In this document: positions 1-64,000 of the stretch, piece by piece | Layout: every line of letters begins with the position of its first letter | Position numbering within the stretch: the stretch's first letter is position 1 | From: Loripinus fragilis | Lineage: Eukaryota > Mollusca > Bivalvia > Lucinida > Lucinidae | NCBI GenBank assembly: GCA_964019695.1 | Contig: OZ026527.1 | Coordinates: 70,950,593-71,014,592 of the forward strand | Direction of reading: 5' to 3' | Length of the DNA stretch: 64,000 nt | Notes under the pieces: generated by a model | Databases searched by the model: none | Told to the model about the DNA's origin: nothing | The model's input: the letters and a program-made list of their open reading frames with translations, nothing else | Translations under genes and position numbers: made by a program

Positions 1-2403
1 ATTCACATCAAAGAGGAGCTTACACCAATATTGCCAGCACCAAAACACACACTTACACTTGAACAGGCAACATTAGCACAAAGTGACCAACCAGAACCTG
101 GTCAAATACAAGACAATTTAACTGATTACACACAACTAGATCAAACAAACACAACTGAACACCTACAAATACAAGCCGTACAAACACAAACAAATCAACC
201 TGGACAAACAGAACTGGAACAAGCACAGGCAATGGCACTACCACAAACACAAGACAAAACCACAGAAAAATTGTTTGCAGAGTCAATTGCAGTCATCTCG
301 CATGAGATGGATGGACTCGGCAAACAAATTTTTGCATTAGGCAACACACTAACACACAAAATAACACAACTGGCAAACAGTGTTTTTGCCTTGGAGAATC
401 AAAACACAGGCATCAACACAAACATTAAACAAATTGAAGAACAAAACACAAAAATACAAAAACAACTCACATGCCACGAAGTATTTTTACAGGACATCAA
501 AACAATTCTTCCACCACCAACACCCATTGCAAGCAAACTCCCAATTTTCACAGAAGCAGCTAAATCTAAATACCAATTACAAGCAACCACAATGCAACAA
601 GCAAAAATGCCACAAACAGTACCCCAGACTACACTTACACTACCACAATGGACAAAACAACCTGGCACTCCAACATTAACAAATTCACCCATCACTTCAC
701 AACCAGGACCATATATAATATATGGACTCCACCCTACATATACACCATCTCATCCACAAATCTCAGCTACACCTGACATAAAGCCACTGCCAACACTAGA
801 CTTAAAACCTAAGCATCCACAACAATCATTGATTGACAACATTGCATCCGCCATACCAATTTCATCAATCTACCAAACAAAACCACACACAGGAACCACC
901 GTCACATCATCAACTACATACACTACCACTGCAAAGCAACTCAACAATTTTACACAGCAAAACCAAAAACAGATGACCAACAGACAGTTGACCGTGGTCG
1001 GCCACGGACAAGACAGACTGACGCTCCGCGTGACCACTCTAGCCAGTCTCCTAGGCCTCAAAAGCTACAGCTTTTTTCAGGAGACCCCTCTGGTATATCC
1101 TGGTTATCTTTCATAATGAAATTTGACAGGATATCCCAGAGGGGAGGGTGGTCTGAGGACAAAAAGTTAGACAGACTGTATGACTGCCTAACCGACAAGG
1201 CACTTGAATATGCGGCGCGTTCAGACAACCGCGACAATTTTGCTGCGCTAAAAAGCGAACTTGCTTTGCGCTTTGATCTAAAAGAGGAGCCAGTTGCTGC
1301 AAGACAGCAGCTTCACCTTGCAAAACAAGGTGATGATGAAACGTTGGAGGCGTATTTGCAGCGCATTCTGGCTATCGCCATGGATGGCTACAAAGACGCC
1401 TCCGCCGTTCTTTTGCAGCAAATGGCTACCAAGGCATTTTTGCGCGGTTGTAGGCATAAGGATGCTGCAACTTTGGTGATGAATGAGGCCCCACAAACCA
1501 TCCATGTAGCCTGTAAGTGGATTAAGACCATGTTGGCCAATAAAAAAGCTATTGGGGGGAAGGTCTCTTTTTCTGAGAGAATATTCACGGTGCAGGAGGA
1601 GACGAGGGTCTCAAATATTGAGAAAAAGGTCGATGACCTTCTAAAAACTGTTCATAGGCCGTCGACTCCCCCTCGTCTTGCTTCACCGTCACCCCCGCGG
1701 TACTCATCAGGATATCAGGGTCAAAGCTGGCAGAGACCTAGATCTCCTGATTATTACCGTGGTGGTTCACCAAATGGACATAAGTACCCCAAAGGTTTTC
1801 ACCATCCAGGCAAGGCCGGTACCCCTACAGAGGTGGCTACTCACCTGAGAGCTACCACCGTAGGAGTCCATCCAGAGATGGTAGGGACGGTGCAGGTATG
1901 GGTGGTAAGTACCCACCTGCTCAGTATCCTAGCAGCTCTGGATTTAATCCAAGCCAATATGGTTCTAATCCAGATTACAGGAATAGGTATTCCCATTCAC
2001 CCAATTACAACCGTTCACTTTTGAATCCCTTTTGTATAAAACTTGTAACTATTCATTTTAGTGCTTGTAATTTTTGCTATTGTGTATTTATACAAAGAAA
2101 TAAAGTTTAAACCAAACCAACCGTTCACCAAGTCCAAGGTACCGTCCTCCTAATCAACATTACCCTCAGGGATACCCCCCAAGGTATCCTAATCCCCAGC
2201 CATATCCGTCCACACCCCCTTGGCCCTATGGGAATACTGGACCTAGGCCAAGTGGTCCTGCATATGGAGGGTCTTCTGCTCCTCCACCAGACCACCGTAG
2301 GTCACAAAGCCCTGAAGCGCGGGTTCGTGCCGTCTCGGAGGAACAGGAGACCACCCAGGCTTTAAACTTGGACGGACTAGGCAAACCGGCCACCAACCCC
2401 TAG
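1..2403 (+). pseudogene. gag: Gag of a Ty3/Gypsy LTR retrotransposon, left-truncated and disrupted
   Basis: Structural protein of an LTR retrotransposon. The reading frame is already open at base 1, so its start and the 5' LTR lie outside the window. The first ~340 codons are Thr/Gln-rich with a coiled-coil-like stretch near residues 80-150. Around 1020-1060 the coding frame changes, and from about 1062 to 1797 it encodes a capsid-like domain (a WLSFIMKFDR motif at about 1101-1130, then helical Arg/Lys-rich sequence). Near 1797 it shifts again into a Pro/Tyr/Arg-rich tail that resumes after a 99-bp insertion (2019-2117) and ends at TAG 2401-2403. The two frameshifts plus the insertion mean this copy cannot make intact Gag. 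There is no CCHC zinc knuckle; the basic Pro/Tyr/Arg tail may bind nucleic acid instead (inference). Pol follows in the -1 frame. Confidence 0.85.
2008..2128 (+). mobile_element. 99-bp retro-inserted sequence in gag with 11-bp target-site duplication
   Basis: The 11-mer CAACCGTTCAC occurs at 2008-2018 and again at 2118-2128, bracketing 99 bp (2019-2117). The insert ends with an AATAAA polyadenylation signal (2099-2104) about 14 bases before the second repeat. The gag tail frame leading into the first copy resumes exactly from the second copy, so the insertion is secondary. It looks like a 5'-truncated reverse-transcribed mRNA 3' end or short SINE-like RNA. No long poly(A) remains. Confidence 0.75.
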
Positions 2404-2406
2404 TCC
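2361..2406 (+). promoter_or_regulatory. Programmed -1 ribosomal frameshift signal between gag and pol
   Basis: The heptamer TTTAAAC (2361-2367) sits in the gag zero frame as T TTA AAC, the canonical X XXY YYZ arrangement. After a 6-nt spacer, GGACTAGG (2374-2381) pairs perfectly with CCTAGTCC (2399-2406), giving an 8-bp stem with a 17-nt loop. The gag stop TAG (2401-2403) lies in the 3' arm. Slipping back one base at 2367 enters a frame that stays open into the protease. CAAC in the loop (2394-2397) could pair with GTTG (2419-2422) as a short pseudoknot; that part is speculative. Confidence 0.8.
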
Positions 2407-3389
2407 AATCAGAATCGAGTTGTCATTGTGAGATTTTGGAAGTTTCTCTACCAAGCCATAGAAATTTAACTGCTTCAGTAGAGACACTAATCAATGGTAT
2501 TCCAACCAAAGCCGTACTTGACACAGCAGCAATGGTTACACTGATAAGGGATGACTACATGACCCCTTTGTATAGTCAAGACCAATTAGGCCCCGTTTGT
2601 GTTTTGACAGGGATTGGTTCAGACCCTGTACAGGGTCGCATAGTACATAATGTGCCAATCACTGTCGGCACACAAACTTTTCTACATACTGTTTGTTTTG
2701 CCCCAGTTAGAGATGCTTGTCTCTTGGGTCTTGATTTCTTGACTGCCACTTCAAGTGTCCTTGACCTTGGCGATGAAACCTTTACAATAGGGGAGGACAT
2801 TGTTCCTGTCAGTGTGACCATGACTGCTGAAAGTAAATTTAGTAAAGTAAGTGTTGTACGGCGCACAGTTATTGAACCATTTTCATTCGGTTATGTTACC
2901 GCAAAATTAGACACTCCATTTGACAGTCCGTTTATTTTTGAGGGCTGTCAAACTAAGCATGCTCTCCTGTCCTGTGTTTACGGTGAACAAAAATCCTTTA
3001 CCGTTAAAGTCGTCAACGACTCCAATTTTTTCGTTACCTTTAAAAAAGGAAAGAATATAGGTCATGCTGAAGCAGCTACACAAATTTCGCCTGAGCAAGC
3101 CCAGGTTCTTCAATCTTCAAATTTAGGTCCCAGAGAAAGGCCACATCCACAGGAGGCACAGTTTCAGACAGACAAGGAGGATACAGATATGCCTGCTCAT
3201 TTAAAACAAATGTTCTTGGATAATATTTCGGAACTTTCTGATGAACAAAAACTTAAATTCAAGAACTTAATTTCCGAATTCGCGGATATCTTTTCTCAAG
3301 ATGATTTCGATCTAGGCTGTCTAAAATCGGGAGTGGAGCATAAGATCCAAACACTTAATGAAATTCCAGTTAATGAAAAATTTCGGTGA
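2367..3389 (+). pseudogene. pol: Pol N-terminus: aspartic protease to RT linker, ends at in-frame TGA
   Basis: The frame is open from the frameshift site. A retropepsin-like domain carries the DTAA active-site tetrad (codons at about 2520-2531) followed by the hydrophobic MVTLI flap base, and later LGLDFL, where family members have the second conserved block. The following ~200 residues lead to the RT. The frame stops at TGA 3387-3389, just before the RT fingers, and pol continues beyond it in the same frame, so this is a point nonsense mutation. The preceding G and following GA fit decay of a CpG. No methionine is needed because this region would be made as a Gag-Pol fusion. Confidence 0.85.
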
Positions 3390-6065
3390 ACTCCACTCCA
3401 ATTCCAAAAGCAAGAGCAGGAGTATATTGAAAAACTCCTGAAGCAAGGCGTAATTGAACCCTCAGTGTCTGAATGGTCTGCACCTCCAGTCCTTGTTAGG
3501 AAGAAAACGGGCGAGCTCAGGTATTGCATAGATTATCATGCATTAAATGCCAGAACCTATAAAGACAATTATAGTCTCCCCTTAATTGAAGACTGCCTGG
3601 ACTCCTTGTACGGTAAGTGTGTGTTCTGCGTATTGGATCTATGTAGCGGCTATTTTCAAATTCCCCTCGAAACTGGTTCACGGCATAAAACTTCTTTTAG
3701 TACTAGGTTTGGCAGTTACCAATGGACCTGTTTACCGATGGGCTTGTGTACGGCCCTTGCAACTTTTCAGCGCGCAATGCAGCTGGTATTGCGTGGTTTG
3801 ACCTGGGAAGAGGTCATTGTGTATTTGGACGATGTAATCGTTCTTGGGACCGATTTTGATGATGCTCTGTTAGCTCTTAGAAAGGCTTTTACTCGCTTCC
3901 GTGAGCATGGTTTGAAGCTCAAACCCAAGAAATGCCATTTCTTCAAAGAGGAAGTGGAATTTCTAGGAAAACTTGTTAGCAGAAGCGGCGTTTCTATTTC
4001 GGCTGATAAACCTGAGGCAGTTAAACAATGGCCAGTCCACACCAATGTGAAAGAACTTCAATCTTTTCTTGGTTTCATGAATTATCATAGGAATCATATC
4101 AGGGATTTTGCTCAGGTCTCTGCTGACCTATATGCCTTAATTCATGCTGAATATTTCAATTGGAGAAGTAGGCACCAAGCCTGCTTCGAAAAACTTAAGG
4201 ATTTAGCAATTTCTGCTCCTATGCTTTGTCATCCGTCACCTGACGGATTATTCATTTTGGACACTGATGCTAGTGGCACCCAAATAGGTGCCGCTCTTTC
4301 TCAAGTTCAAGACGGTGTAGTCAAGCCCATCTGCTTTGCCAGTCATGTTTTGTTAAAACAGCATCGCAATTATTGTACTACGCGCAAAGAATTACTAGCC
4401 GTCGTGAAATTCTGTCGCCAATTCAGACATTATTTGCTCGGACGGTTGTTCCTCATTCGCTCTGACCATAATTCCCTAGTTTGGCTGACCCGATTTAAGC
4501 ACCTAGAGGGTCAATTAGCAAGGTTTCTTGAGGAATTATCTCAATATAATTTCAAACTCGTTCATAGGAAAGGTGCAGAACATGTTAATGCAGATGCTCT
4601 TAGTCGCATTAAGGACCCTTTAGAAGAATGTGACTGTTATGGAGCTGGTCAGAGGTTGGGCGATCTCCCGTGTGGAGGTTGTCATTATTGTACGCGGGCG
4701 CATAAGCAGTGGGCACGTTTCAATGATGATGTAGATGATGTTGTCCCTTTGGCTATTCTTAGTGTAGAGGCCGCAATACCGGATCAGGCAATGCCGGAGC
4801 ATCAGGTAGTCTCCAATTGGGTTGAAAATTTGTCCTCCATTGAACTCAGAAGGGCTCAAACTCATGATCCATCAATCGGGATTGTGATGAATTGGCTTGA
4901 GCACTCTTACGAACCCACCGTCCGTGAACTGCAGCTCACTGGTCCTGAAACAAGGGCAATGTGGTTAACTAGGGATCAGTTGAAATTCAAGGACGGTGTT
5001 TTGTATTATTCTTGGACAAAGGTTGTAGGCCGCTCTGATTGTTTAATTGTTCCTGAGGAATTCAGACCTCAAGTCTTATATTTCTGTCATGACTCAAGAA
5101 GTTCAGGACATTTAGGCCAAACCAAAACACTTGATAGGTTGAAACAGAGATTTAATTGGTACGGTATGTCCAAGGATAGTGACATATATGTCAAGCAATG
5201 TTCAAATTGCAATAAGAACAAGAAAGGCAATAGGCTACCTAGGAGTGCTCTAGAAATTTATCACGCAGGGTATCCTATGGAGCGTGTCCATTTGGATATC
5301 CTGGGTCCGATAAACCCAAGGAGCAAATCTGGCTCAGCTTACATACTTGTCATGGTGGACCAATTCACCAAATGTGTTGAGCTTGCACCTTTACCAGCCC
5401 AGAATGCAGAATTAACGGCGGGGGCATTTCTCAAGCATTTTGTTTCGACGTTTGGCTGTCCACTTGAGGTACATACAGATCAAGGGCGCAATTTTGAAAG
5501 TGATCTGTTTCAAGCTTTTTGTAAGGTCCTCGAGATTACTAAGACCCGGACCACACCCTACCATCCGGCTAGTAACGGCCAGGTGGAAGTTTTTAACAGA
5601 ACCATTCTGCAAATGATTCGAGCATACGTCTCCCGGGGTGTTAAGGATTGGGACGAGCATCTTCCACTCATTTCTATGACCCTACATTCCATGAAAAACA
5701 GGTCAACAGGTTTTTCTGCCAACATGCTAATTCTGGGGAGAGAGGTTATCCAGCCTATTGATTTAATGCTTGGGATACCTAGCCATACTCCCCAGGACCC
5801 GCCAACTTGGGTCGCAAATCTTACCAGTAATCTCTCCAAGATCCATAAACTGGCCAGGGAGAAGATTGGCGAAACTCAGCTGCGCCAAAAGAGAGATTAC
5901 GACCTAAGGGTATTTCAAAGGTCCTTTAAGCGAGGAGATATTGTTTACCTGAGAGACTCCTCTACCCAAATAGGCATAAGTTCCAAAGTGAGACCCCCCC
6001 TGGATTGGTCCATATTTGGTCATAAGAGCTCGTCCACCAATCTATGCACTTCAAGGGAGACGTAG
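3390..6065 (+). pseudogene. pol: Pol: reverse transcriptase, RNase H and integrase
   Basis: Same frame as the protease segment, past the TGA at 3387-3389. Residues are counted from codon 3465. The RT palm has the YLDD catalytic box at 120-123. RNase H has D266 (LDTDASG), E309, D334 and D377 (NADALSR). The integrase zinc-binding HHCC motif is H542, H549, C579, C582, and its D,D35E core is D611, D672 and E708, all present. Domain order PR-RT-RH-IN is that of Metaviridae (Ty3/Gypsy), not copia or BEL. The frame is lost at a C7 run (5994-6000), after which the correct C-terminus continues one frame over. The catalytic core is intact apart from the nonsense codon and this frameshift. Confidence 0.93.
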
Positions 6066-6471
6066 GGTGACTTTCGTGCATCATGATCGGATAAAGCCAT
6101 GTAATGATTCTTCCTATCCCCTGTGGTTACAGAGAAAAAGACATTTATTGCTTGACACTCTGCCCACGAATGATGGGGAGGATTGGGACATGGAGCCAGA
6201 GGAGCCCAGTCAGGATAATTTCCCAGATGGAGGATTGTTTGATCCCGATCAGACACTTCCTTATATGCTGGGGGATGATCCTGACATGACTTTGCATACG
6301 CTGTTTGGTGAGAGTACCCCTTCTGAGGAAAATGATATGGTAGAGAGTACTGCTGATTTTTCTGACCCCTCTGGCGACTCAGATTCTGACTCTGATACCA
6401 CCATCCTATCAGAGCCCAAGACTACTAGGGCAGGTCGTAAAATTCAGTTACCTGCCCGATACAGAGACTGA
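6001..6471 (+). pseudogene. pol: Integrase C-terminal tail (GPY/F-type) and acidic pol C-terminus
   Basis: The frame continues pol after the C7 slip at 5994-6000. A GPY-type integrase C-terminal module appears at once (W, GPY, then ARPPIY and a basic VTFVHHDRIKP stretch), followed by ~110 residues rich in Asp/Glu/Ser. The terminal AGRKIQLPARYRD resembles the pol C-termini of animal Ty3/Gypsy elements. Stop TGA is at 6469-6471. One extra C in the homopolymer explains the break; it could be a genuine mutation or a sequencing indel. Confidence 0.85.
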
Positions 6472-7299
6472 GGGAGTATACAGCTTTGACGTTGGTTTTT
6501 GTTATTGTCCTTGCTAGCTCTTTGAAACTGCGGGACTCTAGCAGATGCTGGTGTCATTTCTTCTGTAGTCTCTGTGTAGACCCATTCATTCTGATTTTTT
6601 TTCCTGTAAGTTGACATCAGTCTTGGTATTGGTCATAATTAGCTCTTTGGAACTATATGATCCTTGCTAATTCTGATGTTATATTTCCTGGAACCTACAA
6701 ACAGCAACATTTTCTGTCATTCAGCTATATATTCTGTCATACTATCCTGCTATATATATATTCTGCCATATTTTCTTGCCATATACATTTTCTTGCCATA
6801 CACATTTTCTTGCCATATTATGACACAGGTACTTGCCATATAGTGGTGTCATAATTTCTGTCGTGGCATATTACAATATGCCATATATTCTACTTTTCCA
6901 TGGCATATTCTGTCATATTTTTGACACAATTTCTTGCCATGATTTCTGGACACAATTTCTTGCCATAATTGCTTGCCATATGTTGACATTTTATTGTCAT
7001 GTATTTTGACAAATTTCTTGCCATTTCTGCCTTTTGTCGTCATAATTTCTTGCCATACTTATGACGTATTTGCTTTCTGCATATTGAAGCCATATTTTGA
7101 CAGCAGTTTCTGTTATCATCCTTACAAGCTCTTTGAAACTGTGGACATTTAGCAGATGCTGGTGTCATATGTGAATTCACTACTGTTTATGGACAATTAC
7201 AACGTAGGACTCTGTACTAGTTTTAACGAAGTGACTGTTGCAGGTTCCCATGTTGTAATAAATTATCCTCCTCTTGATTCATGTATCAACCAATCCTTA
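6472..7299 (+). repeat. Post-pol region of the retrotransposon with TTCTTGCCATA array
   Basis: No coding potential. GCTAGCTCTTTGAAACTG at 6513-6530 recurs in weaker form at 6641 and at 7127-7141. Between about 6715 and 7065 an irregular array repeats (T)TTCTTGCCATA, with roughly nine CTTGCCAT copies and several inverted GGCATA forms. Spacing is 18-90 bp, so it is a degenerate array and not a clean minisatellite. Confidence 0.7.
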
Positions 7300-7740
7300 A
7301 CATCTGTTCTGGCGATGGTTCATGCTAGCTCCTTGAAACTGCTGCTGTCGTCGGGCCTGGTGTTAGGGATCTCATTCCTTAAATTATCACCTTCATAATT
7401 CATTCATCAAACAATTCTTGACATCTGTTCTGGCGATGGTTCATGCTAGCTCCTTGAAACTGCTGCTGTCGTCGGGCCTGGTGTCCAAGGTATCATTTCA
7501 TTATCATCCTCACATAATTCATTTATCATTCCATTCTTGACATCTGTTCTGGCGATGGTTCATGCTAGCTCCTTGAAACTGCTGCTGTCGTCGGGCCTGG
7601 TGTCCAAGATATCATTTCATTATCATCCTCACATAATTCATTTATCATTCCATTCTCGACATCTGTTTGGCGATGGTTCATGATAGCTCTTTGAAACTTG
7701 CGTGCCGTCGTTGGACATGGTGTCGGGATAACATTATTTT
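7300..7740 (+). repeat. Four tandem ~120-bp repeats between pol and the TatD ORF
   Basis: Units begin ACATCTGTTCTGGCGATGG at 7300, 7421, 7540 and 7659 (spacings 121, 119, 119). Each carries GCTAGCTCCTTGAAACTG followed by a TGTCGTCGGGCCTGGTGT block. The fourth unit is more diverged. The element-specific motif ties this array to the retrotransposon. Confidence 0.9.
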
Positions 7741-8161
7741 TCATAAAATACTGAAGCTTGTTCTGGTGGTTTTCAATGTTAACCATTGACTAACACTAGA
7801 TCAGGTTTCAAAGGGTTCCATTCTCACACATAGCATATTCACCACATTTCATCTTCAAAATTCTTGCATTCAGATAGACTGCATATTGCATGATATATAA
7901 AGTTATATATATTATGCTGGCATATATCAAAAATATATATGCTGCATTACAAAAGAATTGTAATGCTCATTTATTAGCACTATAGAGCATAATTAGTGCT
8001 TCAAATTAAATATTAATTTTTTAAAATTAAATTGCTACATTTACCGAATCGGTACTTTCCGTGTATACTACCAGTTCACTGTAACTGATGTATATATGGG
8101 GAGTACTGATGGGTGATTCATAAGTTTCTGTACTGTGGGAGAATGGACCCCATGCTTAAGG
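7741..8161 (+). other. AT-rich spacer before the TatD ORF
   Basis: No gene seen. A TATA-box-like TATATAAAG lies at 7894-7902, about 280 bp upstream of the TatD ATG. It is a possible internal promoter but in an AT-rich context that produces such strings by chance. Confidence 0.3.
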
Positions 8162-8182
8162 CCCTTCCTTCTTTTGTAGATG
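8162..8182 (+). promoter_or_regulatory. Splice-acceptor-like sequence directly abutting the TatD ORF ATG
   Basis: A pyrimidine-rich run (CCCTTCCTTCTTTTGTAG, 8162-8179) ends in AG immediately before ATG 8180-8182. The TAG at 8177-8179 is also an in-frame stop, so the ORF cannot extend upstream unspliced. This fits expression from a spliced subgenomic RNA, as retroviral env is expressed. The donor would be upstream of this window or in gag and is not identified. Confidence 0.55.
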
Positions 8183-9577
8183 CTGCCAAAAGTCAAGAGG
8201 GCACGTCGCATGTTATATGACGATTGTTCAATATGTGGGGCCAACTCTCCCCACATGTATAAGCACTATCTTCGGGTTCATATGAACCCTGCCACTTCAT
8301 GCGTGAACTGCCACATGTCCGCTGGGAACGAGCGGGAGCTCCAGAATATTCATGGGCAGCACCGGTTGTTCTCTGGGGAATATCTGCTACAGGCCTGGTT
8401 CTTGCTAATGAATGGGATGTTCCTATTCCTTAGCCAAGGACTAGGGCTGGGATCCCCCATTGAATTGCTGGGCTGTGCGGCTGTTCGGGAGCTGACTACT
8501 CGTCCCCTGCGGTTCTCTGAAGAAGATTTATCCTTCCTCAGAGAATATGACAGAAGAGCAGGTCTGGAGCCCCTCTCTGATGATGGATATTTGATATTGC
8601 CCCCAACTCGACTTATTGTTCTGATGCACCCAGCAGTTACATCTAGGCTACTGGCCCATCTGGATCCTCAGACAATATTGCGCTTCCGACATCATCAACA
8701 GTACTCTTTGGCAAATGGCTCCAGTCCTCCTGTAGGGTATCCAAGTGTAAAGAGGGCTATAATTGACACCCACTTTCATTTGGATAGCTTTTCCAGTCGT
8801 CAAGGTCGTTCTTTGTCAGATCTGGAGAGCTCGATATCTAAACCCTTATTAATTGTCGTCCCTTTTGCTATAGCAAATTATGTCTTTCCAGATAAATGGT
8901 CTCGGCTTAGTGAGCATGTGAGGGCTGACCCAAGGTTGCGAATAACTCTTGGTGTCCATCCTCATATGATCACTGAGAATCAGGTAACTTCTTTGTTTGG
9001 CAGACTGGAGGGATTATTGGGTCAGTACCCAGAAGCCGTTGGAGTGGGTGAGGTTGGCCTGGACCTGACTACGTTGTGCCGTCATAATTGCCGTGACCGT
9101 GCGGGTTGCCGTAGTCGGAAATTAAAGGGACAGCGCTGATTCCTGCGGCTTGCCTTCCAGCTTGCGAAGCAACTCGACAAAGTTCTCATTTTGCATGTGC
9201 GCGATAGGAATACTGGTGAGGCGGCTGCAGAAGTCCTCGATCTACTTCGCAGCATGGATATGACAAACCATAGGATCCACCGCCATTGTATTGTTGGGGG
9301 AGAGGAGGAGTACATTCAGTGGAGTACTTCCTTGCCCAACTGTTACTTTAGCATATCACCTGTGACAGTTAGAAACCCTGGAACGATGCGTGCTTTGAGC
9401 TCTTTGGATAATCGCAAGCGATTGTTGCTCGAGACGGACTCCGCGTATTTGGCAGACGACCCCTGGTGCGTTAATGAAGTCGCTGGGGAGGCAGCTCGGT
9501 CATTGAATATGACAATGTCTGAATTTGTTGGAGTCTGTAACAAAAATGCTGCCAGGTTATATAGCTTACCTTGGTAG
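8180..9577 (+). pseudogene. Zinc-finger plus TatD-family nuclease ORF (third ORF of the retrotransposon)
   Basis: A 465-position frame with one in-frame TGA (9137-9139, position 320). The N-terminus has two Cys/His pairs typical of small zinc fingers: C16-x2-C19...H29-x4-H34 and C41-x2-C44...H58-x2-H61. From about residue 192 it is a TatD-like amidohydrolase with the full expected metal set: DTHFH (H198, H200), GVGEVGLD (E291), ILHVRD (H339), H369 and LLLETD (D420). TatD proteins are metal-dependent 3'-5' nucleases. No introns are evident. It sits after pol and before another copy of the GCTAGCTCTTTGAAACTG motif, so it appears to be cargo or an env-position ORF of the element. The alternative, a retrocopied host TATDN-type gene landing beside the element, is less likely. 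The single TGA follows a C, consistent with CpG decay. Confidence 0.85.
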
Positions 9578-10700
9578 ATTACCTTATGAATCCACTGTTT
9601 AATCCGAATCCGTGTCATGCAAAAACACAGATATTTACTGTATCAAATTCATATTTCATTTGTTAATTTTCTAAAATTCTACAGGTTACTTGAGAAATAG
9701 TTTTGGAATTTGTACACCTTGTCTAGAGGGATGGCTAGCTCTTTGAAACTGCCGTATCTGGACAAGGGTGTTCTAATCATATTTCTTTGTTTGCTTAGCA
9801 TTAACCTCTATTTTATTATTGCAGCGTCTGAAGTTCACCGATCATAAGTTTATGTAATCTTGTAGTGCTAGTATTTTTATAGCTGCTTTCATTATCATTA
9901 TTTTCTAACATTTTAGGAATCACTATGGAATGGGTACATTATAAATATTTAATATACAATCATGTAACTATATTATATATTATAATGTCAGATGACATTA
10001 CTTGCTGTAAAATGTATGCATTTCTGTGATTCCTGGGATGTGCCTTTTTAGTATCTTTGGTTTGCTTAAATTTCCTTTAGTTGCTTTTTAGTTTGTAAAA
10101 TCTATATTTCAATTACAGCCGGATTCCCTTTCTATAAGGTCTCGAGCCTCCAGACCTCACATTGGATTACATCCAATCCTTATTTGTGGCATATTTTAGT
10201 TATTGTCTATATTATATATGTGTATTTATTTTTGCATGTCCATGCATGTGGCATCTAGGCATGAAATGGCTATGCCTAACATTTAGGCCTGGAATATATA
10301 TATATGAAATAAGCATTTTCATATAGCTCTAGATGAGCACATCTACAATGTAGATTTATGTATATTTGATTTTGTATTTTGCCATTTAAATTGATAAATT
10401 TATGCATGTCTAGATTTCTAGGCACTACAGAGTAGTCTACCTTAGACTGCAGGAACCTGTGATTTTATATTTAAAATTATGAATGTTCAGTATTTTCTTT
10501 GGTTTATGTGAATGCTTGGCTTCAATTTACTTGATTTCAAGCATTCCTATTCACCCATTTAAATGCTGCATATCTCATTCCCTTTTTGTGGTCTGGACTG
10601 GGGCCAGTCTAATACCTCCAACTAAAAATAAAAGATACTCTTATTTTTTCTGGTGTATCAATTTGTTTTCAGGACTGATGCCAGTCTAAACTTAAAGTAC
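9578..10700 (+). other. 3' region of the retrotransposon, probably including the unresolved 3' LTR
   Basis: The motif GCTAGCTCTTTGAAACTG recurs at 9734-9751, so the element extends at least that far. Small inverted repeats occur at 10138-10158 (AGGTCT...AGACCT) and near 10162-10178. AATAAA occurs at about 10626. The two phrases GGACTGGGGCCAGTCTA (about 10596) and GGACTGATGCCAGTCTA (about 10673) bracket the poly(A) signal. Without the 5' LTR in the window the LTR edges cannot be fixed. Confidence 0.4.
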
Positions 10701-10782
10701 CATCCAATACCATAAGTATGTCGAACAGTTTGGATTTGGATGACAACCAACATTTTGCTAGTCTGATTAGGGTCTGAAAGGT

Positions 10783-10950
10783 TAACAGTAGGACTAGCAT
10801 GCAAAGGGTCCATACATTTCATCTGGTACATGACCTTAGAGATGTCAGACTTTATGCATTTATGCATTCGCAAATCATCTCTGGGTAAGGCACCACATAA
10901 AGAATCTAATTGACTATTTGCCTCTTCAAAATCCATGCATCGTGTAACTT
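10783..10950 (-). CDS. Possible protein-coding remnant, unrecognised
   Basis: The minus strand reads a ~55-codon stretch with coding-like composition (CMDFEEANSQLDSLCGALPR and, later, KVMYQMKCMDPLHAS). The amphipathic, Met/Cys-containing sequence looks less random than other short frames here, but no family is recognised. It has no convincing splice sites and lies next to transposon DNA, so it may be a relic of transposon coding sequence. Confidence 0.22.
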
Positions 10951-10959
10951 GTATAAGGA

Positions 10960-11630
10960 TCATTGACACTTGCTATGGGTAAATGCCTATGGTTTTCAAT
11001 AAAAATAAAAGTTTGTCAATCGTCCCTTTCTTCACCTTAAAGCTACCCTGACCTGAGTACTTTATTGCGGTGAAATCCGTTTTCGATATTAAAGGCTTCA
11101 AAGATGTAAAATTTTGGGTAGAGCAATCAGTTTTACATTATAGTATATAGAAATCTGAAAACATTTTTTAAAATATCATTCCCCCCGTGTGCCAGCAAAA
11201 GCTTTGGCATGTATATGTGTTACCGTATTTTACAAATTGTATGGAAGTGGCTTGCTGGCAAATGGGGGGGGGGGGGTGAAGATGTTCAGCAGTCCAAAAA
11301 CCCGGGGCCTAAGCCCATAAAATGCCTTTTCTACCAAATAAGAAATTACTGACAGTAATCAAGTTCTCTAGAACCAACCTCCTAAATTGCTTTGTATTCT
11401 GTGCTAGTTTAATATAAAGTACTTAAAGATTAAAAGTAGAATTAGCAAGGTTTAATGCATTTTTTCATAAGAAAAAATCTCACTGTTATTAAATGGCACA
11501 TTCTTTTGCAAACGTCCTGTACTTATCTATTTGCATGCCAGGGAATTGTTCATGTTTTTATTTTTGTCTGCTGACTTTCTTCAAAATTAAGTTGTTAAAA
11601 ATAAACCACCCAGGACAACCATCGGAGTAT
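10960..11630. other. No gene seen; AT-rich with a poly-G run
   Basis: Non-coding in all frames. A poly-G tract lies at about 11264-11276 and an AATAAAAATAAAA string near 10999. No transposon family recognised. Confidence 0.5.
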
Positions 11631-11695
11631 CAAACAGTTTGGATCCAGATGAAGACCGACATTCTGTTGGTCTTCATCTGGGTTCAAACTGTTTG
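11631..11695. repeat. Foldback palindrome of the CAAACAGTTTGGATC family
   Basis: CAAACAGTTTGGATCCAGAT on the left pairs with its near-complement ending in AAACTGTTTG. The two arms of ~27 bp are separated by about 11 nt. Relatives are at 24184, 25016, 35727, 37544 and 47286. Confidence 0.8.
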
Positions 11696-11791
11696 CAAAA
11701 GACTATTGGCAGACGACAAAATTATCCACTGACATGCAAAGAGTTATAACAGGTAAATACTTTAGTGTTCAATATATTGTCTCATATAGGG

Positions 11792-11928
<137 letters not shown>

Positions 11929-11929
11929 A

Positions 11930-12870
11930 TAAATATTCGGACACTTAAAATACATTTTACATGCTATGTCCTTTAAACAAAGCAAAAGTAATATTCGACT
12001 CAGTTTTACTTTCCAATGCTAAATGGGACACTTTCTTTCCTGAAAAAATATTTATTTCTTTTGCTGAGCTTTCATTTTTGTATTATTTACGGTACATGTA
12101 GTCAAAAACGTACAGGTAACTTCTAAATTATCTCCCCAAAATCATTTTATTACAAAACATATTTTGTTTTTAAAACAATTACATCAATTATCGTGATCCG
12201 TTGATACTCTGCATATGGTATTTTCGATAAATATCACCATGCCTACCAAATAAATCAAGAAAACGTGCAGAAATCACTTCTTAAAGCACTTTTTATTTTC
12301 ATGAAATTTCAGACCCCCTCTCCTTTCTACCCGCCATAACTCTCGAGTGCGTAGGAATTTTGAAAATATTTTGCTAGCTGGCTCATTAGATTCACCTGTT
12401 GCAATGATACTACATGCACCACACTAGAAGCTTCAAAGCAGCGTTCTGGGAATCAGAAAAAAGGCGTATAAGGCCCAAACCGTCAATGTACCTTTCATGT
12501 TATCTGTGCTTTAATAAGCTCCCTTTTTACTTTGGATTTCTGACTGACCAACTGTCTTATTATTCTCTTCAGCAGAATAGTGGCTAAATGTCATACCAGG
12601 TCGGCCTAGGTCAATCTTTGAAGAACATGATGCAATCAGAATTTCAAGATAGACTGGGAAACCAGAAAATGACAAATCTATATTTACAAATGACATCAGT
12701 TTATTCTTAGACAGAGGTCCCATGATTGGTTACATTTGGTCACATGCTCCTCCATGGTACAGCTCTAATTCTCACCTTATATATTGTGTTTAGGTGCTCA
12801 TGCAATTAAACAACAAATAGCCCCAACATCTTTCAAACAAAAGGTGATTATGTTGAAAAAGTTTTGCGTT
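11930..12870. other. No gene or known repeat seen
   Basis: AT-rich intergenic-type DNA. Frames on both strands are short and without motifs. Confidence 0.5.
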
Positions 12871-12879
12871 TTATTATAT

Positions 12880-13140
12880 AAACAGGCAATTCCAGACAGA
12901 ATGGAATTCTTTTTAAACAGGACCCGAAGAAAACTGCTTTGATTTTCTTGAAATTATAGTCCGTTTCAATGAGCATAGATGAAAGACTTGCAGATGTAAG
13001 ATTGTTTCTAATTGGTGGATAATTTAGATAGTCTGTTTCAATGAACATAGATAGCAGACTTGCAGATGTAAGATTGTTTCTGATTGGTGGATAATTTAGA
13101 GTAAAGTCGATTATAGACAGCTACCGCTGAAAAATAATTT
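12880..13140. repeat. Left arm of a 3.3-kb-spaced inverted repeat, with internal 72-bp duplication
   Basis: This arm reappears inverted at about 16287-16455: 'GGACCCGAAGAAAACTG' here, 'CAGTTTTCTTCGGGTC' there; 'GTAAAGTCGATTATAGACAG' here, 'CTGTCTATAATCAACTTTAC' there. Inside it a 72-bp unit (from TAGTCCGTTTCAATGA) is duplicated in tandem at 12957-13028 and 13029-13100; the inverted arm has only one copy. Confidence 0.75.
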
Positions 13141-13976
13141 GTATTTGGCTTCTTGACACAAATCAGACACAAGAAAAAATGTACGTGAAAACCCTGAGAC
13201 GCATGTATCATTCCTTTATTCAGTTAAAGGTGAAACGATAACGATTATATTTTAGAATTTTAGATACTGTTTTATGTTTAAATCATTTCAAAGTTCAGTG
13301 TAAGATTCTTTTCTGGCTCTTTTCATCATGTTTGAATTGAGAAAGTTGATTAATAAAACTGATATGTGTTGAAAACCATAGGCCTATATACATTGTGTAT
13401 TCTGTTTTAACATTTTTTTCTCATTTAGTTGGATTATACTATTTTAAGTCAACTTCGAATTCGTAAAAGATATCTGCAGTATTTTAAGGTTAAATTAATT
13501 ATTTATGTTTAATGGTATTCGCCAGTATTTGCCACTTGAGCCATATTTCCCTTGCCAGTAAATGACACCAGTAAATATTAGGGGTTGAATTCATTGCCCA
13601 ACCTTAATTGATTGTAGGTCGAACTTAGAATCCCAATTTTACTCTTGCTACGGATATATTCATATTACATACAATCGGCAGACAGAATGTACATAGCCAT
13701 TATCATTAAGATCATAGCAGATTCGTATATGATAATTCCTCAAAATCACCCTCGTTAATATTTTGGCCACATCACGCGAAAACCTGATTTTGTTGTATGC
13801 GAACAACAGTTACTCACACCAACCAACTCTCTGGAAAGTTTAGTTGCTCAATCTGCTAACTACAAAATATCAATCATCTGGATCTATTAAATTACTATCC
13901 TAGCGTCACCAGATCAGGGTTTCTGCTGGTTTTATCCGTTGAAGAGAATTCGATCTTACATACCCCGTCCCAACCC
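13141..13976. other. No gene or known repeat seen
   Basis: AT-rich non-coding DNA. No motif recognised on either strand. Confidence 0.5.
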
Positions 13977-13997
13977 GTGGGAAGGATAAACAACAAA

Positions 13998-14058
13998 ACA
14001 ACCCCCACCCCCCACCCCCACCCCCCCCCCCCAAAAAAAAAAACACAAAAAAAACAAA
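13998..14058. repeat. Low-complexity C-rich then A-rich tract
   Basis: Runs of CCCCACCCC merging into C10 and then A10-rich sequence. Short frames across it are compositional artefacts. Confidence 0.9.
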
Positions 14059-14474
14059 CAACGGCGCTAAATTTTGAGTCTGAGACTGTACTCAAGTTTT
14101 ATAACCTCGAAGCCAGGAACTTCTGGGAGCCTGTTTGTTTACATATGAATTTGCGGTATTTAATGATGAGCAAGAAAAGGAACACATTATATGAGTGAGA
14201 ATGGGATAGGAACGGCGATCCGCTGGACAGTGGTTTCTATCCCATCTTCACAATCATGATATATTTGTATAGTCTCAGAAGCTTGACAAGTCGTTTGGCC
14301 CTTACCTGATAGCAAATCCCAGAAGCAGGTCCCTTTTAAATCTGAATGGTAACGTGCGCATTGCAAACTGCTGCACTAGACTAATTGGTGTCTGATAAAG
14401 CTCTTGCATGAGTGAATATTGTAAATATCCGCTGCAAACATGGTATTAAAGGCTGACACACATTGTGGACACAA

Positions 14475-14476
<2 letters not shown>

Positions 14477-14533
<57 letters not shown>
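14477..14533. repeat. (TC)n microsatellite
   Basis: About 28 TC units. It resumes at 14742 on the other side of the SINE and grades into TCTG repeats up to about 14826. Confidence 0.95.
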
Positions 14534-14538
<5 letters not shown>

Positions 14539-14540
14539 AG

Positions 14541-14741
14541 GGAGCGCAGTGGTTCAGTGGTAGAGTGCTTGACTCGAGACCGAGGGGCCGCGTGTTCGAG
14601 CCTCACCGGCGTCACTGCGTTGTGGTCCTTGAGCAAGACACATTTATCATAGCTTAGTACTGGTTCAACATGGGAAGACCCGTCCCTGTTTAACTGAAAG
14701 ATTGTTGATGGGACGTAAAGAATCAAATCAAACAAACAATA
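14541..14741 (+). mobile_element. tRNA-derived SINE with 15-bp target-site duplication
   Basis: It opens with a tRNA-like head containing a box A-like GTGGTTCAGTGGTAGAGTGC and a box B-like GTGTTCGAGCC, the RNA polymerase III internal promoter. A conserved body follows (GTCCTTGAGCAAGACACATT ... GATGGGACGTAAAG) and then a short A-rich tail. CTCTCTCTGTCTCAG is present at 14526-14540 and 14742-14756, a clean 15-bp target duplication in a TC-rich site. Diverged copies lie on the minus strand at 21070, 23640, 37862 and 46256. Confidence 0.85.
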
Positions 14742-14979
14742 CTCTCTCTGTCTCAGTCCGTCTGTCTGTCGGCCTGTCTGTCTGTCTGTCTATCTGTCTC
14801 TGTCTCTCTCCCTCTCTCTCTCTCTGCACCTAACAAATCGTAGCAAAGTATCCGTTTCGATATGGTAATTTGAGTATGTAATCACTTCGTTATGGCAACA
14901 AAATGTAGGTTTATTCCGAAATAGATATACATGGACATTGAATTTCTTATTTGAAACCGACTAGGGAATATTTCATAAA

Positions 14980-15190
14980 TGAGCCGCGACATGAGATTTC
15001 CAACAATGTGGTATGTGTGACCAGCAAAGGCTCAGACCAGCCTGCGCATACGCGCAGTCTGATCAGAGCGTTTGCTAGTTGCTTGAATAAGCTACTGACC
15101 GAACAGCATTTGGAGTTTCTAAGCTTAAAGGAGGCTGCTAAGGCTCGTCCGAGTCTATTCATGTCAAAATGCCACGTTGCTGGAAATCAC
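14980..15190 (-). mobile_element. MITE of the GAGCCGCGACATGAGATTTCC family
   Basis: The terminal GAGCCGCGACATGAGATTTC is shared with 44041-44278 and 52472-52697. The interior has the paired sequence around CAGCCTGCGCATACGCGCAG. The other end stops at GGAAATCAC, so this copy is slightly truncated. Confidence 0.75.
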
Positions 15191-15229
15191 ACAATATTTT
15201 CTAGAATCGGTATTCAGCACAACATTTGA

Positions 15230-15740
15230 GTCAGAATTTGGGCGAAAGTTGAGCTCGACAATCAACATTCAGCTTTTCATTAGCATTTGTAATGTTTCCA
15301 AAGTTTTCAGTGACTTTGGTCGAATGCTGACACTCGTCATTCAGCTCGCCATTCGATGCCATAGTGTTTCCGAAGATCTAAAAAACAATTTTGGTGAATG
15401 TTTGATCTGTTTGCTCAACATTTGGCCAAAGTCACTTTGAAAACTTCGGAAACATTACAAACGCGAATGTTAAGCTGAGCTGGACAATGAATGTTGAGCC
15501 GACTGTCGATTGTCGAGCAAGACATTCAGAATGTTGAGATGACTTTCAATTGTCTAGCTAGACATTGAATGCTGAGATGAATGTTGAGTGTCGAGCTAGA
15601 CATTCAGAATGTTGAGATGAATGTCGATTGTCGAGCTAGACATTGAATGTTGAGATGAATGTCAATTGTCTGGCTAGACATTCAGAATGTTGAGATGAAG
15701 GTCACTTGTCTAGCTAGACATTGAATACTGCGATGAATGT
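15230..15740. repeat. Foldback repeat with attached ~34/68-bp satellite
   Basis: AATGTTTCCAAAGTTTTCAG near 15291 is inverted near 15436-15455 (AAACTTCGGAAACATT), forming a hairpin of roughly 200 bp. From about 15475 to 15735 a satellite of the type GTCTAGCTAGACATTGAATG / TTGAGATGAATGTC repeats every ~34 bp, in alternating versions that make a ~68-bp higher-order unit. Confidence 0.75.
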
Positions 15741-15779
15741 CGTTTGTCGATGGTCCGTTGCATATCTAGGTCACAGAGG

Positions 15780-16117
15780 CTAAAATATATATTTTCGAGA
15801 TGAAAACTTAAAGAATCTTCTGGTCTAAAACCAGAAGGCATAGAGCCTTGATATTAGATATGTAGCCTCATCTAGTGGACCTCTACCAAGTTTGAACAAA
15901 TAATGCCCTTATGGTCAAAAATGACCACGCCCTGGGGGTCACATGTTTTACATAGGCTTATAGGTGGAAAACATGGAAAATCTTCCTGCCGGAAACCATA
16001 AGCCCCAGAGCCTTGATATTTGGTATGTAGCATCACCTAGTAAGCTTCTACCAAGTATGTTCAAATAATGTCCCTGAGATAAAAAAAATACCCCACCTGC
16101 GGGTCACATGTTTGAGA
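15780..16117 (-). repeat. ~166-bp tandem satellite (inverted relative to the 41.8-42.8 kb array)
   Basis: About two units of the satellite whose + version reads AATATCAAGGCTCTAGGC and CATGTGACCCC; here it reads GAGCCTTGATATT and GGGTCACATG. Further copies are at 17885-18130 and 19290-19500. Confidence 0.8.
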
Positions 16118-16290
16118 TAATGCATTGATAAGTTAGGGGTCTTTCATGCAAACCAAATATCTATGTGTCTTGATCCACATCTGAATTAAGGGTGAGGTTG
16201 GCGCGCCGTTAAACCGGTTTAAGCTCTCCAGTAAAAAATTTTACTGACCGTTCCAAGGCGGTACTTCTTTTGTGCATCTTTTATTTTTTC
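16118..16290 (+). mobile_element. Retroelement A 3' UTR fragment
   Basis: It matches the UTR downstream of the 18.1-18.7 kb RT remnant (TTAGGGGTCTTTCATGCAAA ... GTTAAACCGGTTTAAGC ... TTTACTGACCGTTCC). Confidence 0.8.
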
Positions 16291-16455
16291 AGCGGCAGCT
16301 GTCTATAATCAACTTTACTCTAAATAATCCACCAATCAGAAACAATCTTACATCTGCAAGTCTGCTATCTATGCTCATTGAAACGGACTATAATTTCAAG
16401 AAAATCACACCAGTTTTCTTCGGGTCTCGTTAAAAGAATTCCATTGTTTTGTATC
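16287..16455. repeat. Right arm of the inverted repeat begun at 12880
   Basis: Reverse complement of 12880-13140 without the second 72-bp unit. It directly abuts the retroelement A fragment. Confidence 0.7.
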
Positions 16456-17665
16456 CTGCTCAGCCCGGGTTGCCCATTTCACCCGGTTGTGTCTAAAACC
16501 TGTAACCGAACCGAATTCGGCCGAACCTACCGAACTTACCGAATATTCACTGTTTAAACCTATTGATTGTAGGTATGTGCTTTTCTTTATATCCCTTTAA
16601 GTTTTTGGCCAATACCTCTGTATCCTTAGAAACTTTTCCAGTGCCTCACTAAGAATAAAGGTGTCGTCGAGTTGTCTCATAAAGTGTCGCCAAATTGTCT
16701 CAAAATCTGTCGACGAGTTGTCTCAAAAAACGTGTCGCCGTCGGCAACATTCCGGTATATTTCGGTATGTTCTGGTGTTTCTTTGCAGTAACTATAAATA
16801 GCCTACGCATGTAAATACAACGATCAATGCCACAGATTAATATCATTACAAGGTTAGCTTTTAAAAAGGCTTAGAACCATCGCATGGCGTTTTCCAGTTA
16901 TTAAAGAAGAACGTTTATAGGGGAGACCTGGGCTAGTTCGAACTTGGGGCATACGGCTATATTTAGCATGTAAACTAAGATATGGGGCTGGGAAACATGT
17001 TTGGAAATTACTTGTGACGAGTTTGTCTACATGAGTATTGAAGGATAGATTGATATTGTACCAGAAAACTCATTTTCTTGCATGATTAGTAAATTTTTCA
17101 TATTAATTTCTGTTTATATTCATCTAACGATGTGTTTAGATTCTGATTTAAATTTTATATTTTTATTACGAAAGGATTATGTGCTTTGATATAAAACAAT
17201 GTTAATTTCTTCTCCTGCATGTTAAAAGGAGCTGTCACATGATATTTGGAAATAGTCTGTCAGGGGCAAGTTGGGTCAATTAAGTTCGGCCCATAGCCAA
17301 ACTTGCCCCACACTTACATAAAATACATGCCATTGTATTTTAGCTCACCTTTTTTGTGAAGGGTGTTTATATCATGGATCCTAAATACCTCCGTGTTCAT
17401 ATTTAGCACAATGATTGACTGCACAATGATAACGTTTATTTCATCGAAAGTTTCAGATCGCCATTTACATTGAAGGCAAAAGTTAATATACCTGTCTAAG
17501 ACACGTAATGCAAACTTTTCCTGTTCTGTTTATTATTTTCACCTCATCCAATCAATCAACATCTAACACCAATCTACTGTGCATAAAAGCATCTTCCAAT
17601 TACAACAGGACTTTAAATGTATGTTCTCCTTTGAATGCCGCTGAATATCTTTTTTAAAGATATTT
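16456..17665. other. No gene seen
   Basis: Non-coding. A short motif, GTCGCC/GTCGACGAGTTGTCTCA, repeats near 16665-16735. Otherwise it is unrecognised AT-rich DNA. Confidence 0.45.
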
Positions 17666-17669
17666 CTTG

Positions 17670-17875
17670 TTTGTTCTGTCTTATGTTTGCTATGTCTTTG
17701 TCCGCGTCTGTTTATTTGTGCTTTGTGGTCACCTGCTGGGATAGGGTTGACCTCTTGGCTCTCGTTTGTGGTGTCTGACTGTGAGTTTGTAACTTTACCA
17801 TTGGTATCCTGGGTCGGGTGTGGTACTTGATTGTATCGACTCCTGATCTTTGCACCCTTTCTTACTTTACATAGG
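17670..17875 (+). mobile_element. Retroelement A terminal UTR fragment
   Basis: The block from TGTTCTGTCTTATGTTTGCT to CTGATCTTTGCACCC matches the last ~200 bp of the A element at 19079-19275. The upstream part is missing. Confidence 0.8.
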
Positions 17876-17884
17876 CATTTATCA

Positions 17885-18130
17885 AAAAACATTTAAAAAA
17901 TCTTCTTGCTTGAAACCGCAAGCCTAGAGCCTTGATATTACGTATGTAGCATCATTTAGTAGTCCTCTACCGAGTTTATTCGAAATTATAGCCCTGGGGC
18001 CAAAAATGGAACCGCCCCCAGGGGACAATGTTTTACATGGGATTATATAGGGAAAATGTAAAAAATCCTCTTGTCTGAAACCATAAGACCTAGAGCCTTG
18101 ATATTTGGTATGTAGTAATACCTAGTAGAC
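17885..18130 (-). repeat. ~166-bp tandem satellite units
   Basis: Two phrases, AGAGCCTTGATATT and GATATTTGGTATGTAGTAAT, mark unit boundaries. The array runs directly into the RT remnant at 18136. Confidence 0.8.
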
Positions 18131-18135
18131 ATTGA

Positions 18136-18741
18136 TACACTGATACTAAAGCCGCATTTTTAGACTTGCATTTGTCAATTTCTAATGATATTGTTTCTAC
18201 AAAAATTTATGATAAACGTGACGACTTTGATTTTGATATTGTCAATTTCCCATTTTTAGATGGTGATGTTCCTCGTTCTACATCCTATGGGGTCTATATC
18301 TCTCAACTCATTCGTTTTGCTAAAGCATCTAGCTATGTTGCTGACTTCAACACTCGCAATAAATTGTTAACTCAGAAACTTCTTAAACATGGCTATCAGT
18401 ATCATAAACTTCGCAAAACATTTTCAAAATTTTATAGACGATACTATGATTTGATTTCTAAATTCCAAGTTGGACTTAAATCTCTCTTGCGCCAAGGACT
18501 TTCGGAACCTGATTTCTATGGTGACTTGGTGTTTAAATTGAAGAAGATTGTTGGCTCTAACAATTTTTCAGCGCAATTCATAAAAATAATTTCCCATTAT
18601 AAAAGAGTTGGCTATAACATTAATGTATTGCAACAGACTGCATGCTTTGTGGTCAACCCAATCACGGTTGGCAACTTTGCTTTCCTCTTTAATTGCACGC
18701 CGGTAGGTTGGACTTCAGACTCTATGATGGTTCAGACTTAA
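18136..18741 (+). pseudogene. C-terminal part of a reverse transcriptase-type protein (retroelement A)
   Basis: The frame is open from 18136 (after TGA 18133-18135) to TAA 18739-18741. It encodes about 200 residues beginning ...AAFLDLHLSIS and containing YDKRDDFDFDIVNFPFLDGD, YGVYISQLIRFA and LRKTFSKFYRRYYDL. These motifs recur in many invertebrate non-LTR-type retroelement proteins, downstream of the RT catalytic core. A degraded homologue with part of the RT itself is on the minus strand at 54480-55863. No methionine precedes the domain, so this is a 5'-truncated insertion. The exact RT clade is uncertain; a Penelope-like or related lineage is my best guess. Confidence 0.75.
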
Positions 18742-19278
18742 AGACTCATCTTTTGATGAGATGGTAGGGGCCTGATGCTTTGGCTGTTTGTCTGGCCCAC
18801 CGGGGTTTACCTGTTGGATTTCTTTTGCTCCGGTATTCATTTTATTTACTGTTGAGTCCTTATCTTTGCTTTATCTCCTTGTTAAATCTTGATTTATATG
18901 TTTTAGGAGATAATGCATTGATAAGTTAGGGGTCTTTCATGCAAACCAAATATCTATGTGTTTTGATCCACATCTGGATTAAGGGTGAGGTTGGCGCCGT
19001 TAAACTGGTTTAAGCCCTCCAGTAAAATATTTTACTGACCGTTCCGATGCGTTACTTCTTTTGTGGATCTTTAAGTTTTTGTTCTGTCTTGTGTTTGCTA
19101 TGTCTTTGTGCGCGTCTGTTTATATGTGCTTTTTGGTCACCTGCTGGGAAAGGGCTGACCTCTTGGCTCTCGTTTGTGGTGTCTTACTGTAAGTTTATCA
19201 CTTTCCCACTGGTATCATGGGTCAGGTGTGGTACTTGATTTTATCAATTCCTGATCTTTGCACCCTTACTTACTTTAC
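18742..19278 (+). mobile_element. 3' UTR of retroelement A (reference copy)
   Basis: It follows the RT remnant without a break: TTAGGGGTCTTTCATGCAAA, GGTGAGGTTGGCGCCGTTAA, CCCTCCAGTAAAATATTTTA, then TGTTCTGTCTTGTGTTTGCT to the end near TACTTACTTTA. At least eight other fragments in the window match it. Confidence 0.8.
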
Positions 19279-19289
19279 CACGTTTGTTC

Positions 19290-19500
19290 AATTAATGTCT
19301 CTGGGGTAAAATGCAATCACCTAGTGGACCTCTATTAAGTTTGTTCAAATAATGTCCCTGGGGTCAAAATGGCCCCTCCCAGGCTTTGATATGTAGCATA
19401 ACCTTGTGGACCATCTACCAAGTTTATCCAAATTATGTCTCTGGGGCCAAAAATATCCCCACCCCAATATAAAATTAACTTTTTCAGAAATATGGTCATG
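19290..19500 (-). repeat. ~166-bp satellite units, diverged
   Basis: Repeats of CACCTAGTGGACCTCTA and AAATAATGTCCCTGGGG phrases. It is the third minus-orientation block of this satellite. Confidence 0.65.
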
Positions 19501-20690
19501 TTGCATATCAAATTAAAGGGGATGCAGCCTACAATTACATTTTAGCAAATATTTTGCTCTTACACTTACTCTTGACCCGTGGGAAGGGGGCAAAAGGTTA
19601 ATTTGTTTTCTTTTCTGAAAGTAGCCATGTTGCATAATCAAATTAATTAGAAAGAAGCATATAACACCATGCATGCAAATGTTCTGCCCTTTTACACACC
19701 CTTGATTCCTGTATCACAGGGGGTTAACTCAGTCACAGTGCGGGGTGATTCTTTATGAAAGTTGTCAATGATGCTTTATGAAAGGGTTACAGGTGCTTTA
19801 TGATTTCCTTAATCAGTATAAGGTAGGTGAAGGGAAACTACATCAAACGTAAGATTTTCGAAGCCTGAAAGTATTTTATTTTTATTATTCATATAATTGA
19901 AAAGCTAAAGGTTTTTCTCTGTCAGTCTTTGCAATGATGGTTTATGTGTCATGGATTTATGAGCGGTTTAATTAAGATATTGTTAAAACCCATATCAAAA
20001 ATCAGTATATTTATCAAAGTACATATTCCATCAAATATAGTGTGCATACAACTTCAAGTTCAATCTAAATGTGTTTGAAAAAATCAATTTTCTCCTCATG
20101 TAAAACTATAAAGGGCTTATTTTAAATGACTAATATTGACAAGCCAAGAACTGATGGTAAAGAATCAGTAACATATTTTGGTAACAGGTTCTTTACCTGT
20201 CCGAATGATGGATAACTGGTTCTTTATGAAAGGGTTCGGATGCTTTATGAAAGAATTTGCAAAGATGTTAATGGTTTTAGAATCAGATATCAAGGCAATT
20301 AGACCTATAACTGCAGCCCTGACTTATTTATTGATTGAATTAAGACCTAACGGCCCAGTCAACAATATTTCTGTCATGTTGGGACTCCTCCAAGGGACAG
20401 AGAGAGAATAAAAGGGCCCTAGCCCATCCAAATTTGCCACAAGTCAAGCAAATCACGCCCTATCATAACGATTAAGGTTAAGATATATTTCAATATCATA
20501 TCAGTGATGCCGATGCTGGATGCGATCTCCTGTCTGCTTGCATATTAAGCAGATAGGCAACTGGCCGAGCTACAGAGTTCAGATTGTTAGCTAAGCATCG
20601 CATGTGCGTGTCCCGAGGGTGGCGGTAAGAGGGTTTGCATCCCACCTGGAAGATCACAAGTTGTTATATGTTTCCTGAGAAATACTGTTA
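19501..20690. other. No gene seen; short internal duplications
   Basis: Phrases such as GGTTCTTTATGAAAGGGTT recur (19749-19800 and 20215-20245), suggesting local duplication. No coding signal. Confidence 0.4.
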
Positions 20691-20739
20691 TTGACAACCT
20701 CGAGAAGAAGTAGGACCCCTTGGGTCCAAATGCTTCGGA

Positions 20740-20840
20740 AGGGAGGCCAGGTCCGCACTGCCCTCTGTGAAAAAACTAAAATAAAGTTTTCAGGACACCC
20801 CCCCCCCCCCCCAGATAGAATTTTCTGGATCCTCCCATGC
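20740..20840. repeat. Fragment of a GGATCC/poly-C dispersed repeat
   Basis: A C-rich run followed by 'TTCTGGATCCTCCC' matches phrases at 22080-22170, 36360-36540 and 36840-37160 ('CCTGACAAAACTTCCTGGATC'). Confidence 0.5.
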
Positions 20841-21069
20841 ATCGTAAACATCCAAACCTTGCTATCAGCATCCAGTACTGTAACATTGTATCCGAGACGT
20901 CAATATGTCTTTTACGAAACTCCCAATAGGAGCATGTGGTGGATTAATGAGGGGTGGGGTGGCTCAGCGTATTTTGAAGGGACTTAACATGAGTAAGTGC
21001 GAGTTGAGCCTGACAGGGCAGAGTAGGAGCATTTGGTTTGTTTGTTTGCTTGTTTTCATTTGCTTGGCT

Positions 21070-21320
21070 CGATTCCTCTCGTCCGAGTCAACAATCTTTC
21101 GGTCTTGTCGTGATGGGTCTACCTGGAGGACCCAGTACTAGGCAGCGGGTAAAATGTCTGTTTGCTTTGATAGTTTTCATCCCAGTCGGATTATCCTTCT
21201 GTTTTATACCAGTTTCGGTGTCTTGCTCTAGGACACAATACAGTGACTCTGACGTCTGTGAGTCTCAAACTAGCAAACCTTCAATTGAGCCACTGCACCC
21301 CACACAGGCATGAAAGATTA
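21070..21320 (-). mobile_element. Diverged tRNA-SINE copy
   Basis: Minus-strand remnants of the 14541 SINE: TGTCTTGCTCTAGGACACAA, CTACCTGGAGGACCCAGTAC and a terminal GAGCCACTGCACC. It is interrupted by unrelated sequence. Confidence 0.5.
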
Positions 21321-21402
21321 AGGCAAACATTGTCCATAATAACTTTAATCTTACTTGATAGTCTACTCTTGATAAACAAAACGAGACATGCAGACAACAA
21401 AT

Positions 21403-21461
21403 ATTTACATGTTTGGATTCTCAAAAGAAAAGTCTCATTTAGACGGTTCTTTTGAGTACCC
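21403..21461. repeat. Hairpin repeat of the GAACCGTCTCA family, degraded
   Basis: The arms TCAAAAGAAAAGTCTCA and AGACGGTTCTTTTGAGTACC match the near-perfect copy at 45870-45940. Confidence 0.7.
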
Positions 21462-21712
21462 AGAAGAAATAAAAATGATTTTTTTTAATATTCTCAAAAT
21501 TACCTCGTCTAATGATATATCCAATCATTAGAATCGAACAAAAAACGTATAAAAAGCAGACTATTTGTGAACCCAAACGCCAGATTACTCGTTCTGGATA
21601 CCTGCATTTGCAGTTATACTTCTCTTCGCTGGAGTTGTTTTGTCATAATTAAATTTTGAAAACGGAACAACATCTAGCAATGCACAAAGCTGGTGCAGTA
21701 TTGATAAACATA

Positions 21713-21893
21713 CCGGGTAGGCGGCAATCTAAAACCCTCTTAACAATCGACGAACGCGGATAAAATCGCAAGAAACAGTGTTTACGATTGCCAATCGGGC
21801 GACAAATGACAATAGAAAACTCTGTTTCTATCGATTTTTGATCCGAAGTTCGTTCGTCGATATTATTAACGTTTTCGATTGCCGCCTACCCGG
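21713..21893. mobile_element. 181-bp MITE with 17-bp perfect terminal inverted repeats
   Basis: CCGGGTAGGCGGCAATC at 21713-21729 and its exact complement at 21877-21893. Further inside, AATCGACGAACGCGGAT pairs imperfectly with ATCCGAAGTTCGTTCGTCGA. No target duplication is obvious. Confidence 0.75.
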
Positions 21894-22079
21894 CGTGATA
21901 AAGAAAATGTACGACTTTTGTGTCTGTACGGGCGATAAGCCTTTAATACGGCTACGCTTTTGGCACATCTAAAGTCTTGGCCATCAAAAAGCCAAGCTTC
22001 ATTGGTTCCTTCATGTGTATGCGAACCTTATCCTTTTTTATGCATTATCTAAGTCCCATACCCCGGGGAAAGGGTGCGT

Positions 22080-22170
22080 GTGATTTAGGAGAGGGGGTAC
22101 CCTCAAGTACTCTTTCTACAAAGGCTTGGTCCCCCTCCCCCGCATCCCGACAAAACTTTCAGGATCCGCC
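22080..22170. repeat. Fragment of the GGATCC/poly-C dispersed repeat
   Basis: The phrase 'CCCGACAAAACTTTCAGGATC' (approximate wording shared with 37120-37150) ends the fragment. Confidence 0.4.
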
Positions 22171-22660
22171 CTTGAATAGCTTTTGATGTAGCACGAAAAG
22201 TGATAAAAGCATGCAAACTGGCTCCAAGGCGCTCCGTGCATTTTCTAGTTGAGCTTTAAAAGCAGGCTTGAAATATTGGGTGTAGTTTGTAAAATTGACA
22301 GAAAACAACAAAGATGCGGACAAATCTGCGCCATCTGTCTGCAAAAAAAGATGCAAAAACATGTCTTCATTCGGTGAGTGACAATCAAAGGATGACTGGG
22401 CTTAGGTCTGATGCAACATTAAACAGCCAGACAAAAATTCGTTTGATCATTACACCCAAGTCGGCTGCTGCATATATTTTCTTAGATTATTGACTAATAT
22501 ATTAGCACAGAAGCAAACTGCAACAGTCTGTTCTGTGTCTACATTGTTTGCCTAAGAGGCTTCAAAAACATTCAGCATACGACAAAAGCAGACAGCTTTT
22601 GTTGTAAAAGGCAAAGCAATTCTAAAATCGATGTTCATGCACGTTTGAAGAAAATATTTC

Positions 22661-22847
22661 TAGACTTACCATAAACAAAAATGTTTTTGGGCGAGGTACT
22701 TCTATTACAGATCGGACACGATTTAATTGCAAAATCTACAATTTTCCGTTTTAACGGGTCATATATTTTTTTTTTAAAAAAAAGGAATACAGAGTTAGAG
22801 TCCTTGTGTATTACACGTCGTCTTATGTTGATTGATATCTGTTTCAT
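22661..22847 (-). CDS. Possible exon with a CxxC zinc-binding-like motif, unrecognised
   Basis: The minus strand reads from an ATG at 22847 through a Lys-rich stretch into DFAIKSCPICNRSTSP, then reaches a good donor-like TATG|GTAAGTCT near 22663. A single CPIC half-site is not enough to call a RING finger. A T9/A10 run within the frame weakens the case. No partner exon is visible. Confidence 0.22.
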
Positions 22848-23149
22848 GAAGATGTCTTAAACTGTTATTGAGATATAGAGAGGACTCGAAGCATGTGTAC
22901 GATCGATGGACAGACATCTGAATTGAATTTGTTACCTTGAACTTGGGAGATGGTGGATGATTGCTGTGCCAATACATTAGATTCCGGGTGTAACAGCTTC
23001 TGACCAGGTTTGAGCCAAAGTTGTGACCTTGACTTTGGGAGTTGGTGGTTAAGTGTTGTATGCGACACACCTTCGTGTATAACCATGTGAAGTTATAATC
23101 AAAATATAATGAGATTGGCTTATCCGGGCACGAAACCCATAGTTACAGC

Positions 23150-23440
23150 GCTAGCGTGGCTCACAGATTTTGGGTCAAAGCGGTGACTAAATTGATACCC
23201 ATACATATGCACTTCCGCGAGTAACCCTGTCTTTGGTGGTTGCGAACAAGAAAGGCACAGACCAGCCAGCACATCCGCGCAGTCTGATCAGCGCCTTTGT
23301 TAATCGCTTATATCTAGATGTGCTACAAGCGAAAATTTAATTTTCTAGCAAGTCTCTGTATCTAAGCAGGATGGTTTGAATCTCACTTTGTCGGAAACAC
23401 CGAAGACAGGGTTTCTCGCGTCGCGGCCCAATTATAAAGT
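23150..23440. repeat. MITE-like repeat of the CAGTCTGATCAGCGCCTTTGT family
   Basis: The core AGACCAGCCAGCACATCCGCGC and terminal GTCGCGGC match looser copies at 44370-44550, 46600-46690, 47960-48170 and 58690-58880. All have a central GC-rich palindrome. Confidence 0.55.
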
Positions 23441-23639
23441 CTGATGAGATATGATTTTTTTATTCATGTGTTTTTTGCGTTTTTTATTGATATTGATGTA
23501 GTTTAACTAAATCATCATTCCTCTAAAATACTTCTTCTTCTTTTGCTTTTTCTTCTTCTACTATCTCATAGATGTTTGAACAGGCATAAATCAATTTTCT
23601 GGACAGCATAAGATAAGATGTGAAATTGTAGCCCTTGCT

Positions 23640-23805
23640 TCTTTCCGCTATGTCGGGACTGGTCTTCCTGGTTTGAACCAGTATTAAGCAAGGATAAATG
23701 TGTCTTGCTCAAGGACACAACACAGTAACGCCGGTGAGGCTAGAATCCGCAACCCCTCGGTTCTGAGTCAAGCACTCTATCACTGAGCCACAGCACTCCT
23801 TTGGA
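23640..23805 (-). mobile_element. tRNA-SINE, minus-strand copy
   Basis: On + it reads GTGTCTTGCTCAAGGACACA, then AACGCCGGTGAGGCTAGAAT and ATCACTGAGCCACAGCACTC, the complement of the 14541 SINE. It is slightly 3'-truncated. Confidence 0.8.
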
Positions 23806-24150
23806 ATGGTAGCGGTTGGTATGGATTCACAGGGGCAATATTAGCATCTATGACGGATATCAGTCCAGTGGTACACCTTCATGCTATCGGTAATATTCAT
23901 ATGAGAGTATAATTTTATTGGGTCCCGTACCTCAGTCGGAGGCAAGCCCAGCTGTTCATCAAGGGTTCGCGAGTTCCATTGCGACCCAACCAAAGTCCAT
24001 TATTTCCTGGAGATTGGTCATCAAAACCAAGGAAGAGATAGTAGACGGACTTTCCCTTAGAGTAACTACCCCGTCACGCGCCATACATTCGAGATCAAGA
24101 AAGTCTATCGATCGTATGCTGTTCAGGACAAAAGAGAAAAACTTAGTTAA

Positions 24151-24371
24151 CCCTTATAAGCCTAGTGTCCTTTTTGTGGGACATAAGCAAACAGTACCAA
24201 CCCATACCAGACGCCGCATAACGCGGCGTCTGATCAGGGTCACCACTGTTTGCTTACAGAATGCTCTATTAAAATCTTAATTTAAATTACAAGTACCTCC
24301 CAACAAGCCGTAAGACGGAAATGGATTGTTCCAATTGATAAGAGACGGAAATTCCATTAGGCATATATGGG
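24151..24371. mobile_element. 221-bp TTAA-flanked MITE
   Basis: CCCTTATAAGCCTAGTG at the left and its imperfect complement (CATTAGGCATATATGGG) at the right. TTAA is present on both sides (24147-24150 and 24372-24375). TTAA duplications are the hallmark of piggyBac-type integration. A CAAACAGT palindrome (24184-24256) is nested inside. Confidence 0.75.
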
Positions 24372-24940
24372 TTAATTATAAAAAGGAAATTGGGCTTAAA
24401 TGAAACAGTTCATGAGCTTTTAGAACTTATCGCATAAACATACACCGATGTTCATGCTAGCCTGCACATCCACACAGACTTGCAAGAGGTTCTAAAAATA
24501 TAAATTAACTGGTGGAAATTTTACATTTTAATGATAATATTTTGGTGTCAGCAAGTATATTGGGTGTATACAATGGGGCAAATGCAATTTTGTGTACTTT
24601 GATGGCAAGTCAGAAAGTCATATTGATCATATTATTGTGCCATATGATAAGTGTGACCTTCTCGATTATAATATTCCATTAGATATTCACTTAACGTCCC
24701 TGTTATTTGTTCTATTAAATTCCACAATACAGTGTCACAATCTTGTACATATGAGCCAGATGTTTTAAATTGTCTAAAGTTAAGCACGAATCAAAATGCT
24801 TGTACACTCAAACGTTACAGAGTGACACTGGACTAATTGTCGCAAATGAGCAGGAGATTCGCACTGTAACTGACACTGACACTCTTTATGACCCACTTGT
24901 GAACAGACTAAATATCCATGGCCCTAGGGGGCCCATTTAG

Positions 24941-25168
24941 CCCTTAAAGCGCCAATCGCAACAAAAGTCGTCTGCTTTTCTCGTCTGCTGAAATGTTTAA
25001 GAAGCCTCTTTGACAAACAGCGTGGACCCAGATCAGACTGCTCCTATAGGAGCAGTCTGTTCTGGGTCCACGCTGTTCGCTTCTATAATTAATTTCTTCA
25101 GTAATGTTAGGCAATTATTAGCAGCAGACAACATTTTCAGATGCATTTTTTTCTTGGCGCTTTAAGGG
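24941..25168. mobile_element. 228-bp TTAA-type MITE with CCCTTAAAGCGCCA termini
   Basis: CCCTTAAAGCGCCAA at the left and TTGGCGCTTTAAGGG at the right are exact complements. Flanks are TTAG (24937-24940, decayed) and TTAA (25169-25172). A palindrome at 25016-25077 forms the core, with arms through GTGGACCCAGATCAGACTG. The same family is at 47224-47417 and 47422-47634. Confidence 0.85.
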
Positions 25169-25172
25169 TTAA

Positions 25173-25240
25173 CCCATATAAACCTAGTTTCCTTTTAGTG
25201 GGACATAGGCAAAACTGTGCAGACCCACGTGATCTTCAGT
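25173..25240. mobile_element. Truncated TTAA MITE abutting the previous one
   Basis: It begins CCCATATAAACCTAGT immediately after the shared TTAA at 25169-25172 and matches the start of the 24151 MITE, including GTGGGACATAGGCAAA. The far end is missing. Confidence 0.6.
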
Positions 25241-26030
25241 ACGCTGTGCAATCTGACTCAGCTCACTTATCTTCATATCTCATAGCAGAAACGCATTAAA
25301 CAACATTTCTTATATGAATCAGACTGCCTTAAACGCATATGATTGAGGCCCTGAACAGTGAGCAATAGTATGTACCAATGTGTCTGTACACACTTAAAAC
25401 GTCTTGGTTTTCGGTTCAGATTTGATTGCGAACGTTTACCAGGCATACTAACAGTATACAGTGGGCCACCTTTGTCGTCTGCGGTTCAGTTGTTTTGTTT
25501 AACCCATGCTGTTTACCAATTTACTGTAGACCAGTATTAGGCTGTAGCCCAGACCAGCGTATCTCGTAAAAAAGTCATCGATGCTTACCCCGAAAGTAGC
25601 AAAGCTGATTTTTTGCACAAAGAATATTTGATCATTCGGTAATACAAAACCACTGTATAGCAATTTGTTGCGAACTGCAAACTGCCGTATAAGCGACATT
25701 TGTATGGGACGCCGTTTTCCTTTAAAAATCGCAATAAAGATTTAGTCGCGTTGTTAAACATGTTACCATAGTAAATGGGATTGTAAATGGTATCTATTCT
25801 GTCCCATATATACTATTGTATGTTATGAGGAGATGGGACCATATTTTGATTTGCCTTATGTTTAAAATCTAGCTTCAAAATACAGACTGTCTATGCTATT
25901 CAAAGTTTGTGTTTATTTGTATTGATTTGTTAAGTAATCTTCATGACTAAAAGGAATATGACAATTATTTTGTTATTTGCCAGGAGGCAAATATGTTTGC
26001 TAAACTAAAAATGAAGAATTGAAATAATAT
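25241..26030. other. No gene seen
   Basis: Non-coding AT-rich DNA with short motif-free frames only. Confidence 0.45.
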
Positions 26031-26035
26031 ACTCA

Positions 26036-26495
26036 TTAATTAATCCATGTGGCAAAAACAAACATAGGTACCCTTTCAACAAAAAAAGAAACAGAGGAGG
26101 ACAACAGCGTGACAATCATCCTACACACGGCTACAAGAGGATAAGAAACTTTATCCAAATGACTTGTATAATAAACATGGTTGAGAAACAATATCACTAA
26201 CATTTTCAAAGAGGTGATTTTGCTGCTAGTAAGCACTGAACAGACGTAAACAATGCACATGACAGGGATAAAGAAACTAACACCAAAAATCACTGAAACG
26301 AATGTGTGAGTTTTCAGGTTATAAACACGGCTAACTATACTTGAATAAATTGATTGAAGTCTATTTTTACAAAAAACAACTAATTCTTTCCATTCCTCAA
26401 TCAGACATCCACCCAGGGAAGATTTCATGAACAGAAAACAGAAATTTAAGGTATAATAGGTATACGTAACTTTTGGACTACTGATGTCGTAAGCT
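26036..26495 (-). CDS. Hydrophobic reading frame of unknown family, possible membrane-protein exon
   Basis: From ATG 26426-26428 to the stop at 26036-26038 the minus strand encodes 130 residues. The frame stays open upstream to a possible acceptor (GACTTTGCAG, about 26496). It starts with a charged segment (EEWKELVVFCKNRLQ), then strongly hydrophobic stretches resembling two or three membrane helices (VSVIFGVSFFIPVMCIVYVC; MIVTLLSSSVSFF). A multi-pass receptor exon is plausible, but I see no diagnostic motif. It directly abuts a retroelement A fragment. Confidence 0.35.
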
Positions 26496-26515
26496 GCAAA
26501 GTCAAATTACGAGAA

Positions 26516-26765
26516 AGGCGGCAAAGATCAAGAATCGATACAATCAAATACTACATATGACACATGGGAGAGTGACAAAACACCATTAAACATCACAAAC
26601 AAGAGCCAAGAGGTCAGCCCTTTCCCAGCAGGTGACCACAAGGCAGCAATGAACAGACGTAAAATCATGACAAACACAAGATATAAATACCACAAATGAT
26701 CCACGAAAGAAGTACCGCCTACGAACAGTCAGTAAAAAAATTACTGGAGGGCTTAAACCAATTTC
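26516..26765 (-). mobile_element. Retroelement A 3' UTR fragment, minus
   Basis: Complement of the 18742-19278 reference: CAAAGATCAAGAATCGATAC, GAGCCAAGAGGTCAGCCCTT, TTACTGGAGGGCTTAAACCA. Confidence 0.85.
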
Positions 26766-26779
26766 ATGGCACCAGTTTC

Positions 26780-28605
26780 AGCTGCATCATATATCCCCAC
26801 CATAGTTTTTTATAGTGTTTTTGTCTATTTTAGTCTTATTCTTTTTCTTTTTCCTTTCCTTTTTTTTTGCTACTTTTTCTTTCATTTTCAGTTGTCTTGT
26901 CCCTTTTTGACTATTTTATTCCTTTTTAACTTTGTATTTGCTTTTAATGGACGTGTTTCTATGTTTGGACATCTTTAAACAGTTTTGCTACGTTGCAAAT
27001 GTTTTGTTAAAGCATGTTAAACATACAAGTATGCCAAATTAAGCCCTCAAGCTTACAAAACTGCATACTTCATAAAAAAATTTTTTATTAAATCTCTCAT
27101 GAGTCCAACACCCAAATATTCGAGTGTTGGAAAGCCATATATCACATTTTAGATGTGAACAAGCAATATATATACCTTAAACTATACTATGGACATCTGT
27201 TTACCCCTTTTTTGAATTTTTAAAATTAAACTGATGATTTTGATAAACTTTATTATTAGAAAAATGTTTCAATAAATCCACGTATGGATACATCAATATG
27301 TCGTCCTGGTAATGCCATAACAGCATGCAAGTATGGAAAGTCTAGTTGCCATGGTGATTGTTTTATAATCCAAAGGTATAGCAAATAAATCCATTTTTTG
27401 CTTGTTGCTAGGCAGCCGTCTATGAAGACGAGTAAAAGTTTCTGACCCGTTTTAGGAAGGGGATTATAGTGTTGTATCTAACAATCATCGACGCTAATGT
27501 TTTAGGTCTTATCTTTCAGATTTATAAAATAGAAGGTGTTGAAAATAAGCATTCATTTTTCCTGCCTTTAGATTCGCTTTGAGGACTTTATTCTGTCATT
27601 TGACTTAAATGAACCATTATACCATCAACTTTTTACATTTCACACAATTTACATCACGAAATACATCCTTAACCAGAGTTAATGCTAACTTCAGCCGATT
27701 ATAGACGTCAAAAGATTCTCACGCTTTTCGCCCTATAGATATGTAATGAAACACAATGGTGCCATCCTATATCAACTTTATTTACATGTAGGCTATTATC
27801 GCATACGTAGAAAAAAGTTAGTAACTGTTCGGGATGTACTTTACATAGCGATGTGTTTTTGCATATCTACCCTTCCGGTTCGCCAAAACAATGCATTGAA
27901 TAAAGCAAATCTATTTTACAGCCTATGTATTAATATTCAAGGCCATCTTAAAGCGTCCATTCTTACGTGACAATAAATTTTGTGTTGTGAAATAGGCACA
28001 CGGACGTCCCACTACATACACAAGCATTTTAAACGTGGGCCGTTAGTAGGATAAGGAATGATCCCCCAAAATACGTTTTCATACCTTATGGCGACGGCAG
28101 CCATATTGGATATTAAATCTCACCCAAACAGGCAGCAATGTAATCTATAGACAGTTATGATGTGTTAGTGTGAAAATAATCGAGTTGAGTCGTGGTAGAT
28201 ACAGATGAGAGAAAACGAAACATTACGTTTTATCTGGTTACATATGGTACACAAAATTGCATGCGTAATGCTAAAGCAACAGTTCTTTGAAATTGAAACT
28301 AATACTCAAAACTTTTAAAACAAACACATTGCCATTCCTGAAAGGTAGTTTGATTTCAATTTGATAACGCGTTGCTGAGATAATAGCGTTTGTATTAGAC
28401 ACATGCATTCATATGACGCACATGGGCCACCATACTTTATTAGCTCTCGTGGCGTTATGCAATTCCGAGAAATTTGCTATACAGTGGTTTCGTATGCACC
28501 ATATATACTTCTTCAAATTTATACTATAACAAACCTTGGTACTTTCCGGGTAACCATTTTTTATTTTTTTTTCATCCTGGGCCCCAGCCTACTTGTTTGT
28601 TTAGG
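26780..28605. other. No gene seen
   Basis: T-rich and AT-rich DNA. No repeat family is recognised and no splice-bounded coding stretch was found. Confidence 0.4.
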
Positions 28606-28617
28606 AAAAAACAAAGG

Positions 28618-28925
28618 CCACATCTGAATTAAGGGTGAGGTTGGCGCCGTTAAAACGGTTTCAGACCTCCATTAAAAAAAATTACTGACTGTTCCAAGGT
28701 GGTACTTCTTTTGTGGATCTTTTATGTTTTTGTTCTGTCTTGTGTTTGCTATGTCTTTGTGCGCGTCTGTTTATATGTGCCTCGTGGTCACCTGCTAGGA
28801 AAGGGCTGACCTCTTGGCTCTCGTTTGTGGTGTCTAACTGTGAGTTTGTCACTTTCCCATTGGTATTCCAGGTCAGGTGTGATACTTGATTGCATCGATT
28901 CCTGATCTTGCACCCTTATTTACCT
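28618..28925 (+). mobile_element. Retroelement A 3' UTR fragment
   Basis: Matches 18970-19275 almost base for base (GGTGAGGTTGGCGCCGTTAA ... CTGATCTTGCACCC). Confidence 0.85.
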
Positions 28926-28964
28926 TTAGTATCATTGGAAGTTGATTTATTTTGCCAGTCTCTG

Positions 28965-29640
<676 letters not shown>

Positions 29641-29999
29641 TGTTACACTAATGACAAATCCTTCTACAACACATCTATATTAAAGACTATAAATCTCCTA
29701 TTTGGACAAACTTTCTAATGTATTGTTCGTCGATATGGCTCTACCAAAATTCTGGTGTCTGCTATTAGAACCCGTTGCTGTGGCGGTATGTTTAAAAGCC
29801 CCTGTACTACTGTCAAACGGTACTACATTAGTTGTGCCAACAGAATGGTGGCGGTACACTGCAAGAACCTGTAAAATAGATTATGTAATAATTAAACCTT
29901 ACATTGCCAAAATTTTCATAAACAAGACATTACTAGATCAGTTAACAATTCAAATATAAACATGCACTGTAAATGAGCAATTTGATCACTTTGCATAGC

Positions 30000-30575
30000 T
30001 GGGCCTACTATGGCTCAAACTGGAATTTCTTTTGCTCTGACGATCTATGAGTAAATAGCGTTGTCCTTATTTTATCATGGTATGTTAATCTGATTGGATT
30101 GTTTATCTGTGATGATGACATGCATAGTTCTAAGGAAGCCTCCATGTCATTTCAATATTAATTTATGTTTTACAGCACACTCTGAGGCGAATTTGGGCCA
30201 GTAAAATACAGTTAAACCTCTCAATGGTTTCAGCTGCTGTCTGTTTTAAGGCAGTGGTTCTGTTGTTGTTGCTGATTTGATTATTATTATTTCTCCTGTT
30301 GTTTGTGGTTGTTTATTGTTTGGTCCTTGTTTTGGTATGCAGTATTTAGAATCCTTTCTAGTTGTGCAACTATCTAGCTTAGGACGAAAGAGCTGGTTGC
30401 TTCACTTTAATTGTTTTGACCTTGAATCGTCTATCAGCAACCACATATCAAGTTTGATTGTCATGAACGCATTTAGCTCTTTCCCTTTTCTCAAACACAC
30501 ATTGTATCCCTTGTTGTTTTTCAGTGGCAAGTTATTTGTGCTTACTCTTTATCCCCAATTGTTTGCATAGCACAA
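30000..30575 (+). mobile_element. Retroelement B 3' UTR fragment
   Basis: Diverged copy: TGGGCCTACTATGGCTCAAA, GGCCAGTAAAATACAGTTAA, GGCAGTGGTTCTGTTGTTGT. It faces tail-to-tail with the minus copy starting at 30590. Confidence 0.65.
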
Positions 30576-30589
30576 ACCATAGCAATCTG

Positions 30590-31818
30590 ACTATCATGGA
30601 CAGCTATAGTTGGGTATTGCTTCAGAAAAAAAACACAATAACACACTGCAGACCAACCCACCGTACCATAAGGAAGAGCCGCAGAACACTGACTGTCACA
30701 AAACAACAGAAAGACATATGATTTCAATACTAGAATGACGCAAAGTACTGACTAACAAAACAGGGCCCAAACACAGAACCCCACAAGCAATGGGAGGAAC
30801 CATAAATGGTAAATTAAAACCAACAGCACCACCGACTAAGAACGGACAGCAGCCTAAGCCACTGGGTGTGGGGCTTGAATGCATTTTGCTGGTACCAAAT
30901 TTTTTCCCTAGGTTCTGTTCTTGTTAAAACACAAAAATTGTTTAGCTTGCATGGAGGCTTCTTACTATTGCATTGTATCATCACATAGAAACAATATAAT
31001 CAAATTAACACACTATGATGATACAAAGAAAAGGGCTTATGACTCTCAGATAGTCCGAGCAAAGGAAAACCTCAAGTTGAGCAACAGTGGGCCCAGTCAA
31101 AGACAGGCATCAGGCACTAGCCGACAGATTTAAGCTTTCCTTCAGGGTCTTCGTTGATTCTCAGGCCTGACCCACCGTTGTGCAATTAAAAAGGAAAACA
31201 TAGCTATAAACCATGATTGAGCTTACAATCAGACATGCAGACTAACGCATGATATCCATGTTATATCCAACGTTTTATAATGTTTGATTATCTTTTTGAA
31301 ATAATCACTATAAGGTGTTCCAACAATTATTTAATTAATAAACTAAAATACAATAAAATAATGGCTCTTATATACCCTGTTGCATGAGAGCTTTTTAACC
31401 AATGTTGTATTTAACAATCTACTCTTAATTTAGAAAATGCTTTATGATATTTATGATACCCATAACCTTGTTTTAATAACTTAGCAGTCAAAAATTGGTT
31501 TATGTTGTTGAGTCATTAACATTAGATCATACTCTCGCAAAACAAATATGCTTAAAATATATACACCATAGGAAGGGAACGAGGAACATCTACACCAAGA
31601 AATAGAAAATTAACTATTTCATGATTAAAATCATCCAATTCATCATAAATTTTAGATAAAACTATGCCACTTGTTATGGACAAGACCAAGTTCAAAAAGG
31701 AGGTTACAGTATTAAAGGAATGTGCAATTCAGTGGAATATATCTGACCAATTATTTGCTCGAAGTAACCCTGTTCTAGCCACATATTGGAGAAGACATTA
31801 TCCTCCTACTACCGTTGC
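30590..31818 (-). pseudogene. Retroelement B, minus: RT C-terminal relic plus 3' UTR
   Basis: 30590-31140 is the complement of the B UTR (AACACACTGCAGACCAACCC ... GGTACCAAATTTTTTCCCTA). Reading minus from about 31818 to 31540, degenerate codons resemble the YDKRDDF..NFPFLDGDVPRS segment of the 18136 protein, with many stops. Not functional. Confidence 0.7.
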
Positions 31819-31822
31819 TTAA

Positions 31823-32188
31823 AGCTGCATACTCTGTAACTGTGAACATTTTTCGAAAAATTTTATTTTTTCTTAAAATCATTTGTAAAAGTAGAATTAA
31901 GCTATGTTTTCACAATAAAAATGTTCAGTACAGCTGAAAACTGCACGGAAAAGTGAATTATCTTATCAAATAGGTGTTTTTTCTCGTGTTGGTAATTATT
32001 TGCGTCCCTCCAATAATTCTACACCGTTGAATTTTAACATAAATGCAGATGTTTTGATGGTGATAACTTGTTAAGATTTACGAAAATGGTAAAATGTTTA
32101 CCTGAATTTGAGTATTTTTACTGTGTTCTTGAAAAATAAAAACATTATTTTTAAAATTAGAAGATCAAAAGTTACAGAGTATGCAGCT
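31823..32188. mobile_element. 366-bp TTAA-flanked MITE with perfect 18-bp inverted repeats
   Basis: AGCTGCATACTCTGTAAC begins at 31823 and its exact complement ends at 32188. TTAA is duplicated at 31819-31822 and 32189-32192. The interior is AT-rich and non-coding. Confidence 0.9.
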
Positions 32189-32192
32189 TTAA

Positions 32193-32396
32193 AGATAGTC
32201 TGGCATTAGTCAGTTGTTGATAAAGGTATGAATGTACTTAATTAATACTGGTGAATCACTACTATTTGGCCTTTATCTAAATTTGATTCTATATTGCAAT
32301 ATAAAACAAACAAGTGAACAAGCATATTCTTAGCTAGATTCAACATGTTGTAAGATTATATTTATTGTGCTGTTTGGTATCTGGCCTCACCTACAA
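32193..32396. other. AT-rich flank, no gene seen
   Basis: Non-coding sequence between the TTAA MITE and the putative last receptor exon. If that exon is real, this would hold the 3' UTR. No canonical AATAAA was noted on the minus strand here. Confidence 0.3.
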
Positions 32397-32579
32397 CTAC
32401 AGACCAAAGTCACATACTGCAGTTGGAAGATAGGTTAAAAGTGAATCGGAGCATCGTTCATTGTTGTCAAAGGGTAACACGGTTTCACTTATAATAACCA
32501 TATTGTTCTTTAAAGGGCAGTTGTAAGATGGGGGACCACGGTGCTGTAGATTTGGCATCACTTTCGGCTTACCCTCCAA
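32397..32579 (-). CDS. Tentative last exon of the GABA-B receptor-like gene
   Basis: An acceptor-like CTTACTGTTACTACAG ends at 32580, and the frame from 32579 is phase 0, as the previous exon requires. It encodes about 60 residues (LEGKPKVMPNLQ..., ending ...CDFGL) to TAG 32397-32399. The implied intron (32580-32634) is only 55 nt. Without splicing, the protein would run nine residues past exon 6 (VCFTLHLIK) and stop. The tail has no coiled coil, unlike vertebrate subunits, so this exon is uncertain. Confidence 0.35.
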   Translation of the reverse strand: MEGKPKVMPNLQHRGPPSYNCPLKNNMVIISETVLPFDNNERCSDSLLTYLPTAVCDFGL

Positions 32580-32634
32580 CTGTAGTAACAGTAAGTGTTT
32601 GAAATTATTTGATTAAATGCAATGTAAAACAAAC

Positions 32635-32823
32635 CTTCGGTATGAAAACAATCAGTTGAGTTGTTGTTGTTCCAATTAGTACACAACCCGAGGTGACAGC
32701 ATACATTCTTATAACTTGATCTTCTAACAACAACGACAAAGAAAGGCCCACGGCACTCAAAACAACTACATTATATATGCACATACCAATTTGATGTGAA
32801 TCATTCAGAGCTTCAATCTTTAT
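32635..32823 (-). CDS. GABA-B receptor-like exon: TM6-TM7
   Basis: 189 bp, 63 codons, phase 0 to 0, with acceptor TTTTTTTTTTCAG|ATAAAG and donor CCGAAG|GTTTGT. It starts IKIEALNDSHQIGMCIYNVV, which carries the ALNDS..IGM..YNVVV signature at the TM6 side of GABA-B receptors, and ends with TM7 TQLIVFIPK. Class C GPCRs of this type couple to Gi/o through the intracellular loops. It joins in frame to exon 43870-44016 upstream. Confidence 0.93.
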
Positions 32824-33029
32824 CTGAAAAAAAAAATCAGCCAATATGTGCGATTTTGGTGTGCTATTGTTTTACCTGAACAAACAATGTATACCCTGAC
32901 ATACGCCCGTTTCTTTGGTATTTTATTGGGATCTGCACTGTTTGACATGATACTCATTTACGGAATGCCAGCTTTAAACACGAGTTTAAAGTTAAAGTGA
33001 ATAATATAGTTCTCTCTGACGTAAAGCTT

Positions 33030-33552
33030 TAATCGGTGGGTTGGTGCCTGATACTTATCTGTAGCTGGACCCACCGTCGCTCAACTTGAGTTTTTTTTTA
33101 GCTCTGACTATCTGTGAGTCATGAGCCCTTTTTTGTGTCATCATGGTGTGTTAATTTGATTACAGTGTTTCTCCATGATGATACATTGCATTAGTTAGAT
33201 GGCCTCCATGCGAGCTGAACATTTCTTGTACTTCAACAACAGCAGAATCTAGGGCGAAGATTTGGTACCAGTAACATACATTTAAACCGCTGGTGGCTTA
33301 GGCTGCTGTCTGTCCTAAGGCAGTGGTTCTGCTGTTGTTTACTTTTTGTTTATTAATACTTCTTTTGTATGAGTCTGTAATTGTTCTATGTTTTGTTGTA
33401 CGCTACTTTATGTCCATTCTTGTATTGCAACCATCTTGATCTTGCTTAACTTGTCTTCCTGGTTTCACGTGATGGTTAAGCGTCTCTAGCGGTGCCACGG
33501 GGTTGTCTGCAGTTTGTGATTGTGGTATTTCCTGATCATACTCACTTACTAT
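33030..33552 (+). mobile_element. Retroelement B 3' UTR fragment
   Basis: GGGTTGGTGCCTGATACTTA, GGTACCAGTAACATACATTT, GGCAGTGGTTCTGCTGTTGT and terminal GTGGTATTTCCTGATCATAC. It ends at the TTAA used by the giant foldback. Confidence 0.75.
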
Positions 33553-35726
33553 TTAACATCAATTCTCTGTAACTACTGAACCTGTTATAATAGAGGTTGT
33601 TCACGCTCGGTCTCGGATTTTATTAAAAATTACTGACAATGATTCTTTCTTGGTAAAACCAAAAAATTTAATGCTAGTTCACTCATTTGTCTTTCCGTTG
33701 CCATGGCAACAGCTTCCAAATATTTTGGCCAAAAATCAGCCAAAATTACCTTAAAATTCAATAATTTCACTGCAAAACTGCCATTTATACTGCCTTTCTT
33801 TCACAATATTTTTCATTTTGTCTGGTAATTCTAACTTGAACTTATCTAAATCATACCTCATACCTTCCAGAAATAAAAGTTTTTGTTGACTAAATTAACA
33901 CTGAATGTGGGTGGGGTAACACAACCCCAAAATGTGTCGTTTTTGCACTTTTTGACAGCTTCTATCATTAAGGGCTCGACAGCCGGACACATTACAGGAC
34001 TAACCTGAAAATCAATATTACCCCATCTTTCAAAAATTAGAATAAAAATTTTGGGAAGTTACCATCTTCTATGTGTTACCATGGAAACAAGAGGTACACC
34101 GTTCCAAAATGCATGTTTTGATTTTAACAAATATTTATGAGGTGTGAAATTCACACAACAGCCAGACTGTAACACTGAACAAAAGAAAGTGTTAAGCTAC
34201 CATTTTTCTGCCAATATCTATAAAAAATATTATCAGAGGCCCCAATGGGGGTTTGATTTAGTCATTTTAGGGGCACAATGGGGAAAAAAAATTTGAAATT
34301 ATTTGAAAAAAAGTCAAAGCTCTCTTGCATAATAGAATTAATTGTATCAAAGTTGTTTTGAAAAGCCATGTCTACATTATAAAATTGTAATTAAAGAATA
34401 AAAACAATTGTAAATCTCAGGAGGGGCTCCCGAAGGGGCTCAAATAGATTGAATGTGGGTGGGGTAACACAACCCCGAAATGTGTCGTTTTTTGCACTTT
34501 TTGACAGTTTATATCATTAAGGGCACGAAAGCCAGACACATTATAGGATTAACATGAAAATTTATATTACCCCATCTTTCAAAAACTACAATAAAATTTT
34601 TGGGAAGTTACCATCTTCTTTGTGTTACCATGGAAACAAGAGGTACACCGTTCCAAAATGCAAGTTTTGATTTTAACAAATATTTATGAGGTGTGAAATT
34701 CACACAACAGCCAGACTGTAACACTGAACAAAAGAAAGTGTTAAGCTACCATTTTTCTGCCAATATCTATAAAAAATATTATCAGAGGCCCCAATGGGGG
34801 TTTGATTTAGTCATTTTAGGGGCGCAACGGGGGCAAAAATTCAGAAATTATTTGAAAAAAAGTCAAAGCTCTCTTACATAATAAAATAAATTGTATCAAA
34901 TTTGTTTTGAAAAGTCATGTCTACATTGTAAAATTGTAATTAAAGAATAAAAACAATTGTAAATCTCAGGAGGGGCTCCCAAAGGGGCTCAAAATCGATT
35001 GAATGTGGGTGGGGTAAGCCTACCCCTAAAAATCATACTTTTTGCATTTTTGATTAGCCACAGACAGCTTGTGCGGATAATTTGACATTTTGGTGTATGC
35101 TTAATTAAAGCATTGAGTGTGAAATATCATGAGATAGAAAAAGAAATGGGAAGATGATTCAAAACATCAAATTAAATATGCAGCGAATATCCCGCAAACA
35201 TTTTGCAAATATGCGACGAACATGCATTTAAATATGTAAATTAAATATGCAGCGAATAATAATTGCGACTATCCTGCGAACAAGCAGCAATCAATGATTT
35301 ACAAAAGACAAAGCTTGTTAAACTCAAATAGTCAAAATTAATTTATCCATTGTGCACTGACCTCAGCAAGCAACACCATTCCAGAACAATCAAAAGGTAT
35401 CAACTCAAACATCATAGGAACAGAAAAACACATCAGAAGAGATAACATTCCTTAAAAAAGACTTCTCAACATGTTGTCAATTATGCATCATGGCAATTAT
35501 GACAGCCATTTAATTGAAGAGTTTTAAGGTGAGATAATTTTGAATCTATCTCCCCAGTAAAAAATAAGATCTAATGATTGGTCACTTACTCCCTTTACCT
35601 GGAGGCCTGCATTACTAATTGAATCATTGCCGCAGGGCTCCCGGTTTTTCGGACGGTAGAGTCCCTTCTGTAGTTTATCTTGAAATTAAACCTCGGGGTA
35701 CTTTGTTAAATTATGCACATGGAACG

Positions 35727-35793
35727 GCAAACAGTGTGGACCCTGGTCGGGCAGTTCACAGAGGTATGTCTGATCCGGGTCTGCGCTGTTCGC
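35727..35793. repeat. Foldback palindrome of the CAAACAG family
   Basis: GGCAAACAGTGTGGACCCTG faces GATCCGGGTCTGCGCTGTTCG. It is imperfect and lies within the giant foldback interior. Confidence 0.65.
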
Positions 35794-36359
35794 TTTGACC
35801 TATCTGTCCGAGGGGTTCGGAACCTTGCGGTATATACTAACCACAATACTCCCGAGTGCCGTCAGTCTGATCTAGTCACCCATGAAGCTTTCTTCTAATT
35901 GTTTTTGCTGTTTTATGTATTTTTGACATGTGTATATGTTGTTGTTTGACATATACCCCAGCTAGGGGTCTTGTCTTGAATAAAAACCTGAAAACCTGAT
36001 CTTTAGACTGAGAGCTATATGAGTTGAAGTTCCTTAGATGAACTCTCCGCGAATACATAAAAAGTTAAAATACACTGTAACGAATATACAACGAACAGTA
36101 TTCAGAACTAAGTTCTTATTGCGAATACTGGGCGAATAGTACCTTGTGCTTGAAAAAAAGTTAAGTTTTTGCTGCGAATATGCAGCGATTATATGACAAA
36201 CTGCAAACATTCAGCGACCACTTTTTTGTCAGACCAACATTGTTCGCTGAGTATTCGCGACAAGAAGTGAATATATAGCGAACAATTACTGTAAACAATG
36301 CAGTTCGCAGAATATTCACAGGATTTTCGTCAGATATTCGCACAAAGACAGCTTTTCCG

Positions 36360-37160
36360 TAAGGGCCCCTGAAAAATGTTGGACCCGAAAAATATAGTTT
36401 TCTTTGAAATTAACCATTGATAAACCACTGTAAATCTGTAAAATAAGTTGAGGACTAAAAAAAACTATGTCAGAGCTGTTTCTGGCACTTGGGCCTGGAC
36501 CCCCTCCCACCCTGACAAGAATTCCTGGATCAGCGCTTGTCGCATTTATCCAATCAATTGACGCTGCCTAAAATGGCATCAAATGAGACATCCAAAAGTA
36601 AGCTGTTCTCTTTTGGCACCAGGTGGTGCTATTTGGGATACAAGTTTACCGAGCCTTTTGAACAGTACGCGAATTGAGAGCTAAAAGTGCGAATACGGTA
36701 TTTTATGGGCATGTGTTTCTTCAACTTTTAGTTTAAGATTCGCACTCCCTGGCGTAATGATCGAGCTCGATCGAGCCAGTAGATATTTAAAGGAATAAAG
36801 TGTTTATGTTATAAGTTCATTATCTCTGGAGTATCTCCCATGTGCGGATCCAGAGTGTGGTATAGGGGGTCCGGACCCCTTTTGAAAATCACAAGTTATA
36901 TGGGTTTATATAGAAATTAGCATTTGGATCCCCCCCACCCCCCTGGAAAAAGTTGGACCCTACTGGAAAATGTTGGCCCCCCTCTCGATCCTTTGGAAAG
37001 TATAATTCTCTCTGCAATAAAACCATTGGACCACCTCTGTAAACTGTAAAATAAGCCGAGGACTAGAAAAACGTTGTCCAGGATGTTTTTTTGGGCCATT
37101 GATCCTGGAACACCCACCCCACCCCTCCTGACAAAACTTCCTGGATCTGCGCTTGTGTCC
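36360..37160. repeat. Two copies of a GGACCCC/GGATC dispersed repeat
   Basis: 36365-36540 and 36950-37155 share 'CTGTAAA.TGTAAAATAAG', 'GAGGACTA.AAAAA' and 'CTGGATC.GCGCTTGT' phrases in the same order. Both lie inside the giant foldback. Confidence 0.6.
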
Positions 37161-37543
37161 ATGGGTGCTTCGATGCACCAGTGACGTATATTAGAACATG
37201 GATCCCTGGTTGCACTTCCACATGTAATGTAACATAGTGGAGTGCAACGATCGAGGTACCAAAGTGTAATAGAATGCAGGTTAGCCAGCTGATCTCGCTA
37301 TTAGAGGTGGGGGAAATGGAACATCATAGCCTAGACATTGAGGTAATACACTCTGAAAATTTTTCAGGGTTTACCCTGGCTCAGAATTTGTTGCAGCCAG
37401 CACTTTAGCCAAATGGAAAACGTTGGAGCCAAATGAAACTAATTTCAGCCAAGGTTTTAGCCAGAAAGTAGAAAATCAACAAGTTGTTTTGTAAAACTCT
37501 TTGCCCGCTAGGTGCGATTTTTGTTGTCTGCTGATTACCTTTG

Positions 37544-37608
37544 CAAACAGTTTGGACCCACATCAGGCCCGACAAAATTTTGTGCCTGATCTGGATCCAA
37601 ACTGTTTG
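37544..37608. repeat. Foldback palindrome of the CAAACAG family
   Basis: CAAACAGTTTGGACCCACAT pairs with ATCTGGATCCAAACTGTTTG across a short centre. Confidence 0.8.
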
Positions 37609-37861
37609 ACACCCTTTCTTTCTTTTTCTCTTCACTGTCCTCGCTCATACTTACAGGGAGTGCTAATTTAGACTGCACTTTTAGCTGTAGCCACTCTACA
37701 ATTTTAGTAGCAAATGGTTCCAAAAGCTAATGGCAGGGTAAACCCTGCTTTTATCTTTTCCTGAATTGTCCAGGAATGCTTACATCTATTATGTTCTTTA
37801 TTATATATATTGTTCATATTTATCATTATTCAAATGCTACTTTTCAGTATTTTGTTTAATT

Positions 37862-37955
37862 TGATTCTTTACGTCCACTCAACAATCTTTCAGTTATGCG
37901 GGACGTTCTTCCTGGGTTGAACCAGTACTAAGCTAGGATAAATGTGTCTTGCTAC
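37862..37955 (-). mobile_element. Truncated tRNA-SINE copy
   Basis: GATTCTTTACGTCCACTCAA then TTGAACCAGTACTAAGCTAG and AAATGTGTCTTGCT, after which the SINE stops. The tRNA-like head is absent. Confidence 0.75.
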
Positions 37956-40263
37956 TTTTCAGTATCTATGTCATTATCATTACAGCTATCTGACATCTAG
38001 TGACAGAAATATACATACCGGTACATACAAACCTGAAACATTCTTCATTGTTCTACTCTTCTTTTGTCCTATGGTAAGCGATACCATAACTGCCTTGTCC
38101 TTCTAGCTCATTTGGGAGATATCCTGAGAGCAGATTTGGTAAATCTGCAACACTTCTGTTTTCAAAATTTACTGCGGTAAAAAGCAAGGGATATCGTTAT
38201 ATCTATTCAAGAACAGTACATTCTTGAACTTTTCAAGAACAGTTTTTAAGAACAATTGCTCTTAAATATTTGTCCAATTTTACATTCATAAATTGTATTT
38301 GAGCTGATCTTGAACACTTTAAGAGCAGTTCATGTCCAGTTCTTGATCCTTGTTCTTGAATAATGAAAGAACTTTTCTTGGACCTTTATTTAAATTTTCG
38401 CAGGGGCCGTCTAATTTGGGCCTCTGGTAATATTTTTTTAGCTAAATGACACAGCAAAATGCAAGGATAACATTCATATCTGCTCTTAATTTCAGTGATG
38501 AGACACTTCGTAAATATTAGATAAATTTAAAACTAGGCTATTATTGAACAATGGAGATATTATTTTTCAAAACACCTTTGATACAACTAGTTTTAATTTA
38601 TTAGAGAGCTTTGACTTTAAGAAATTTCTTAATTTTTGCCCCCTTGCGCCCCTACAATGACCAAAATCAAGCCCCCATTGGGACCTCTGATGATAATTTG
38701 TATAGATATTGGCAGAAAAATATTGGACTTATATTGCCTCTGTTTTACTATTTTGCACTTATTACTGAACAAAGTTGGTCAATTGCATTTATTCTCTAGA
38801 TGCCAATGAAATTTAACCCTTTTAATCCGTTTTGAGCCTCTTAGGGAGTCCCTAATGAGATTTCAAACTGTTTATATTCTTTAACTACAATTGTATAATG
38901 TAGATATGACATTTCAAAACAAATTTGGTACAGTTAATTTTGATTTGTAAAAAGGCTTTGACTTTTTTTTCAAAAAAAATCTAAATTTTTGCCCCCCTTG
39001 TGCCCTTAAAATGACCAAACTCAAACCCCCATAGGGGCCTCTGATAATATGTTTTACAGATATTGGTAAAGAAATGGTAGTGTTACAATTTCTTTTATTC
39101 ATTGTTACAGTCTGGCAGCTGTGTGAAATATACACTTCATAAATATTTGTTAAATTCAAAATATGCATTTCGGAACGGTGTACCTTTTGTTTCCATGGAA
39201 ACACATAGAAGATGGTAACTTCCCAAAACTTTTATTTTAATTTTTGAAAGATGGGATTTTATTTAATTTCATTTCAGTCCTATAATGTGCCCAGCTTTCG
39301 TGCCCTTAATGATATAAGCTGTCAAAAAGTGCAAAAAACGACACATTTCGAGGTTGTGTTACCCCACCCACATTCAATCGATTTGAGCCCCTTCTGGAGC
39401 CCCTCCTGAGATTTACAATTGTTTTTATTCTTTAATTACAATTGTATAATGTAGATATGACTTTTCAAAACAACTTTGATACAATTAATTCTATTATGTA
39501 AAAGAGCTTTGACTTTTTTTCAAATAATTACTTAATTTTTGCCCCCGTTGCGCCCCTAAAATGACTATATCAAACCCCCATTGCGGCCTCTGATAATATT
39601 TTTTATAGATATTGGCAGAAAAATGGTAGCTTAACACTTTCTTGTGTTCAGTGTTACAGTCTGGCGGTTGTGTGAATTTCACACCTCATAAATATTTGTT
39701 AAAATCAAAACATGCATTTTGGAACGGTGTACCTCTTGTTTCCATGGTAACACATAGAAGATGGTAACTTCCCAAATTTTTTATTCTAATTTTTGAAAGA
39801 TGGGGTATTATTGATTTTCATGTTAGTCCTGTAATGTGTCCGGCTGTCGAGCCCGTAATGATATAAGCTGTCAAAAAGTGCAAAAAACGACACATTTCGG
39901 GGTTGTGTTACCCCACCCACCATTCAGATAGAACTTCGATATGAAAGAGACCAGAAATTCTTTAAACATTAACGTTCGGATACTAACCAAGGGCAATTCT
40001 CCAATTAATAAACAGCTTTATAGCTAACATGTTTGTATTAAAGAAGATATAACAGTCCGAAATTCGCCAAATTTCATTGATTTTCTGACAAATTTTAGCC
40101 AAAAACTATTGACCCTGTTACCATGGCAACGGATATGAAAATGAAGGAATGATGCATGATTTGCATGTTTTGGCATGAAAACAAACAATCATGGAAAGTT
40201 TCATCAAAATCTGTGACTATGCGTGAACAACTAGGTTCGATGGTTACAGAGAATTGGTGTTAA

Positions 40264-41271
40264 TTCCTCGACTAAGCCTTATATTGGCTTAAAATTATTA
40301 TTGAAGCCTTTCTGAACCTGTATTTATTGTCAAATAGTGATCCTGAGTAACTGCATCTGCTTCTCAATCTAAGGCGATAATTTTGTTGATGTTTTTTGTT
40401 GCTGTTGTTGCTCCCTACGTGCGTATATGCGAATATCTCTTGTTTGGCAAACATTTAGCTAAAGATGGGAGAGCTGATTATTCATCTTATTGTAATTCGT
40501 GTCTTTGTTTGTCTAAATTCTAGTGTGTTTCCTCTCAGTGCTATGGGTCAGAATATAAGAATCTCTCCTAAGTGTGAGGGTAGGATAGAAAAATCTATCC
40601 GGAGGATCGCTGTTTGGCATCACGAGGCTTGCCGAGGGATGACAAACGGTGATGCCAAGGGACAGATTTTTCTGTCGTAGCCTCACAGGAATAATAGATT
40701 CTTTTTCTTGCTCACCACTGTTTTTTTATTTGAAAATAAGTTTCCAGATGTCTATGAATAAGCTAAGATGCAATTTCACATGATTACGTCACTTATACAT
40801 AACAATGACGTCACTTGACGACAATGTGCGTGAGTTCCAATGCATGATGTATGAAGCCTGGGTAAGATAGCATGGGTTAGATAAGATTTCTAACCCAGGG
40901 TAAAATCTCAGTAGTCCCGATCTGGTGTGCAAGAACAGACAATTTGTGACACGTGTTATGACATTTCCTGGTGCCATTTACTTGTCTTAGAACACAAATG
41001 AAAATAGCAATGTTTAAGACAGGCTCGATATTACACATATACCACCTGTAAACGTTAGGGTACATTGTTGCCCTTTGAGATGATTTGACTTGATGCAAAA
41101 TGAAGAAATTAATATTTTAAAATGAAATTACCATTTATTTAAAAAATATTAAATCAGACTAATGGCTAGTCTAGTTGCCTAAATATGTTTTTTATATATT
41201 TTAATCGTTGATGTTTACGTTCGCTGTATGCTTTTTTGTTTGTAAATCGTCTTGATGAGTAATAATTTAAA
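40264..41271. other. No gene seen (intron 5 of the receptor)
   Basis: Unrecognised intronic DNA. A short inverted pair, AGAAAAATCTATCC / GGGACAGATTTTTCT, occurs near 40588 and 40661. No other structure was noted. Confidence 0.4.
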
Positions 41272-41504
41272 AACAAGAGGGCCCAAAGGCCCTGGATCGC
41301 TCACCTAAGTGTTTGTCACAAGAAGAGGATGTTAACCACAAATCCCATTTTTCCAACTCCCAAGTCCATATTTGGTATAACTCTGATCATGACTAAATAC
41401 TATCAATTCACTTGCATTTACTCAACATATGCAAAATGGCCATATTCTGTAAAAATTGATTTTATATAAATCTATGTGGCCCCTGGGGCATAATTTTAAC
41501 AAAG

Positions 41505-41800
41505 TAAGAAAGAGGGCAAATATCAGGAATTGATCCTACCAAGCCCATGATACCAATGGGAAAGTGACAACTGCACAATTAGACATCACAAACGGAGCCA
41601 AGAGGTAAGATCTTTCCAAGCAGGTGACCACAAGGCAGCAATGTACAGCCGTGAAAGCATGACAACCACAAGACATAAATAACACAATTGATGCACAAAA
41701 GAAGTAACGCCTTGGAACGGTCGGTAGAAATATTTTACTAGAGGGCTTAAACCGGCTTCATGGCGCACCAACCTCACCCTTAGTTCAGATGTAGATCAAG
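41505..41800 (-). mobile_element. Retroelement A 3' UTR fragment, minus
   Basis: AAAGAGGGCAAATATCAGGA through CCGGCTTCATGGCGCACCAA. It interrupts the satellite between 'AACAAA' and 'GGTAGAGGTCCAC'. Confidence 0.85.
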
Positions 41801-42819
41801 ACTCATGGTAGAGGTCCACTAGGTGATGCTACATATCATAAATTATATCAAGGCGCTATTCTTTGTGGTTTCAGACAAGAAGATGTTTTCATGTTTGCCT
41901 TATATAAACCTATGTAAAATATGTGACCCCTGGACGATGCTTTTTTGGCCCCCCAGGGGCATAATTTAAACAACATGGTAGTGGCTCACTAAATGATGCT
42001 ACATACAAAATATCAAGGCTCTCGGCCTTGTGTTTCCAGTCAAGAAGACGTTTTTCATATTTTCTCTATATAAGCATGTATTAAACGTGTGACCCCCCTA
42101 GGGCAGGGCCATTTATGGCACCAGGTGCATAATTTGAATAAACTTGGTCTACTAGATGATGCTAAATACCAAATATCAAGGCTCTAGGTTATGTGGTTTT
42201 AGACAATTAGATTGTTTTCATGTTTATCTATACATAAGCATATGTAAAACATGTGACCCAGTGGTGGGCTCATTTTAGCTCAAGGGACATAATTTGAACA
42301 AACTTGGTAGAAGTTTACAAGATGATGCTGCATACCAAATATCAAGGCTCTAGGCCTTGTGTTTTGGGACAAGAAGATTTTTTTCATCTTTGCCCCTATG
42401 TAAGCCTATGTAAAACATGTGACTCTGTGGCGGGCCCATTTTTGGCCATAGGGGCGTAGTTTGAACAAACTTAGTAGAAGTTTACTAGATGATGCTTCAT
42501 ACCAAATATCAAGGCTCTATGCCTTTTGGTTTCAGACAAGATTATGTGTTTTCTTTTTAAATCCTAATAGTAAGTAAAACATGTAGTCCCCCAGGGCATG
42601 TCGTTTTTTGGCCAAAGGGGCATAATTTGAACATACTTGGTAGAGGTCTACTAGATGATGCTACATACAAAATATCAAGGCCCCTGACTTTGTGGTTTCA
42701 GATGAGAATATTTTTTGAATGTTTTCCCTATATAAGCCTATGTAAAGCATGTGACCCCTGGGGCAGGCCCATTTTTGGCCCCAGGGGCATTATTTGAACA
42801 AACTTGGTAGAAAGTAAGA

Positions 42820-43450
42820 AAGAGGGCAAAGATCAGGAATCAATACAATCAAGCACCACATCTGGCCCAGGATATCAATTGGAAAGTGACAACTTCACAA
42901 TTAAACTTCACAAACGAGAGCCAAGGGGTCAGCCCTTTCCCAGCAGGTGACCACAATGCATCAAACAAATAGACGCACACAAAATCATAACAGAAATAAC
43001 ATTAATAACCCACAAAATTTAAGGCCACGTATTGCAGTCGGTAACTTGTCTGGCAACAGATGCGAGTCTGACTGCAGATCCAGGGGTCACAAGTTTGATC
43101 CTGGCCTGGTCCCAAACTTTCTTGGAGATCGATCTGAAATAATTTCTACGGTCATTCTCCCTTCCAATGAATCATTCAAGAAGGGTTGTTGTCAGTTACA
43201 AGCTAAAGTATGTGCACAAAGTATCGGTTAACTGCTTGTTCAAGCTTGCCCAGAAAAAGTTTGGTTAGGTGAATTGACTGTCCCGCCATGACCATAGCTG
43301 TTGACTTGGGACGTAAAGCAACAAAACAAACAAAACAGGATTCCCAAAAGAAGCACCGTGGGAAGCAGTCAGTAAAAATAATTTACTGGAGGGCCTTAAC
43401 CGACCTCATGGCGCGCCAACCTCTTCCTTACTTCAGATGTGGACCAAGAC
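42820..43450 (-). mobile_element. Retroelement A 3' UTR fragment, minus, split by a SINE
   Basis: The left half is 42820-43020 (AAGATCAGGAATCAATACAA ... GAGCCAAGGGGTCAGCCCTT), the right half about 43331-43450 (AGCACCGTGGGAAGCAGTCA ... ACTTCAGATGTGGACC). The halves are contiguous in the 18742-19278 reference. Confidence 0.8.
43021..43330 (+). mobile_element. Second type of tRNA-like SINE nested in retroelement A
   Basis: The head GCAGTCGGTAACTTGTCTGG and a box B-like GTTTGATCCTGG resemble a tRNA-derived promoter. The end, GACTTGGGACGTAAAGCAAC with CAAAACAAACAAAAC tail, matches the 3' end of the 14541 SINE (GATGGGACGTAAAG). Confidence 0.65.
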
Positions 43451-43869
43451 ACAGGACATAGAGGACATCCAAGAAAGGAATAATGGAATATAAAGAGATG
43501 TCTACCAGACAACGCTACATACCAAATATCAAGGCTCTAGGCCTTGTGATTTCAGACAAGAAGATTTTTAGGTTTCATCTGGAAAATCTATTTGTAGCCT
43601 GTGTGACCTAGATGTGCAACAGACTGAAACCATTTCAACAATTATTAAAGAAGGCTATATAAGGATCATTCTTGCCAAGTTTCGTCATCAGCCATCTAGT
43701 AGTTCAGGAAGAGATGATCTTTGAAGCAATTGTTGACGACGGACGACGCACAGCCCACGACGCATGTCGCACGACGGACAACGGACATCCAATGATCACA
43801 TCAGCTCACCATGAGCCAATGGCTCAGGCATGCTAAAACAATTAACTTATAAAACTATTAACATCTTAC

Positions 43870-44016
43870 ATGTCGTGATTCCCACGCCAAAAACGCACCA
43901 AAGCCCAACAATGCACCTTCGGTAGCATATATCGTCCACGCAAAATGAGCGCCATATTTAGAATAACATATTTTTACAAAGGGGTAAACTTCAGCGTCGT
44001 TACCGTTAGTATACAC
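43870..44016 (-). CDS. GABA-B receptor-like exon: extracellular loop 2 and TM5
   Basis: 147 bp, 49 codons, phase 0 to 0, acceptor TGATGTATTGCAG|GTGTAT and donor CGACAT|GTAAGA. It encodes loop residues with a conserved cysteine (VKICYSK), then TM5 ending GFGAFLAWESRH, the family's FLAWE-R signature. In GABA-B receptors this Cys pairs with the Cys at the top of TM3 (here in the 56472-56579 exon). The exon is boxed in: a MITE begins 25 bp upstream (44041) and a composite element ends about 32 bp downstream (43838). Confidence 0.92.
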
Positions 44017-44040
44017 CTGCAATACATCAAAACTCTATTT

Positions 44041-44278
44041 GAGCCGCAACACGTGATTTCCAACAATGGGGCATTTTGACAAGTGTAGACTCAGACGAGC
44101 CTGTGCAGCCTCCTTTTAAGCTTAGAAACTACATATGATGTTCAGTCAGTAGCTTAACTCTCATAGAATACTCAAGTGACTAGCAAAGCCTCTGATCAGA
44201 CTGTGCGTATGCGCAGGCTGGTCTGAGCCTTTGCTGGTCGCACAAACCATATTGTTGGAAATCTCATGTCGCGGCTCA
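44041..44278. mobile_element. MITE of the GAGCCGCGACATGAGATTTCC family
   Basis: GAGCCGCAACACGTGATTTCC at the left and GGAAATCTCATGTCGCGGCTC at the right form inverted termini. The centre contains TCAGACTGTGCGTATGCGCAG palindromic sequence. It lies immediately upstream of receptor exon 5. Confidence 0.8.
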
Positions 44279-44369
44279 TTTAGTTGTGTTACATTTATTA
44301 TGTTACCAATTGTTAACGTCTATAACTTGGCCTGTCTTCTGGGTTTTTGACAAAATGATATTATAACCA

Positions 44370-44550
44370 GCCTGCTCAGCTACAGAGACTAGCTAGAAAA
44401 TTGTAATTTCGCTCGTGGCAAGTCTCGATATGATACTTTTGAATAAGTGAATACCAAAGACGGAGATCAGACTGTTCGGATGTACAGCCTTGCCTGCACC
44501 TTTGTTATTCGCAAACCCTACGTTTTTAACGCGTCGCGGCTCATACATAC
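44370..44550. repeat. MITE-like repeat with GCGTCGCGGC terminus
   Basis: Shares AGCCTGCTCAGCTACAGAGAC, TTTGTTATTCGCAAACCC and GCGTCGCGGCTCAT with the 23150 and 47960 copies. Confidence 0.5.
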
Positions 44551-44962
44551 TAATGGAATAATTCTACAATGGATATTATTTTTAACATCAAACTGATTCA
44601 TACAATTTTTCAATACCTCTATATTTTGCTTAGTTTTATTTGTTATTGTGTTTGCAGCTGAATATTTCTTTGTGTACATTTTCTCAACATAGCATGTGCA
44701 TTTAATGACAAATACCTGATTGATTCACGAAAATATTTGATAAAGCATTTTGTTCTTATAACAGCATTTAGGTTTAATCTACATAATGACAATCATAAAA
44801 CATTCGGACTTTTCATCTGGTGACATTGTTTCTTATTGACACAATGGGTTGTTCTGTGATATGTAGCGTTTCTTGTTCAATATGAAACTATGTTCTATCC
44901 TGGACGTATTCTCATTTTTCTCAATACGCATGGAGGTTTCATTTGAGCATCAGATACTATAG

Positions 44963-45177
44963 TGCCAGCCAAGAGTGACAGTAACGAAATACTTTTTTTT
45001 TACAATTGCTTAGTAAAATACTAACGTGTACACTTTATTTGAGCTAATTTGAATCGATAGATCACTTTTGTATTAATCCTATCCTGTGAATAAGATTGAT
45101 ATACAAGTGATCTATCGATTCAAAGTCTTGATAACTTTGTAAACAAAACTGGACGCCACTGTCACTCTTGGCTGGCA
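44963..45177. mobile_element. 215-bp MITE with two tiers of perfect inverted repeats
   Basis: TGCCAGCCAAGAGTGACAGT (44963-44982) is exactly complementary to 45158-45177. Inside it, TTTGAATCGATAGATCACTT (45048-45067) is exactly complementary to 45105-45124. No clear target duplication. It lies in receptor intron 4. Confidence 0.85.
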
Positions 45178-45179
45178 GG

Positions 45180-45840
45180 ACAAAAGTTTCATTGAAAACT
45201 GTGCAATAAGTTTAGCCTGATGATCTGGCCCTAAATTAATCATTTTGGGTATATTCAGCCATGGCTGTCTGTCTGTTTTCTGTTTTGATAATATGGTTTA
45301 ATTTTTTTACTGCATTTTCTTTATAGTTAGATATTGAATCAAGATCAGAATAGTGTAAGCGTTTAAATGTAAACAAACAATGGAAACTAGGATAAATATT
45401 TTGTCAATAATGTGTATTAAAGTCCCCATGGAACAACAAGAGAAAGCAACTTTTTACAGCTTAGTTACTCTAACCAGGCCATTGATAGTATAAACTTTGT
45501 CAAACACTTTTCAGAATTATATCACAGACAGACAGAGTTGATTATTTATTATAATGATTATATGAACGCTATTCTGCAACAGCGCATATCAGAGCCAGTA
45601 TTTTATGTTGATTTAGTTTATTAATTCAATTATGTAGTTAGAATGCCTTCTTTCTCCCGATCATTTCAAGAAGATAATAAAATGTTATAAAGGAATGTGA
45701 TATATTTTGTTTGTATTGATGCTTTATGTTCCAATCTACAATTTTTAGTCATGTCAGAACATTTCATGTTTTCCAGAACGCATATAAAGCAAAGCAGCCA
45801 AGTCAAGTCTCTCTTCGTCTCTAGTCAAGAGTGTGTACCG
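45180..45840. other. No gene seen (intron 4)
   Basis: AT-rich intronic DNA without recognised repeats. Confidence 0.4.
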
Positions 45841-45869
45841 AAAATTTTATTTTCTTATTTCTCAACCGA

Positions 45870-45940
45870 AACATATGTTGTGGGTACTCAAAAGAACCGT
45901 CTCAATGAGACGGTTCTTTTGAGCACCCAAAACATATGTT
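45870..45940. repeat. Near-perfect hairpin of the GAACCGTCTCA family
   Basis: The 23-bp arms at 45882-45904 and 45906-45928 differ at one base and have a single-base centre. AACATATGTT flanks both sides (45870-45879 and 45931-45940). Related copies are at 21403-21461 and 57757-57830. Confidence 0.85.
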
Positions 45941-46009
45941 AAAACTGATCGGTAAGAAAAAAATACATTTTTACGATGAAATTTTTGTTTATCTAAACCT
46001 GGAACTCTT

Positions 46010-46210
46010 CCAGATGATTACATAACTAGGAAGGACACTAAGAACTACACAACAAAACAAGGACCTAACGCCAAAAGCCCAAACCCGATGGGAGCAACCA
46101 CAAATAATTAATCAACAACGATAGAATCACTGCCTTTGAACGGACAGTAGCTGAGGCCACCAGGTGGCTTAAATATATCTCACTGACAAAATCGAAACTT
46201 CCTTACATTT
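46010..46210 (-). mobile_element. Retroelement B UTR fragment, minus
   Basis: AACAAAACAAGGACCTAACG, TTTGAACGGACAGTAGCTGA. The B sequence appears to continue at 46445-46520 beyond a SINE. Confidence 0.6.
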
Positions 46211-46255
46211 TTCATCATCCAGTGCATGCTAAAACAAACATGTTTTTTGTTTGCT

Positions 46256-46442
46256 TGATTCGGTTCTTTACGTCCCATCAACACCTTTAAGTTAAACAGG
46301 GACGGGTCTTCCTGGGTTGAACCAGTACTAAGCTAGGATAAATGTGTCCTGCTCAAGGTCCACAACGCAGTAACGCCGGTGAGGCTCGAACACGCGGCCC
46401 CTTGGTCTCGCTTCAAGCACTCTACTACTGAGCCACTGCTCA
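46256..46442 (-). mobile_element. tRNA-SINE, minus-strand, near full length
   Basis: From TTACGTCCCATCAACA through GGCTCGAACACGCGGCC to TACTACTGAGCCACTGC, complementary to the 14541 SINE. Confidence 0.85.
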
Positions 46443-46599
46443 AGTGAATATGGCCAGAAAATGCCACAATCACAGAACACACACCAACCCATTGTACCAC
46501 AAGAAAGTGATACATATCAGGGCGTACCAGAGTTGAAGCCAACCATCAAAAATGGAGAATTTAGAGAAATCTGACAAAGTTACATTAATTCCAGATAAC

Positions 46600-46690
46600 G
46601 AATACCAAATACGCTGATAAGAGTGCGCGGATGCGCAGGCTGATCTGCGCCTTTGTTGTTCGCAAGCAACAAAGTCAGGGTTTCTCTCCT
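46600..46690. repeat. MITE-like fragment with GCGCGGATGCGCAGGCTGATC core
   Basis: GTGCGCGGATGCGCAGGCTG and TTTGTTGTTCGCAAGCAA match the 23150 family. Only the core is kept. Confidence 0.5.
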
Positions 46691-46824
46691 CGAGGCACAT
46701 ATGATGTTGAAGCCCAGGCTTCCTGACCTCCGCTTGGCTACGCGCCTGATTTTCACTAACAGCCACATGAGAGCATGTACACAATTAAAGTTAAGCAACC
46801 AGTTTTATCTTCCTCGGTGAGATT

Positions 46825-47215
46825 ATTACAAAACTAGAAAGACACTAAGTAGAAAAGACACTAAGTAGAAAGGACACTAAGTAGAAAGGATACTAAGTAC
46901 TGCGTTACAAAACAGGGACCAAACACACAATAACACAAACATCGTGAGAAACAGTAAACAAAACAATCAACAGCGATCCAACCACCGCCTTAGAACGGTC
47001 AGCAACCAAAGACACCTGGAGCCTTAATTTTGCTGATTAAATCTTTGCCCTAGATTATGCTGTTGTCAAAAAGTAGTGTTTAGCTCGCCTGGAGGCTAAC
47101 TAACTTCGGCAATGTATCATCACAGGGAAACAATCTTATAAAAAAGCAAGTGAGTATGACCAGGAAATTCCAGAATCACAGACCACATACCTACTAATGG
47201 CAAATCTGAGATTCA
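46825..47215 (-). mobile_element. Retroelement B UTR fragment with short AAGGACACTAAGTAG duplications
   Basis: AGACACTAAGTAGAAA is repeated about four times in tandem (46849-46897), followed by B UTR complement and AGTGAGTATGACCAGGAAAT at 47151. Confidence 0.6.
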
Positions 47216-47223
47216 AGCCTTAA

Positions 47224-47417
47224 GCCTTAAAGCGCCTAGAAAAAATGCATCTGAAAATGTCGTCTGCTGAAGTCGTCTGCTACGAGCAAACAGTGTTGAC
47301 CCAGAACAGACTGCTCCTATAGGAGCAGTCTGATCTGGTTCCACACTGTTTGCCATAGCGGCTTCTTAACATTTCAGCAGACGACAAAAGCAGACGGATT
47401 TTGTTGTGATTGGCGCA
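47224..47417. mobile_element. TTAA-type MITE, CCTTAAAGCGCC family, first of an abutting pair
   Basis: Left TTAA at 47220-47223. The right end TTGGCGCA reaches TTAA 47418-47421. The core palindrome (47286-47353) shares GACTGCTCCTA and its complement with 25036-25057. Confidence 0.8.
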
Positions 47418-47421
47418 TTAA

Positions 47422-47634
47422 CCCTTAAAGCGCCACCTATAATTTGCAGCAGACGACAATTTCAAATTTTGCTGCTTTTTGCAAAAATAACAAAAAAGTC
47501 ATGATATTTCATGAGAATTGTCAGCTGGCAGACAATTCTCATGAAATATCATACCTTATTTTTTTCGAAAAAATGTAGATATTGCAAAATTTGTCGTCTG
47601 CTGCAGTCGTTATTGGCGCTTTAAGGTTTAAGGG
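47422..47634. mobile_element. TTAA-type MITE, second of the pair
   Basis: It starts CCCTTAAAGCGCCA right after the shared TTAA (47418-47421) and ends before TTAA 47635-47638. The core is a perfect 22-bp hairpin (47501-47522 and 47531-47552, beginning ATGATATTTCATG) with loop AGCTGGCA. Confidence 0.88.
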
Positions 47635-47746
47635 TTAAATATTATATCTTCATGAGAGCAATAGGTGCGAGTTGTGATAGAAAGGCCACAGCTGTCCTCA
47701 AAACTAGAGTGTTTGTTTGCTGTAAAAAGGAGCTGAAATTTCTTAC

Positions 47747-47863
47747 CTCATTCATCACTGTTTCTATGACTTGGGGAGAAACAATCTCCCATATCAGTAT
47801 AATACCAGCGATCACACCAACCATGGCAGATATTATACCAATCAGTTGATAGTCTTTGATAGC
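47747..47863 (-). CDS. GABA-B receptor-like exon: intracellular loop 2 end and TM4
   Basis: 117 bp, 39 codons, phase 0 to 0, acceptor TCCTACTTTTCAG|GCTATC and donor AATGAG|GTAAGA. It encodes AIKDYQLIGIISAMVG, a hydrophobic TM4, then IWEIVSPQ, matching the (K/R)DxxL...W.(I/V)V(D/S)P pattern of GABA-B receptors. It continues in frame from exon 56472-56579 (…TNKKLLKV). Confidence 0.93.
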
Positions 47864-47959
47864 CTGAAAAGTAGGAAACATTAGAATATACTACATGTAT
47901 TTTCTTCCTAAATGACCATCATTTTCTGGCTATTTTAATGTTACCATATGGGAATTAGA

Positions 47960-48170
47960 AACCCGCCTTCCAGCTAAGGTTCCAACAAGCCTGCTCAGAT
48001 ACAGATACTAGTTAGAACATTGCCATTTTGTATGGAGCAAGTTTTTTTATCTATACTGTCCATATTGTGAAACAAAAAGGCACTGGTCTGACTGCATGTG
48101 TGTGCAGGCTTGTTGTGTCTTAGCTGTTCACATGCAGCAAAGGCAGGATTGCATGCGTCAAGGCTCATGT
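47960..48170. repeat. MITE-like repeat of the GCGTC(G/A)AGGCTCAT family
   Basis: CAAGCCTGCTCAGATACAGA, GGTCTGACTGCATGTGTGTGC, GCGTCAAGGCTCATGTC. Ends are diverged. Confidence 0.45.
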
Positions 48171-49059
48171 CATACTAGCATACGAGGGTCGTCCCACTAA
48201 TTCGTGGACTTTTTGCGCTGTATTAAAACCATAAGCCTTATCAAATTCGAATGTTCAGAGATTCTTTTTGTATTATTCAAGAATCACGCTTAGGGATGTC
48301 TGTTACAACGCAAGGTGGTTCTGGACGACAATTCGTCACGGGCCCATGACGACTGCTTACATGTGCTGGACGACAGGTAACGGGTTTTAGATGACAGATT
48401 TAGGGTTTTGGACGACAGTGGAAAGGGGCAACACACAGAGACGTCGAGGAAAATGATAATATAGTGTGTTTGGCTATCTTTAATCATTACTGTCATATTA
48501 GTGTTTGTTAGTTCCACATTTGAAGTACAAACACCATAGATATTTGAAGTTAAATTGTAAAACTCCGGTCTGGAATAGAAACTTCAGAAATATGTAATTA
48601 ATGATTAATTACTTGCGTTCCCATCATTAAATAAGCATAAATGGTTAGACAATAGATCTCACATGCTTTTTCAGTCAATTTTAACATGTTCTTCTTAAAA
48701 GAAAACTGAAAACCTCAAAGTTTCAATTTTTCTAATGTTACTGGTTAGAGACGACTGTGTAACAGGCAATAGACGACGTCAGTTTTTCTGTAACAGGAGT
48801 GAGACGACATTTTTCTTTCTTTCATGAACACTTGAGTAGATGTAAATACTGTTCTGAAGCCTGTTCAACGCTTGAATGAGTAGTTCAGCACTGTGCGACC
48901 TCCCATCGAATGTGCATACCAAGCCCCCAGGTAATCAAAATAATTCAAAGGTCAATACCATATATGGGATTGGCGGCATTTTGGTCTTCTGGATTCAGAG
49001 AAGATTTAAAAGGTTTTTTTACCTTATTTGGCCATGGCAGCTTCTTGGTCACAAGACAA

Positions 49060-49370
49060 TGAAGTTAGTGAGTATGATCAGAAAATACAACTATCATAAG
49101 CTTCAGACCAACCCACTACATCATGAGGAAAAGCCACTGAACATTTACAGTAACAAGATATCCGTAAGACAATAAAAGCAAAGCAACCAGCTCTCTCTTC
49201 CTCTTCAAGATGGACGCAAAACTAGAAAGGGCACAAAGTAATGCATCCCAAAGCAAAGACAAACACAGAGCCCCCATTATGAGAAGTACATTAAACAATA
49301 GATCAACAACAAGAAAATCACCGCCTCAAATGGACAGCAGCCTAAGCTACGGGGATAGGGGCTTGAATGC
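49060..49370 (-). mobile_element. Retroelement B UTR fragment, minus
   Basis: GTGAGTATGATCAGAAAATA, CTCTCTCTTCCTCTTCAAGA, GGACAGCAGCCTAAGCTACG. Confidence 0.75.
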
Positions 49371-49389
49371 ATTTTAAGATCATTTGAAT

Positions 49390-49560
49390 AACTTTCGTCC
49401 CTCAATCCTAAGGATTCTCCATATGAAATTCGATTGACATGGTGGTTTCAGCGGAAACGTTTAAAAATGTTGACAAACAGACAGACAGATGGAGGCTGGA
49501 GTCATTTGTATACTATTAGCTCAGCTCGGAGCCTTCAGCTTTGGTGAGCTTGAAACGTTA
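49390..49560 (+). repeat. Fragment resembling the 3' end of a Helitron-like tandem-repeat element
   Basis: GACAAACAGACAGACAGATGG then AGCTCGGAGCCTTCAGCTTTGGTGAGCT resembles the 43838 terminus (AGCTCACCATGAGCC...GGCTCAGG). Confidence 0.4.
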
Positions 49561-50240
49561 TATTATTCGACCATGATATGTGACTTACACTTTGTCTGAC
49601 CTGAGGCTTATTAAGGGCAACCGCTGGAAATACTTCCCACGTTAAAATCTTTTTAATTCTTTGCATACAGTTTGTTTTATATATGGACTGTCAATTTATG
49701 AAATAAAAAGGATATGTCACCACGCTCAATTTTTCATAATCTCACATGGCAGTTTTCAGCATTTCACAAATTTTATCCAAGTTCCTAATATTAAGCTAAA
49801 ATATTTGTAATCGCCATCCAGCTTCTTTATTTTAATTTTAATTATTGCTCATGACCTCAAACTTTCTAGAGAATGTGAAAATGTACTTATTTTCCCAAGC
49901 CGTGTCAAGATTCTGCATGTTATATTGTGTTTATTCTCCCATAAAAGGATTTCGAGTTTTAGAGTAAATCACATATTAGAAAAAATCTGATATTAAAAAT
50001 CTTATTTTATTGTTTTATTTCATTGACCATCATTTGACATTTTAGAAAAAAGATAAAAATCTGGGTTCATCAGACTAATTATCTTTCGGGAGGGCCAAAG
50101 TTATTCCCACCCCACAAATTTCGAACATAATTCAATATAGAACGTTAAGGAGTGTGATTTTTGTTGTTTATATAATTCCATATTTCTTGTATGAAGTAAT
50201 TTTGCATTACAAGGCGAAAAAAGAAAAAAAAATGTAATAA

Positions 50241-50312
50241 GTGCCCACCCGGGAATTAGCCCTGGTCCTCTGGTTCCAAAGTCTAACACGCTAACCACTA
50301 GGCCAAGATGTC
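50241..50312 (-). repeat. tRNA-like sequence (SINE head or tRNA pseudogene)
   Basis: The minus strand reads CTTGGCCTAGTGGTTAGCGT (box A-like) and GGGCTAATTCCCGGG (box B-like, altered from GGTTCGAATCC). The 72-bp span and order fit a tRNA, but the T-loop is degraded and no 3' body like the other SINEs follows. Confidence 0.5.
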
Positions 50313-51818
50313 AAGTCGTGCGCGGCTCGAAATAACAGTACATAATGATAATTAGAGTACCAGCCATATTCGTATTCGCATACAGGGTAAATGACATTTC
50401 ACCCTCCGTCAAAACAGAAGATTTTTCAGTTTAAGATACATCTAATTTATCCATCATTGTCGTCTCCACCTGCGACGCTGTCGACAATAACCTGTAACAA
50501 AATATTTGCAGTCGTTACACATCTGTAACATGGAAAAATGACTGCAGTACATTCGTTTCAGTTTTAAAAACGTGTTTGTCTAAAGTAAGCAGATTGATAA
50601 GAAAATTCTTTCTTGGTCTATGTGATGGACAATGTAATGTCTAATCATATCAAGTCATAAAATGTTCAAAGAAAACGAAAGTGAAAGTACTAAATAAGGA
50701 TATGCGAACAAGTGTAGTAGTAAAATACAGTTTTAAGAATAATAATGTATCACATACGCGTTAACTGGGTTCAATCGCCATGCTCTACAGGATTAATTAA
50801 GTTTAGATAAGTGTCGTGGACAAATATACAAAGACAAAATAAGATATTTGCGGATTATTGTGTCTTAAATCTCCCGAAAACGATACACCTTCAATAAAAC
50901 AAACCTATATTTAGAAATATTTCGTCCGGGACCCGTAACGTACTGTCTTCCAGAACCACCTTGCGCTGTAACAGACATCCCTAAGCGTGAGAATAAATGT
51001 TGAAAATTTGACGCCATTTGCTCAAAGATTATGGTTTGTGGCAAACATCTAGTAGCACCACATATCGCCCTACGGACCACGCCAAATGTCAACGCCAGAA
51101 TTTTATGACGCAACGTCATTTCTTTTCACTCCTTTTCGAAGTATTCTACTGCATAGTTAATGCACTTTTGGCGGCGTTTCACCCATTTTTCATACACTTC
51201 TTTGAGCCACACAGTCTAAATAGCGTATCTGATCTCCTCGCGATCTTGAAATCGTTTTCCACGCAAATGCTCCTTTCACCGTGCGGCCAGCTGGTACCAT
51301 GTGGACTAGAATCACACCGAACTTTCCATGAATACGACACACATCACGTTTCCCATCAATTTAACTACCTTCACCTTCTTTCGGTGAGGACTGTCACGAT
51401 TCTTCCATACGATAGACATGCTTTTATCCTCAGGTTCATAATAATGCACCCACTTTTCATCCGTAGTGATGATGCGATCCAGAAAGATTGGGTCTGATCG
51501 ACTTTTACCCAAGAATCACCTTGTGCGCCGACATGAGCAGATTTTTTCTTCCTCTGTTAGTAGTTTCGGTACCTATCTAGAGGATACGTGCGACAAAGCC
51601 AGGTCTGCAGTTAAAACGCGCTCAGCAGTAGACTTGCTGCAACTGGCACTAACTGCTACTTAGCGCACCGTCTTCTGACGATCGATTTCGATGACGTTCT
51701 TGACGGCCAGAGTTTGCTTTTTATCCTTGCATGGCGGTCATCCACGATGAGAACTGTCTGTCAACCCATTACTAAATCTGCCATGCAACTTGTACACATT
51801 CAGCTGTTTAAACACATT

Positions 51819-51956
<138 letters not shown>

Positions 51957-52471
51957 CGTGCTTTGCATCTGTTTTAATATTTGTATGGGCGACACATAAA
52001 TTCATTACTGTACTTCGGGCCGTTGCGTCGTCAAAAGCCGTCATTTTCTTCAATTTTCAAAAGGCAGTGGTGCATGTATAACTTGCGGCATTCGTATATA
52101 AATAACGTAAGACGTTAGAAACTTGATATTCTGACGTCAGAATAATTATGACGTCCGCTGTCCATGACGTTTTGCACATTTTAGAGTAACTGTTTCGAAA
52201 ACAATAGTTAAAAGAACATGTTATGACTTCATTTCTAAGCAAATTTTGACGTGGTCCGTACACCCCTACCTGGGTTTATTAAAATGCTGCTAAAATCAAA
52301 ACTAAAACTTCAAATCTCTCAAAATTTACTTATTATGCGTGTAACAAAGTATTTGATATATGTGAAAAGTTTTATTATTCTACGACATTAGGTTTTTGAT
52401 ATATTTGTAAAGTCCACGATTTACTGGGACAACCCTCGTATAATAAAATAATTAGAGATTGTGCAGATGAT

Positions 52472-52697
52472 TGAGCCAATGGAATGGGATTGCCAACAAT
52501 GTTGCATTTTTACATATTTGACTCAGAAGAGTCTGTGCAGCCGCGTTTTAAGCTCGGAAACTCCAAATACTTTTCGGTCAGTAGCTTAACACTCATATCA
52601 TATTTAAGCGACTAGCAAAGGCTCTGATCAGACTGTGCATCTGAGCCTTTGGTGGTCATACATACCAAATTGTTGAATATCTCATGTTGCGGCACAT
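52472..52697. mobile_element. Diverged MITE of the GAGCCGCGACATGAG family
   Basis: TGCAGCCGCGTTTTAAGCTC, TCAGTAGCTTAACACTCATA, GCTCTGATCAGACTGTGCAT match 44041-44278 in order. The ends are degraded. Confidence 0.75.
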
Positions 52698-52904
52698 TAT
52701 ATTTTGTTCAAATTTTTGGTAACCGTAATATCAACTTTCAAGCTTTAGCTTAACAATATATGTTAATGTAATATAAAATGGTGTGGCATAATTTTTTTCA
52801 ACAAATTATATTGCCACAGGATAGGCTATCACGTGACAGTATGCATACCTGCTTGTACATTAGATCACTGAGTATAGCTATGGTTTCCTCTTTAATTGCA
52901 CAAT

Positions 52905-53405
52905 GGTCAGTCAGGTCAGGCCCATCGGGGTTTACCTGTTGTATTTCTTTTGCTGGGGTATTCAGTTTTATTTACTTTTGATTCCTTATCTTTGCTTTAT
53001 CTCCTTTTCATATCTTGATTTATATGTTCTAGGAGATGGTGCATTGATAAGTTAGGGGTGTTTCATGCAAACCAAACGTCTATGTGTCTTGATCCAAATC
53101 TGAACTAAGGGTGAGGTTGGTGCACGGTTAAACCGGTTAAAGCCCTCTAGTGAAATACTTTACTGACCGTTCCAAGGCGGTGCTTCTTTTGTGGATCATT
53201 TATGTTATTTCTATCTTGTTTTGTTATGCTTTCATGCACGTCTGTTTGCTGATGCCTTTTGGTCACCTGCTGGGAAAGGGCGAACTCTTTGCTCTCGTTT
53301 ATGATGTCTGATTGTGACGTTGTCACTTTCCCATTGGTATCCTAGGACAGGTGTGGTGCTTGATTGTATCAATTCCTGATCTTTGCCCTCTATCTTACTT
53401 TCTTT
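52905..53405 (+). mobile_element. Retroelement A 3' UTR fragment
   Basis: CATCGGGGTTTACCTGTTGT through GGTTAAAGCCCTCTAGTGAA to CTGATCTTTGCCCTCT, matching 18800-19275. Confidence 0.85.
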
Positions 53406-53814
53406 ATTACAAGATGGGAAGTATTTTTTAAAGAGGTCATTGAGAATCTGTCTCAATATTTTTTCACTATCAACTTCTGGCTCTCTGAAAAAATATTTCT
53501 AGTGTAGTTTGCTGTATATACTGCGCTACTCACAGGAACATATTACTATGTTAGAATTATCTTTTTTTCCTTTTTTCATAATCAAATTGCTTTTTCTTAC
53601 CTCATTATTTTTTAAATAATTGCTGTTTCTTACAAATTGAATTGCGTAGATACCACAAAAAGTTTTTTTTCTTCTGTACATTATTAGCTGAGGACCCATT
53701 GCTCTATGGAATATAAGGACGTATTTTGTTCTTGAGCTCATACACAGGACATATTTGTGAATCTCGAATGTGAGTCTATCGGATAACTCATTGTTGTATT
53801 TTGTCTAAAAATAC

Positions 53815-54479
53815 TAAGTGAGTATGATCAGGAAATACCACAATCACAAATTGCAGACAGACCCATGATACCGCGAGAAGAGCCACACAACCATCATGAG
53901 AAACCAGGAAGACAAACTAAGCAAAGCAACCAGCTCTCTCTCTCCCATCAAGATGATTGCAAAACTAAAATGGGCATAAAGTAACGTACAACAAAACATA
54001 GAACAATTACAGACTCTCACAATGGGAGTAACAATGGGAGTAACAATAAACAAAAAGTCAACAACAACAACAACAGAACCAACACCACAGAATGGACAGC
54101 AGCCTAAGCCACTGGGGGTGGGCTTAAATGCATTTTACTGGTACCAAATTTTCGCCCTAGATTCTGCTGTTGTTGAAGTATAAGAAATGATCTGGTCGCA
54201 TGTAAGCCTTCTAACAATTGCAATGTATCATCAGGGAGAAACACTCCAATCAAATTAACACACTATGATCAAACAAAGAAACTGGCTCGTGACTCACATA
54301 TTGTCAGAGCTAAAGAAAACCTCAAGTTGAGCCACGGTGAGTCCAGCTACAGATACGCATCAGAGCTCACCCACCAGTTAAAACTTTACACCAGAGCGGT
54401 CCTAGAGTCTGAGGCCTGACCCCCTGTCGTGCAATTAAAGAGGAAACCATAGCTATAAACGGTGATTGAGTTTAAACCC
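53815..54479 (-). mobile_element. Retroelement B 3' UTR (reference copy)
   Basis: Read on minus it follows the RT relic and ends in GTGGTATTTCCTGATCATAC at 53850-53820. It contains GGTACCAGTAAAATGCATTT (about 54145). Confidence 0.8.
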
Positions 54480-55863
54480 AGGCATGTAGACTATAGCATG
54501 ACATCCAAGTAGTATCCAACCTTTATATAACGTTTGATAGTCTTTTTGAATTGATCACTAAAATTAGGCTTTCCAACAATTAGTTTTAATTTATAAACTA
54601 AATCACCATAAAATATAGGTCCTGATATGTCTTGTTGCAGAAGAGATTTAACCCAATGTTGTATTTAACAATTAACTCTAAGTGTCTGTGGTAAAATTTA
54701 GAAAATACTATTCAAATTTTATGATATTTATAACTTTGTTTTGATAACTCAGCAGTTACAAAATAAGTTTCTGTTGTTGAAGTCATCAACATTAGAACAC
54801 ACTCTTGAAAAACGAACGAGCCGAGAAATATATACATCATAGGAAGGGGAGCGAGGAACATCTCCATCAAGAAATGGGAACTTTACTAATTCAAAATTAG
54901 ATCATCCCGTTTATCACAAATTTTTGAAGAAACTATGTCTTTTGTTATTGACAAGTTCAAGTCCAAAAACGTAGCTTCAGTATCAGAAGAATTCGCCTTA
55001 TTTAACTGAAGATCAGTAGAATATATCTGACCAGCCATTTGTTCAAGATACGGATTAGCATTATTAAATAATTCAACTAAATATCTGAAGATGGAGTTAA
55101 AAGCTTCAATAATATCAGTTTTATCATTGTCTGACAGAAACAACTAGAAGTCTCTCTCATAGCAAAATAAAATCATATCTGATACAAGAGGAGCACAATT
55201 AGAACCCATTAGAATACCGCCAATTTGTCTATATAATTTTGAGCCAAATCTTATAAATATATTGCTCAAAAGATAATAAAGAGCATCACACATTTTCTGA
55301 CATGACTACACTTTATATCGTTTAGGCTGTTCAGAAGTAAAAAAGTGCATTTTTATCATTACAAGCCAAATAAAGTGAGCCCTCTCTGTTAAATGTTTGT
55401 TCAAATAATTCTGCTAATTTTTCTTTGATTAGATTATTAGACAATATAGTATGGAGAGTAGAGAAATCGAATGCAGACAAACCAGATGCTAGAAAACCTC
55501 TAGACTGCAATTTGTTTAGAATTTCACCTGAATTTTTAATAGACCAAAATATTTTTTACCTTTTCTTTCATAAACAGTTGTGCAATATTTAATGACATGG
55601 TTTTTAATCGGAGTGAGGCAAGAAGTCAAAAGAATAGACAACTGAGTGGTTGTACATGAACTAGGATTAGCAAAAAAACGTGGCTTATAGGGTCGTTTAT
55701 GAAGTTTAGGTAACCAGTATAAAGTAGGAAGCTTGCTATGGTACTCAAAAACTAACACCCCAAACTTAGCTGCCATAAGGCATTGATGCCTATCAACGAT
55801 AGACGTCTCATCAAAGTAAGTAAGGGTGCAAAGATCAGTAATCGATACAATCAAGTACCACAC
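54480..55863 (-). pseudogene. Reverse transcriptase relic of retroelement B
   Basis: On minus, 55863-55516 encodes an RT front segment with TLYWLPKLHKRPYKPRF and HVIKYCTTVYER. 55500-55140 continues with the palm-like IGGILMGSNCAPLVSDM (near 55200), and 55143-54886 carries FLDLNLSITKDIVSSKICDKRDD, homologous to the 18136 protein. Stops and frameshifts break it into at least three frames. Motifs and the KRDDF segment place it in the same RT family as retroelement A. Domain order shows the 18136 relic is the C-terminal third of such a protein. Confidence 0.8.
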
Positions 55864-56315
55864 CTGACCCAGGATACCAATGGGAAAGTGACAAACTCAC
55901 AGTAGACACCACAAACGAGAGCCAAGAGGTCAGCCCTTTCCCAGCAGGCGACCACAAAGCACATATAAACAGACGCGCCAGAGACATAGAAAACACAAGA
56001 CAGAACAAAAACATAAAAGACCCACAAAAGAAGTACCGCCTTGGAATGGTCAGTAAAATATTTTACTGGAGGGCTTTAACCGGTTTAACGGCGCCAACCT
56101 CACCCTTAATTCAGATGTGAATCAAGACACATAGATATTTGGTTTGCATGAAAGACCCCTAACTTTTCAATGCATCATTTCCTAAAACATATAAATCAAG
56201 ATATACAAGGCGATAAAGCAAGGATAAGGACTCAACAGTAAATTAAACTAAATACCGGAGCAAAATAAATCCAACAGGTAAACCCAGGTGGGCCCGACAG
56301 ACAGCCAAAGCTGTT
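55825..56315 (-). mobile_element. Retroelement A 3' UTR fragment, minus
   Basis: GGGTGCAAAGATCAGTAATC to GGTAAACCCAGGTGGGCCCG, the complement of 18780-19275. It abuts the B RT relic. Confidence 0.85.
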
Positions 56316-56471
56316 ATGCTCATATATTTTTGCAGTGCTAAGTTCTTGCTTGCAAAGTAGTGATCTAAAACTAGGTCACTGTGTATAAATTGTCTCTGCC
56401 TACTTTTGATATCAAAATAGGAGTCCTAATAGCATGCCATTGAGTAAGAGCATTCTCTGTGTGAATCTTAC

Positions 56472-56579
56472 CACTTTCAGAAGTTTTTTGTTTGTGAATA
56501 TTCGATACACTCTCCACGTCTTTGAGAAAAGAGCTCCAAGTGCGATAGTAAACCCCAAAGAAAAGCAGCATGTTCTGGC
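56472..56579 (-). CDS. GABA-B receptor-like exon: TM3 and start of intracellular loop 2
   Basis: 108 bp, 36 codons, phase 0 to 0, acceptor ATCGTTTCAG|GCCAGA and donor AAAGTG|GTAAGA. It starts ARTCCFSLGFTIALGALFSK, then TWRVYRIFTNKK. The ART.....LGF....G.MF.K.WRV pattern is characteristic of GABA-B receptor TM3, and the Cys is the expected partner of the loop-2 Cys in exon 43870-44016. Confidence 0.95.
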
Positions 56580-56644
56580 CTGAAACGATGGTTTAAATAA
56601 TATACTTGAATCATTATGTATAGTGACATTTGAACAGACATCAG

Positions 56645-56900
56645 GGCATTGTTTCATGTTTTTGCTTTATTTTGTGCTTCTTGTGTGGATCATTTTTTAT
56701 GCATGTTTCATGTTTGTCTTTGTTATGCTATCGCGTCTGTTCCTTGCAGCCCTGTGATCACCTGCTGGGAAATTGCTGACCTGTTGGCTCTCTTGTGTAT
56801 TGATTTTACTTGTGTTTGTCACTTTTCCATATGGTGTTTTGGGTCAGGTGTTGTATTTGATTGTATCGATTACTAATCTTTGCCTTTCTCACTACTTTAA
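56645..56900 (+). mobile_element. Retroelement A terminal UTR fragment
   Basis: GGTCACCTGCTGGGA-like sequence (GATCACCTGCTGGGAAATTG) through GTATCGATTACTAATCTTTGC. Diverged. Confidence 0.7.
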
Positions 56901-57068
56901 TAAAGTAATAATTAAAATCTATTTTATGATGCGTATTTGATCCCACAAAGTACCATATACTATAGGTTAATATACTAAAATTGATAACCATGAAGTGACT
57001 GACATACCAATTACTTTCTGTGTACGCTCATGATAGCTGTTTCTTAAACCTTGATACACTTCTATATA

Positions 57069-57436
57069 TGCAGAACCAAAAATTAGGGAACCTCTTCATT
57101 TTGAGGTATTTTTAACATAAAAATATGCAATCCATGTATAGAGGAAGACAAAGATCAAGAATCAATACAATCAAGTACCACACCTGACCCAGAACACCAT
57201 ATGGGAAAGTGACAAAACACAAGAAACACAAAAAAAAACAAGAGAGACAAGAGGCCCACCAATTCCAGCAGGAGATCACAAGTCTCCAATATTAGGTGTG
57301 ACCTCCACCTATCATCTACAGTATAACAGACAGGTGTTGTGTATGTGTTGCTGCACGTAGAGGTCACGTGGAGGTCACACTCCATATTGACTAGGACTCC
57401 ATGAAAATCAAGGAGTTCCTTATTTTTGGTTCTGCA
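57069..57436. mobile_element. 368-bp TA-flanked MITE enclosing a retroelement A fragment
   Basis: TGCAGAACCAAAAATTAGGG at the left and the complement of TGCAGAACCAAAAATAAGG at the right. TA lies on both sides (57067-57068 and 57437-57438). 57135-57285 inside is retroelement A, minus (ATCAATACAATCAAGTACCA). Confidence 0.75.
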
Positions 57437-57756
57437 TAAAAATCGAAGAGTGTTGTAGTGGTGTACATTAAAATGGAACGATACGAAATATGGACGATGC
57501 TACATGCATGAATAATTGGTGATAAATATGCAGTATTTTTTCATTTGAGAACAAATCACCAAAAGTAATATGTTGAAATTAGTTACCAACATATCATATA
57601 TTGAATAGTTGACTATCAACATGTGATGAAGATATAAAGTGATAATATTGATATTCCAAAAACGATGATAATGAACACCTTGTGCCAAACTAATCGATTA
57701 ATCACAGACCTCAAGGTAAAAGTACGTTTTTGAAAATTAGTATTTTTATTTCTCAA

Positions 57757-57830
57757 CCAAAATATGTGCTGTAAGAACTGATAAGGACCATCTCATTGAG
57801 ACGGTGTTTTTTTGAACACACAATATATAT
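57757..57830. repeat. Hairpin repeat of the GAACCGTCTCA family, degraded
   Basis: AAGGACCATCTCATTGAGACGG centre, with flanks TTTCTCAACCAAAATATGTG and AAAACTGATGGGTAAGAAAA as in 45845-45960. Confidence 0.7.
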
Positions 57831-57839
57831 AAAAACTGA

Positions 57840-58275
57840 TGGGTAAGAAAATATTCATAATTTCATGCTCAATTTTTTTTTATTATATGACGTCGCGTCT
57901 GAAAATGAAATAATACCATGCATTAAAATCTATAAACCACTAGTTATGACGTCCATAACAATGTTGTGTACATAATGAAAAAATTATAATGTTTTTACGG
58001 CAGAAATGAGATTCCAAAGAAATCTTAAAGTTATATGATGAATAGAATCTAACATTCGTGCTCTTTTATTTTTAATTTATTAAACTCGTTTTGAAAAAGA
58101 AATAAAGTGCTCGGCGAGCCTCGCATTTTACCTCCTTTTCCCAACTCGTTTAATAAATTCAATAAAACATATGCACTCGTGTAAGATCCTCTATGTTTAA
58201 ATGAACCTTAGTAAAATATCTCAAACATAATCTGCTGCAGCTGTTTTATATATTTCAGAATTCGCTGTTGATGAT
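57840..58275. other. No gene seen (intron 2)
   Basis: AT-rich intronic DNA without recognised repeats. Confidence 0.4.
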
Positions 58276-58281
58276 CCTTAC

Positions 58282-58396
58282 CTTGCAAATATGCGCTGTG
58301 CGTATGTCAGTTGGTTTTAATATAACTGTACTATACGTTAATGTACAGCCTAGCAACATAATATTGTTGATATTTGGAGACGATAACTTCACAGTC
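58282..58396 (-). CDS. GABA-B receptor-like exon: intracellular loop 1 and TM2
   Basis: 115 bp, acceptor TTATTTATAG|GACTGT and donor TGCAAG|GTAAGG. The first base completes the split codon from exon 63479-63629. The 38 codons that follow start TVKLSSPNINNIMLLGC, the KLSSPN-N signature of the family, then TM2, and end in phase 0 (…AHICK) before ARTC of the next exon. Confidence 0.95.
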
Positions 58397-58689
58397 CTAT
58401 AAATAAAGTATATCTATCAAATTAGACATGTCACGAGTAAACATGTTTTCTACAGTTAACGAACAACTAGGGTCAACCTGCTTACGTCAAGCTAAGGCTT
58501 TTATTTATTGTTCAGAAAGAAAAGTAGCTCTAGTTAGGCAGGTAGGTTAAGTCTTTCTCCCAAGGTTATAAAAGATAATTAAGGTACAATAATACAGTAG
58601 AGAAATACCAGTATAAGGAAGTGAATCTAGTTTATGGTTTAGGCCAGTCATAGCTAAAATAGGCCTCGTCGCAAGAATAACTGTCTACA

Positions 58690-58880
58690 AGGATTCCAAC
58701 CAACAATCTTGCTCGGCTGTGACAGGATCTAGAAAACTAAAAATTTGCTCGTAGCAAATTTAGTTGTTATACTTTCCAATAAACAAATAACAAAGACACT
58801 GATCAGACTGTGTAGATGGGCAGGCAGGTCTGTGTCTTTGTTGTTTGCAAATCATAAAGACAGGGTGTTTCATGTTGATG
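58690..58880. repeat. MITE-like repeat with central GATCAGACTGTGTAGATG palindrome
   Basis: ACAAAGACACTGATCAGACTG faces CAGGTCTGTGTCTTTGTTGTT. Related to 23150 and 47960. Confidence 0.6.
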
Positions 58881-60170
58881 CCCAAATGTGTTTTACTATG
58901 TATTACACTTAAGCAAACTTATAAACGTACACTTACAATCTCATTTTTTCTGACTAAGGCACCAATAATATTGAACAAATTTTAAATTAATCATGAGCAT
59001 TTCAATGCTCCAAAGTTTAAAAGTGTTCCGGGATAGCTTTCATTCATTTTACATTTTTGGGCTTCAAAAATATAAAAATCTACGTTTTTGGTGAAAAAAT
59101 ATTTTGGGGTGCATTTTTATCAAATTGAAGTGCATGTGTTTTCGAACAGGTCAAGGTGACTTAAAAAACATAAAACATTTGAAATTTGATATACTGCAGA
59201 TTTTTATGCATCTTTAAAAAATGGAAAAAAATCACATTTTTCGAGAAACTGAAAATCGACAGTAGCGCACGTTAAAATCGTTGTATGCGTTTTATTCTAT
59301 CTGAAAGTGGTAGAAAACACCCAACAGAACTCCATCAGTCTATTCTGCGGCAGTAAATTTTTCACAACTATTCCCCACTTCCGGTTTCATTGTGAAATTT
59401 TAACAAAAACTTTTACGGCATTTGTCAAAGATTTTTTTACTTGTCTAAAGAAAAACAGTGACTTCTAGTAAAATTAAATAATCACTGAAAATGCCAATGG
59501 CGTACAGCAGATAATAAAGCGTACAGAGCAATACAAAGTTAGTACCTAAAGTGCATGCTTAAAGCTGAATTTTTTAGATTAAGTTATTGATAGTGCCTAT
59601 TTTCATGTTGTTACGGAAAAGACATGACAAGTTCGATTGTGTTAAAACTTTTTGATTCATATTCATCTTAAATCATGGCAGTCAGTAATATCTTCAAACA
59701 ATCAAACATGCAAATTCGTAATGTTTCTGTTGAATATTTAGTATTGTTGTGAAAAGTGTTATTTATATAAATGAGGATATGAGATGAGCAAGACATTTTG
59801 AAATGAAATGACTTATAGAGTCTTGGCAAATGCTTGGTTTATTTATAGAATTAAAATTGTGTATGGCAGATATTTACTTTCTGAACTAGCATAAAAAATG
59901 TAACATTTCGTTTATAAGCTTGCTTCAGTGTATTTTTTCTTGAAATGAGCTTTAGTATCTAACGACATTTCGATTTACTTGCCATACACATAATATATTG
60001 GTAAACTTTCAGATAACTCCAAATTGGAATAGAACAAAGAGCTTAAACATGTTTTTTTCTATTACCCTTTTTGCAGTCCCAAAGAAGCTGATTGAACACG
60101 AGGCTGCATAGTTTGTGATGTTGACATGAACTGGTGTATTAAACAAACCATTTTCCTTCATTTTCGGTAT
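58881..60170. other. No gene seen (intron 1)
   Basis: AT-rich intronic DNA. No repeat family or coding block recognised. Confidence 0.4.
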
Positions 60171-60179
60171 TCACATTCA

Positions 60180-60520
60180 GAATAATAACTTCTTGGTTTG
60201 AATACTTGATAGTAAATTTTATGGTATCATGACAATTATTGATTTTAGAAATGAAATCCTGCAATTCTAGCTCGCTATGATTCTATATCATAAAACCGTA
60301 ACCAAGAAACCTTAAGCCAGTCAAAGAAGTTTTATCACAGAAATCATGAAAATACATCTCAAACTTACTCATAAGTAAAGATGCATATCACAGAACCATT
60401 TTAGTGCCCATTGCAGTACCCAAAACTTTAAGATGAATTGTTAATATGAAAAACATTTTAGTCACTACAAGATTGGCTTATTTTCCCCTGTTGTCATTGA
60501 AACCAACGATTAGAGAAGTA
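60180..60520 (-). pseudogene. Penelope-like reverse transcriptase relic
   Basis: The minus strand near 60425-60405 encodes VLGTAMGTKMV, the GTAMGTKMAP-type RT motif of Penelope-like elements. It then has YASLLMSKFEMYF and, after a stop, ELQDFISKINN and TIKFTIKYSNQEVIILNVNT, matching the motif order around and after the catalytic core. Several in-frame stops make it a dead relic, and the YxDD box region is not recognisable. Confidence 0.7.
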
Positions 60521-60999
60521 AAATTGTCTGACGCAGGTTTTGGACATGCACCCGCGGGATTATATATCCCAAGTTAGAAAGACATGAAATGTGTTATCTT
60601 TTTAACAAGTCTTGTAATTTAAAACATCTTTAGTATCTTTTTGTAAATTTTCTGCGCAAGCTGAGTTAGTTAACTATAAGGCGGCATAAACATATTTATT
60701 ATGTGTGAATGATATGAAAGATAAAGAAAACAATACAGTGAAATGTCTTTATACTGACACTCGATATAACAGCAACATTCTTTACAACCTCTGTAGTATT
60801 TGCACAAGTGTACCAGTTTAGCTTGAATTTGAATTCATTACAACAGAAATTCAGTTTAACGTCAAATTCTTTGGCACAAACACTGTCGTTTTAAAGAGGG
60901 ATAATTATGTAAATATGCTATATTTGAAAATAGCGCATTTATGTTTGGTATGCATCAAGTAAAGAAGAAGGCAAATATCAGGAATCACAAAAATAGTAA

Positions 61000-61790
61000 G
61001 TGAGTGTGATCAGGAAATACCACAATCACAAACCGCTCTGACAACCCCGTGGCACCACAAGGAAGAGCGGCTCAATCATCATGAGACACCAGGAAGACAA
61101 ATTAAGCAAAGCAACCGGCTCTCTCTTCCCCATCAAGATGATTGCAATACTAAAATGGACATAGAGTAACGTACAACAAAACATAGAACAATAACAAACT
61201 CCCACAATGGGAGTAACAATAATGAAAAAAGTCAACATTAACAGAACCACCACCTTAGAACGGACAGCAGCCTGAGCCACCGGGGAGGGGTGGGGGGGCT
61301 TAAATGCATTCTACTGGTACCAAAGTACAAGAAATGTTCAGCTCGCAAGGAGGTCATCTAACTAATGCAATGTATCATCATGGAGAAACAGTCTAATCAA
61401 ATTAACACACCATGATGAAACAAAGGAAAGGGCGCACGACTCACAGATAGTTAGAGCCAAAGAAAACCTCAAGTTGAGCCACGGTGGGTCCAGCTACAGA
61501 TAAGCATCAGGCACCAACCCACCGACCAAAGCCCCACGCCAGAGCCGCCACAGAGTCTGAGGCCCTGGCCCACCGTCCTGCAATTAAAGAGGAAACCATA
61601 ACTATAAACTGTGATTGGGTCCAAAACCAGGCATGCAGACTGTCGCATGACATCCAAGCTTTATCCAACCCCACACAACGTTTTACCATTCATCCAAACC
61701 GACCACCAAAATAAGGTTTCCCAACAACTCGTTTGAACACAAGACTATTCTTATTGTACCAAACCCTGCATTGGCAGAATTATTAATGGT
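61000..61790 (-). mobile_element. Retroelement B UTR and RT-tail fragment, minus
   Basis: GTGAGTGTGATCAGGAAATA, GAACGGACAGCAGCCTGAGC, GGTGGGTCCAGCTACAGATA, GACATCCAAGCTTTATCCAA, as in 53815-54540. Confidence 0.85.
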
Positions 61791-61794
61791 TTGT

Positions 61795-61880
61795 ACTGTC
61801 AAGCATGTTTAAGCCTTCCAGTAATTTTCTTACTGACCGTTTCAACATGGTGCTTCTTTTGTGGATCATATTTGTTATTT
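61795..61880 (+). mobile_element. Short retroelement A UTR fragment
   Basis: AAGCCTTCCAGTAATTTTCT, TACTGACCGTTTCAACATGG, TGCTTCTTTTGTGGATCA. Confidence 0.7.
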
Positions 61881-61914
61881 CTAAATAACATAAGATTATA
61901 CATTTTATCAAAAT

Positions 61915-63360
61915 GTAAGTGAGTATGACCAGGAAATACCACAATCAGACACTGCGGATTAACACATATTTAAAGATGCAAAATAGAACACTAACAGCCA
62001 TATGATATCAAAAGGCAATCAAAGTGAAGCAACCATCTCTCTCCTCTCCAGGGAGATGCTTGCAAAAACTACAGTGAGCCACTTTAGTTACGCACCACTT
62101 ATAAAATGTACAATTACTTGGAAAAGAAATATGCTATTCTGAGACTACCAGCGTAAAGCGCATCTATATTTGCATTAGCCATTGAAATTTAATTGTGATC
62201 AGATGAGCAACAAGGGAGATAATGGATCTTGAAGGGCACTACCCTTAAAACACCATTTCACATTGCATTATTTCGAATGAAACTCAGATCACATTGCACT
62301 TTTTTCATTGTCGAATTTCTGCAATGCCAGAGATAAGAGCCGATTTATTCTTGGCAATATCTAAGACTGGAATGTGTTCGGTAACTTTATTAGTCTTTTA
62401 AACGTTTTACCATTTTTGGTTCCCAGCTGACCAAGGTTTTAAAAAAGTTGATTTTATGACTTTTTTTAAAGTTAGCTAAATTTTCGTATGATTTTGAGTA
62501 AACTAGTTATCAAAACACTTCTTTTATAATTTCATTTTAAACAACCATGTATCCGCCGTTTATTTTCGTAAAAAATAAATGGACTTATTGGCGTCATGGT
62601 GTTGAGGTTAGTGATGACGTCACTACTACCAAGGCTATAAGACGTGTCATTGATAAGATGTTTTAGTGTTTTGATACTTCTATGTCAAAAGTGACTCATA
62701 CCAAAACAATTTGCGAGAGAAAACCTGTTTGTTTATTGTAACAGACGTTAATATGATGTCAAAACGAGCATTTTTTCAATAAGTAACAGTGTTACTAACT
62801 TCAACGACCAAAACAGGGGTTTTACTTGAATAAAACAATTGTTTTTTGGGGTGTTTTTCTGTCACAACGATCACCATGGGTAATTCCTTGCGTAAAACGC
62901 AAATAGAAAATATAGACGTTCAGGTTGCACGAGCATTTTTGTCAAAATTGCCTTTGACGTTGCAGAATGATTCGCATGAGTGATTTCGATATTTTTTGAT
63001 GTCATCAAACAGATAAAATGTTAATAAGTACATTATCATAGAGAATGGTTGATTCCAGCATTTTCGTCAAAAATGTGGGCCCTGAAAAGGTGGTTGGTGC
63101 GTAACTAAAGTGACTCACTGTAGCAACGGCACTTAGTACGGCACAACAAAATAAGGACCAAACACAAAAGACCCACAAAACAATGGGATTAGCAATAAAT
63201 AATGAATCAACAACAGCATTACCACCGCCTTAGAATAAACAGAAGTCAAACCCACCGTATTGGTGATGGGGGCATTAATTTGACTGGCAAAATCTTTGCC
63301 CAAACGTCTGCTCTTGTCAAAACACACAATTTGTTCAGCTCAAATGGAGGCAAACCCTTT
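61915..63360 (-). mobile_element. Retroelement B UTR fragment, minus, split by a TA-flanked element
   Basis: The left part is 61915-62071 (GTGAGTATGACCAGGAAATA ... AGATGCTTGCAAAAACTA), the right part 63121-63360 (CACTTAGTACGGCACAACAA ... GCTCAAATGGAGGC). The two are contiguous in other B copies. Confidence 0.75.
62072..63120. mobile_element. 1,049-bp TA-flanked DNA transposon, non-autonomous
   Basis: CAGTGAGCCACTTTAGTTAC at 62072 and the complement of a right end reading CAGTGAGTCACTTTAGTTAC; homology continues through GCACCA (one mismatch in 26). TA is on both sides (62070-62071 and 63121-63122), as for Tc1/mariner insertion. No transposase frame inside. Confidence 0.85.
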
Positions 63361-63478
63361 ATAATACTAGCGCTCTTTTACAACCATTTCATCTTATAGC
63401 TCAACATTCTATACAGTTTAACAGTTAAGTGGGAACAATTGTGTCTTATAGGCATAAAATATGGTATTTAATACAAAC

Positions 63479-63629
63479 CTATTGTTTCGATGAATAACAT
63501 TAAACACAAGGAAACTGCATGCTAACACAATTCCTGCCACAGCCAACGCGCTCATAGTCACATATAGTTCAACAGGTATAGACACCTCCACATATGTTAT
63601 ATAGGTTGAATCTCTAGGAACAAAGTCAT
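63479..63629 (-). CDS. GABA-B receptor-like exon: juxtamembrane and TM1
   Basis: 151 bp, acceptor TATAATGTTTGCAG|ATGACT and donor AACAATAG|GTTTGT. It starts inside a codon (2 nt), gives 49 full codons including VPRDSTYITYVEVS and TM1 (TMSALAVAGIVLACSFLVFN), and ends IHRNN plus two bases of the next codon. The IVLA..FL.FN..(H/Y)RN.R pattern is that of GABA-B receptor TM1. The in-frame ATG at the intron-exon junction is coincidental. The previous exon lies upstream, beyond 64,000 or unrecognised. Confidence 0.92.
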
Positions 63630-64000
63630 CTGCAAACATTATACAAATATAAACTATTTCAGTTTACTTTCCAGGGGTTATATAGAATATGTACCAGAAA
63701 TTGCAAATTTCATATGATCCATCTGTATAATTTATTAACCCTTTTCATCTGAATAACAAATACTTTGGTTAACAGTGAAGACCCAGATGAAATGCAACAA
63801 AAAGATTATTTCATTGGGATCTGCAATGTTTCTAAGATAAATGTAATCTAAAAAAAACATTATTTTATAGACATGCTGACTAGCATCCTTTTAATATATA
63901 AAAGGCACTATTCTATAATATGTTATGGAATAATCCATCAGAATGGAAAGCATTAATGAAGAGTTCATATTTCAACAGCAAGGGTTATGGCTGCTGTCCA
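63630..64000. other. Upstream intron of the receptor gene; no exon recognised
   Basis: AT-rich. The minus strand at the very right edge reads a short receptor-like phrase (WTAAITLAVEI) that ends in a stop. It is too close to TM1 to leave room for the expected ~130 intervening residues, so it is not called. Confidence 0.4.

What the first reader, a model, noticed from the sequence alone, without database searches (positions are those of the whole stretch)
6472..9751. A Ty3/Gypsy retrotransposon that appears to carry a zinc-finger/TatD nuclease as a third ORF
Seen: after pol there is a 465-position frame with two Cys/His fingers and a TatD fold with every expected metal ligand (H198, H200, E291, H339, H369, D420). 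The motif GCTAGCTCTTTGAAACTG lies both before it (6513, 7127, 7324 onward) and after it (9734), which suggests the ORF is inside the element. Known: Ty3/Gypsy elements normally encode gag, pol and sometimes env; TatD proteins are 3'-5' nucleases. Inference: the nuclease may process cDNA or target DNA, or counter host defence. I know of no standard description of a gag-pol-TatD element.
Basis: partly seen in the sequence, partly recalled or inferred. Interest (0 to 1): 0.88.

Follow-up and report, generated by a model that had tools for sequence, protein, structure and literature searches.

The report
Retrotransposons carrying a TatD nuclease gene
In this animal genome many jumping genes of the Ty3/Gypsy type carry, besides their usual genes, a third gene for a predicted DNA-cutting enzyme with a zinc-finger front end, apparently made from a spliced message as retroviruses make their envelope protein.

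Summary
The window copy is a broken Ty3/Gypsy element: its 5' LTR starts 1.4 kb left of the window, its 3' end is lost after 10592, and its zinc-finger/TatD ORF (8180-9577) has an in-frame stop and lacks four residues.

Two other copies in the same genome are bounded by 231-bp LTR pairs (100% and 99.6% identical) with 4-bp target duplications, a primer-site-like stretch and a polypurine tract; TatD sits between pol and the 3' LTR. Of 111 scored integrase hits in the 1.99-Gb genome, 90 have a same-strand TatD within 6 kb downstream, with gaps in tight clusters; one has a TatD upstream and one on the other strand. Element types whose integrases are only 43-46% identical share this.

The ORF is under purifying selection. 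A strong 3' splice-site signal precedes its first ATG in 9 of 10 copies tested, suggesting an env-like spliced message. The enzyme is a Group II (HxH) TatD by sequence and predicted fold; its N-terminal domain gave no clear solved relative. My literature searches found no description. Its role (cDNA end-processing/repair or counter-defence) is inferred only.

The parts
1..2024 (+). gag, broken into two frames (1-1116 and 837-2024); its start and the 5' LTR lie left of the window (5' LTR = C16:70949219-70949449, window -1373 to -1143)
   Evidence: ORFs; weak Retrotrans_gag match of the second frame, below the curated cut-off; first frame 32% identical to the gag part of P0101, E 7e-28; 5' LTR and gag start MSINVY.. 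in L103
2316..3389 (+). aspartic protease region (DTAA at about 2520), up to a stop shortly before the RT domain
   Evidence: gag-asp_proteas E 6e-6, just under the curated cut-off
3390..6065 (+). pol: reverse transcriptase (YLDD at 3822), RNase H, H2C2 zinc-binding domain and DDE integrase
   Evidence: Pfam; motifs; best solved relative is Ty3 Gag-Pol, E 6e-88
5992..6471 (+). integrase C-terminal GPY/F-like stretch and acidic tail ending PARYRD, in another frame than 3390-6065
   Evidence: motif recalled, no Pfam hit
6472..8162 (+). spacer between pol and ORF3 with about 120-bp direct repeats and the TAGCTCYTTGRAACT motif
   Evidence: repeats; motif; the stretch is continuous with the end of pol and with TatD in two other genomic copies
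8163..8179 (+). inferred 3' splice site CCTTCCTTCTTTTGTAG directly before the ATG
   Evidence: 14 of 15 bases before AG are pyrimidine; similar arrangement in other families
8180..9577 (+). ORF3: N-terminal zinc-finger/helical domain plus Group II TatD nuclease; interrupted by TGA at 9137-9139 and four residues short in this copy
   Evidence: family; fold of the relative P0001
9578..10592 (+). 3' untranslated part of the element (motif copy at 9736-9750); similarity to the C19 and C12 copies ends at 10592; against the C19 copy 377 bp and the 3' LTR are missing

Best explanation
Many Ty3/Gypsy LTR retrotransposons of this genome (probably a mollusc, to judge from the names on related proteins) carry a true third gene in the env position: a zinc-finger/helical domain fused to a Group II TatD metallonuclease. 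Shown: it lies between pol and the 3' LTR; it occurs at clustered, near-constant distances from the integrase; it is conserved and under purifying selection; its catalytic residues are kept. Strongly indicated: it is made from a spliced subgenomic RNA whose acceptor lies just before its ATG. Inferred: the protein is an active nuclease (about 0.85), brought to nucleic acid by its N-terminal domain. It most likely works on the element's own cDNA, trimming 3' ends or flaps and cutting at abasic sites so that damaged cDNA can be repaired before or during integration (about 0.4). Counter-defence is the main rival (about 0.3).
Against: No RNA or activity data were available, and no splice donor was sought. 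Neither LTR-bounded copy is fully intact: the C19 integrase hit has two stops, the C12 TatD hit one. dS is near saturation between families, so dN/dS is rough; two near-identical copies give 0.60 on few changes. Of the 21 IN hits without a scored TatD, one of the four examined (L125) shows none at +1.0 to +3.5 kb; its integrase (L130) is as near to the window's (43.9%) as those of the long TatD-bearing types, so TatD-less relatives seem to exist. None of the five hits with 60-70% integrase identity had a scored TatD (not examined). Of the 150 scored TatD hits, 61 had no scored IN, which says little because only 110 of 4205 IN candidates were scored. One of the ten splice-site sequences (L119) is weak (9 of 15).
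Confidence: 0.8

Rival explanations
1. The third ORF is a counter-defence factor: it degrades host guide or sensor nucleic acids, or cDNA that would alert host DNA sensing, rather than helping cDNA synthesis or integration.
For: Env-like position and probable separate spliced expression suit an accessory protein. TatD relatives occur in a phage-defence system: QatD matches P0001 at E 2e-15, far below its cut-off. Faster divergence of ORF3 (TatD domain 49% where IN is 77% identical) fits a conflict protein.
Against: Purifying selection and presence beside most scored integrases of several families (90 of 111) suggest a regular rather than occasional role. No target is known.
Confidence: 0.3
2. 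TatD is a host gene, or a neighbouring mobile gene, caught next to pol by chance or by a nested insertion, not part of the element.
For: In the window alone the 3' LTR is missing and 1.7 kb of spacer separates pol from TatD.
Against: LTR pairs enclose it in two copies. Spacing is clustered in tens of copies. Similarity of 96-97% runs on from the end of pol through TatD to 10305 and 10592 in two further copies.
Confidence: 0.02
3. The ORF no longer cuts nucleic acid and is kept only as a structural or nucleic-acid-binding protein.
For: Its N-terminal finger/helical part also holds many nearly invariant columns.
Against: In 21 aligned members four of the six metal ligands are invariant and two are present in 90% or more.
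Confidence: 0.1

Closest known systems
Ty3/Gypsy (Metaviridae) LTR retrotransposons
   Same: gag, protease, RT, RNase H, integrase in this order; LTRs ending TG..CA; TSD, primer-site-like stretch, polypurine tract
   Different: Extra zinc-finger/TatD ORF after pol, which none of the papers I saw describes for this family
Errantivirus-type elements and retroviruses with env as spliced third ORF (recalled; the acquisition of env by Errantivirus and Anakin is stated in passages of PMC12440569)
   Same: Third ORF after pol, apparently expressed from a spliced RNA
   Different: The third ORF is a nuclease by homology, not an envelope glycoprotein
Host TATDN2/TATDN3 and bacterial YcfH (Group II TatD)
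   Same: HxH motif, ligands and barrel fold (PMC10085689 abstract and sections 12 and 14 read)
   Different: In my tree 40 family rows lie on one side of a branch (100/97), bacterial TatDs and TATDN3 on the other (TATDN1 and TATDN2 not included); adds an N-terminal finger/helical domain; multicopy and mobile
Retrotransposons that took up DNA methyltransferases (PMC5890265, abstract read)
   Same: Retrotransposon carrying an extra enzyme that acts on DNA
   Different: Other enzyme, other hosts (dinoflagellates, charophytes) and other retrotransposons

Membership tests
Ty3/Gypsy LTR retrotransposon | RT-RNase H-integrase in this order, closest to Ty3 | tested here: met
   Pfam order; best solved match Ty3 Gag-Pol
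Ty3/Gypsy LTR retrotransposon | LTR pair with TG..CA ends, short target duplication, primer site after the 5' LTR, polypurine tract before the 3' LTR | tested here: met
   Two other genomic copies, (the primer tRNA itself was not identified); in the window copy only the 5' LTR and the primer-site-like stretch remain
Ty3/Gypsy LTR retrotransposon | GPY/F module after the integrase core | tested here: inconclusive
   IGPYLVIRARPPIYALQG seen at 5992 onward; motif recalled, no Pfam hit
Mag-like lineage (tRNA-Ser primer, recalled) | Primer site complementary to tRNA-Ser | tested here: inconclusive
   TGGCGACGAGTG seen; ARAGORN found three tRNA-Ser-like units (cga, cga, gga) in held DNA, their 3' ends were not compared with the site
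env-bearing Gypsy (Errantivirus) | env glycoprotein ORF after pol | tested here: not met
   The ORF after pol is TatD; in this (broken) copy no other frame of 100 aa or more lies in 6472-10592 on the + strand
TatD nuclease, Group II | HxH motif plus Glu, His, His, Asp ligands in a TatD barrel | tested here: met
   group definition from PMC10085689
TatD nuclease, Group II | 3'-5' exonuclease and AP endonuclease activity | not testable with these tools
   Reported for TATDN1 and TATDN3; AP endonuclease activity also for the three E. coli TatDs (abstract); not assayed here

The most novel reading that the evidence does not exclude
A widespread, old group of animal Gypsy elements encodes its own abasic-site endonuclease/3' exonuclease, made from an env-like spliced RNA and directed to nucleic acid by a new N-terminal domain. 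It would repair or finish element cDNA: the retrotransposon counterpart of the dUTPase of some retroviruses (analogy recalled).
Probability: 0.3. Interest if true: 0.9.

Novelty: new variant of a known kind. Interest (0 to 1): 0.74.

Why it matters
Gypsy elements are usually described as gag-pol with or without env. A nuclease gene kept by selection in the env slot across element types whose integrases are only 43-46% identical points to a step of the replication cycle, or of the conflict with the host, that other elements handle differently. That can be tested biochemically. It also warns that some 'TATDN' or 'TatD family' genes in mollusc, echinoderm and symbiont-MAG annotation may be retrotransposon genes.

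Full report
What is there. The window begins inside a Ty3/Gypsy element that extends 1374 bp further left. The order is gag (1-2024, two frames), protease region (2316-3389), RT-RNase H-H2C2-DDE integrase (3390-6065), integrase C-terminus and acidic tail (5992-6471, other frame), a spacer with about 120-bp repeats (6472-8162), a zinc-finger/TatD ORF (8180-9577) and a 3' untranslated part (to 10592). Two other genomic copies read 469 aa without a stop.

Is the ORF inside the element? Yes. The window is C16:70950593-71014592 of a genome of 1.987 Gb. Flanks of two other copies were compared. On C19 a 231-bp LTR pair is 100% identical, with TSD AAAA; the element is 12,296 bp. On C12 the pair is 99.6% identical, with TSD CAAA, 12,141 bp. 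Integrase and TatD hits of both copies lie between these LTRs; the C19 integrase hit has two stops and the C12 TatD hit one. The LTR starts TGTTG and ends CAACA. It is followed by TTTGGCGACGAGTG and preceded at the 3' side by GAAAGGGGGAGAG. The same 5' LTR lies at window -1373 to -1143 (97.0% identical to the C19 3' LTR; L103). In the window, similarity to the C19 and C12 copies stops at 10592, and the LTR gives no match and the tail no convincing one elsewhere in the window, so this copy lost its 3' end.

Co-occurrence. The TatD search scored 150 of 304 candidates. The integrase search scored 110 of 4205 candidates and listed 111 hits. Of the 111, 90 have TatD on the same strand within 6 kb downstream. 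By integrase identity to the window the counts are 11 of 13 (90-100%), 11 of 11 (78-82%), 21 of 26 (70-78%), 0 of 5 (60-70%) and 47 of 56 (40-50%). The gaps cluster: in the 78-82% class 9 of 11 lie at 2610-2624; in the 70-78% class 10 lie at 2331-2341 and 7 at 2060-2073; in the 40-50% class 9 are exactly 1948 and 5 exactly 2671; in the window's class they are looser, 2611-4098. Controls: one TatD upstream on the same strand and one on the opposite strand. Of the 21 without a scored TatD I read downstream DNA of four with long open pol frames. Three (L122, L123 in short pieces, L124) encode TatD sequence; one (L125) shows none at +1.0 to +3.5 kb. The other 17 were not examined. TatD hits without a scored integrase (61 of 150) say little, because most integrase candidates were not scored. 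As a contrast, NADAR has 6 candidates in the whole genome.

Families. Two types of third ORF are seen in the 12 loci read: compact ones (470-500 aa stop to stop, L110-L112, L119; 469 in the window's family) and long ones (790-964 aa, L113-L116, L118) with an N-terminal extension and an Arg/Ser-rich linker before the finger; L117, L120 and L121 are partial long ones. For five elements compared, integrases of the two types are 43-46% identical, within types 57-77%; the IN and TatD trees agree on this split. In a tree of 60 TatD domains 40 family rows lie on one side of a branch (100/97), 18 bacterial rows and two TATDN3 on the other; TATDN1 and TATDN2 were not in the set. Named relatives include Crassostrea, Mytilus, Haliotis, Pinctada, Lytechinus and Strongylocentrotus proteins.

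A separate link. P0101, from a contig of 14,743 bp whose organism is not given, begins with a gag N-terminus of this element type (32% identity to the window gag over 272 positions, E 7e-28; its start MSINVY.. matches the gag start of the C19 copy and of the window copy by eye). It continues without a break into a TatD C-terminus (73% to P0004 over 116 positions). That is what an internal deletion of such an element would leave.

Expression. Directly before the ATG of the window ORF stands CCTTCCTTCTTTTGTAG. Ten ORF3 copies of different types were tested (window, L110-L116, L118, L119; in the nine loci the ATG is the first Met of the stop-to-stop frame; L117, L120 and L121 were left out because their frames begin inside the ORF). 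Nine have at least 11 pyrimidines in the 15 bases before a CAG/TAG that lies 0-11 nt upstream of the ATG; L119 has 9. The rate over 2642 ATGs of the window, both strands, is 109 (4.1%). The thresholds were chosen after seeing the sequences and the families are related, so the binomial value (3e-12) overstates the case. From proteins alone, 9 of 10 upstream extensions allow such a site, against 190 of 1045 control Mets (Fisher p 2e-6; 1e-5 if one near-duplicate is dropped). I infer a spliced subgenomic RNA as for env. No donor was sought and no RNA was seen.

Selection. Between compact families pS is 0.64-0.76 and pN 0.27-0.37. dN/dS is 0.15-0.30 in the six pairs where dS is finite; three pairs are saturated, and the two near-identical window-family copies give 0.60 on few changes. 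Among long types, 19 of 21 pairs are saturated and the other two give about 0.08.

Mechanism. I commit to a nuclease that acts on the element's own cDNA before or during integration (about 0.4), with counter-defence next (about 0.3). Position, conservation and ligands are shown; splicing is strongly indicated; activity and substrate are inferred.

Literature. Searches (open PMC library; only the top of the results was listed) gave no title or abstract start that describes a TatD gene in a retrotransposon. Passages were read in PMC12440569, PMC6238403, PMC9503650, PMC11125620 and PMC6962438; abstracts in PMC10085689, PMC12709183 and PMC5890265. Subscription papers and Repbase were not searchable, so an existing database entry cannot be excluded.

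Noticed in passing
P0101; L106 and L103 gag start: The gag N-terminus carries a helix-hairpin-helix-like stretch (P0101: Pfam HHH_3 E 2e-4, below cut-off), unusual for a Gypsy gag as far as I recall.
   Followed up: partly
P0093 and P0095: Two relatives fuse zinc-finger/TatD with a NADAR domain (C-terminal in one, N-terminal in the other). NADARs reverse guanine ADP-ribosylation (PMC11125620, abstract start in the listing), which hints at nucleic-acid repair. NADAR is not multicopy in this genome.
   Followed up: partly
L113-L116 and L118: Long third ORFs (790-964 aa stop to stop) have an N-terminal extension of unknown nature and an Arg/Ser-rich linker before the finger.
   Followed up: no
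L104 = C1:133180400-133187400: Head-to-tail tandem of two window-family elements: the 3' part of one is followed about 1 kb later by the gag of the next, with LTR between. TatD hits also cluster on C5 near 1.16 Mb and C10 near 96.1 Mb.
   Followed up: partly
P0015, P0019, P0047: TatD proteins filed under the bacterial symbiont Candidatus Thiodiazotropha are close relatives of this animal element family; they are probably host retrotransposon DNA binned into symbiont MAGs.
   Followed up: no
PMC6962438: A giant squid Hox-cluster figure legend lists a TATDN2 among transposon-like genes; it may be such an element.
   Followed up: no
window 14543-14615; L091; L098: tRNA-Ser-like units; the window one lies in a repeat also seen near 23.7 and 46.3 kb, so perhaps a SINE.
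   Followed up: no
window 11523-11752: A dispersed repeat found in 8 of 22 blindly sampled 10-kb stretches of the genome, followed in the window by a long AT microsatellite.
   Followed up: no
window 33901-35053 and 38821-39927: About 0.55-0.6-kb units in direct tandem, present again as an inverted copy about 4 kb away (86-93% identity).
   Followed up: no
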